Below, in pieces: positions 1-41,767 of a stretch of DNA of 41,767 nucleotides. Where the stretch lies: assembly GCA_943354605.1 (NCBI GenBank), contig CALRCK010000001.1, positions 1 through 41,767 on the forward strand. Reading direction: 5' to 3'. How positions within the stretch are numbered: position 1 is the first letter of the stretch; each line of letters starts with the position of its first letter. The position numbers and the translations under genes were made by a program. Under the pieces are notes generated by a model that was not told the origin of the DNA, did no database searches, and saw only the letters and a program-made list of their open reading frames with translations. The stretch is from Candidatus Uhrbacteria bacterium. GTDB taxonomy: Bacteria > Patescibacteriota > Patescibacteriia > UBA9934.

Positions 1-476
1 TCCTTCACCTGTTCGATAGTCATCTGGCGCGCGTCCTCGTTCACGTCGGTAATAATGAAGCTCGCGAAGTACACCACCTTTTCCAAGGTCTGAACGCCCA
101 TATCGAGCATGGTGCCAATTTTTGACGGCACACCGCGCAAGAACCAGATGTGTGTGACTGGCGAAGCAAGCTCAATGTGGCCCATACGCTCACGGCGAAC
201 GCTAGCCTGGGTAACTTCAACGTTACACTTGTCACACACAATGCCCTTGTAGCGGATCTTCTTGTACTTTCCACAGTAACACTCCCAGTCTTTCGACGGT
301 CCGAAAATTTCCTCCGCAAACAAACCCTGCTTTTCTGGCTTTTGGGTGCGGTAGTTGATGGTTTCCGGCTTGCTCACCTCACCGTAGCTCCAGCCGCGGA
401 TCACTTCTGGTGAAGCAACCTTCAAACGGATGGAATCGAAGTCGGTAGACTTTAATGTATCGAATTTCATGGCCAT
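1..476 (-). CDS. rpoC: DNA-directed RNA polymerase subunit beta' (N-terminal part, runs off window start)
   Basis: Reverse strand from ATG at 476 reads [112 protein letters not shown], the typical RpoC zinc-ribbon start; lies just downstream of rpoB. Confidence 0.95.
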
Positions 477-488
477 ATGGAGGGGCGC

Positions 489-3707
<3,219 letters not shown>

Positions 3708-3714
3708 AGACGGT

Positions 3715-3840
3715 GTTAACGAATCTCTTTGGTCGATTTTCGACTCAGATCATCGGAAACTCGCTCAACGTACACATGAAGTACGCCTCGCGAGCTTTCC
3801 TCGATCTTCATCGAAACTCGCCGCAAATATATTCGTTAAC
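3715..3840. repeat. Long imperfect palindrome, family copy A
   Basis: Outer arms GTTAACGAAT/ATTCGTTAAC perfect; core CTCAACGTACACATGAAGTACGCCTCG at 3764-3790; starts 8 nt upstream of the rpoB ATG. Confidence 0.85.
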
Positions 3841-3866
3841 GAAAAAATCGCCGCGTAAGCGACGGT
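3841..3866 (-). terminator. Intrinsic terminator/attenuator-like hairpin in rpoB leader
   Basis: Minus strand CGTCGC-TTAC-GCGGCG followed by ATTTTTTC. Confidence 0.5.
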
Positions 3867-4022
3867 TATTATAGGTTCTTCGAGTTCGTAACGGTGCGGC
3901 CTGGGGTTGGCATGCACTGACGATTGAAGAATTTGGGTATCGCGTTAGCAGTCAGGGGTCAATGCTGCCCACAGCAGCTGCCCGGAGACGACACAACGAA
4001 GGTTCCCAAGTGGTCGCGAGGA

Positions 4023-4055
4023 TATCACGCCATCAATACTGCGTCAACCTAAAAC
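4023..4055 (-). promoter_or_regulatory. Candidate sigma70-type promoter upstream of rpoB (approximate coordinates)
   Basis: Minus strand TTGACG-CAGTATTGATGGCGTGA(17)-TATCCT. Confidence 0.5.
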
Positions 4056-4146
4056 CAGTGGACAACTTTTACGTTTTGTCGCTGAGGTTGGCGGAGAATT
4101 CAATAAATCTTTCCATTGGCCCATACGCCGCAACCGTGCTGAAGAC

Positions 4147-4175
4147 TGGACTTTTTGGCTAATTTCTGCTATATT
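4147..4175 (+). promoter_or_regulatory. Candidate promoter for the 4197 small ORF
   Basis: TGGACT-17 nt-TATATT with TGC just before the -10. Confidence 0.5.
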
Positions 4176-4196
4176 ATATGCGCAACTGGAGCTTGC

Positions 4197-4499
4197 ATGT
4201 CTTTCCCTCACGCCACCCGCCTCGGTCTCGCCACCCCTTCCGATTCAGCCAACCCCGACCTCGACAAGTGCGAGCGTCACGGCTCGCCGCTGACCAACGG
4301 CCACTGCCTGCATTGTCTGGACTCGGTCGATCTCGGGCTCTGGACCCCGCCCTCTCCCGGCACCGAAGATGCGGCTGATCGTCCGGCTTCCCGCCCCATG
4401 CTCGTCGGCAGCCCGTTCGAGCAGTTCGGAATGCCCTTCCTCGGCCACGGCGCCGGACAGCCGACCGCGATGGAGGAGGGCGATCAGGCGAACGAATAG
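4197..4499 (+). CDS. Small hypothetical protein with CxxH/CxxC zinc-ribbon-like residues
   Basis: 100 aa MSFPHATRLGLATPSDSANPDLDKCERHGSPLTNGHCLHCLDSV...; own promoter, GC-rich codons, followed by a hairpin. Confidence 0.6.
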   Translation: MSFPHATRLGLATPSDSANPDLDKCERHGSPLTNGHCLHCLDSVDLGLWTPPSPGTEDAADRPASRPMLVGSPFEQFGMPFLGHGAGQPTAMEEGDQANE

Positions 4500-4515
4500 T
4501 TCACCTGCCACGCAC

Positions 4516-4563
4516 ACCCCGCAGTTCGCAGAGACCCCCGCTGGTCTCGCGATCGGCGGGGTG
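4516..4563 (+). terminator. GC-rich hairpin after the small ORF
   Basis: CACCCCGC ... GCGGGGTG with inner AGAGACC/GGTCTC stem, then TTTCGATTT. Confidence 0.55.
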
Positions 4564-4579
4564 TTTCGATTTCAAAACC

Positions 4580-4611
4580 GAAAAACACTCCGATCATTCG
4601 GAGTGTTTTTC
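4580..4611. terminator. Bidirectional intrinsic terminator
   Basis: GAAAAACACTCCGATCATTCGGAGTGTTTTTC. Confidence 0.75.
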
Positions 4612-4792
4612 TCAATCAAGATGCAGGAGGAGAACGAGCGAAAAAGTATTTACCCGTCCATTGAACGAAGGAGAGAGTCATCTTACACCGTTTGTGTAAG
4701 GCCGTTCACGCACGCGTAAACGTATGCCTGTCTCCACCCGCAACTCAAGAACGCAATGCGCTGTCATTTCGTTCTCTTTCACTATACGTCGT

Positions 4793-5851
4793 TTATACCT
4801 CTTCTGCAACAGCATCTTTTTCACCGGCATTCGATGTTGGACGTGATGCGAATCCCTCACTCTTTAGTGCCGCGGCTGTTGTTGCGGCACGCATTGCGGC
4901 GAGTGTCTTTGGATGCTCGCGCAAATACTGTTTTGCCACTTCGCGGCCAACGCCCAACTTCTCTTCGCCGAAGAGATAGCTGTTCCCACGCTTATCGACT
5001 GATCCAACTTCCACACCAAGATCAAGCATGTCACCAGCGATGGAAATGCCTTCATTGTACATAATATCGAACTCACACGTGCGAAATGGTGGAGCAACTT
5101 TGTTTTTGACAATCTTCACCTTGACGCGGTTTCCAACAATCTTTTCGCCTTGCTTAATTTGCGCCGCGCGCCGAATTTCCATGCGCACCGACGCATAAAA
5201 CTTCAGCGCGTTTCCACCAGGCGTTGTTTCCGGATTGCCAAACATCACACCAATCTTCATACGAATCTGGTTGATGAAAATCACCACTGTTCCAGATTTC
5301 GCCACAATACCCGTGAGCTTTCGCAGCGCCTGGCTCATCAATCGCGCCTGCAAACCCATGTGTGAATCACCCATGTCGCCCTCAATTTCCGCCTTTGGCA
5401 CGAGCGCCGCAACAGAATCGACCACCACAACGTCAATTGCGTTTGATCGAACGAGTGTTTCCACAATTTCGAGCGCCTGTTCGCCGGTATCCGGCTGCGA
5501 AATGAACAGCTCGTCGATGTTCACGCCGACTTTTCGTGCGTAGTCGGGATCCATAGCGTGTTCAGCATCCACAAACGCTGCAATACCACCCTGTTTCTGG
5601 CATTCCGCGATAATGTGCTGCGCAAGCGTTGTTTTTCCGGACGACTCTGGGCCGTAAATTTCCACCACACGACCGCGAGGAACACCAAGAGCTCCAAGCG
5701 CGAGGTCGAGCGAAAGACACCCCGTTGGAATTGCATCAACATTCGTTGACTTCTGATCCCCAAGTCGCATGATCGATCCCTCACCAAACTTCTGCTTGAT
5801 CTGCCCGATTGCCGCATTCGCAGCAGTCAGCCTCGCATTCTCCTTTGCCAT
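4793..5851 (-). CDS. recA: Recombinase RecA
   Basis: 352 aa with GPESSGKTT Walker [43 protein letters not shown]. Confidence 0.98.
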
Positions 5852-5895
5852 ACAAAAATAGTGGATGATTCAGCACGATTTCGATCACGACAAGG

Positions 5896-6013
5896 ACGCA
5901 TATATTTCAGACCGATTTCGATGCGCGACGAAGAGAGGATCGTCAAGACGTACTTCATAGTACGTCGTCGATACTCTCGAGGAGCAAGTCGAAAGCGGGC
6001 GAAATAGATGCGT
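5896..6013. repeat. Long imperfect palindrome, related copy D (divergent core)
   Basis: Arms ACGCATATATTTC.../...GAAATAGATGCGT; center GACGTACTTCATAGTACGTC; upstream of recA. Confidence 0.7.
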
Positions 6014-6048
6014 ACTTTGCAATACGAACATCTACCGAACAGTCTACA

Positions 6049-6771
6049 CTACTTCGAAACGAAGCTCACCTCAGATATCCCCACCGCTCCCCCATCATGC
6101 TTCTCATCAAAAACGACGCGGCGAACTTCTGTTGATTTTTGGGAGTATCGACGCGCCCCTTCCACCGTAATCACGTTCAATCCAAGAGAAAGATCCACCG
6201 TCGTCGTAAATGTTTTGTCGTCGTTCACCACCACCTGATGTCCATTCACCAGCAACGTCACATCGTCATTCTCCACGTGCCCATGCACAGCAACCAATGC
6301 GGTGTCTGCGGCAAAACCGTCCGCAGGACCCTCAATAACGATATGCGGTGGGCGAAGCATACCGCTCACCTGCCACAAAAAATACCCCACAAATAACGTT
6401 CCAATAACCGCAAGCGCGGAAAATTTCAGAAATGCTGCCGACGAGAACAACCACGATTTTCGAACACGCTGACGAGGTAGTCGGTGCGGCGCGAGCAAAT
6501 CCATCCGACCACTCTCCTGTTCGTAAAGTTCCAAGAAATACGTTTCGTCCGCGCCAAGAACTCGTGCATACGCCTTAATGAAGTTTCGCGTATAGAGCGG
6601 CTCTGGCAATTCGTCGTATCGGCCGCGCTCAAGCGCCTCGAGATATCGCTTTTGAATATGCGTCGTCTCCTCCAACATGATGAGACTCACCGCCTGCCCA
6701 CGACGAAGCGCGCGGAGCTTTTCTCCGAGCGTTTGCGGAACACGATCGAGTTTTCTCATGACAAAAACCAT
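6049..6771 (-). CDS. RodZ-like helix-turn-helix membrane protein
   Basis: 240 aa; N-terminal HTH (LGEKLRALRRGQAVSLIMLEETTHIQKRYLEALERGRYDELPEPLYTRNFIKAYARVLG), one TM segment, extracytoplasmic beta-rich C-terminus. Confidence 0.8.
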   Translation of the reverse strand: MVFVMRKLDRVPQTLGEKLRALRRGQAVSLIMLEETTHIQKRYLEALERGRYDELPEPLYTRNFIKAYARVLGADETYFLELYEQESGRMDLLAPHRLPRQRVRKSWLFSSAAFLKFSALAVIGTLFVGYFLWQVSGMLRPPHIVIEGPADGFAADTALVAVHGHVENDDVTLLVNGHQVVVNDDKTFTTTVDLSLGLNVITVEGARRYSQKSTEVRRVVFDEKHDGGAVGISEVSFVSK

Positions 6772-6773
6772 AG

Positions 6774-9038
6774 CTAAATTTTCACGTCTTCATCGGCATC
6801 TTCATCGTCCGCCGTACCGATGTGTGCGTTAATGGTTGGCTCGTGATGCTCTTCGTCGGCAACATCGTCGTCTTCAACGTCCTCATCGGGAATATCCTCG
6901 TCCACCATTTCCGATCCCGCTGGCGGCCATTCACTCACCAACACTTCACGCGGTTTTGCGCCGTCGGCAGGCCCAACCACGCCAAGTTTTTCCATCAAAT
7001 CCACAATACGCGCAGCACGAGAATACCCCACCTTCATGCGGCGCTGAAGGAACGATGTGGAAACTTTTCCAGCATCGATCGCAATGGCAATCGCGTCATC
7101 AAGCAGCGTGTCCTGATCAGCAGGATCCATCGACACTCCCCCGGTGCTCGAACCACCTTCGGTAATTTGATAGTTGTAATCCGGCTCACTTTCCTCCTTC
7201 AAGAACGCAACAACACGTTCAATCTCCGATTCTGCAACATATGCACCTTGCGCACGCTTTGGCTTGGACAATTCCGGCGTGCTCATGAGCATATCTCCAC
7301 GGCCGAGCAACTTTTCTGCACCACCAGTATCAAGGATCGTCTTCGAATCCACCTGCGATGCAACCGCGAACGCCAACCGCGTTGGAATGTTCGCCTTAAT
7401 GATTCCCGTAATGACATCAACAGATGGGCGCTGTGTTGCAAGAATCAAATGAATACCGGCTGCACGAGCCATCTGGGCAATGCGAACAATAACCGCTTCA
7501 ACATCGCGCTTGTTCTGACTCATCAAGTCTGCAAGCTCGTCGATGACGATAACGATGCGCGGCATGCGTTCTTTGCTCTTGGCGTTGTACGAATCAATAT
7601 CCTTTGCACCAAATTTGGAAAGATGATCAAGCCGACGCTCCATTTCACGTACGGCCCACTTGAGCGCATTGATAGCCTCATCCGCCTTCACGATCGGCGG
7701 AATCAGCAAATGAGGAATGCCAGCGTATACCGAAAGCTCAACGCGCTTCGGGTCCACCATGATGAGCTTCAAATCGTCCGGACCGTTTTGATAAAGGAGC
7801 GAAATAATAATGTCGTTCAAACAGACCGATTTACCGGAGCCCGTCGCGCCAGCAACCAACATGTGCGGCGCACGCTCCACCATCATCATCTGCGTTGCGC
7901 CAGTAATGTCTTTTCCCAGGGGAACGCTGAAACTCGACTTCCGGTGCTTGAATTCTTTCGATTCTAAAAGCTCCCGCAAACACACTCGACCGATGGTCTG
8001 ATTCGGTACCTCGATTCCGACAAGCGACTTTCCTGGAATTGGTGCCTCAATACGAATTGGGTGTGCCGCAAGTGCCAACGCGAGATCGTTCTGCAGTGCA
8101 ACAATACGCGCAAGCTTGATGCCGGCCGGTGGTTTGAGCGCGTACTGCGTGACGGTTGGACCAACACGAACCTCCTCAACTTCAACGTCGATACCGAATT
8201 GGTGCAGTGTTTTGACGATAAGTTCCGTTCCGCGATCAAGATCACCACTCTTCGCATCGGAGCTCTTGAGCTCAAGAAGTTCGAGCGGAATCTCGATGGT
8301 TCGGCGCTCTTTGCTCGTCATGACGTGTTCCTGATTGCCAGTAAAAATTCTCGGCGTCTTTTTCTCCGGTTCCTGATCATCTTCTTCATCGGCCACCTCG
8401 TCATTCTCAGGCTCCGATTCCGTGTCTTGCTCTTCCTCCAACTTCTTTCGCTCATCAAACGGAAGATCGTCTTCTTCGTCATCCTCTTCATCAACCGACT
8501 TCCGTGTCATTCCGCCGAACAGCGTCATCGGAACGTCCAAAATCGATTTCAACGACGCATTAAACAGCAAAACGCACGACACGGAGAGCAATGCGAGCGC
8601 AACAATGAACGCCGCGAACGACCCCATCGCGCCAACAAGAAATTGCGAAACAATCAGTCCAACAACACCGCCAGCATTCTTCAACGCGTCGCCTTTCGTG
8701 ACCCCATGTGCAAACACCATGTTCAACATGCCGTTCAACGAAATGAGAAGGAGTAAAAACGACCCTGCGCCGCGGAACGTAATGAGTTGCTTGTCGCGAA
8801 ACACGACGTCGGCAGCAATCAAGAAAAAAATCACCGGAACAATGGCCCGAGCAATGCCAAGAAACGATGCAAGTTGTCCATCAATCCACGCACCAACGTT
8901 TCCCGCAAAACCAAAGAAACTTAACGCGAGCACTGCGCCCAATGCCGCAAGAAGAATCGCCATCACACTCTGCCGAACGTCGTCCCCCATGAGAGGTTCA
9001 TCAATGTCCACCGCAGATTTTTTCAACGTTTTTGCCAT
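6774..9038 (-). CDS. ftsK: DNA translocase FtsK/SpoIIIE
   Basis: N-terminal TM segments, acidic linker, MLVAGATGSGKSVCLNDII Walker A, IVIVIDELADLM, C-terminal gamma-like winged helix; start chosen at MAKTLKK. Confidence 0.93.
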   Translation of the reverse strand: MAKTLKKSAVDIDEPLMGDDVRQSVMAILLAALGAVLALSFFGFAGNVGAWIDGQLASFLGIARAIVPVIFFLIAADVVFRDKQLITFRGAGSFLLLLISLNGMLNMVFAHGVTKGDALKNAGGVVGLIVSQFLVGAMGSFAAFIVALALLSVSCVLLFNASLKSILDVPMTLFGGMTRKSVDEEDDEEDDLPFDERKKLEEEQDTESEPENDEVADEEDDQEPEKKTPRIFTGNQEHVMTSKERRTIEIPLELLELKSSDAKSGDLDRGTELIVKTLHQFGIDVEVEEVRVGPTVTQYALKPPAGIKLARIVALQNDLALALAAHPIRIEAPIPGKSLVGIEVPNQTIGRVCLRELLESKEFKHRKSSFSVPLGKDITGATQMMMVERAPHMLVAGATGSGKSVCLNDIIISLLYQNGPDDLKLIMVDPKRVELSVYAGIPHLLIPPIVKADEAINALKWAVREMERRLDHLSKFGAKDIDSYNAKSKERMPRIVIVIDELADLMSQNKRDVEAVIVRIAQMARAAGIHLILATQRPSVDVITGIIKANIPTRLAFAVASQVDSKTILDTGGAEKLLGRGDMLMSTPELSKPKRAQGAYVAESEIERVVAFLKEESEPDYNYQITEGGSSTGGVSMDPADQDTLLDDAIAIAIDAGKVSTSFLQRRMKVGYSRAARIVDLMEKLGVVGPADGAKPREVLVSEWPPAGSEMVDEDIPDEDVEDDDVADEEHHEPTINAHIGTADDEDADEDVKI

Positions 9039-9123
9039 AGCGAAACAGAATGCGGTTGCAATAGCTCTATTGTACATCGGATTGAGACGAATCCCGTTGT
9101 GGAGAACCTGTGCAATAAACCGA

Positions 9124-9146
9124 AACCCCGCAGTTTCGTGCTGCGG
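9124..9146 (-). terminator. Intrinsic terminator of the 9188-9439 gene
   Basis: Minus strand CCCCGCAGCACGAAACTGCGGGG followed by TTTCGGTTT. Confidence 0.65.
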
Positions 9147-9187
9147 GGCTCGTGGCCGATGTTCGGAAGAACGTACGTCGGCGTGGA

Positions 9188-9439
9188 TCAGTGGACGAGC
9201 TCAAGGCCCGTGTTGTGCCACTCCTGCTTGTTCGTGATGGCGGCACACCGGACGGCGTCCGATGCTTCGAAACTGGAATAGACCTGCAGGTGAGACGGCC
9301 GGTCCTCTTCGTCTTCCGTCACCTCGGTCGAGACGGTGACGCCAGCATGGAGGACGAGCATCTGGACCAGCCAATCGACGACGCTTCGGTTGAAGTTCGT
9401 GGGGAGGGAGAACTTGAGGACGAGAACGCGTGTAGCCAT
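9188..9439 (-). CDS. Small hypothetical protein
   Basis: 83 aa MATRVLVLKFSLPTNFNRSVVDWLVQMLVLHAGVTVSTEVTEDEEDRPSHLQVYSSFEASDAVRCAAITNKQEWHNTGLELVH; SD-like AGGAGCC, own promoter and terminator. Confidence 0.65.
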   Translation of the reverse strand: MATRVLVLKFSLPTNFNRSVVDWLVQMLVLHAGVTVSTEVTEDEEDRPSHLQVYSSFEASDAVRCAAITNKQEWHNTGLELVH

Positions 9440-9478
9440 GGAGGCTCCTGGGAGGGTGAACGGAAACAAAGCCACAAA

Positions 9479-9507
9479 ATGATAGCATATTTTCCAAAGA
9501 AAATCAA
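9479..9507 (-). promoter_or_regulatory. Promoter of the 9188-9439 gene
   Basis: Minus strand TTGATT-17 nt-TATCAT, TGC before the -10. Confidence 0.6.
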
Positions 9508-9514
9508 TATTTCA

Positions 9515-9545
9515 TTGACTTTTTTTGGATTTGCGGGCCTAATGA
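9515..9545 (+). promoter_or_regulatory. Candidate promoter of the 9563 gene
   Basis: TTGACT-19 nt-TAATGA; divergent from the preceding promoter. Confidence 0.35.
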
Positions 9546-9562
9546 TGCACCGGAGGTTCTTC

Positions 9563-10075
9563 ATGTTCTCTCATTCCCCCCTCGTCAACGTCCTTCGCGA
9601 TGCCCAGGCGTTCGCAGCCGACCAATCCGCCGATGGCTTCCGGAACTGGAAGTCGTTCCTGATCCCCATGCCCCGGCCCGTAAGCCGGGGGATCTGGCAC
9701 GTCATGTCGCCTGGGGTCCAGGTGATGATCATCGAGGCCTTCCCCTGCGATGGCGAGCCGCCCCTGGTCCAGCTCGCGCGACCGATGGGCATCCTGATGC
9801 TGAAGGGGCACTGCTGCCGTCTCAACACCGTCGTCGGAACTGGCCCGGCCGAGATCTCAACAGTGACGATGATGCCTGGACGGCGCGTGTACATCCAAAC
9901 GCCCGGGACACGCTGCAGCGTGAACCCGGTTGGGGATCCCTGCATCGCGCTCGTCGTTCGGCTCCCGCCATTCTCCTCCGCAAACATGATAGAGCCTCGC
10001 CGGATCGACGAACTTCCGACGGAGCACGCCACGATCCTCAAGAACGAGGCCAAACGACTTCTCCTTGTTGGCTGA
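9563..10075 (+). CDS. Hypothetical protein (orphan, GC-rich)
   Basis: 170 aa from ATG preceded by CGGAGG; MFSHSPLVNVLRDAQAFAADQSADGFRNWKSFLIPMPRPVSRGIWHVMSPGVQVMIIEAFPCDGEPP... Confidence 0.65.
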   Translation: MFSHSPLVNVLRDAQAFAADQSADGFRNWKSFLIPMPRPVSRGIWHVMSPGVQVMIIEAFPCDGEPPLVQLARPMGILMLKGHCCRLNTVVGTGPAEISTVTMMPGRRVYIQTPGTRCSVNPVGDPCIALVVRLPPFSSANMIEPRRIDELPTEHATILKNEAKRLLLVG

Positions 10076-10097
10076 CGACACAGCTCAACCACACACG

Positions 10098-10155
10098 AAG
10101 CGCCCCACTTCCCAAGCCCGATGCACGAATCGGGCAAGGCGAAGCTGGGGCGCTG
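10098..10155 (+). terminator. Compound hairpin after the 9563 gene
   Basis: AGCGCCCCACTTC ... GAAGCTGGGGCGCT enclosing GCCCGAT-GCACGA-ATCGGGC. Confidence 0.6.
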
Positions 10156-10200
10156 TCGATTTCTGATACGGAAGCAATTGCGCATCTGTGGAAAAATATT

Positions 10201-10229
10201 TTGACGTTCGTCCTTTGTTCGGGTACTGT
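10201..10229 (+). promoter_or_regulatory. Strong promoter upstream of a non-coding region and tRNA-like gene
   Basis: TTGACG-17 nt-TACTGT. Confidence 0.6.
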
Positions 10230-10279
10230 ATAAACACTCGGGTGTGGGCTTTGCCCAAAACTCCGGTGTCGCAAATCTG

Positions 10280-10328
10280 CTCCCCACGCAGTCATGTGAA
10301 AACATGATTTGTGTTGGGAGTATTTTTG
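10280..10328 (+). terminator. Terminator-like hairpin with T-rich tail, upstream of tRNA-like gene
   Basis: CTCCCCACGCAG-TCATGT-GAAA-ACATGA-TTTGTGTTGGGAG followed by TATTTTTG. Confidence 0.55.
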
Positions 10329-10346
10329 TTCTATCCCGGGCCGATC

Positions 10347-10422
10347 GGGCCTATGGTGTAAAAGGTCAACATATCCGAGTCGACACCGGAAGTTACGAGT
10401 TCAATTCTCGTTGGGTCCACCA
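10347..10422 (+). tRNA. tRNA or tRNA-like RNA with non-canonical anticodon loop (apparent anticodon CGA)
   Basis: 76 nt reading as 7 bp acceptor GGGCCTA/TGGGTCC, 4 bp D stem GTGT/ACAT with GG in loop, anticodon arm TCCGA-GTCGACA-CCGGA, T arm ACGAG-TTCAATT-CTCGT, encoded ACCA. Confidence 0.6.
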
Positions 10423-10447
10423 CGGTTCGATCAAACGGCCCGGGACC

Positions 10448-10479
10448 AAAAAACTCCACCGAATTTCGGTGGAGTTTTT
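10448..10479. terminator. Bidirectional intrinsic terminator between tRNA-like gene and efp
   Basis: AAAAAACTCCACCGAATTTCGGTGGAGTTTTT. Confidence 0.8.
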
Positions 10480-10485
10480 CTTTTC

Positions 10486-11052
10486 TTACTTCGCAACGCG
10501 TTCCACGTAGTCGCCGGTTTCGGTGTTGACGAGAACGTTGTCGCCTTCTTTCACGAAGATTGGGACGCGGATCACCATGCCGTTGTCGACCGTAGCATCC
10601 TTGAGCACGTTTCCCGATGCAGTGTCGCCCTTTGTTGCAGGCTCAGTCTGTGTGATGGTGTATTGAATCTTCAGTGGAAGTTCGATGGAAATTGCCTTGT
10701 CGCCGTGCATAATGACGGTAACGTCCAAGCCTTCCTTGAGGAACTTCATGTCTTCACCCACCATGTCCTTACTCAACATCACCTGGTCGAACGTTTGACC
10801 GTCCATACACGTAATGGAATCCGCGTCGCTGTAGATGAACTGCATCTTGCGGTTGTTCACGGTTTCGAACGTGAGCGTTTCTGCACTCTTGAAGTTGTTC
10901 TCCACCACCTTTCCAGTTGCGAGCGACTTAATACGTGTGCGGACGAATGAACTTCCCTTTCCTGGCGACACGCGCTGGAAACTGGTGACAACCCACAAGT
11001 CGCCATTCAAATTGATGACCGTACCCTTTTTAATATCGTTCGGAGATGCCAT
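10486..11052 (-). CDS. efp: Translation elongation factor P
   Basis: 188 aa; MASPNDIKKGTVINLNGDLWVVTSFQRVSPGKGSSFVRTRIKSLATGKVVENNFKSAETL..., with lysine at the PGKG modification loop. Confidence 0.95.
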   Translation of the reverse strand: MASPNDIKKGTVINLNGDLWVVTSFQRVSPGKGSSFVRTRIKSLATGKVVENNFKSAETLTFETVNNRKMQFIYSDADSITCMDGQTFDQVMLSKDMVGEDMKFLKEGLDVTVIMHGDKAISIELPLKIQYTITQTEPATKGDTASGNVLKDATVDNGMVIRVPIFVKEGDNVLVNTETGDYVERVAK

Positions 11053-11058
11053 AGATGG

Positions 11059-11179
11059 AAAACTTACCCAAGTTATTCACCTGCGTTGTCGCCGCTGTGG
11101 TCCTCGCTCACCGTACATATGCAGTACGCCTCGCTTCGGTCCTCGCGGTTCCTAGCAGCTGAACAACTTAGTAAGTTTT
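11059..11179. repeat. Long imperfect palindrome, family copy B
   Basis: Arms AAAACTTACCCAAGTTATTCA.../...TGAACAACTTAGTAAGTTTT; core CTCACCGTACATATGCAGTACGCCTCG at 11107-11133; between epmA-like stop and efp start. Confidence 0.85.
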
Positions 11180-11183
11180 GAAA

Positions 11184-12155
11184 TTAATATCGAGTTGAAG
11201 GAGGGAACAAATGAATACTATCGATGTCGTTCGCACCGGCCAAAAGCATAACCAGCCGATCGACGCCCAGTGCATTGCCGCACGTGGGAGAACGCAAGGA
11301 TGGTAACGCGGCGAGCAAGCCTTCGTCAATTGGGAACACTTCTTTTTTCGCTAATCTTCGCTCCTCAGCCTCAAGGCCGAATCTGCGACGCTGTTCTGCG
11401 GCATCTGTAAGTTCTGTAAATCCGTTACACATCTCGAGCTCACCAACAAACGCTTCGAATCGTTCGGCGTAACGACCGTCTGGACTGACCTTCGACAACG
11501 ATGCGCACGGCACCGGATATTCGCAGAGCATAAATCGACCCCGCGTCACAATCGTCGGCCAAATGATAGCCTGGAATAATCGATCGATGATTTCGTGAAC
11601 CGGTTCATCGACCGCTGGATCGGCGACCTTGAATTTCGCGCACGCCTCGATTAATCGCTCGCGATCCTCGTCGTGCGGAACGAATCCGAAAACCTTTTCG
11701 AATTCGTCGACGTAACTGACGCGTGCCCATTCATCTGTTCGATCGAGCACCGCGTTGATCAACTCCCCCGTCTCCGTCATCAGGTCGCGATAGTCCTTTC
11801 CTTGGCGGTACCACTCCAACATCGTGAACTCGATGCTCCATCGCTGGCCTGGCATTTCGCGATCGCGGAATACGGGAGCAAGCGTGAAAATCTTTTCCAT
11901 TCCCCCACCAAGCAGCTTCTTCATGCTGTACTCCGGGCTGGTGATGAGCCCCATTCTCGTAGAATGCGCATTCGGTCCGTCGGTATGGACATCCACCGCG
12001 AGTGGAGAGAGATTCGGCTCCATTCCCGGCGACTTCACGACGATCGGTGTAACGACTTCCGTGTAGCCGCGCGATCGAAAAAACTCCCGAATACGATCGG
12101 TTGCCGTATTCCAAAGTTGCGCACGAAGTTCAAGGTCGGATTTGGAGAGAGACAT
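11184..12155 (-). CDS. epmA: EF-P lysine ligase-like protein (EpmA/PoxA/GenX; short class II LysRS paralog)
   Basis: ~323 aa class II core without anticodon-binding domain: TSPEYSMKKLLGGGMEKIFTLAPVFRDREMPGQRWSIEFTMLEWYR, ELEMCNGFTELTD, NALGVDRLVMLLAGANDIDSIHLFP; directly upstream of efp; start chosen at MSLSKSD. Confidence 0.85.
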   Translation of the reverse strand: MSLSKSDLELRAQLWNTATDRIREFFRSRGYTEVVTPIVVKSPGMEPNLSPLAVDVHTDGPNAHSTRMGLITSPEYSMKKLLGGGMEKIFTLAPVFRDREMPGQRWSIEFTMLEWYRQGKDYRDLMTETGELINAVLDRTDEWARVSYVDEFEKVFGFVPHDEDRERLIEACAKFKVADPAVDEPVHEIIDRLFQAIIWPTIVTRGRFMLCEYPVPCASLSKVSPDGRYAERFEAFVGELEMCNGFTELTDAAEQRRRFGLEAEERRLAKKEVFPIDEGLLAALPSLRSPTCGNALGVDRLVMLLAGANDIDSIHLFPPSTRY

Positions 12156-12183
12156 ATTTAGAGATGATAGCGCAGTGAACGAT

Positions 12184-12311
12184 TCAACGGGTGGCGCCGA
12201 GGGAGGTCCCCGTACGGAGCGCAACGAGCACAGAATACCGATGATAATTACCTCAAACTTTACGTGCGAGCCGAGCACCGTAACGGGGTCCGAGGCGACA
12301 GGACCCGTTGA
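12184..12311. repeat. Imperfect palindrome with different center (possible distant relative)
   Basis: TCAACGGGT ... ACCCGTTGA arms plus GGTCCCCGTACGGAGCGCAACGAGCAC / GTGCGAGCCGAGCACCGTAACGGGGTCC. Confidence 0.5.
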
Positions 12312-12331
12312 TGAGAGAATGAAGCCGCATT

Positions 12332-12380
12332 CACTGGATCCCCGCCTACGCGAGGATGACTGAAAGTGCTGGGATGACTG
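12332..12380. repeat. REP-like extragenic palindrome
   Basis: CACTGGATCCCCGCCTACGCGAGGATGACTGAAAGTGCTGGGATGACTG, resembling the widespread TGGATYCCCGCCTnCGCGGGRATGAC repeat type. Confidence 0.6.
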
Positions 12381-12388
12381 AATCAAAC

Positions 12389-12418
12389 AAAAGAATGGCT
12401 CATCGCCACTCTTTTGTA
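12389..12418 (-). terminator. Intrinsic terminator of the rpsF-ssb-rpsR operon
   Basis: Minus strand AAAAGAGTGGC-GATGA-GCCATTCTTTTG. Confidence 0.65.
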
Positions 12419-12423
12419 GAACA

Positions 12424-12651
12424 TTATACGATTACGAATGGAAGCAATGCGATAATGCGAGCACGCTTGATTTCGTTCGATACTTCGCGCTGGTGCTTTG
12501 CACACACGCCACTGCGCTTGCTTGCAACAATCTTTCCGAACGAGGAAAGGAAACGCTTCAAAACTTCCGTGTTCTTGTAATCAATCACGGTGTCGCGGTT
12601 CACGCAGAAGTAGCAGTAGCGCTCGGCTTTATTTGCGGTTTGGTTTGCCAT
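12424..12651 (-). CDS. rpsR: 30S ribosomal protein bS18 (zinc-ribbon-like form)
   Basis: 75 aa RYCYFCVNRDTVIDYKNTEVLKRFLSSFGKIVASKRSGVCAKHQREVSNEIKRARIIALLPF; operon order rpsF-ssb-rpsR. Confidence 0.95.
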   Translation of the reverse strand: MANQTANKAERYCYFCVNRDTVIDYKNTEVLKRFLSSFGKIVASKRSGVCAKHQREVSNEIKRARIIALLPFVIV

Positions 12652-12657
12652 AGAGGT

Positions 12658-13116
12658 TTAAAATGGGATGTCTTCTAATTTGATTTCGTCGTCTGGGTTT
12701 GCGGCAGGTTCGTCGGCCATTGCTGCGGCACCCACGCTCATGGGAACGGCACCGGATTGAGCGCCACCAGCCATCGGGCTTCCACCACGATCGAGCATGA
12801 TCATGTTTTCGGCAACAATTTCGGTTCGGTATTTCTTTTGTCCGTCTTGCCCTTCCCAATCACGTGTTTGCATGCGGCCGTCGATGTAGACCTTTTTGCC
12901 TTTCACCAAGTACTGCGCACAAATCTCTCCCAACTTTCCCCACGCAACGATGTTGTGATAGTCCGGTTGATCCTTCTTTTGCCCACTCGCATCCGTATAG
13001 ACGCGGTTCGTGGCAACAGCGAAGGAACACACCGACTGCCCACTCGTCGTTTTGCGGAGCTCGGGATCTCGAGTGAGATTTCCGATGACCATGGCCTTAT
13101 TCAGGGAGTTTGCCAT
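12658..13116 (-). CDS. ssb: Single-stranded DNA-binding protein
   Basis: 152 aa; NKAMVIGNLTRDPELRKTTSGQSVCSFAVATNR..., acidic C-terminal tail DDEIKLEDIPF. Confidence 0.96.
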   Translation of the reverse strand: MANSLNKAMVIGNLTRDPELRKTTSGQSVCSFAVATNRVYTDASGQKKDQPDYHNIVAWGKLGEICAQYLVKGKKVYIDGRMQTRDWEGQDGQKKYRTEIVAENMIMLDRGGSPMAGGAQSGAVPMSVGAAAMADEPAANPDDEIKLEDIPF

Positions 13117-13137
13117 AAGACGAAATCGATTCGAGAC

Positions 13138-13629
13138 TTAGATATTTTTCAGGATATCAGAATCGAGGATTTGGTCGAGCTTGTCGTTAAGCTCTGCCGT
13201 GGTGAGTTTTGCCTTCTCCGCAACCGCAGCTTCTGCTGGGCGCTCGGAACGGGTGCGAGGAGCGTCGTCGCGTTCTCCAGCGCGGCGACCTTCGGCGTTC
13301 AATGGCGGCTGGTACGACGTCATCTTGAACACGGTTGCTGGAATGCCTTCTGGGCGAACGATGATGATGTGGCGGAGCACGTCTTCGGACAATCGGAGGT
13401 CCTGATCGATCTTTGCAACCTTTTCCTGTGGAACTTCCGCGTAGGTGAGGATGTACGTTCCAAAACGCACTTTATCGATTGGGTACGCCAACTTGATTTT
13501 TCCCAAGTTCGTACTCTTCTTCACTTCTGCACCTGCGGCAGTGTAAATGCCTTCAATAGTCGTCACAACGCCTTCAATCTCAGAATCTGAGAACTTCGGC
13601 GGGATAATGGACATGATCTCGTAGATCAT
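13138..13629 (-). CDS. rpsF: 30S ribosomal protein bS6
   Basis: MIYEIMSIIPPKFSDSEIEGVVTTIEGIYTAAGAEVKKSTNLGKIKLAYPIDKVRFGTYILTYAE...; start chosen at second Met; conserved operon. Confidence 0.92.
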   Translation of the reverse strand: MIYEIMSIIPPKFSDSEIEGVVTTIEGIYTAAGAEVKKSTNLGKIKLAYPIDKVRFGTYILTYAEVPQEKVAKIDQDLRLSEDVLRHIIIVRPEGIPATVFKMTSYQPPLNAEGRRAGERDDAPRTRSERPAEAAVAEKAKLTTAELNDKLDQILDSDILKNI

Positions 13630-13711
13630 AGAATGTGCTCGGCCCGTAGACACGGGCGGCCCAGTGGGCCATGGACAAGAATAAGTGCGAAGACTGTAAC
13701 GGAGGAAACCC

Positions 13712-13740
13712 TTTACGTCAAGGCAAAAAAGTGCTAATCT
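13712..13740 (+). promoter_or_regulatory. Promoter of the kinase gene
   Basis: TTTACG-17 nt-TAATCT with GTGC before the -10. Confidence 0.5.
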
Positions 13741-13863
13741 CAGCCGTCCGCTGCGTTCGCTTCTTTCTCAACGAAAGCTGCTGATGCGCGGCGACCCGTT
13801 CATTCCCATCACCGTTTCATCACACCCGTATTCGCATCCGGCGACTCCGGATATGGAGGGCCC

Positions 13864-15588
13864 ATGGCCACCACCGAATCCCCCTACATCCCGATGTACC
13901 AGTCCGGCCACATGCTCGAGAACGGAAAGTACCTTCTCGAACGCATGCTCGGTCAGGGAACCTACGCGGAAGTCTGGCTGGCAACCGACACCGCCGACGG
14001 CAGCCACGTCGCGATCAAGATCAAGAAGTGGCAGCTCACCGCTGCCATCACCATTGGTCGCTTCGAAGACGAGAAAACCGCCGCAATGAAGCTCGGGAAG
14101 TGCCCGTACATCGTGGCGTCTCGCGGATTCCTTCGCTGGACGGAGGACAACCGCGAGATGCTCGCGATCGTATACGAGTACATCCAGGGCGGCGAAACCC
14201 TTCGGGATCGCGTGTTTGCGCAAAAGCCCTCCGAATACGAGGCACTTCGCGTGACGAGCGAGATTCTCCGGGGGCTTGCCGCGGCTCACGCCAAAGGCAT
14301 CATCCACCGCGACCTGAAGCCGGAGAACGTCCTCATGAATCCGGATTCGGACCCACCAACGGCGATGATCGGCGACTTCGGGGTCGCAGCCGTGTCCAAC
14401 CACGGAGGCGATCGCCGAACCCGAGCACAGACCCAGTTCGGCACCCCGCAGTTCACCGCGCCGGAACAGTGGTTCGATGTGCGGCTCGCCACGCCGCGGT
14501 CGGACCTCTTCTCTCTCGGGGTGATGATCTACGAATCCCTGTACGGGGAATCGCTCGCTGCCGACGGTGAAGTGAACCGTTGGATGGACGAAGAACGTCG
14601 GCAGACGTGGCTCGCCAATGCCAGCAACCCGCGCATCCGTGCCGTCATCGAACTCGCGACAATGAACGAGCTCGTGGAGGGCAAGGTGGTGGAGCGGCGA
14701 TTCTCGTCCGCGAGCATCATGCTCGTGGCCGTGGAGGCGATCATGGCGGAAATGTCGAAAGACGAACCGTCGTGGACGCTGCGAGAAGTTCCCGAACCGT
14801 CCGACGCGGCGAAGGGAGACATGGTTCCGCTGGGGGGAACCGCCGTGCCACCGGATTCAGAGCCCGAACCCGTCCGTCGCTACGGCACGTACATCGATCG
14901 GAGCGCTGTCGTGGCGCCGGCCGAAGATGATCCCGAACCGGAACCGCCCTCGCGGCGGGGATGGATCGGAATCGTGGCCGGAGTCGTCGGTCTGGTGGCG
15001 ATGGTGATCGCGGCGGTGGTGCTCTGGCCGAAGGGGCAACCCGACGCGCCGGAGCAGCAGGCCGAGGTGGTGGCGACGGTGGAAAAACCTGTTGCCGAAC
15101 CCCCGAAGCCTGAACCGCCGATGGAGGTGACACCGAAGGAAGAGCCGAAGCCCGAACCGCCGATCGTGACGCCGCCCCCCGCGGTGGATGTCGCGCCGGC
15201 GGTGAAGGTAGAGGCGACGCCGAAGGTCGATCCGAAACCGGCGGTGAAGCCCATCGCGAAGCCGAAGCCGGAAACGGCCAAGGTGACGACGGTATCGGCG
15301 ACGATCGTGACCCACCCGGCAACGGCGAAGGTCGGTGATCGCATCGAGATCGTGGCGAAGGTTGCGATTCCCGACGGGGCAACGGTGAAGTCGGTGAAGC
15401 TCTACTACAAGGGCGACACCGGTGCATACCAGAACCTCGCAGCGATACTCGACGGAGCCACGGCGAAGGCAACGATTCCGATCAACATCGGGCTCGGTAC
15501 GGCAGTGACGTACTACATCGACATCCGGCTGGAGGGCGACGGCAGCCCGCACAAGAGCGCGGTGACCACGACAACCATCGCGCAGTGA
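13864..15588 (+). CDS. Hanks-type Ser/Thr protein kinase with TM segment and Pro-rich extracytoplasmic region
   Basis: 574 aa; LGQGTYAEVWLATD, HVAIKI, IIHRDLKPENVLM, IGDFGVA, GTPQFTAPEQW; TM GWIGIVAGVVGLVAMVIAAVVLW then P/K/E-rich stalk and beta-rich C-terminus. Confidence 0.92.
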   Translation: MATTESPYIPMYQSGHMLENGKYLLERMLGQGTYAEVWLATDTADGSHVAIKIKKWQLTAAITIGRFEDEKTAAMKLGKCPYIVASRGFLRWTEDNREMLAIVYEYIQGGETLRDRVFAQKPSEYEALRVTSEILRGLAAAHAKGIIHRDLKPENVLMNPDSDPPTAMIGDFGVAAVSNHGGDRRTRAQTQFGTPQFTAPEQWFDVRLATPRSDLFSLGVMIYESLYGESLAADGEVNRWMDEERRQTWLANASNPRIRAVIELATMNELVEGKVVERRFSSASIMLVAVEAIMAEMSKDEPSWTLREVPEPSDAAKGDMVPLGGTAVPPDSEPEPVRRYGTYIDRSAVVAPAEDDPEPEPPSRRGWIGIVAGVVGLVAMVIAAVVLWPKGQPDAPEQQAEVVATVEKPVAEPPKPEPPMEVTPKEEPKPEPPIVTPPPAVDVAPAVKVEATPKVDPKPAVKPIAKPKPETAKVTTVSATIVTHPATAKVGDRIEIVAKVAIPDGATVKSVKLYYKGDTGAYQNLAAILDGATAKATIPINIGLGTAVTYYIDIRLEGDGSPHKSAVTTTTIAQ

Positions 15589-15596
15589 CGCAGGAC

Positions 15597-15628
15597 GGGG
15601 CGGTTCGGAAGCAATTCCGGGCCGCCCT
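15597..15628 (+). terminator. GC-rich hairpin after kinase
   Basis: GGGGCGGTTCGGAAGCAATTCCGGGCCGCCC followed by TCGCGTTTTCT. Confidence 0.6.
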
Positions 15629-15639
15629 CGCGTTTTCTA

Positions 15640-15764
15640 AAGAATTGTTTTATTTTGCCCACTTTCGGCTTACTTCTTCGCAAACTCGCTCACCGTACCA
15701 AGGAGTACGCCTCGCGAGCTTTGCTCGGCGCGCACCGAAATTGGTCTAAAATAAAACAATTCTT
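15640..15764. repeat. Long imperfect palindrome, family copy C
   Basis: 17 bp perfect outer arms AAGAATTGTTTTATTTT/AAAATAAAACAATTCTT; core CTCACCGTACCAAGGAGTACGCCTCG at 15689-15714. Confidence 0.9.
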
Positions 15765-15805
15765 CTCTTTCAACTTTTCAATACTTCCTCTACACTTCGC
15801 GCAAT

Positions 15806-16987
15806 ATGCAAACCTTCGCCATTCTTGGAAGCCATCCAACACTCTCGCTTGCCGAGCTTGCCGTCGTCACTGGCCAGAAACCAACCCAAACCGTTGGCGA
15901 CGTTGCGATCTTCGACGACATGAATGAGAATCTTGAGGCGCTCAACACAAAACTTGGCGGCATTCAAAAAATTGGCGTCATCATTGGCTCTGTGCCAACC
16001 TGGAACCATGCCGACCTTGCCGAGTTCCTCGTCAACGATCTTCTTTCCGAATCTCCTCAAGGCAAAATCCACTTTGGCACCAGCGTCTACAATCTCGGCA
16101 ACAACAGCGGCACCGAAAATGCTCGTCGTAACGCATCGAAGCTCGGCATGGAAATCAAGTCCGAACTCCAGAAGGCGGATCACTCAGCGCGCTACGTCAT
16201 TTCTTCCTCACCGACTCTTTCATCGGTCGTCGTCACGAAAAATCACCTTCTCGAACGCGGCGCGGAATATTGTTTCTTCGTCGGCGCAGCAGAAATCCTC
16301 ATCGGCAAAACCGTTGGTGTGCAAGATGTGGATGCTTGGGCTGGTCGCGATTTTGGCCGCCCACGCCGCAATGCAAAGCAAGGTATGCTCCCCCCAAAGC
16401 TTGCCCGCATGATGGTGAATCTTTCTAGCGCTGATGTGTCGTCGTCAACCGTGATGGATCCATTTTGCGGATCGGGAACCATTCTCATGGAAGCCGCACT
16501 CCTTGGCGCGCAATCGTTAGTTGGCAGCGACATCAACGCCGAAGCAGTCGCCGACACCAAAGAAAACTTGGAATGGGTGCGCAATCAAGGAATGCCAATG
16601 CCGCCGTACACGCTGTATCCAAACTCGGCGCAAACTGTCAGTCCAAATCTGAAGCCTGGTTCGATCGATGCGATTGTGACGGAAACGTATCTCGGTCGTC
16701 CACGGAAAGGAGCTGAAACACACCGCGAAGTCGACGACGCTGTTTCCTACGTTGCAAACCTGTACCGCGAAGCATTCTCCGCCCTGGCTCCAAGCCTCCG
16801 CTCTGGCGCCTCACTCCTCATCGCCGCTCCAGTGCACACATTTGAAGGCAAAGACATCGCGTTCGACGCACGCACCATTCTCGAACCCCTTGGCTACACC
16901 CACTCCCCACTTCCCTACGAACCCGTCATCTATCGTCACGAAGGCCAACTCGTCGGCCGGAGAATGTGGCGGTTCACTAAAAACTAG
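15806..16987 (+). CDS. TRM11/UPF0020-like RNA (guanine-N2) methyltransferase
   Basis: 393 aa; DWAGRDFGRP-like motif (DAWAGRDFGRPRRNAKQGMLPPKLARMMVNLS), VMDPFCGSGTILMEAALLGA SAM-binding motif. Confidence 0.8.
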   Translation: MQTFAILGSHPTLSLAELAVVTGQKPTQTVGDVAIFDDMNENLEALNTKLGGIQKIGVIIGSVPTWNHADLAEFLVNDLLSESPQGKIHFGTSVYNLGNNSGTENARRNASKLGMEIKSELQKADHSARYVISSSPTLSSVVVTKNHLLERGAEYCFFVGAAEILIGKTVGVQDVDAWAGRDFGRPRRNAKQGMLPPKLARMMVNLSSADVSSSTVMDPFCGSGTILMEAALLGAQSLVGSDINAEAVADTKENLEWVRNQGMPMPPYTLYPNSAQTVSPNLKPGSIDAIVTETYLGRPRKGAETHREVDDAVSYVANLYREAFSALAPSLRSGASLLIAAPVHTFEGKDIAFDARTILEPLGYTHSPLPYEPVIYRHEGQLVGRRMWRFTKN

Positions 16988-16994
16988 TCGAATC

Positions 16995-17025
16995 TCAAAA
17001 GCGAGCCGATTTGGCTCGTTTTTGG
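16995..17025 (+). terminator. Intrinsic terminator
   Basis: AAAAGCGAGCCGATTTGGCTCGTTTTT. Confidence 0.75.
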
Positions 17026-17035
17026 TTGATCGGTC

Positions 17036-17064
17036 TTGAAAAAAGCCCAATTTTGTGCTATGAT
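17036..17064 (+). promoter_or_regulatory. Promoter of the 3D-domain lipoprotein gene
   Basis: TTGAAA-AAAGCCCAATTTTGTGC-TATGAT. Confidence 0.65.
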
Positions 17065-17099
17065 TTCTTAGGTAACTTCACCCCGTTCCCGAGGCTGCT

Positions 17100-17612
17100 G
17101 TGTTCAAAACTGCTGTGTTCTGCCTCTCCGCCCTTCTCATCTCTCTTACCGGCTGCGCCGGCGCCGAAGCCCACATCCAGGGCCGCGCCTGCTCGATTCC
17201 CGCCACTCCGATCTCGGCCCCCGAACCGATCGCGGAAGCGCCGGCGGCTAAACCGAAGCCGGTCGTCGCAAACGCCACGTCGGCTGTCACGGCAAAAACC
17301 CCGAAGCTCAGGAAGACGATGACTCTCGAAGTCAGCGGCTACACGAGCGAAGTGGCGCAAACCGACAGCCGGCCGTGCGAAGCCGCGGATCAGACCGACA
17401 TCTGTCGCCGCAAGGCCGCAGGCGAACTGATCTGCGCGAGCAACGTCTTCCCGCTCGGATCGCGAATCCACGTGGAAGGTCTCGGCACCTGTGTCGTCGC
17501 TGATCGAATGAACTCGCGGTACAAGGCCAACGTGGACTGGTACTTCGCCGACAAGCGCCTCGCGCGCAAGATCGGTCGCAAGAATCGCACGGTCACCGTC
17601 GTGTCCCGCTAA
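17100..17612 (+). CDS. 3D-domain/RlpA-like double-psi beta-barrel lipoprotein
   Basis: 170 aa, GTG start; lipobox SLTGC; C-terminal GSRIHVEGLGTCVVADRMNSRYKANVDWYFADKRLARKIGRKNRTVTVV typical of 3D domains. Confidence 0.75.
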   Translation: MFKTAVFCLSALLISLTGCAGAEAHIQGRACSIPATPISAPEPIAEAPAAKPKPVVANATSAVTAKTPKLRKTMTLEVSGYTSEVAQTDSRPCEAADQTDICRRKAAGELICASNVFPLGSRIHVEGLGTCVVADRMNSRYKANVDWYFADKRLARKIGRKNRTVTVVSR

Positions 17613-17615
17613 CGC

Positions 17616-17652
17616 AACGCCCCGCAGACTCTTCCGAGAGTCGCGGGGCGTT
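17616..17652 (+). terminator. GC-rich hairpin, similar to the one at 18309-18346
   Basis: AACGCCCCGCAGACTCTTCCGAGAGTCGCGGGGCGTT. Confidence 0.75.
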
Positions 17653-17684
17653 GATCGTTGTGTATTGAACAGCAAAAAACGAAA

Positions 17685-18014
17685 CTAGTCATCAAAACCG
17701 AGAAGCTCATGTAATCGCGCGTGAACTTCTTTTCGATATCGAGGCTCCAACGTTCCAAGCTTCCCAATTGCACACTTCGTGTCTAACGTTGAAAGTTTTG
17801 TGAGACAAAGAACAGAATCGATGCGTAACCCATTTTCCTTCGACTGCGAAACCGACACATCGTGCATCGATCTTCGAAAAAGATTGCTCGTAAGAAAGGC
17901 GATAATCATGTCGCCGCGCTTCTCGCTCACAAATAATACGAGTGCGGGGCGTACTTTTTGCCCTGAAAGATCGGAAAATGGAAATGGTGTTAGGATAATA
18001 TCCCATCTACGCAT
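17685..18014 (-). CDS. MazF/PemK-family toxin
   Basis: 109 aa MRRWDIILTPFPFSDLSGQKVRPALVLFVSEKRGDMIIAFLTSN..., typical PemK/MazF N-terminus; overlaps upstream antitoxin ORF. Confidence 0.85.
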   Translation of the reverse strand: MRRWDIILTPFPFSDLSGQKVRPALVLFVSEKRGDMIIAFLTSNLFRRSMHDVSVSQSKENGLRIDSVLCLTKLSTLDTKCAIGKLGTLEPRYRKEVHARLHELLGFDD

Positions 18015-18258
18015 ATACCTCTTTCACATCATCCCTCGAATACAAATCTGGCTCGTCCTTTAAAAAATCGAAACTTGATGAGTTCGCGTTGATATTCGTA
18101 ATGTCGCTCACACTTGGGTTGTAGTGCTCCGGAAATTTAATAATGATCGCGTCGTGGCGGTTATGCCGACCAATCACAAAAATCTCGTTTGAATGATTCA
18201 CCTCGTCGAGAATATGTTTGATGTTTTTTCGCGCAACCGTTGCGCTAACAATCTTCAT
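18007..18258 (-). CDS. Phd/YefM-like antitoxin
   Basis: 83 aa MKIVSATVARKNIKHILDEVNHSNEIFVIGRHNRHDAIIIKF...; overlaps toxin start. Confidence 0.75.
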   Translation of the reverse strand: MKIVSATVARKNIKHILDEVNHSNEIFVIGRHNRHDAIIIKFPEHYNPSVSDITNINANSSSFDFLKDEPDLYSRDDVKEVYA

Positions 18259-18259
18259 A

Positions 18260-18295
18260 TGTACAAAATGTACAAAATTTTCATAAAACGGTCAA
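18260..18295 (-). promoter_or_regulatory. TA promoter/operator; tandem TTTTGTACA repeats
   Basis: Minus strand TTGACC-17 nt-TACATT then TTGTACAT-ATG; direct repeat TGTACAAAA x2 on plus strand. Confidence 0.6.
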
Positions 18296-18308
18296 GGCCA
18301 CAAAACAC

Positions 18309-18346
18309 AACGCCCCGCCAGACTCTCAGGAGTCGAACGGGGCGTT
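18309..18346. terminator. GC-rich hairpin similar to the one at 17616-17652
   Basis: AACGCCCCGCCAGACTCTCAGGAGTCGAACGGGGCGTT. Confidence 0.7.
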
Positions 18347-18352
18347 GCGCAT

Positions 18353-18697
18353 TTATACGAGGCGAACTTTGAACGCAACCAAACCTTTTTCATTCATCTC
18401 CCCCGGCGTGTAGTGGTTCATCAACTGCTGAATGAACTCGAGCTCGTTCGCGTAGTCGCCAATGTCGGCGAGATCGATCTTGTCGAGGAGCCGCTGCACA
18501 CTCACGAACGGAACCTTCTCTTCGACGATCATCGGCAATCGTTCCTCAAGCTCTGGTCGCTTCATGAACACAATCTCATCCCCGACGCCAACGCATTTGC
18601 GCTTGTCATCGTTCAAACGAATCTCCCAGATCTTCTTCCCCGATTTCAAAAGCTCGAACGATTTTTTCTCCAAACGCATCACCACAGAGTTTGCCAT
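18353..18697 (-). CDS. ASCH/PUA-like domain protein
   Basis: 114 aa; MRLEKKSFELLKSGKKIWEIRLNDDKRKCVGVGDEIVF matches the ASCH-type start. Confidence 0.7.
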   Translation of the reverse strand: MANSVVMRLEKKSFELLKSGKKIWEIRLNDDKRKCVGVGDEIVFMKRPELEERLPMIVEEKVPFVSVQRLLDKIDLADIGDYANELEFIQQLMNHYTPGEMNEKGLVAFKVRLV

Positions 18698-18708
18698 AGC
18701 GACTTCGA

Positions 18709-19785
18709 TTATACGTTAACTCGGAAGTGACAGACGTCGCCATCCTGTATTGTATATTCCTTTCCCTCAATCCGTAGTTTACCAGTATCGCGAGCACCGG
18801 CTTCCCCATTGCACGCAATGAAGTCGGCGTACGAAATCACTTCAGCGCGGATGAAATTCTTTTCAAAGTCCGTATGAATAACCGCGGCGGCCTGTGGCGC
18901 TTTTGTGCCAACCAACACCGTCCATGCCCGAGTTTCCTGCACGCCGGTGGTGAAGTAGGTGATGAGGTTCAACAGTTTGTAGCACTCACGAATCACGCGA
19001 TCGAGTCCGGATTCTTTCAACCCAATATCGGCGAGAAACATTTTCGCATCCTCCTCGGACAGTCCCGCGATCTCCGCCTCGATCTTCACGGAAATTGGAA
19101 TCGCCATGCGCGTTGAGCCGAGTGGCGACACCCAATCGGCCCGCGTCGCATCGGCCTCGTCCACGTTGACGACGTACAAAATCGGCTTCGCGGTAAGCAA
19201 CGACATCGTTTTCATGAACAGCGCTTCATCGTCGGCAAACTCGACACTTCGCGCAAGCTCACCTTTGACGAGTGCGGCCCGAAGTTTTTCAAGCGCCGAT
19301 GCTTGCGCAACAAGATCAGCATTCTTCCCTGCCTTCATTTTCCCCGTGACTGTTCCGAGCATTTTTTCGACGGTTGAAAGATCAGCCATCGCAAGTTCAA
19401 GCTCAATCACCTCAACATCGCGCTTCGGGTCGATCGATCCATCCACGTGCACCACGTTTGGATCTGGGAACGCACGAACGACATGAACGATCATGTCGGT
19501 TTCGCGAATGTTCGCAAGGAACTTGTTTCCAAGGCCCTCTCCTTTGTGCGCGCCTTTGACGAGACCGGCGATGTCGACGAACTCGATAGCTGTTGGGATC
19601 AATTTCGTTGTTCCCGAAATCGCCGCAAGTTTCGCAATGCGCTCGTCTGGAACCGCAACCGTTCCTACGTTTGGCTCAATGGTACAAAACGGAAAGTTTG
19701 CGCAATCCACCTGTTTCTTGGTGAGCGCAGTAAAAAGAGTCGATTTCCCCACATTCGGAAGGCCCACGATTCCAACGTTCAACAT
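18709..19785 (-). CDS. ychF: Redox-regulated ATPase / Obg-family GTPase YchF
   Basis: NVGIVGLPNVGKSTLFTALTKKQVDCANFPFCTIEPNVGTVAVPDERI, VDIAGLVKGAHKGEGLGNKFLANIRE, C-terminal TGS-like domain; start at second Met assumed. Confidence 0.96.
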   Translation of the reverse strand: MLNVGIVGLPNVGKSTLFTALTKKQVDCANFPFCTIEPNVGTVAVPDERIAKLAAISGTTKLIPTAIEFVDIAGLVKGAHKGEGLGNKFLANIRETDMIVHVVRAFPDPNVVHVDGSIDPKRDVEVIELELAMADLSTVEKMLGTVTGKMKAGKNADLVAQASALEKLRAALVKGELARSVEFADDEALFMKTMSLLTAKPILYVVNVDEADATRADWVSPLGSTRMAIPISVKIEAEIAGLSEEDAKMFLADIGLKESGLDRVIRECYKLLNLITYFTTGVQETRAWTVLVGTKAPQAAAVIHTDFEKNFIRAEVISYADFIACNGEAGARDTGKLRIEGKEYTIQDGDVCHFRVNV

Positions 19786-19805
19786 AAACAAACGTAGTTA
19801 GTCCC

Positions 19806-19832
19806 AAACTCAGTTCGTGACGAACTGAGTTT
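19806..19832. repeat. 27 bp near-perfect palindrome between divergent genes
   Basis: AAACTCAGTTCGTGACGAACTGAGTTT. Confidence 0.7.
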
Positions 19833-19878
19833 GTTTGCAAAGACGGATAAAACAATTCGCAAAAATTCTACCGTTCTT

Positions 19879-19907
19879 TTGACTATTCCGCAATTTTCGG
19901 CTACGAT
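19879..19907 (+). promoter_or_regulatory. Promoter of the 19969 gene
   Basis: TTGACT-17 nt-TACGAT. Confidence 0.55.
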
Positions 19908-19968
19908 TAGCCCTCCCTCTCAAGGGGAAATCGCGCACAACTCGTTCCTTCCGGAGGCCCGAAAAGCC

Positions 19969-21171
19969 ATGATCAGCTCGCTCCTTCTCCTTTCCCTCCC
20001 CTCGGCCCTCGCGGGCGATCCCACCATCCTCCCGCCGAGCGCCGCGCCCGACGAGAGCCATATCGTCGAAGTCCGGCACACGAGCGACGTCCTCGGTGCG
20101 AGCACGATGGCCATCGTCCTCTCCTGCCAGCCCCTCGGGGGCGAGCTGGGGACGAAGATGGGCTACAGCTCGCCGACCTACGTTGCGGAAAGCGCCAAGC
20201 TCGCCGCGGCGCTCACCCCCCGCTCGGACGTTCAGACGATCGTCGTCATGAACAACCCGAGCGCCGAGGAAGTGACGACGTGGCTGAAGGACACGGCCTC
20301 CGTCCTCAACGGCGACACGTACCGCATGGTGATGATCTCCGTGGCGTGCCCGGCAACGGGTGGCGACACGGACGACGAACGGCTCCTCACCCGCGAGGTG
20401 ACGGATCCGAACGTCGGGGGCCTGGCGTTCGCCGACCTCGCCGCAGGCATCGCCCCGCTCACGAACAGCAGCATCTGGCTGCTGGACGCGAGCCGCGACA
20501 TCTCCGCGGCAGCCGGTGTGCCCACCTACGGTCCCACCGCCGACGACGTCGCGAAGTTCACCCTTCGCGACACCCTCGGGATCAGCTCCGGACCGTCGGG
20601 GCGATACGCGGGCGGTGGCCTTCTCGAGGCCGCAGCGGATGCAATCGCGATGAGCAAGGGGGCGAACCTCTCGCTCGAAGCATTCTTCTACCGCGGCATC
20701 AAGATGGAGGCGCCGACGCTGGAAATCACCACGTCCATGGGGCTCCTCCCCAACGACGCGTGGAACCAGAACATGTCGCGGCCGGTGTTCGTGGGCGGAC
20801 CGCTCATCACGGTGCCCGTCGCCACGCTCCCCACGGACGGGCCCAATGTGCCGAAGAAGAAGTTCCCTCCCGGTTGCATCATGGCCGGAGCGGGAGTGCT
20901 CTCCCTCATCGGCACCGGCATCACCGCCGGAGCGGCGGGCAACTTCTACGACACGCTCGTCCTCTACAACAAGGAGGGCGGCGAGTCGCAGGCGGAGCTC
21001 GATGTAGCGGCGAACGGCTACCGTACGAACACCGGCCTGGCCATCGGCCTGGGTGTGCTCGGGTCGGCGGCGGTGATCGGTGGCACCACGTGGACCATCC
21101 TCGACCACGGTCACACCAAGGTCGAGATCGTCCCCACCGGCAACGGTGTGATGGTCGGGGGAACGTTCTAG
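19969..21171 (+). CDS. Secreted hypothetical protein with C-terminal TM segments
   Basis: 400 aa; signal peptide MISSLLLLSLPSALAGDP, SD CGGAGG, two hydrophobic C-terminal segments; own promoter and terminator. Confidence 0.75.
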   Translation: MISSLLLLSLPSALAGDPTILPPSAAPDESHIVEVRHTSDVLGASTMAIVLSCQPLGGELGTKMGYSSPTYVAESAKLAAALTPRSDVQTIVVMNNPSAEEVTTWLKDTASVLNGDTYRMVMISVACPATGGDTDDERLLTREVTDPNVGGLAFADLAAGIAPLTNSSIWLLDASRDISAAAGVPTYGPTADDVAKFTLRDTLGISSGPSGRYAGGGLLEAAADAIAMSKGANLSLEAFFYRGIKMEAPTLEITTSMGLLPNDAWNQNMSRPVFVGGPLITVPVATLPTDGPNVPKKKFPPGCIMAGAGVLSLIGTGITAGAAGNFYDTLVLYNKEGGESQAELDVAANGYRTNTGLAIGLGVLGSAAVIGGTTWTILDHGHTKVEIVPTGNGVMVGGTF

Positions 21172-21206
21172 TTCCGGTAACGTGATAGTGACCACGCCAC
21201 GACGAC

Positions 21207-21240
21207 GCAGCCCGGATCTCCGCAAGGGGACCCGGGCTGC
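21207..21240 (+). terminator. GC-rich hairpin after the 19969 gene
   Basis: GCAGCCCGGATCTCCGCAAGGGGACCCGGGCTGC. Confidence 0.7.
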
Positions 21241-21285
21241 AGTTCGTTTAGTGGCTAATATTAGCCATGTTTATCAATTTTCCAC

Positions 21286-21314
21286 TTGAAAAAAGGTTAT
21301 TTTTGTGCTATAGT
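21286..21314 (+). promoter_or_regulatory. Promoter of the C39-like lipoprotein gene
   Basis: TTGAAA-AAAGGTTATTTTTGTGC-TATAGT. Confidence 0.65.
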
Positions 21315-21327
21315 TATATGTTGCCTT

Positions 21328-21400
21328 GGAGGAGGCGAAGCAGGCCCTGCGCTCCTCAGAACCGAAAGGTTATGGCAAGCGCAGGGCTTTTCCTTTCCTC
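21328..21400 (+). promoter_or_regulatory. Attenuator-like 5' leader (terminator and competing hairpin; approximate coordinates)
   Basis: GAGGAG...CTCCTC hairpin overlaps GCCCTGCGC-[AACC-GAAA-GGTT]-GCGCAGGGC followed by TTTTCCTTT. Confidence 0.45.
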
Positions 21401-21417
21401 ATTCCCGGACAAACATC

Positions 21418-22095
21418 GTGATCATCATCCTCGCTTCCCTCCTCGCCTGCTCCGAGCAACCCGATGGCGATCTCGCACTCGAGATCAACGCGACGCCGGT
21501 CGAAGAATCCGCAGTGAACTTCGACTCCGCACCTGAGCCGTGGCGGCCCGAAACGACGGTCCAGCTCGACTGTCCGTGGCTCTCCCAAGAGCGAAACGCA
21601 GACGAGTCCACACTAAACTGCGGACCAACATCGCTCGTCATGGCCGCAGCGTGTATCAATCACACCATTCCGACCTACACCGACGTCATCGATCTCATCT
21701 CCTGGATGGACGAAAACGATGAAAGCTACGGCGGTGTGAGTGGTGACTACTCCGGATCAAACACGAACACCGTGCAGATCACCGATGCGGCAAATGCGTA
21801 CTTCGACCTGAGCGCGGAACGGTTCTACGAGACCACCACGCTCAACGGCATGTACGACGACCTCGCAGACGGCGTGCCAGTGGTCATCGCAGTCCACTCC
21901 CAGGGCGACAACGCAACGGACGTGATGGCTAGTGGTGGTGGACACTTCATGCTCCTCGTGGGCATGACCCCAACGCACATCATCGTCAACGATCCCGGAC
22001 CGTATAGCTCTGAACTCGGTGCGAACCACGAGTACACGATCGAATCCTTCGAGGAAACCTGGCAGAACGCTGGCGTTCGCTTCCTCTCGGAGTGA
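21418..22095 (+). CDS. Peptidase C39-like (papain-like fold) lipoprotein
   Basis: GTG start inferred because the upstream ATG/TTG lies in the promoter; lipobox ILASLLAC; VQLDCPWLSQERNADESTLNCGPTSLVMAAA and GGGHFMLLVGMTPTHIIVNDPG. Confidence 0.75.
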   Translation: MIIILASLLACSEQPDGDLALEINATPVEESAVNFDSAPEPWRPETTVQLDCPWLSQERNADESTLNCGPTSLVMAAACINHTIPTYTDVIDLISWMDENDESYGGVSGDYSGSNTNTVQITDAANAYFDLSAERFYETTTLNGMYDDLADGVPVVIAVHSQGDNATDVMASGGGHFMLLVGMTPTHIIVNDPGPYSSELGANHEYTIESFEETWQNAGVRFLSE

Positions 22096-22114
22096 TAAAC
22101 GATCAACGACGACA

Positions 22115-22145
22115 GCGACCCGGCCTCTTCGGAGGACCGGGTCGC
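22115..22145 (+). terminator. GC-rich hairpin after the C39-like gene
   Basis: GCGACCCGGCCTCTTCGGAGGACCGGGTCGC then GATTCGTTTT. Confidence 0.75.
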
Positions 22146-22153
22146 GATTCGTT

Positions 22154-24493
22154 TTATGGAGTTGTTGGTGCGTCGGGAAGGGTTGGAGATTCTTCGGTTG
22201 GGAGCGGATCGGGAATTGTTGTCGCCGCTTTCTTCCCCGCTTTCAGCTCATCAATCTTTTTCTGCACTGTTTCATTTGTTGGATCAAGTTTCGCGATGGT
22301 CTCGAGTTCAATAATCGCACCGTCGATATCTTTTTCTTGTTCGAGCACTGATGCCAAGTACCAATGTGCGTTGGCGAAGTTTGGTGAGATTGCGATAATG
22401 CGCTCAAGTTCCTGCTTTGCAACATCGTTCTTTCCCTGTCGCAAGTAGAGCAATGCAAGTTGGAGTCCAACCCCGACATCGTTTGGCGCAGAACCACGAA
22501 CAATCTCCATACTCGCCACTGCTTCCGCGAGCTTTCCTTGCCGTTCTTGAACGAAGGCAAGGTAGTATCGTGCTTCGGCGTAGTCGGACTTTAACGCAAT
22601 CGCCTTCATCAACGCATCGTTCGCGCTCTGCAATGCGGTATCTTGAGATGCTTTCGCTTGCTTCGCGACATCAGCATCGTCGCCATCCACCATTGGCGCA
22701 AGGAAATCCGCGAGCGCCAAGTATCCGCGGGCAGAATCTACACGATATCGTGGATTGTTTGGGGAAAGTGCAATTGCTTGGTCGTACGAAGCAATTGCGA
22801 ACTGCGCAGCATCGGTAATAAGCGGAGACACCTCGCGATAGATATCGCCGCGAAGCTCCCAGTTCGTGACGTTCGTTGGACCGAGCTCTGTCGCACGAAC
22901 GCCAGCATTCACCGCTGCGCCGATCAGAGATTTCACCACATCCGGATCTGCATGCGCGTCTTGCGCAACAGTAATCACTTTGTGCAGCAACGCACTTCCA
23001 AGATTTCGATAGTACAAATCACTCCAGCGGTTCGCGGTGGCCGCAGTATCAAGCTTTGCAATCACGTCGTCGATGTTACCGCCCTGACGGTCAATCGTTA
23101 CTGCCTGTGCAAACGCAATTTCTGCGCGATACCGTGCGATCGTAGAGAACGACACCGTCAGCACAAACACCGCACAAAGAACAAAGGCGAATGCCGCACC
23201 AAATCCTGCGCGAGGCGAACGTTCGAATGCGAGTATCTTCCCCGCCGAAAGCGTTGAACGCAGCACAAGCGCCGTGAGCACCCACAACATCGTTATGAGT
23301 GTAAAGTTTTGGGGATACACAAACAATGCGGCAACCAACACCATCCATGCCGCAACGATGGGAAGCATTTCCGATGGCGCATTCCGGGTATACGTCCGAA
23401 GCGCACGAAACCCCAAAAACAGGAATGACGCCACAAGTGCAAGAGTTCCAAAAATTCCTATCGTTGAAAGAGATGTGAACGCCGCGGATGATCCGCGATC
23501 AAAACGCGTATCCCAAAATGGAGAAGGGTTCAGATCCGCGGAATGATACTTTGCAAAGACCATCGCAAACGTTCCTGAACCAGTTCCAAATGCCCATGCG
23601 CCGTCCTTCCACGCTGCCGTTGTGACGTCCCACGTGCTCTTTGCGCTTAAGGATACTTCGGTGGGAAACGGGCTTGCAACAACGCTCGGAAGCACCAAGA
23701 AAAATACCGATGACACACACAACAGCATGGGAAGAACGTATCGCCCTGGACGAGTAAGAAGCTCCGGCCGCACCGCAGCAAGGCCAAAAAGCACAATACT
23801 TCCAAACAATGCAAGGCCCCAAAGCACGCTGTAGTCAATCGCGAGCAGAGAAACAACGGTCGCCACTGTCGTCACAACCGTCGCAACGGTCTGCAGCACG
23901 ATCTCGGATCGTTTGTGTGATGCATCGGACACAATCATCGCACCGCAACCAAGAATTGTCATGGCAAGCAAATATACCATCAGTCCGTTTGGTGTGCCGA
24001 TAGTATTTGTTGGCAGACGTCCAAACGTGATGCCAAAAAATGCAGCCATTGCGCAAAGTCCGGTAATTGCCGAACCCAAAAGAGCAAAAAGAAGAATGCG
24101 GTGCTGTCCTCGGCTATCAAGAAGATGGGCACCCGCACCGGCCATACCAAGCATCAATGCAAGCGTAACGGCACTCGCATATTCTTGATTCGCTTGCCCA
24201 AAAAGACTGGTATATGGCTCGTGCGACAGTCCAGCAGAAATCGCAACGCACAGCAGCAAGACGAGAAATGGGATCCACAAAACGTCGGCGCGCAAGACGA
24301 TACGACGCGAATACAGCGCCTCGCCAAGCCACGCCACGCACATCACCGCAACAATAATGAAAAAGAATGTTTGTTTGTTCACGTCCAACGGATCCACCGT
24401 CCATGGAAGCGCAAGAATCGGCGTAAGAAGCACCAGTGCCTCGAACGACTTCCGAACCAGCGTCCGGAGCATTCGCTCTGCATCAAAAACCAT
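22154..24493 (-). CDS. O-antigen ligase/polymerase-like membrane protein with C-terminal TPR repeats
   Basis: 779 aa; many TM helices, then tetratricopeptide region (NPRYRVDSARGYLALADFL..., SDYAEARYYLAFVQERQGKLAEAVASMEIV..., NFANAHWYLASVLEQEKDIDGAIIELETIAKLDP). Confidence 0.8.
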   Translation of the reverse strand: MVFDAERMLRTLVRKSFEALVLLTPILALPWTVDPLDVNKQTFFFIIVAVMCVAWLGEALYSRRIVLRADVLWIPFLVLLLCVAISAGLSHEPYTSLFGQANQEYASAVTLALMLGMAGAGAHLLDSRGQHRILLFALLGSAITGLCAMAAFFGITFGRLPTNTIGTPNGLMVYLLAMTILGCGAMIVSDASHKRSEIVLQTVATVVTTVATVVSLLAIDYSVLWGLALFGSIVLFGLAAVRPELLTRPGRYVLPMLLCVSSVFFLVLPSVVASPFPTEVSLSAKSTWDVTTAAWKDGAWAFGTGSGTFAMVFAKYHSADLNPSPFWDTRFDRGSSAAFTSLSTIGIFGTLALVASFLFLGFRALRTYTRNAPSEMLPIVAAWMVLVAALFVYPQNFTLITMLWVLTALVLRSTLSAGKILAFERSPRAGFGAAFAFVLCAVFVLTVSFSTIARYRAEIAFAQAVTIDRQGGNIDDVIAKLDTAATANRWSDLYYRNLGSALLHKVITVAQDAHADPDVVKSLIGAAVNAGVRATELGPTNVTNWELRGDIYREVSPLITDAAQFAIASYDQAIALSPNNPRYRVDSARGYLALADFLAPMVDGDDADVAKQAKASQDTALQSANDALMKAIALKSDYAEARYYLAFVQERQGKLAEAVASMEIVRGSAPNDVGVGLQLALLYLRQGKNDVAKQELERIIAISPNFANAHWYLASVLEQEKDIDGAIIELETIAKLDPTNETVQKKIDELKAGKKAATTIPDPLPTEESPTLPDAPTTP

Positions 24494-24504
24494 ACGAGAA
24501 AATG

Positions 24505-27500
24505 TTATGGAGACGCCTCACCGCTCGACGCGTCTGTGCTTGGGGCAGAAGTGTCGGAACTCCCCGATACGTCTGGGGCTGGCGCATTAGAAACAACAGT
24601 ATCAGATCCCGCATCGGAAGCGATTGATGCATCCACAACAGGGTCTGAAGCGACGTCCGGCGCGACGACATCTTCGGTTGGCGCATCCACGATCGGAACA
24701 ATTTCAGGCGCTGAGGATCCCGAAGAATCTGATGGAGAAGACACGTCGGAACCAGAGCCAACGACCGGCGTCGGTTCTGAAGAAACCGTCGGAACCACAG
24801 GAGCAATCGGGACGACCGGAGCAACAACTGGCGCGTAGTCACGACGTGATGCAATCACCAACCAGTCAACAGAAACTCCGGTAGACGCTGCGCCAGATTC
24901 CGTAATCGAGAATCCATCGACGGTGCGATTTGTGACGTACAACGCTCCGGTTGCACCATATGGCGTGACAAGAGCGCGATAAGTTGGGTTTGTGTCAATA
25001 ACATCGACGAATGATGGATCAACCTCCGCAAAGTGCACATCGGCATGGCCATTCATCAATGTCACGGTCCCCGAAAGCTGAACCGTCATCTGTCGCGATG
25101 TTGCGGCGTATGTTTCAACATCGGCCCCTTGCGCGGAACGGACAAGCTCAATCAACCGGCCCGACGTCACAAGATCACCATCGTTTTCCAAGCGCCATGT
25201 GCCATTTGCACTCGTCATCGATCCAATAGCAAGCAGCTGTCCGCCGTTAAAGTTCAATGTTCCTGCGGTATCGAAATTTTCAATATCTTGCGCAAGTTGA
25301 GAAATGGAATTCTCTGCCGCTGGCCCCTGCTCCACCGGTGCACCGCTGTAGTACGACACGTTCACATACACCACAACACTGCCCATTGAACCCGCGAATG
25401 ATTCGGCGGCGTATCCAAGAATCGGCCCTGGCTCTGTTGCCTTCATGGCGTAGCCTGGATGCGTTGACGTTGTGAGCGGATCCCCGATATTGATTGCGCC
25501 ATTTTCCGTGGAAACCAAGGTTGGTACACGGCCAGCAAGCGCAATGGGGTAATTCCCTGCACGATTTTCACCAGCCAAGAATCCTGGGCGCGTTGAAACA
25601 ATGCCGGCAATCGTTCGGCTGTACACTTCTCCCGTTGAACGTTTTACCTGCTGACTTGCGTCGCCAAAAACGACAATTTCTCCCGGTGTTAGCACGTCAG
25701 GTGATGGGAACATTTCTGCAAAATCGTACGAACCCGTTGCCCAACCCGCGGAGTTGGTGCGCATGAAGTCGCCGCCGGAACCAGCCGAACCATCGTAATA
25801 AATGTATTTACTCTTTTGCGATGCGCCGCGATCGGAGGGATACAAACGACCAGCAATCGCGAGGTCTCCAGATTGATTCACCGATGCAACCTCCGTGCCG
25901 ACGCCATTCGCCACGGACAATCGGTAATCATTCACCGCGCTCACCGCAGTCTTCAAAGACATCCCGACGGTTTGTGCCGATCCTCCAGACCACGCGGAGC
26001 CCCGAAGCGAAAGCGTACCAGAATCCACCGCAGTCGTTGTTGCCGTTGCCGCTGTGGTCGCCGCAATCGCCAAGCTTCCCGCGACTTGCGTTGCGGACCC
26101 GGTTGCCGTCAAGACGTCTCCACCGTACCACTGTGGCTGAACAAGAACCTTAATTGTTCCCTTTCCGCTTGAGAGCGCTTCAAGTGCAAAGCCGATGATA
26201 CGCACCGGTCCATGGGCCTTTGCGCCGTATCCGGCAATCACCGATGACGTGGTAATTGGATCGCCAATCGCGATTGCTCCCTCGCTGGCGTTCACGTTGG
26301 TATCAATCTGCCCAACCATTCCCACGAGCGCCATTGAAACAGATGTCGCATCTGGCAAATTTCCAATAAATCCTGGCTTTGATGACATGACACCAACAAG
26401 ATTGTGGTTCCCCGCATCGCATCGCTTCACGGACGATGGTGTTCCGGTATCGGAACACACCATCTCATAAAACGCGAGTGTTGGATCATTCGACGGGAAG
26501 TATTCAGCATAGTCAGCTCCAGCGGCACTGTAGGCGTTATCAGACAACACCGATCCATCGGTTTCAATAGCAAGCACAAGCTGTCCGCTAGAGCGAACCA
26601 ACATAATATCGTCGTTGCTCGCGGCTTCAGCGGTTTCAAGAACAAGAGCCTGTCCGCCGATCGTTGTTCCGCCGGCGGCATCGGTCTGGTTTGCGGTGGT
26701 GGTTTGATAGAAATATCCCGCAACAGAATTTCCGCCGGCGGCATTCGAAACGTTTAGTCCAATACCGGTACTTGCAGTCACGTCTTGCTGCTGAATATCA
26801 AGAAGCTTTCCGGTAAATGTCGTTCCCGAAGCATCGTCACCTCGCAACACAATCAATCCCGTTCCACTTGTCAGGCTGTTCACGTTCATTGCTGCAGCCG
26901 CAACGGTCGTAATCGCAGACGTAAGGAGGAAATCATCGGTACCAGTTGTATCACCAAAGTGAGCGCTTCCGTGAGCCTCAATATCGTTTGAAACACCCAA
27001 ATCTCCGGCCGCATTCGCGATGGTCATCACGTCTGCGCCGTTATCAGTGTCCACCTGCACCAACGCTGCAGAAAAATATCCTGCATAGTTTGCCGTTGCA
27101 CCTCCGCTTGCCGTTGCATACACCCCGTATCGCGTTGCCCCTTCATTCACGTTCGTAAACGAGCCGCCGTACCCGGTCGTAAACGAGCCGCCGCCCGCCA
27201 AAATTTCCCCGCTCACTGCGGCGCCCTTTGTAATAGTGCCTTGCGAAGCCAGAACTGTTGAATACGAACCATAAACCGCAGCGACCGTCTGTGAGCTATC
27301 GTGTTGGGCGGTAAAATTTCCGCCAGCCAAATAGCCTCCGGCGTTTACCGCAGTGGCGTTCGTAGATTGGTTGTAAACAATACCGGTTACTCCAACGCCT
27401 GTATTTAATACGGCGCCAACAGCTGCGAGATCCACCTCGCCAATAGCTCCAAGAATGGAACTGCTCGAACCCGCGCCCGTTGCTCCGCTGTACGAAATCG

Positions 27501-28938
27501 TGCTCCCTGCCCCAACGAGGGTAAGGCTTGTTGCCGCAGCCGATGTTCCGTTGGCGGTGAGCGTGTTGTTATTCATGGTGTAGCCTCCGGCCGACAATGT
27601 ACTCTGATCAAATGTGTAGCTTTCGGAAATTTTTCCACCGCTATAAGTGAATGTGTCGGAATCTGCAAAAGAAAGCTTTCCGGAATTCGTTGCGTCTGAA
27701 GCAAAAAATGTAATGCCGGGATCGTTCACGTCGTTTGCTCCGTCGCCAACGCGAACGGAATTCGTTGCCTCTGTAACGGAAAATGCCGCCGTTGTGGTGC
27801 TATTTCCGACAGCAAAATTATCACCAGAAGTTACGTACACCAGACCACTTACATTTGGATTCAATGAAATATCTCCGCCGGTCGATCCAATCGAAATCGG
27901 CGATGAAGACGAAATCCCGCCGCCATTCACCGAAAGATCGCCGGCGCTTACAATATTTCCGCTTCCTGGGGCCACGGAAAAGTTCGCGCCACCAACCGTG
28001 AGGTTATTGGTGGTGACACCAAGACCCGCAGTGGCGTCGATGTTTCCACCAAACGTCACCTGACCTGTACTGCTGAATATAAGTGCACCTGTTCCAAGAA
28101 CAGTGTAATCAAACGCGCCAATATTCAACGACGTTGCCGCATCGAGCGCGAGCACATCGGAAAGTTCAGTGTAATCAATACAATCGGTGCATGAAAAATC
28201 TGCAGCCGCGACGGCACCCCCAAAACTTGAATCCCCTTCTGCATCCACGGAAAACTTGCTCGCCCCGCTCACCGCAACACCGAGCAACGTTTCATTCGGC
28301 ACAACAACTCCAGAAGCAGGATTAATGTAGAGAGAACCCTGAGAAACCCCTGCACCCTGAGGAGATCCCGTCAACACAAGATTCCCACTCGCATCCGTCA
28401 CCGGAACCACTTGTGACGTTGCGCCGACTGAAGAGGTATCGAACCCATCAAGTGCATCCGAATTCATCGCATATGGCGCCGAAAGCATCGCTTTTCTAGG
28501 GGTGAGTGTTTCACCGTTCACGATAATTTCAAGAAAGACGCTTCCATTGTTTGAAAACACCGTTGCGGGAATGGTTGCATATGCCGGTGCGGCGGACGCG
28601 TCACCGAGAGCCTCAGAAAACAATCCTGACGTTAGGGCAACCGTTCGTGCAACAACAGAAGCACACGACGAAGAGCTATTGGACCACAAACACGTTCCAC
28701 CACTCGCCGCCGTATACAGCGCAAAAGAAATAGTCGCCGTCGCATCAGACACCGGTACGCCGTTGCTGTTCAATAACCGGCCTTGATACATGATGATCCT
28801 TGGCGGAACAGCCGCAGCCTGCACGCGAACGAGTCCGGCGTATCCCGTTCCAACCAATACACACGCAAACACAAAGCTCGCAAAGAACCGCTTTGCGAGT
28901 GCGCGGATGGTCTTCGCCGAACAACCCTCCCTCCTCAT
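24505..28938 (-). CDS. Giant secreted surface/fibre-like protein with duplicated GDPxTTS module
   Basis: 1477 aa; signal-like N-terminus, IIMYQGRLLNSNGVPVSDATATISFALY, Gly/Ser/Thr-rich repeats, two related modules (YAEYFPSNDPTL...IAIGDPITTSS / FAEMFPSPDVLTPGE...INIGDPLTTST), Ser/Pro/Asp-rich tail. Confidence 0.8.
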   Translation of the reverse strand: MRREGCSAKTIRALAKRFFASFVFACVLVGTGYAGLVRVQAAAVPPRIIMYQGRLLNSNGVPVSDATATISFALYTAASGGTCLWSNSSSSCASVVARTVALTSGLFSEALGDASAAPAYATIPATVFSNNGSVFLEIIVNGETLTPRKAMLSAPYAMNSDALDGFDTSSVGATSQVVPVTDASGNLVLTGSPQGAGVSQGSLYINPASGVVVPNETLLGVAVSGASKFSVDAEGDSSFGGAVAAADFSCTDCIDYTELSDVLALDAATSLNIGAFDYTVLGTGALIFSSTGQVTFGGNIDATAGLGVTTNNLTVGGANFSVAPGSGNIVSAGDLSVNGGGISSSSPISIGSTGGDISLNPNVSGLVYVTSGDNFAVGNSTTTAAFSVTEATNSVRVGDGANDVNDPGITFFASDATNSGKLSFADSDTFTYSGGKISESYTFDQSTLSAGGYTMNNNTLTANGTSAAATSLTLVGAGSTISYSGATGAGSSSSILGAIGEVDLAAVGAVLNTGVGVTGIVYNQSTNATAVNAGGYLAGGNFTAQHDSSQTVAAVYGSYSTVLASQGTITKGAAVSGEILAGGGSFTTGYGGSFTNVNEGATRYGVYATASGGATANYAGYFSAALVQVDTDNGADVMTIANAAGDLGVSNDIEAHGSAHFGDTTGTDDFLLTSAITTVAAAAMNVNSLTSGTGLIVLRGDDASGTTFTGKLLDIQQQDVTASTGIGLNVSNAAGGNSVAGYFYQTTTANQTDAAGGTTIGGQALVLETAEAASNDDIMLVRSSGQLVLAIETDGSVLSDNAYSAAGADYAEYFPSNDPTLAFYEMVCSDTGTPSSVKRCDAGNHNLVGVMSSKPGFIGNLPDATSVSMALVGMVGQIDTNVNASEGAIAIGDPITTSSVIAGYGAKAHGPVRIIGFALEALSSGKGTIKVLVQPQWYGGDVLTATGSATQVAGSLAIAATTAATATTTAVDSGTLSLRGSAWSGGSAQTVGMSLKTAVSAVNDYRLSVANGVGTEVASVNQSGDLAIAGRLYPSDRGASQKSKYIYYDGSAGSGGDFMRTNSAGWATGSYDFAEMFPSPDVLTPGEIVVFGDASQQVKRSTGEVYSRTIAGIVSTRPGFLAGENRAGNYPIALAGRVPTLVSTENGAINIGDPLTTSTHPGYAMKATEPGPILGYAAESFAGSMGSVVVYVNVSYYSGAPVEQGPAAENSISQLAQDIENFDTAGTLNFNGGQLLAIGSMTSANGTWRLENDGDLVTSGRLIELVRSAQGADVETYAATSRQMTVQLSGTVTLMNGHADVHFAEVDPSFVDVIDTNPTYRALVTPYGATGALYVTNRTVDGFSITESGAASTGVSVDWLVIASRRDYAPVVAPVVPIAPVVPTVSSEPTPVVGSGSDVSSPSDSSGSSAPEIVPIVDAPTEDVVAPDVASDPVVDASIASDAGSDTVVSNAPAPDVSGSSDTSAPSTDASSGEASP

Positions 28939-31019
28939 AATTGCTTTGTAGGCGTCAACGGAACGTCGATAGCAATAGCATCGGGCTCTGTTTTCTGCCG
29001 ATAGTCGATTGGCCGAATAATATGTTGATCGTATCCGTCCTTATCTGTTCGAACGAAGTACTCATTCGGACCAACAAGGAAACTATACCGACCAAGCGTA
29101 TCGGTCAGCGTCGTCTCGACGAGCTTATTATACTTCGGTTCAAAGAGTCGTACGACGGCGTTGCCCACAGGACGACGATTCGATGCATCAAAAACAATTC
29201 CCCAGCCGCGCGGACGACGTGGCTGTGCCAAACGCCAGAAAAAGAGGAAAACCAGCACTTGCATCATCGCAAGAACCATCGTGAGGATTGAAGGCGAGAA
29301 AAACCACACACCAAGCGACAACACAACACCAGATAGCGAAAGGCCAAACTGAAGTTTTCGCAGCAGTCGGATTCGTTCAATGCCCTTTTGCGTATGTTGC
29401 GCACCAACTTCCGCTGGATCGAGCGGAATATTTGCAGCAATTGTTGCGTCCTTCTGTGTCACTTCGATAGTCTGACCACTGTATACGTCAAGAAAAACGC
29501 CGTCATCTTTCACATCGTGCAAATAGGCGCTTGGAAACGTGAATCCGTTTTTTGTGACCGTCATTCGGTACTGCCCAGGATTCGCAATAAAGAAATACTT
29601 TCCTTGTGCGTCGGTAACCATTGAACGAATGAGTCGATTATTCGCAACATCATACAACCGCACCGTCGCAAGGTCGACCGCCACTTTCGTCATCGCGTTG
29701 TACACGATACCGAACGCCTTACGCTTTCGGCGGGCAAACAGAAGGAACGGCGACGTCACCAAGAATTGAAGGTACGACAAAAGGTTGAACGACGACGCAA
29801 GAACAACGGCTGTGGTTGCGGCAGCAACAGTCGCAACAGGAATTGCGACATCAACCGCCTGCTGAACTTCAGGGAGTGCACGAATCTCCTCAATCGCTGC
29901 AGCAACATTTGCAACGGTTTGCACAAACGATTCTGACGGAGTGGCTGCGACGGGTTTTGTTGCCGGCTTCGATGGAGTCTTCGCTGGAGTCGACGGCGTA
30001 ACCGGTACCGATGGTGTGCCCCCAACTCCCAATGCCGGAGATTCTGGTAGCGTCGGGGCCCCTTCTTCTTCAGGAACGTTAATCGCCTCACCACCAGACG
30101 TTGATAGTGAAGATTCTTCCGGCACAGACGTCGTTCCACCGCCGCCGGACGATGACGACTCCGATGATCCTGATGTTCCTCCCGACGTCGTTCCACCGCC
30201 GCTGGATGAGGATGACGCGCTTGGTGTTGAAGATTCGGTTCCGCCGCTGGTTGTTGGGGTTTCAGTTCCAGAAGTGGGGGTTTCTTCCGTTGGCGTCTCC
30301 GTTGGTGTTTCAGCAGGAGTTTCCGTCGGAGTTTCCGCTGGTGTCTCTACCGGCGTCTCCGTTGGTGTTTCAGCAGGAGTTTCCGTTGGTGTCGTCGTGC
30401 CACCGCTGGAACTTCCGCCACCAGACCCACCACCACCCCCGCCACTTCCACCGGCCGCAGGAACCGTTGCACGAACCGAGGCGCCGTCGTTCGTTGACGT
30501 TGCAAGAATGACCGAGCCCGAAATATTACTTGTTCCAGTAATCGCGACAAACCACGATCCCACAGAGTTCGGATTCGTAATGCGCTGAGTTCCGGAACCA
30601 GAGGCAGACGCATTCGTTCCAATTTCGATAGTCACCACACTGCCGCTCGCGATGGCTCCGCCGTCGCCCGCGCAAACCGTCATGGTCACTGTTTGGCCGG
30701 AAACAACAACAGACACCTGCTCCGTCCCGCTGCAATTCGCTGCCGTCGTCAAATCCACACCGTCGTCGGCAACATCAACGTCGTCTTCCGTTTCTGATGA
30801 CAACGTAAAGGCGAGTGGGAACGTGATAGCCATGGTCTGCCCATCAGAAACAGCGTCGGCAAGCGTCATGATGAACTTATGATTTGAACTGGCAGAAATC
30901 TGTGTTGACGACACTTGATCCGTCACATCGGTCAGCGTAGACGCGAACACTGGATGCGCAAAGCCGGCCGTCAACACAGCAAGAACGATATACACCACGT
31001 TGTAAAAAGTCCTCCTCAT
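28935..31019 (-). CDS. Membrane surface protein with Thr/Pro/Glu stalk and carboxypeptidase-regulatory-like domains
   Basis: Start at MRRTFYNVVYIVLAVLTAGFAHPVFAS; TETPAETPTETPVETP repeats; TM segments; two modules GIVYNAMTKVAVDLATVRLYD...GKYFFIANPGQYRMTV and GIVFDASNRRPVGNAVVRLFE...GRYSFLVGPNEYFVR. Confidence 0.8.
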   Translation of the reverse strand: MRRTFYNVVYIVLAVLTAGFAHPVFASTLTDVTDQVSSTQISASSNHKFIMTLADAVSDGQTMAITFPLAFTLSSETEDDVDVADDGVDLTTAANCSGTEQVSVVVSGQTVTMTVCAGDGGAIASGSVVTIEIGTNASASGSGTQRITNPNSVGSWFVAITGTSNISGSVILATSTNDGASVRATVPAAGGSGGGGGGSGGGSSSGGTTTPTETPAETPTETPVETPAETPTETPAETPTETPTEETPTSGTETPTTSGGTESSTPSASSSSSGGGTTSGGTSGSSESSSSGGGGTTSVPEESSLSTSGGEAINVPEEEGAPTLPESPALGVGGTPSVPVTPSTPAKTPSKPATKPVAATPSESFVQTVANVAAAIEEIRALPEVQQAVDVAIPVATVAAATTAVVLASSFNLLSYLQFLVTSPFLLFARRKRKAFGIVYNAMTKVAVDLATVRLYDVANNRLIRSMVTDAQGKYFFIANPGQYRMTVTKNGFTFPSAYLHDVKDDGVFLDVYSGQTIEVTQKDATIAANIPLDPAEVGAQHTQKGIERIRLLRKLQFGLSLSGVVLSLGVWFFSPSILTMVLAMMQVLVFLFFWRLAQPRRPRGWGIVFDASNRRPVGNAVVRLFEPKYNKLVETTLTDTLGRYSFLVGPNEYFVRTDKDGYDQHIIRPIDYRQKTEPDAIAIDVPLTPTKQL
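30285..30400. repeat. Tandem low-complexity coding repeat (TETPAETP)n
   Basis: Repeating GGTGTTTCAGCAGGAGTTTCCGT(T/C)GGAGTTTCC units. Confidence 0.75.
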
Positions 31020-31858
31020 GAAATACGTCGACGAACGAAAAATCCTACCCCTCCGAATATCGCAAGTCCGAGAGCGATCAACGGCCACCACCGCACACCG
31101 ACATCGATATCGTCACACGAACGTTCACCAAGTTGCGTATCGTCGATGTGATACGACAGCGGACCGATCGCCCACCACGGGACAGCTGGCAACGACACGC
31201 TCCATGTACGAGTTTGCCCGGATGAAACCCGATGAAACAACGGATTACTCGACGATGTCCCAAAACGGAATCCAAACATTCCGCGAAGAACAATCGTACC
31301 GTTGTCATAAAGTATACCTTGCCCGTCGTTCGTGAGAGAAAGATTCGCGGTGCCCGATGCGGTCTGGGCAAACAACACACAAGAACCATGGGGCGTAACA
31401 TCACCAATCGTTACAAAAACAAGCGTTGCAGCGCCATGAACCAATGATATTTCCCCGGGAAGCTTTTCTGCAGCAACAACAGCAAGCGTCAATGCCTGTG
31501 GCGTTGTGGTTGATGGCGGTTGAATCGTCAGCACAATTGGAACCGATGCTCCAGGGGAAACGAAAACCGATGAATCCGGGAGCGCTACCCAAGACGCCAT
31601 ATCCGAGGAGAGATTTTGCAGTTGCGGCTGCTCGACGCCAGGCTGAAACGATGCGGAAAAAAGAAGGAGAGAAAATTCCTTATCTGTTGCACCAGTATTT
31701 ACTATAGGGATTTCAACGCTCGACACCTCACCTGGCTGAACAACAATATCTCGTGTTGCAGGAAGCGAGGCAGCAAAAACCGACATTGGAAACCAAAGAA
31801 CCATCAGTGCCGCGCCAAGCACCCAGCAATGCATCGTGGTACGAAAACGATTGGTCAT
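31016..31858 (-). CDS. Membrane-anchored Ig-like/DUF916-like surface protein
   Basis: Signal peptide MTNRFRTTMHCWVLGAALMVLWFPMSVFA; IVVQPGEVSSVEIPIVNTGATDKEFSLLLF; C-terminal TM followed by RRRIS. Confidence 0.65.
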   Translation of the reverse strand: MTNRFRTTMHCWVLGAALMVLWFPMSVFAASLPATRDIVVQPGEVSSVEIPIVNTGATDKEFSLLLFSASFQPGVEQPQLQNLSSDMASWVALPDSSVFVSPGASVPIVLTIQPPSTTTPQALTLAVVAAEKLPGEISLVHGAATLVFVTIGDVTPHGSCVLFAQTASGTANLSLTNDGQGILYDNGTIVLRGMFGFRFGTSSSNPLFHRVSSGQTRTWSVSLPAVPWWAIGPLSYHIDDTQLGERSCDDIDVGVRWWPLIALGLAIFGGVGFFVRRRIS

Positions 31859-31911
31859 GGACACATTGTACCCGAAACACAAGCTCGCCGCGCACTATTC
31901 ACGAAAAAACC

Positions 31912-32832
31912 TTAATAATCTCCAACAAAAATCGCCGTGAGCGTTTGCGCGTAACTTCCGTCGTGCTGCGCAACAGCGATCGCGGCTTTCAATGTCAGAA
32001 AACCGCTCGTGCTAAAAGACGACGCAGAGGTGCTCCCCACCAATGCGGGCGCAGTGGAAAACGCCGTGTCTTGTGTATCGAATGTTGATGTTGCAAGCGT
32101 GGTATCGGAAGACCGCGCACCGTATTCGCTATCACCAGCAGTCACATTACCATCAGAAACTCCGGCCAATGTATACGCGCCAGATCGAAGTTCGCCATCG
32201 GTAAATGCGTACACGCCAAAACCTTGGGTAACATCCGCAGAGGCAACCCAACCAATAATCTGTGTGGAAACGGTAGATGTTGAAAGTGTTCCGAGCGCGC
32301 TTGATGCCGTTTGCGACATGCGATACACCACGTCGTTTGATCCATCAATCGTCGGAATGGATCCAGAGTATGAAGACCGAATCGTGATATTAGAGCCCAC
32401 AATTCCGGAGATCTGACCCATTGCCGATACTTGCGATGCACCTTCGTTCTGAATAATAACAATCCAATCGTCAACGGAAAAACCAGCGGCAGTCGTCACC
32501 GTCACGGTGTTCGATGCAAAGGCCGTTGCGGCAACCTGCGTACTTTTATCCTGTACATATGGAACAAAATCAACAACAGGATCGTACACTCCGGCACGGA
32601 AACCTTGATCGATACTGTAACTTACTGACGTTGTCCGCGCTCCAGCAGCAGATCCCCCAACGCTGTCGCGCAGTCCGTAAGAGGTCGACGAGCTCGATCC
32701 GCCACCTCCCGAGAGCTCATCCCATTGAATCTGATAGTTTGTGGACGACATCGCCGCGAAGGCGATATTCGAATAAAGCGCAAAGAAAAGCGCTAATGTT
32801 AGCGAAATACTTTTTTTCCACATTATGTCCAT
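31912..32832 (-). CDS. Secreted surface protein
   Basis: Signal peptide WKKSISLTLALFFALYSNIAFA, SSTNYQIQWDELSGGGGSSSSTSYGLRDSVGG, Ser/Thr-rich beta protein; first gene of surface operon. Confidence 0.7.
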   Translation of the reverse strand: MDIMWKKSISLTLALFFALYSNIAFAAMSSTNYQIQWDELSGGGGSSSSTSYGLRDSVGGSAAGARTTSVSYSIDQGFRAGVYDPVVDFVPYVQDKSTQVAATAFASNTVTVTTAAGFSVDDWIVIIQNEGASQVSAMGQISGIVGSNITIRSSYSGSIPTIDGSNDVVYRMSQTASSALGTLSTSTVSTQIIGWVASADVTQGFGVYAFTDGELRSGAYTLAGVSDGNVTAGDSEYGARSSDTTLATSTFDTQDTAFSTAPALVGSTSASSFSTSGFLTLKAAIAVAQHDGSYAQTLTAIFVGDY

Positions 32833-32906
32833 ATCACTATCATACACGATGTTGAACACAAAAAGGCGTCAACAGAGTGCAAAAAACTTGGCTAACTTCT
32901 ATAAAC

Positions 32907-32926
32907 TGTGGATAAAAGCTGGATAA
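32907..32926 (-). promoter_or_regulatory. DnaA-box-like sites
   Basis: TGTGGATAA (perfect TTATCCACA on minus) at 32907-32915; GCTGGATAA at 32918-32926. Confidence 0.4.
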
Positions 32927-33008
32927 CTCTGTTTATAAACCTCTACAAGTTCATACTTCATGACTTGCATAGCCTAGCGTTGACATTTATACCAATCGAA
33001 ATTATCGC

Positions 33009-33029
33009 TTATCAACAGGAAAATCCACA
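33009..33029 (+). promoter_or_regulatory. DnaA-box-like sites
   Basis: TTATCAACA at 33009-33017 and AAATCCACA at 33021-33029. Confidence 0.35.
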
Positions 33030-33037
33030 ATCCAAAA

Positions 33038-33053
33038 TGTTTCACGTGAAACA
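33038..33053. promoter_or_regulatory. parS site 1
   Basis: Perfect TGTTTCACGTGAAACA, extended palindrome AAAATGTTTCACGTGAAACATTTT. Confidence 0.9.
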
Positions 33054-33152
33054 TTTTGAGTTGTGAAGATATTTCCTTTCCATTCAGATCCAAAAAACCC
33101 CTCAGTTCTACGAGACTCGCTTCGTTCAGTATTTATAGCCAAGTCCATAAAT

Positions 33153-33168
33153 TGTTTCACGTGAAACA
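33153..33168. promoter_or_regulatory. parS site 2
   Basis: Perfect TGTTTCACGTGAAACA, extended AAATTGTTTCACGTGAAACAATTT. Confidence 0.9.
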
Positions 33169-33343
33169 ATTTCGAACTAAACATCAAGAACAAGACAACG
33201 GTATTGCCAAAACAATAAAACTCACAAATATAATAGATCGAACAAGCCAACATCTTTCGGGCAAATTTAATGGAGAAATAATGAAAAATACAAAACACTG
33301 TCATTTGCGGCTAGCTCGGTATACAAAAAGAGTTGAACCAACT

Positions 33344-33470
33344 ACAAAACGCCGTCATTTGCGACGAATTTAGGTGCGCGGCGAGCGAAGCTTTTGAGAC
33401 GCACTTTCTGGTACGTTGAAAAAGTTCGCGATGCCGCAAGCCTAAAGTCGGCCAAATGCCGGCGTTTTGT
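33344..33470. repeat. Long imperfect palindrome, related copy E
   Basis: Arms ACAAAACGCCGTCATTTG.../...CAAATGCCGGCGTTTTGT; abuts 3' end of tRNA-Ala. Confidence 0.8.
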
Positions 33471-33545
33471 GGTGGACCTGAGCGGATTCGAACCGCTGAC
33501 CTCTGCAATGCGAATGCAGCGCTCTACCAACTGAGCTACAAGCCC
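33470..33545 (-). tRNA. tRNA-Ala(CGC)
   Basis: GGGCTTGTAGCTCAGTTGGTAGAGCGCTGCATTCGCATTGCAGAGGTCAGCGGTTCGAATCCGCTCAGGTCCACCA. Confidence 0.95.
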
Positions 33546-33547
33546 AG

Positions 33548-33669
33548 AAAACCGGCCCAAGTTCGCCATCTACGGCGTCAGATTTCTCCGGTCCTCCTCA
33601 CCGTACACATGAAGTACGCCTCGTCGGTCCTCGAAATCTTCCTTGTATATGACGAACTTAGCCAGTTTT
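33548..33669. repeat. Long imperfect palindrome, family copy F
   Basis: Arms AAACCGGCCCAAGTTCGCCAT.../...ATGACGAACTTAGCCAGTTTT; core CTCACCGTACACATGAAGTACGCCTCG at 33597-33623. Confidence 0.85.
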
Positions 33670-33707
33670 CCGTCAATTCAGTTTCGTTTTTTAAATCACT
33701 CCCAAAT

Positions 33708-33723
33708 TGTTTCACGTGAAACA
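33708..33723. promoter_or_regulatory. parS site 3
   Basis: Perfect TGTTTCACGTGAAACA, extended AAATTGTTTCACGTGAAACAATTT. Confidence 0.9.
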
Positions 33724-33738
33724 ATTTTATTCCTGAAT

Positions 33739-33863
33739 ACCATTGGTCATTTAAACAGCGAAGTGCTAGGAGCCGCGAGGAGCGAAGCAAGCTGTACATT
33801 GACGTACAGCGCGCGAGCACCGGAGCGGCGACACCGCAATTCGTTGTTTAAATGACCAATGGT
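33739..33863. repeat. Long imperfect palindrome, related copy G
   Basis: 19 bp perfect outer arms ACCATTGGTCATTTAAACA/TGTTTAAATGACCAATGGT; center GCTGTACATTGACGTACAGC; overlaps 3' end of tRNA-Arg. Confidence 0.85.
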
Positions 33864-33936
33864 GACCTCGGCGGGAGTTGAACCTGCAACCTTGTCCTTA
33901 GGACGGACCTGCTCTATCCAGTTGAGCTACGAGGTC
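33860..33936 (-). tRNA. tRNA-Arg(CCT)
   Basis: GACCTCGTAGCTCAACTGGATAGAGCAGGTCCGTCCTAAGGACAAGGTTGCAGGTTCAACTCCCGCCGAGGTCACCA. Confidence 0.92.
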
Positions 33937-33939
33937 ATG

Positions 33940-34068
33940 CTGAAACTCCCACATTTGGTCTATTTTTGGCTCGCATCATCGCAAAACCTCCTCACCGTAC
34001 ACGCGAAGTACGCCTCGGAGGCTTTGCTCGACGCTCACCAAAACTAGCCTCAAATGTGAAAGTTTCAG
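33940..34068. repeat. Long imperfect palindrome, family copy H
   Basis: Arms CTGAAACTCCCACATTTG.../...CAAATGTGAAAGTTTCAG; core CTCACCGTACACGCGAAGTACGCCTCG at 33991-34017. Confidence 0.9.
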
Positions 34069-34207
34069 ATTCACCAAACAGGAACGTTCGTTAACTTCAA
34101 AACGCGTCAGCTCACATGTGTCGTAAAATATATTCTCAATTTGTGATATACTATACGAACGCGAAAGAAGTATACGTATCGCTCCAATATCGCGTCAATG
34201 AAAATCT

Positions 34208-35356
34208 ATGGACACATCTACATCGTTTGTCCTCATTATCGGTTTTAGCGCAGTCATTGGACTACTTTTCTGGTTTCAAAAACGCAACGGCGGCGATTCT
34301 GTGGCGTCGCAAAATCTCTTGAACGAAATCGCCCGTATTCGCGAAGAATTATTGCGCGCAACAACAGAGCAGCGCCAAGAAGTCCAAATAAAACTCGATC
34401 GGGTGAACGATCAACTCTATCGCGGACTCGCCGATTCGCAGAAGACGCTCCTCTCGCAACAAGATCTCGCGCAAAAAAATATCAGCGCACAGTTTGCAGA
34501 GACATCGAAGATCATTCAGGCCGTTACCGAGAAGCTGACTACACTTGATGCAACAAATAAGCAGGTTCTCGATTTCTCATCGCAGCTCAGAAACCTTCAA
34601 GATATTCTTAAAAATCCAAAGCATCGCGGTATTCTTGGAGAATACTACCTCGAGACGCTCCTCAAGAACGCAATGGAGCCGGGAAGTTACGCAATGCAGT
34701 ATCGCCTCGGCAAAGATGAAGCAGACAAAGACCTTATCCCCGACGCAGTCGTCTTTGTGAAAGACAAAATCATCCCAATCGATTCAAAATTCTCGCTTGA
34801 AAACTACAATCGCATTTCAGAAACCGACGACGGAACCGAGCGCGAACGCTTGGAAAAGCTGTTTGTAAACGATTTGAAGAATCGCATTCTCGAAACATCA
34901 AAGTACATTCAACCCGGAAAGGGAACAATGGACTTTGCATTCATGTTCATTCCACACGAAGCGATTTATTATGATCTTCTCGTGAACAAAATCGGCTCTA
35001 CACAAGAAGATAATGAAAATCTTATCCAGCGCGCCGCAAGTAAATATCACGTCATCATCGTGTCGCCAACGTCGTTCCTCGCATACCTTCAAACTGTTCT
35101 CCAAGCTCTGCACGCGATGAAAATCGAGGAGAAGGCTCAAGACATCATTAAGCGTGTCGCCGACCTTGGAAAACACTTTCGAACATATGCGGAATACCAC
35201 GGAAAGCTCGGCAACGCCGTCAGCACCGTCGTAAACCAGTTCAACAACTCGAGCAACGAGCTCAAAAAGATGAGTAAAGATGTTGTAAAACTTACCGACG
35301 GTCCGGCAGAAGATATTATCGAAACCGCAACAATTGAGCGTCCATTTATTGAGTAG
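34208..35356 (+). CDS. rmuC: DNA recombination protein RmuC
   Basis: 382 aa; N-terminal TM, coiled coil, NPKHRGILGEYYLETLLKNAMEPGSYAMQYRLG...LIPDAVVFVKDKIIPIDSKFSLENY. Confidence 0.92.
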   Translation: MDTSTSFVLIIGFSAVIGLLFWFQKRNGGDSVASQNLLNEIARIREELLRATTEQRQEVQIKLDRVNDQLYRGLADSQKTLLSQQDLAQKNISAQFAETSKIIQAVTEKLTTLDATNKQVLDFSSQLRNLQDILKNPKHRGILGEYYLETLLKNAMEPGSYAMQYRLGKDEADKDLIPDAVVFVKDKIIPIDSKFSLENYNRISETDDGTERERLEKLFVNDLKNRILETSKYIQPGKGTMDFAFMFIPHEAIYYDLLVNKIGSTQEDNENLIQRAASKYHVIIVSPTSFLAYLQTVLQALHAMKIEEKAQDIIKRVADLGKHFRTYAEYHGKLGNAVSTVVNQFNNSSNELKKMSKDVVKLTDGPAEDIIETATIERPFIE

Positions 35357-35363
35357 CCAAAAC

Positions 35364-35399
35364 AAAAATCGCTCCGACGAAATGTCGGAGCGATTTTTT
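35364..35399. terminator. Bidirectional intrinsic terminator between rmuC and rpsT
   Basis: AAAAATCGCTCCGACGAAATGTCGGAGCGATTTTTT. Confidence 0.85.
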
Positions 35400-35403
35400 G
35401 ATG

Positions 35404-35679
35404 TTACTTCTTTGCGACTGCCGCCTTGTTCAGGGCGAGCATGGTGCGCGACTTTACACGAGCTGCGGTGTTTGCTTTGAAGACATGCTTCGTTACCGCC
35501 TTGTCCATTGCCTGGTCCAATTCACGGACGAGCTTCTGCGCGTCTTCGATCTTTCCTGCGTCCAAAAGCTTCCGGAATGAGCGACGCATTGTATCGATGT
35601 GACCCTTCACGTTTGCATTGCGAACGGCGCGAACGCGGCTCTGATTCAATGCTTTCTTTGCATTTCGAAGATTTGGCAT
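35404..35679 (-). CDS. rpsT: 30S ribosomal protein bS20
   Basis: MPNLRNAKKALNQSRVRAVRNANVKGHIDTMRRSFRKLLDAGKIEDAQKLVRELDQAMDKAVTKHVFKANTAARVKSRTMLALNK. Confidence 0.95.
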   Translation of the reverse strand: MPNLRNAKKALNQSRVRAVRNANVKGHIDTMRRSFRKLLDAGKIEDAQKLVRELDQAMDKAVTKHVFKANTAARVKSRTMLALNKAAVAKK

Positions 35680-35729
35680 AATTCCGTAAGGAAACATTCA
35701 ATAAGAATGAGCGAATATTAGCGGAATCT

Positions 35730-36710
35730 TCATTTCGCGTCAAGCATTGCCGCGACCAATCGATCGACGGCGACATCTGGAGCAAGGCCTCGTTTCATTG
35801 CAAAATCAAGATCCGAGGCCAATCCGTGCCACTCCTTCATTCGCTCAAACGACCGACGACGAGCCTCCCCCAGGACTTTTTGCGCCACGAACGGGTGTAA
35901 ACCCAGAGCATTTGCGACGTCTTGCTTTCCAACATTCGGCGATTCGTCACACAGTGATCGAACCTGAAGGAGTAACCGAATCTGCCGCATAAGCATGCCA
36001 AAGAGCGGAAATTCATCAGCTCCGGCAACGCGTTCCTCGTGCAACTTTTTTAGCGCAAACGATGCCCGATCTGCGCTCATTGCATCCATCAGCGCAAAGA
36101 TATCCTCTCGATATTCACTCGAAACAAGTACACGAATCATGTCTTCCGAAATTGGCGCGTCACCCGCATATGCCGCAAGCTTTCCAATTTCCGTTTCCAG
36201 TCTCCACGAATCGTTCCCAACGCGGTCGACGAGCGCGGTAACAACGGCCGGAACCATCACTGCTCCGCGTGCTTTTGCCCGATTCATGATCCATGCTTGG
36301 AGTTCCGATCCCGAAAGCGCTGGCAGCGGGTAGTTGTGGACCTCTTTCATCGCCGAAACGCGTTTCCACAACTCCGTCTTCTCAACTTTTTCTTTCGACG
36401 ACGCATCGACAAGCACCAAAATCGTCGATTCCGGGACACGCTCGAGCACTGCGATCCACGGTTCTGCATCCGGTTTTGTGGTGACGGTCGAAAATATCCC
36501 ATCAACACGGACCATTCGCTTCGCGGAAAGAAACGGCGACGCCGCAACGGCCTCCGCAATACGGGCCACATTCACATCGTCCTTCTTTGCAAACACAAAT
36601 TCGTCGATATTCATCCGCGTTGGATCGAATTTCTCCGCAAATTTCTCGACAAACTCCCGCGACCGTTCCTTCACGCGAAAGGCGTCGTCACCATAAACCA
36701 GCAAGATCAT
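35730..36710 (-). CDS. holA: DNA polymerase III subunit delta
   Basis: 326 aa; ILLVYGDDAFRVKERSREF..., SWRLETEIGKLAAYAGDAPISEDMIRVLVSSEYREDIFALMDAMSADRASFALKKLHEERVAGADEFPLFGMLMRQIRLL. Confidence 0.88.
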   Translation of the reverse strand: MILLVYGDDAFRVKERSREFVEKFAEKFDPTRMNIDEFVFAKKDDVNVARIAEAVAASPFLSAKRMVRVDGIFSTVTTKPDAEPWIAVLERVPESTILVLVDASSKEKVEKTELWKRVSAMKEVHNYPLPALSGSELQAWIMNRAKARGAVMVPAVVTALVDRVGNDSWRLETEIGKLAAYAGDAPISEDMIRVLVSSEYREDIFALMDAMSADRASFALKKLHEERVAGADEFPLFGMLMRQIRLLLQVRSLCDESPNVGKQDVANALGLHPFVAQKVLGEARRRSFERMKEWHGLASDLDFAMKRGLAPDVAVDRLVAAMLDAK

Positions 36711-36713
36711 AAA

Positions 36714-39347
36714 TTATTCCATGTCGCCCCAAGAATTCGCGGTGTCTACATCAACAACGAGCGGAACATCAAACTGCGCAATCGACGCCATAATCGATCG
36801 AACGCGGGTTCCGAGCTCTTCTGCGTCCGATTTCTTCACCTCGAACACGAGCTCATCGTGAACCTGCGCGATCATTCGTGCGTCGAGTTTCGACGTTCGG
36901 AGGCATTCCGCAACGGCATTCATCGCCATCTTGATGATATCAGCCTGTGTTGCCTGAATCGGCATGTTAATTGCCATGCGCTCTGCAGCGGCGACAAGTT
37001 GGGGCATGTCAGAATTCACATCTGGCAAGTACCGGCGACGTCCGAAAAGGGAAGTGACAAATCCATCGACATGAGCCTGAAGTTTTGTCGCATCAAGATA
37101 CGATCGGATTCCTGGATGCGCCACAAAATAGCGATCAATGAATTCTTTTGCCTCTTCGAACAGCACATTCGCGCTTTTTGCCAATGCACGTGCCCCAATA
37201 CCGTAAAGAATTCCAAAATTGATTGCCTTCGCCGCGTATCGCTGTTCTTTTGTCACATCGTCCTCGTCAATACCCCACATTTCTGCCGCAGTGCGCTTAT
37301 GAATGTCTGCGCCGTCCGTAAATGCCTCAATGAACGATCGGTCTTTCGCGATCGACGCCGCCAGCCGAAGCTCAATCTGCGAATAATCGGCGCTCAATAA
37401 TACGCATCCTGGCGCGGCAACGAATGCTTTTCGAATTTCGCGTCCAAGATCAGAACGAATCGGAATATTCTGCAAATTCGGATCAGAACCCGACAGTCGC
37501 CCGGTGGCCGCAACACACTGGTTAAATCGCGCGTGAATTCGTCCGTCGGCCTGAACCAATTTCGGTAATGTGTCCGCGTACGTCCCTTTCAATTTTGCGA
37601 GTTCACGATATTCCGAAATCTTGTTCACGATTGGATGCGCGTCGACGATCTTTTCAAGCTCTGGTGCCGCGGTCGAAAAACCGCTCTTCGTTTTTTTGAT
37701 TCCTTTCGTTGGAATCGCAAGGTCAACAAACAACACATCAGCAAGTTGCGATGGGGAGTTGATATTGAATTCACGCCCGGCATCCGCATGAATTGATTTC
37801 GTAAGCTCTTGCAAGCGATCATCGAATTTCTTCGACAATGTTGCGAGATGCTTGCTATCAACCGCGAATCCATCTTTTTCCATCATGAACAGCACAGGAA
37901 TCAACGGCATCTCAATCTCATCGGCGAGCTTTTTCATTCCCTCATCGTCGAGTCTCCGATCAAGCATGGTCGCAAGCGGCAACAACGCGCCGATCATGTC
38001 CTGCGCACTCGCATCAACCGAAATCGAGGCACCGATAACGGACTGAACAATATCGCGATACCCAAATTCGCGATCACCCGACGCTAAAAGATACGCAGCA
38101 ACCTGTGTATCAAAGAACGGACGACGAAGAACATGCTCGAGATCGATCCCAAGATCATCGAGAATGTGCAGGGCTGCCTTACTATCGTGTGCCACAATCA
38201 TCTTCGCCTTGCCGATCGTTGCAACAACGTTTTTGAGATCATCAATGCTCGGATCATTGATCGACACAACATTTCGACCGTCAGTAATCGCGATGGCAGC
38301 AATCGATCCACCAAAAAGATCTTTTTCCTTTGGCTGGATGACGACACCGATCCGATCCAGCTCGAGATCGGCCAGTGATCCTGCAGGAAGCGAAGCGTGA
38401 CGCTTCGACGAGCTCTTAGCCGACACAGTAGTCTTCACAATCGGCCCCTCGGAACTCGCCTTCTCGTCCTTTCCCTCGTACTTCTTCAATAATGTTTTGA
38501 ATTCGAAATCGCGAAGGATCGGAAGCAATTCATCGAGATTCGGCTTCTGCGTCTTTGCATTGTCTCGAGAAAAGCCCTTCAATGGAACATCGCGGACCAC
38601 GGTAACCATTCGCTTCATCTGCGCCGCATGCGTTTCCTGATCCTCAAACTTCTTTGCAAACTTTTCTGGAAGATCGCCTCGTTTCATCGCGTCGAAGATT
38701 CCATCCACCGTTTTATACGCGTTGATGAGCTCGACTGCACCCTTCTCGCCGATTCCGCGAATGCCAGGAAGGTTGTCCGACGTATCACCGACCAATGTTT
38801 TGTAATCGATGAGTTGCGATGGCATCAATCCGTAACGCTCCTTTACCGCAGCGGCATCGTAAACCTTCGTCTGCGAGAGTCCCTTTACGAAAAACACGAC
38901 CTGCGTCATTGGCGACACAAGTTGTAACGCATCCAAATCTCCGGTCACAATCAGTGTTTTCACGCCATCAGCCTCGTTCATTGCGCTGATCGTGCCCAAA
39001 ATATCGTCTCCTTCAAATCCTGGAGCAGAGAGTGATGGAATTCCGTATGGCTTCAACAATTCCTGGATCATCGGAATTTGATCGTACAATTCCTGCGCCT
39101 TTTTCTCTCGCGTTGCCTTATACTCCGCGTATTCTTCATGACGAAAGGTTCCTCCCGGCAAATCCCACGCAACGGCCATGAAATCCGGCTTCAGCTCTGC
39201 CCGCATTTTCTCAATAACCATCGCAAAGCCGTACACGGCGTTCACCACACGACCGTCCTGCGTTGTGAGTGGCGGAACCGCGTGCCACGCACGGTGAAGC
39301 AGAGCGTTTCCATCCAAGATTAAAAAGGTCTTTTGCGCAGTCGTCAT
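36714..39347 (-). CDS. polA: DNA polymerase I
   Basis: 877 aa from MTTAQKTFLILDGNALLHRAW; 5' nuclease domain plus polymerase motifs GSDPNLQNIPIRSDLGREIRKAF, SADYSQIELRLAAS, RYAAKAINFGILYG, AQVHDELVFEV. Confidence 0.96.
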   Translation of the reverse strand: MTTAQKTFLILDGNALLHRAWHAVPPLTTQDGRVVNAVYGFAMVIEKMRAELKPDFMAVAWDLPGGTFRHEEYAEYKATREKKAQELYDQIPMIQELLKPYGIPSLSAPGFEGDDILGTISAMNEADGVKTLIVTGDLDALQLVSPMTQVVFFVKGLSQTKVYDAAAVKERYGLMPSQLIDYKTLVGDTSDNLPGIRGIGEKGAVELINAYKTVDGIFDAMKRGDLPEKFAKKFEDQETHAAQMKRMVTVVRDVPLKGFSRDNAKTQKPNLDELLPILRDFEFKTLLKKYEGKDEKASSEGPIVKTTVSAKSSSKRHASLPAGSLADLELDRIGVVIQPKEKDLFGGSIAAIAITDGRNVVSINDPSIDDLKNVVATIGKAKMIVAHDSKAALHILDDLGIDLEHVLRRPFFDTQVAAYLLASGDREFGYRDIVQSVIGASISVDASAQDMIGALLPLATMLDRRLDDEGMKKLADEIEMPLIPVLFMMEKDGFAVDSKHLATLSKKFDDRLQELTKSIHADAGREFNINSPSQLADVLFVDLAIPTKGIKKTKSGFSTAAPELEKIVDAHPIVNKISEYRELAKLKGTYADTLPKLVQADGRIHARFNQCVAATGRLSGSDPNLQNIPIRSDLGREIRKAFVAAPGCVLLSADYSQIELRLAASIAKDRSFIEAFTDGADIHKRTAAEMWGIDEDDVTKEQRYAAKAINFGILYGIGARALAKSANVLFEEAKEFIDRYFVAHPGIRSYLDATKLQAHVDGFVTSLFGRRRYLPDVNSDMPQLVAAAERMAINMPIQATQADIIKMAMNAVAECLRTSKLDARMIAQVHDELVFEVKKSDAEELGTRVRSIMASIAQFDVPLVVDVDTANSWGDME

Positions 39348-39387
39348 ATTGTGCAAAGTGTATCGGAAATTCCCCGAAAACGAAACC

Positions 39388-39413
39388 GAGGCCCCAGCGC
39401 GTGCTGAGGCCCC
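39388..39413 (-). terminator. Hairpin downstream of the 39481 gene
   Basis: Minus strand GGGGCCUCAGC-ACGC-GCUGGGGCCUC (with G-U pairs) then GGTTTCGTTTTC. Confidence 0.55.
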
Positions 39414-39480
39414 GTTCGTGGGAGTCGCCGAGGAGTTGAGGCCCCGGCGACCGTGTCGCTGTGCCGCCCGCGAGCCGAAG

Positions 39481-40365
39481 CTACTGCGAGGCGATCTGGT
39501 CGGCGATGAAGCCGGCCGTGGACTGGCGCGTGACCGTGTAGGTCTCGACGGCGTTGTCGCCCGTGTCCACCGTGCGGGAGATGAACACGAGGTTCTTCCC
39601 GTCGTGGCTCGGGGTGACGTAGTCACCGTCGAACTCCTGCATGGCGACCATCTCGAGCGTCTGCTTGTCGAGGAAGAAGATCTTCGGCTTGGTGTCGCCG
39701 TCGGTCTTCTGGACGTAGGCCCAGACCTCGGTCTCCTTGCCGGCGACGGTGATCTTGGTCGCGCGGGCCATCTTGACGCCGAAGCCGATGGCCTCGATCT
39801 TCGTGGCGCCATCGTCGATCGCCTTCGTGTCGTCGCGGAGGTTGGCGAGGAGCTTCTCCGTGGGGAGGAGGATCGCGTTCCCGTCCGCGTAGACGAGCGA
39901 CATGACGCCATCGATGGTGTAGCCCTGGAGCTTCGCGCTCACCTCGAAGGACGTCTTGTAGCCGTCCTGGTCGGTGTCGATGAAGATGATCGCCGTGTCC
40001 TTGTCGAGCTCGGGGTCGCCGAGGGCCGAGAACTTCACGTCGCGGGCGTTGGCGTAGTAGCCCTCGAGGCCGATCGCGATGTCCGAGAGCTCGTCGTCGT
40101 TGATCTCGCCGAGGTTGCCGGTGGGGGTCTGCATGGAGACGAGCATGGCGGGCTCGTTCGCCTCGGAGAAGACGGCGACGTCGAGGAGCTCGGTGAGGCC
40201 GTCGCGCTCGGGCCCGTTCACCTTGTCCAGCTTGTGCCCGATCTTCCCGTCCGCGTTGCGCCCGATGGCGTGACGGGTGAGATGCTCGGGGAGGCCGTTC
40301 TCGGCGATGAAGGCTTCGCGATCGGTGCGGAGACGCTCGTTGAAGAGCGCGAGGATGGTCAGCAT
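39481..40365 (-). CDS. Hypothetical protein (GC-rich orphan)
   Basis: 294 aa from MLTILALFNERLRTDREAFIAENGLPEHLTRHAIGRNADGKIGHKLDK...; clean -35/-10 upstream; strongly GC-rich third positions by eye. Confidence 0.7.
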   Translation of the reverse strand: MLTILALFNERLRTDREAFIAENGLPEHLTRHAIGRNADGKIGHKLDKVNGPERDGLTELLDVAVFSEANEPAMLVSMQTPTGNLGEINDDELSDIAIGLEGYYANARDVKFSALGDPELDKDTAIIFIDTDQDGYKTSFEVSAKLQGYTIDGVMSLVYADGNAILLPTEKLLANLRDDTKAIDDGATKIEAIGFGVKMARATKITVAGKETEVWAYVQKTDGDTKPKIFFLDKQTLEMVAMQEFDGDYVTPSHDGKNLVFISRTVDTGDNAVETYTVTRQSTAGFIADQIASQ

Positions 40366-40453
40366 GGTCTTGTCACTCTCTGGTTGGATCACAAACCGGC
40401 ATCGTGGCCGGCCCCGTCGACGAACCCGGAATGGGCCGTAAACAGCGGGGCGT

Positions 40454-40482
40454 AATATGCCTTACGGCAAAAATCGTGTCAA
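40454..40482 (-). promoter_or_regulatory. Promoter of the 39481 gene
   Basis: Minus strand TTGACA-17 nt-CATATT. Confidence 0.65.
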
Positions 40483-40554
40483 GCATTAGCCAAATTCTCC
40501 TTTCCAAAAGTCCAAAAGAATGCTAAAGTCTCACCGCGTTCTGCGTAGATTTGC

Positions 40555-40631
40555 GCTCCGGTAGCTTAGTTGGATAAAGCAGGGGACTTCTAAGCCCAAG
40601 ATCGGTGGTTCGATTCCACCCCGGAGCACCA
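40555..40631 (+). tRNA. tRNA-Arg(TCT)
   Basis: GCTCCGGTAGCTTAGTTGGATAAAGCAGGGGACTTCTAAGCCCAAGATCGGTGGTTCGATTCCACCCCGGAGCACCA. Confidence 0.92.
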
Positions 40632-40648
40632 GTCTTTGCAGAAACCAA

Positions 40649-40679
40649 ACAAAAAACCTCCCGAAAGGGAGATTTTTTG
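40649..40679. terminator. Intrinsic terminator after tRNA-Arg
   Basis: AAAAAACCTCCCGAAAGGGAGATTTTTT. Confidence 0.75.
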
Positions 40680-40680
40680 A

Positions 40681-40755
40681 TGGGGCGATTAACGGGGATC
40701 GAACCCGTGTAGCCGGGACCACAACCCGGTGCTCTACCATTGAGCTATAACCGCC
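40681..40755 (-). tRNA. tRNA-His(GTG)
   Basis: GGCGGTTATAGCTCAATGGTAGAGCACCGGGTTGTGGTCCCGGCTACACGGGTTCGATCCCCGTTAATCGCCCCA; encoded G-1 opposite C73. Confidence 0.93.
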
Positions 40756-40804
40756 ATGATGGTTTGCCGAACGGACGGTAAAATATCACACTAAACTGCT
40801 TCGA

Positions 40805-41734
40805 TCAAGCATTGGTGCCACTCTTCCCATGAAACTTTGAATAGACTCGCTTCAATTCCTTGTCAGTAATGTGCGTATACACCTGAGTTGTTGTAATCGA
40901 CTCGTGGCCGAGGAGGGACTGGACCGATCGGATGTCGGCACCGTTCCGGAGAAGATCGGTGGCGAAGGTGTGGCGAAGCGTATGTGGGGTAACAGCCTTC
41001 GTGATTCCAGCCATACGCGCATACCGATCGACGATGCGCTGAACGGAACGCGCTGTGAGTGGAGCGGGGGATTCCACATTATGACGAGCGCGGTCGTGGC
41101 GAACAAAGAGATAATCTGATACATCGCGGCGTTTATCGAGGTACGTCTTTAACGCCCGCTTCGCGTCGTCGGCGAGAAAAACCACGCGGTGCTTGCTACC
41201 CTTTCCCTTCACCGTGAACTCGTCCCGCTTCAAATTCACCTGATCGATGCGGAGCCCGGCACACTCGGAGACTCGAAGTCCGGTCGAAAACAATAGTTCG
41301 AGAATCGCCTTGTCACGAAGGCCAACCAACGAATCATCACCTTCTGGACCAGTAAGAAAACGTTGCAATTCCTCTGGTTCGAGAAATGTGACGTGCCGCG
41401 AGCCCTGCTTTGCGAGCTCGATTTTATCCGCCGACAACGTCTTAATGTCGCGCTTCGCTAAATACTTCAAAAACGCGCGCAAGGCGATGAGATGATAGTT
41501 TTGCGTATTCTTTTGCAGCGATTCCTCGTCACGGCCCGCGATATCGCGGTTCAAATACAATCGATATTTCCGCACCATTTCCAGCGAAATCCCCCCCGGA
41601 TTTGGCCACTTTGCCCATTCGGCAAATCGATGGAGATAAAACGCATAATTCTTCGTCGTCTTATCGCTCCGACCCCGTTCGATTTCGAGGTACTCACAAA
41701 ACTCTCGCATTAAATCCTTGAGCGCCTTTGCCAT
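40805..41734 (-). CDS. XerC/XerD-type tyrosine recombinase
   Basis: 309 aa; LLFSTGLRVSECAGLRIDQVNL, VTPHTLRHTFATDLLRNGADIRSVQSLLGHESITTTQVYTHI. Confidence 0.93.
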   Translation of the reverse strand: MAKALKDLMREFCEYLEIERGRSDKTTKNYAFYLHRFAEWAKWPNPGGISLEMVRKYRLYLNRDIAGRDEESLQKNTQNYHLIALRAFLKYLAKRDIKTLSADKIELAKQGSRHVTFLEPEELQRFLTGPEGDDSLVGLRDKAILELLFSTGLRVSECAGLRIDQVNLKRDEFTVKGKGSKHRVVFLADDAKRALKTYLDKRRDVSDYLFVRHDRARHNVESPAPLTARSVQRIVDRYARMAGITKAVTPHTLRHTFATDLLRNGADIRSVQSLLGHESITTTQVYTHITDKELKRVYSKFHGKSGTNA

Positions 41735-41767
41735 ATTTCGCCATCATACCAAATTTTTGCGACACAT

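Follow-up and report, generated by a model that had tools for sequence, protein, structure and literature searches.

The window, by which we mean the whole 41,767-nt stretch of Candidatus Uhrbacteria DNA analysed here, carries a tRNA-Ala and a tRNA-Arg gene on its minus strand, each flanked on both sides by a long palindrome (elements E to H). The features of this locus are listed below with bit scores from two covariance models, R1 and R2, which are described in the next section.

33286..33320, plus strand: apparent truncated left end of another copy (degenerate third arm upstream of E)
33341..33473, plus strand: element E, subfamily A; right end at the CCA end of tRNA-Ala; R1, 133 bits
33470..33545, minus strand: tRNA-Ala(CGC)
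33543..33674, minus strand: element F, subfamily B; right end at the mature 5' end of tRNA-Ala; R2, 99.7 bits
33737..33865, plus strand: element G, subfamily B; right end at the CCA end of tRNA-Arg; R2, 122 bits
33860..33936, minus strand: tRNA-Arg(CCT)
33937..34071, minus strand: element H, subfamily A; right end at the mature 5' end of tRNA-Arg; R1, 132.7 bits

The four elements are imperfect hairpins of about 125-133 nt each and are mutually related, forming one repeat family. Folded as the minus strand, E (33341-33473), F (about 33545-33669), G (33739-33863) and H (33940-34068) reach -63, -60, -65 and -76 kcal/mol, with z-scores against dinucleotide shuffles of -8.3, -8.1, -10.0 and -11.7, respectively; none of 200 shuffles folds as well. 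The CCA ends of tRNA-Ala and tRNA-Arg are drawn into pairing by E and G, respectively, while F begins 1-3 nt from the 5' end of tRNA-Ala and H begins 4 nt from that of tRNA-Arg. The first-pass annotation had described two tRNA genes with palindromes on each side and boundaries tight against the tRNA ends; the tRNAs and the four hairpins are real (z of -8 to -12), and the boundaries hold to within 1-2 nt. The degenerate third copy of E's arm that it reported upstream is real as well (33286-33320; score 30, reached by 0 of 2000 shuffles). As the match to the family consensus runs past E's arm, through GGCTAG.CTCGGT, this third arm appears to be the left end, itself truncated, of a further copy. 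Element H sits between a conserved upstream region and tRNA-Arg and is therefore probably transcribed as a removable leader. Three parS-like palindromes (TGTTTCACGTGAAACA) are clustered round the tRNA pair (window 33032-33067, 33147-33182 and 33702-33737) and about eight are found at the counterpart locus of genome G001; the cluster may mark the origin region.

An interspersed palindromic family

An inverted-repeat scan of the window and of stretches of the genome revealed further hairpins of the same length, many of them beside other tRNAs. Model R1, built from nine hairpins, finds 72 distinct copies genome-wide; R2, which represents subfamily B (F and G included), adds one and agrees with R1 on the strand of the shared copies. 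Elements E to H are thus members of an interspersed palindromic repeat family, and an association with hairpins is not peculiar to these two tRNA genes. Their own 938-kb (0.94-Mb) genome (G000) has 73 or more copies, a minimum since only part of the candidate windows was scored. The copies share a common core (TTTCGGTGCGC..GGAGCAAAG..CGAGGCGTAC-loop-GTACGGTGAGCGA..TTGCGA..GCAAGCCGAAAA) and differ in their outer arms. Besides E to H, the window has four more:

3711..3844, minus strand: family copy; right end 3 nt from the rpoB start codon; site empty in G003
5888..6021, plus strand: family copy in the spacer between two genes; site empty in G003
11054..11184, minus strand: family copy, subfamily B; right end 1 nt from a predicted start codon; site empty in G003
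15636..15768, minus strand: family copy between two genes

Amplification of the family is seen in five species of this genus, four same-genus genomes giving 31-133 strand-level matches, and R2 finds structure-model matches, some of them weak, in 29 of the 31 genomes of the order. No element reached the gathering level of any curated Rfam model, the weak hits being near chance. As short non-coding repeats with terminal inverted repeats, palindromic to near the last base, the elements conform to the general description of a prokaryotic MITE.

Variant forms occur. The H-like copy of G002 measures 168 nt and has an extra small hairpin nested in each arm (L209:2729-2896 = L106:2718-2885), and short forms of 76-77 nt keep both arms while missing part of the inner sequence (L036:11557-11633, L222:3634-3709). 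A separate, near-perfect palindromic repeat of about 67 nt (GTCATCCCCGCG.AGGCGGGGATC) also recurs in the genome (L036:7689-7755, L043:2072-2139, L044:16284-16350). Elsewhere in the window, an open reading frame of 1477 aa that has no match in Pfam (24505-28938, minus strand) adjoins one of 718 aa with a weak SdrD_B hit.

Turnover and one-ended polarity

At the tRNA-Ala/tRNA-Arg pair, G001 has none of the four elements, G003 only G, G004 all four, and G002 E-, F- and H-like copies without G; the place of E in G003 is taken by a short terminator. Some 40 further comparisons of filled and empty sites at other loci give a net gain of mostly 123-131 nt. Such presence and absence between species at matching loci, again as expected of a MITE, implies that the family is or was mobile. 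The 5' edge of tRNA-Ala holds a subfamily B element in G000 (F) and subfamily A elements in G002 and G004 (R1/R2 bits at this position, 33/100 in G000 vs 121/51 in G004), so that the same edge has been occupied by different elements. Exceptions to the usual gain, near 97-100 nt, are the tRNA-Leu-side copy C1:172069 (about 97-98 nt) and C2:141315, where hairpins stand in the empty relative; E and C1:172069 look merged with a pre-existing terminator hairpin. Copy C2:141315 (G000; L200:2816-2947) lies beside a T-box-like antiterminator sequence, AAAGTACGGTGGCACCGCG, and G004 has a short hairpin there. Another copy, in G004, lies inside the class A RNase P RNA locus (L243:14585-14716), at a site that is empty in G000.

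The elements meet their neighbours with one end. Among 72 copies, oriented from the core alone and compared with codon-usage gene calls made in this analysis, a gene edge lies within 10 nt of the right end in 48 and of the left end in 11; 41 are adjacent by the right end only and 4 by the left only (p 9e-9). Uniform insertion in the same spacers would give 16 right-adjacent copies. Median distances to a gene edge are 1 nt for the right end and 65 nt for the left. The right (3') end faces the edge whichever way the neighbouring gene runs, and the edges are of several kinds: tRNA 5' ends (16), tRNA/tmRNA 3' ends (6, to which R2 adds one), CDS 3' ends (16) and CDS 5' ends (10). Genome-wide, 21 of the 51 tRNA/tmRNA genes have right-end contacts, 23 in all (16 at 5' and 7 at 3' edges), and 30 have none; the two left-end contacts involve copies that already touch another tRNA by the right end. 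Of the 41 copies in the stretches of G003 and G004, a selection made in part around known hits, 16 touch a tRNA, and the right end takes part every time. Other genera yield 34 right and 0 left tRNA contacts (68 copies), a count that a few flanking bases in R2, trained partly on tRNA-adjacent copies, may bias slightly. An end of 23S rRNA lies 9-15 nt from the right end of a copy in six genomes, and start and stop codons serve as edges too. No conserved target motif was found in the right flank. The neighbouring coding sequences are mixed (rpoB, rpsB, gyrB, HU, ATP synthase, lumazine synthase; all but rpoB named by eye from sequence), and on this ground we discarded the idea of a regulon of translation genes.

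These data bear on the origin of the tight boundaries, for which the first-pass annotation had offered a role in tRNA processing, a role in termination, or insertion targeting gene edges. The last is strongly supported by the syntenic empty sites, by the share of tRNA/tmRNA genes in contact and by the recurrence in other genera. A role in processing finds no support, and any tRNA-specific role is rejected, because coding-sequence and 23S rRNA edges are used too. Nor are these two chance insertions in a genome whose other tRNA genes lack such elements: many of those genes carry them, and relatives reuse the same edges.

Maintained hairpins, insertion and competing explanations

Identity between copies is just 51% in the outer arms, against 70% in the core, yet the outer arms pair almost perfectly, and most outer-arm pairs show all four Watson-Crick types. 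Orthologous copies, from which F was left out as not orthologous, show 67 two-sided compensatory changes against 21 breaking ones. The plus strand folds better, by about 14 kcal/mol, in 112 of 113 copies; three pairs are fixed as G.U in that strand, and its one-sided changes lean towards G.U (100) over A.C (55; p 2e-4). Copies at 5' and 3' edges alike show this plus-strand advantage, so the structure seems to go with the element rather than with local transcription. Selection at the RNA level following the local direction of transcription was considered and set aside, the G.U to A.C counts (36/17 in 5'-edge copies, 23/21 in 3'-edge copies) being suggestive only.

The account we favour, and hold to be probable, is that E to H are MITE-like mobile hairpins that insert 3'-end-first at gene edges, some of them (G, probably E) being kept afterwards, perhaps as terminators. 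The mobile form would be the folded plus strand, as RNA or as single-stranded DNA. We infer that joining begins with its 3' end, which would attach to a free DNA end or a nick at the gene edge, and that the left end would be closed afterwards, with no set motif at the target. A copy landing immediately beyond a mature tRNA, rRNA or coding sequence would be tolerated, as it leaves the product whole; at 5' edges, copies would then be transcribed as removable leaders, and at 3' edges as trailers or terminators. Against this account count the failure of a Y1/RVT survey to yield a mobilising enzyme and the lack of a consistent target duplication, and simple flush insertion does not account for E and C1:172069, with their apparently merged terminator hairpins. 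A TA or CATA duplication would fit a few sites, most have none, and the terminal bases are inverted complements, not direct repeats. The survey took in Y1_Tnp and RVT_1, both of which are absent from the copy-richest genome, G002, and from the copy-bearing G006, G008 and G011; an IS200-type Y1 transposase or a reverse transcriptase was rejected as mobiliser, its presence not tracking copy number. One could go further and envision an order-wide mobile hairpin whose 3'-end-first integration at the physical ends of genes, for RNA and protein alike, follows an unrecognised route mediated by RNA or by single strands. The 3' end of the element would then be brought against a gene strand's 3' terminus, as though the latter served as primer, or against the 5' terminus of an RNA, as though through template jumping. 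We regard this bolder proposal as rather doubtful. A host-derived right arm, tried as a general rule, fits few sites (TCTCCACC, terminator-like arms) and fails at tRNA 5' edges.

A different view, to which we give slightly less credence than to that bolder proposal, is that the hairpins are cis-acting signals (terminators, processing signals or leaders of tRNA, rRNA and other genes) selected locus by locus, their mobility being incidental or ancient. The compensatory changes between orthologues speak in its favour, as does element G: G-like hairpins stand at the 3' end of tRNA-Arg(CCT) in G000, G003 and G004, and also in G023 and G026, from another genus or genera, where the arms are rewritten yet complementary. 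Given this conservation across two or three genera, at least one copy behaves as a fixed functional element, a point that also counts against the favoured account. The outer stem of E resembles the tRNA-Ala terminator stem of G003 (CCACAAAACATCGGCA..TGCCGATGTTTTG), which suggests that E is an element merged with, or acting as, the tRNA-Ala terminator; among E to H, the pattern of a stem followed by a T-tract is matched in E alone. The tRNA-Leu-side and tmRNA copies also have A-tract/T-tract arms. A predicted role in termination is therefore plausible for the subset at tRNA/tmRNA 3' ends, and to this extent the earlier suggestion stands; it fails for copies at 5' edges and start codons, which cannot terminate the adjacent gene. 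However, sister species with intact tRNAs lack an element at most of the sites, 30 of the 51 tRNA/tmRNA genes manage without right-end contact, and no single role in processing or termination predicts that the same end should face the gene at both 5' and 3' edges. On the favoured account, G and probably E would have been retained after insertion, plausibly as transcript-ending hairpins.

Two other explanations fare worse. An ordinary MITE of the ERIC/RUP/NEMIS type, moved by a TA-specific (IS630-like) transposase and found at gene edges only through selection against insertion inside genes, would agree with the size of about 127 nt, the terminal inverted repeats, the intergenic position and several empty sites compatible with TA insertion (sites 0, 60, 87 and 16). 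We nevertheless consider it improbable and rejected it on the ends, since just 8 of the 72 copies have TA at both. Moreover, symmetric DDE insertion followed by purifying selection predicts equal distances on left and right, not the excess of right-only copies. Still less credible is an origin of the arms in replication, through arm-to-arm template switching (palindrome correction) that keeps and extends them, with the structure unselected and the position marking where palindromes grow harmlessly. The outer arms do co-vary up to the last pairs, and in some filled/empty pairs (TCTCCACC, TAAGTTTT) the outer right arm matches the sequence of the empty site. Yet correction between double-stranded arms would not be expected to produce the lean towards G.U or the three fixed G.U pairs, and it leaves insertion and polarity unexplained.

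Significance and relation to known repeats

Small palindromic repeats are common in bacteria and their manner of movement is unsettled. The present family follows a clear geometric rule, one fixed end at several classes of gene edge, in gene-dense genomes; with natural filled and empty sites at hand, this rule makes the mechanism testable. It also points to a way in which long leader and trailer hairpins might be added to the tRNA and rRNA genes of Patescibacteria. In eukaryotes, recurrent insertion beside tRNA genes is known from retroelements (Ty1/Ty3, TRE). These have enzymes of their own and are directed to Pol III factors, which bacteria lack. In contrast, the elements described here encode nothing and use CDS and rRNA edges too.

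A literature search of partial coverage turned up neither a description of these elements nor one of docking at gene edges by a single end, and no bacterial repeat family that behaves alike. Among bacterial repeats, ERIC (IRU, RU-1) of enterobacteria is 127 bp long, with TA termini and target duplications tabulated in the accessible text of PMC2229807. Like our elements, it is, according to the same text, near-identical in length, imperfectly palindromic, intergenic, mobile and able to form a stable RNA hairpin; unlike ERIC, the elements here rarely have TA ends, have arms rewritten between copies and place one end at tRNA, rRNA or CDS edges. For RUP and NEMIS, too, the accessible tables give TA termini, RUP sharing its ends with an IS (PMC2229807). 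RUP, NEMIS/Correia and RPE resemble our family as small, palindromic, mobile, multicopy repeats, some with RNA-level effects; the rarity of TA ends, which are a defining trait of ERIC, RUP and NEMIS, separates it from RUP and NEMIS, and no IS comparable to that of RUP came up among the families surveyed (Y1_Tnp and RVT_1). REP/RAYT elements would call for a Y1 (TnpA-REP) transposase, which the four copy-bearing genomes named above lack. YPAL (RU-2) of Yersinia, at 168 bp, is described in the available portion of PMC2229807 as being without TA termini and inserted at or beside dyad symmetry. It thus resembles our elements in being palindromic and mobile without TA termini, and E, C1:172069 and C2:141315 likewise coincide with host hairpins; it differs in size, and the same portion mentions neither one-end polarity nor tRNA/rRNA edges for YPAL.

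The mitochondrial hairpin elements (GC clusters, DHE, RHE) are likewise mobile, have constrained stems and can merge with other palindromes, and RNA-mediated movement is discussed for GC clusters in the accessible parts of PMC4478555 and PMC2800124. They differ in being organellar and shorter (GC42 = 42 nt), the GC clusters having short terminal direct repeats, and those parts report no polar docking at gene edges (PMC4478555, PMC2800124). ERIC, RUP, NEMIS and YPAL are the nearest bacterial repeats; in behaviour, the nearest analogues are the mitochondrial hairpin elements.
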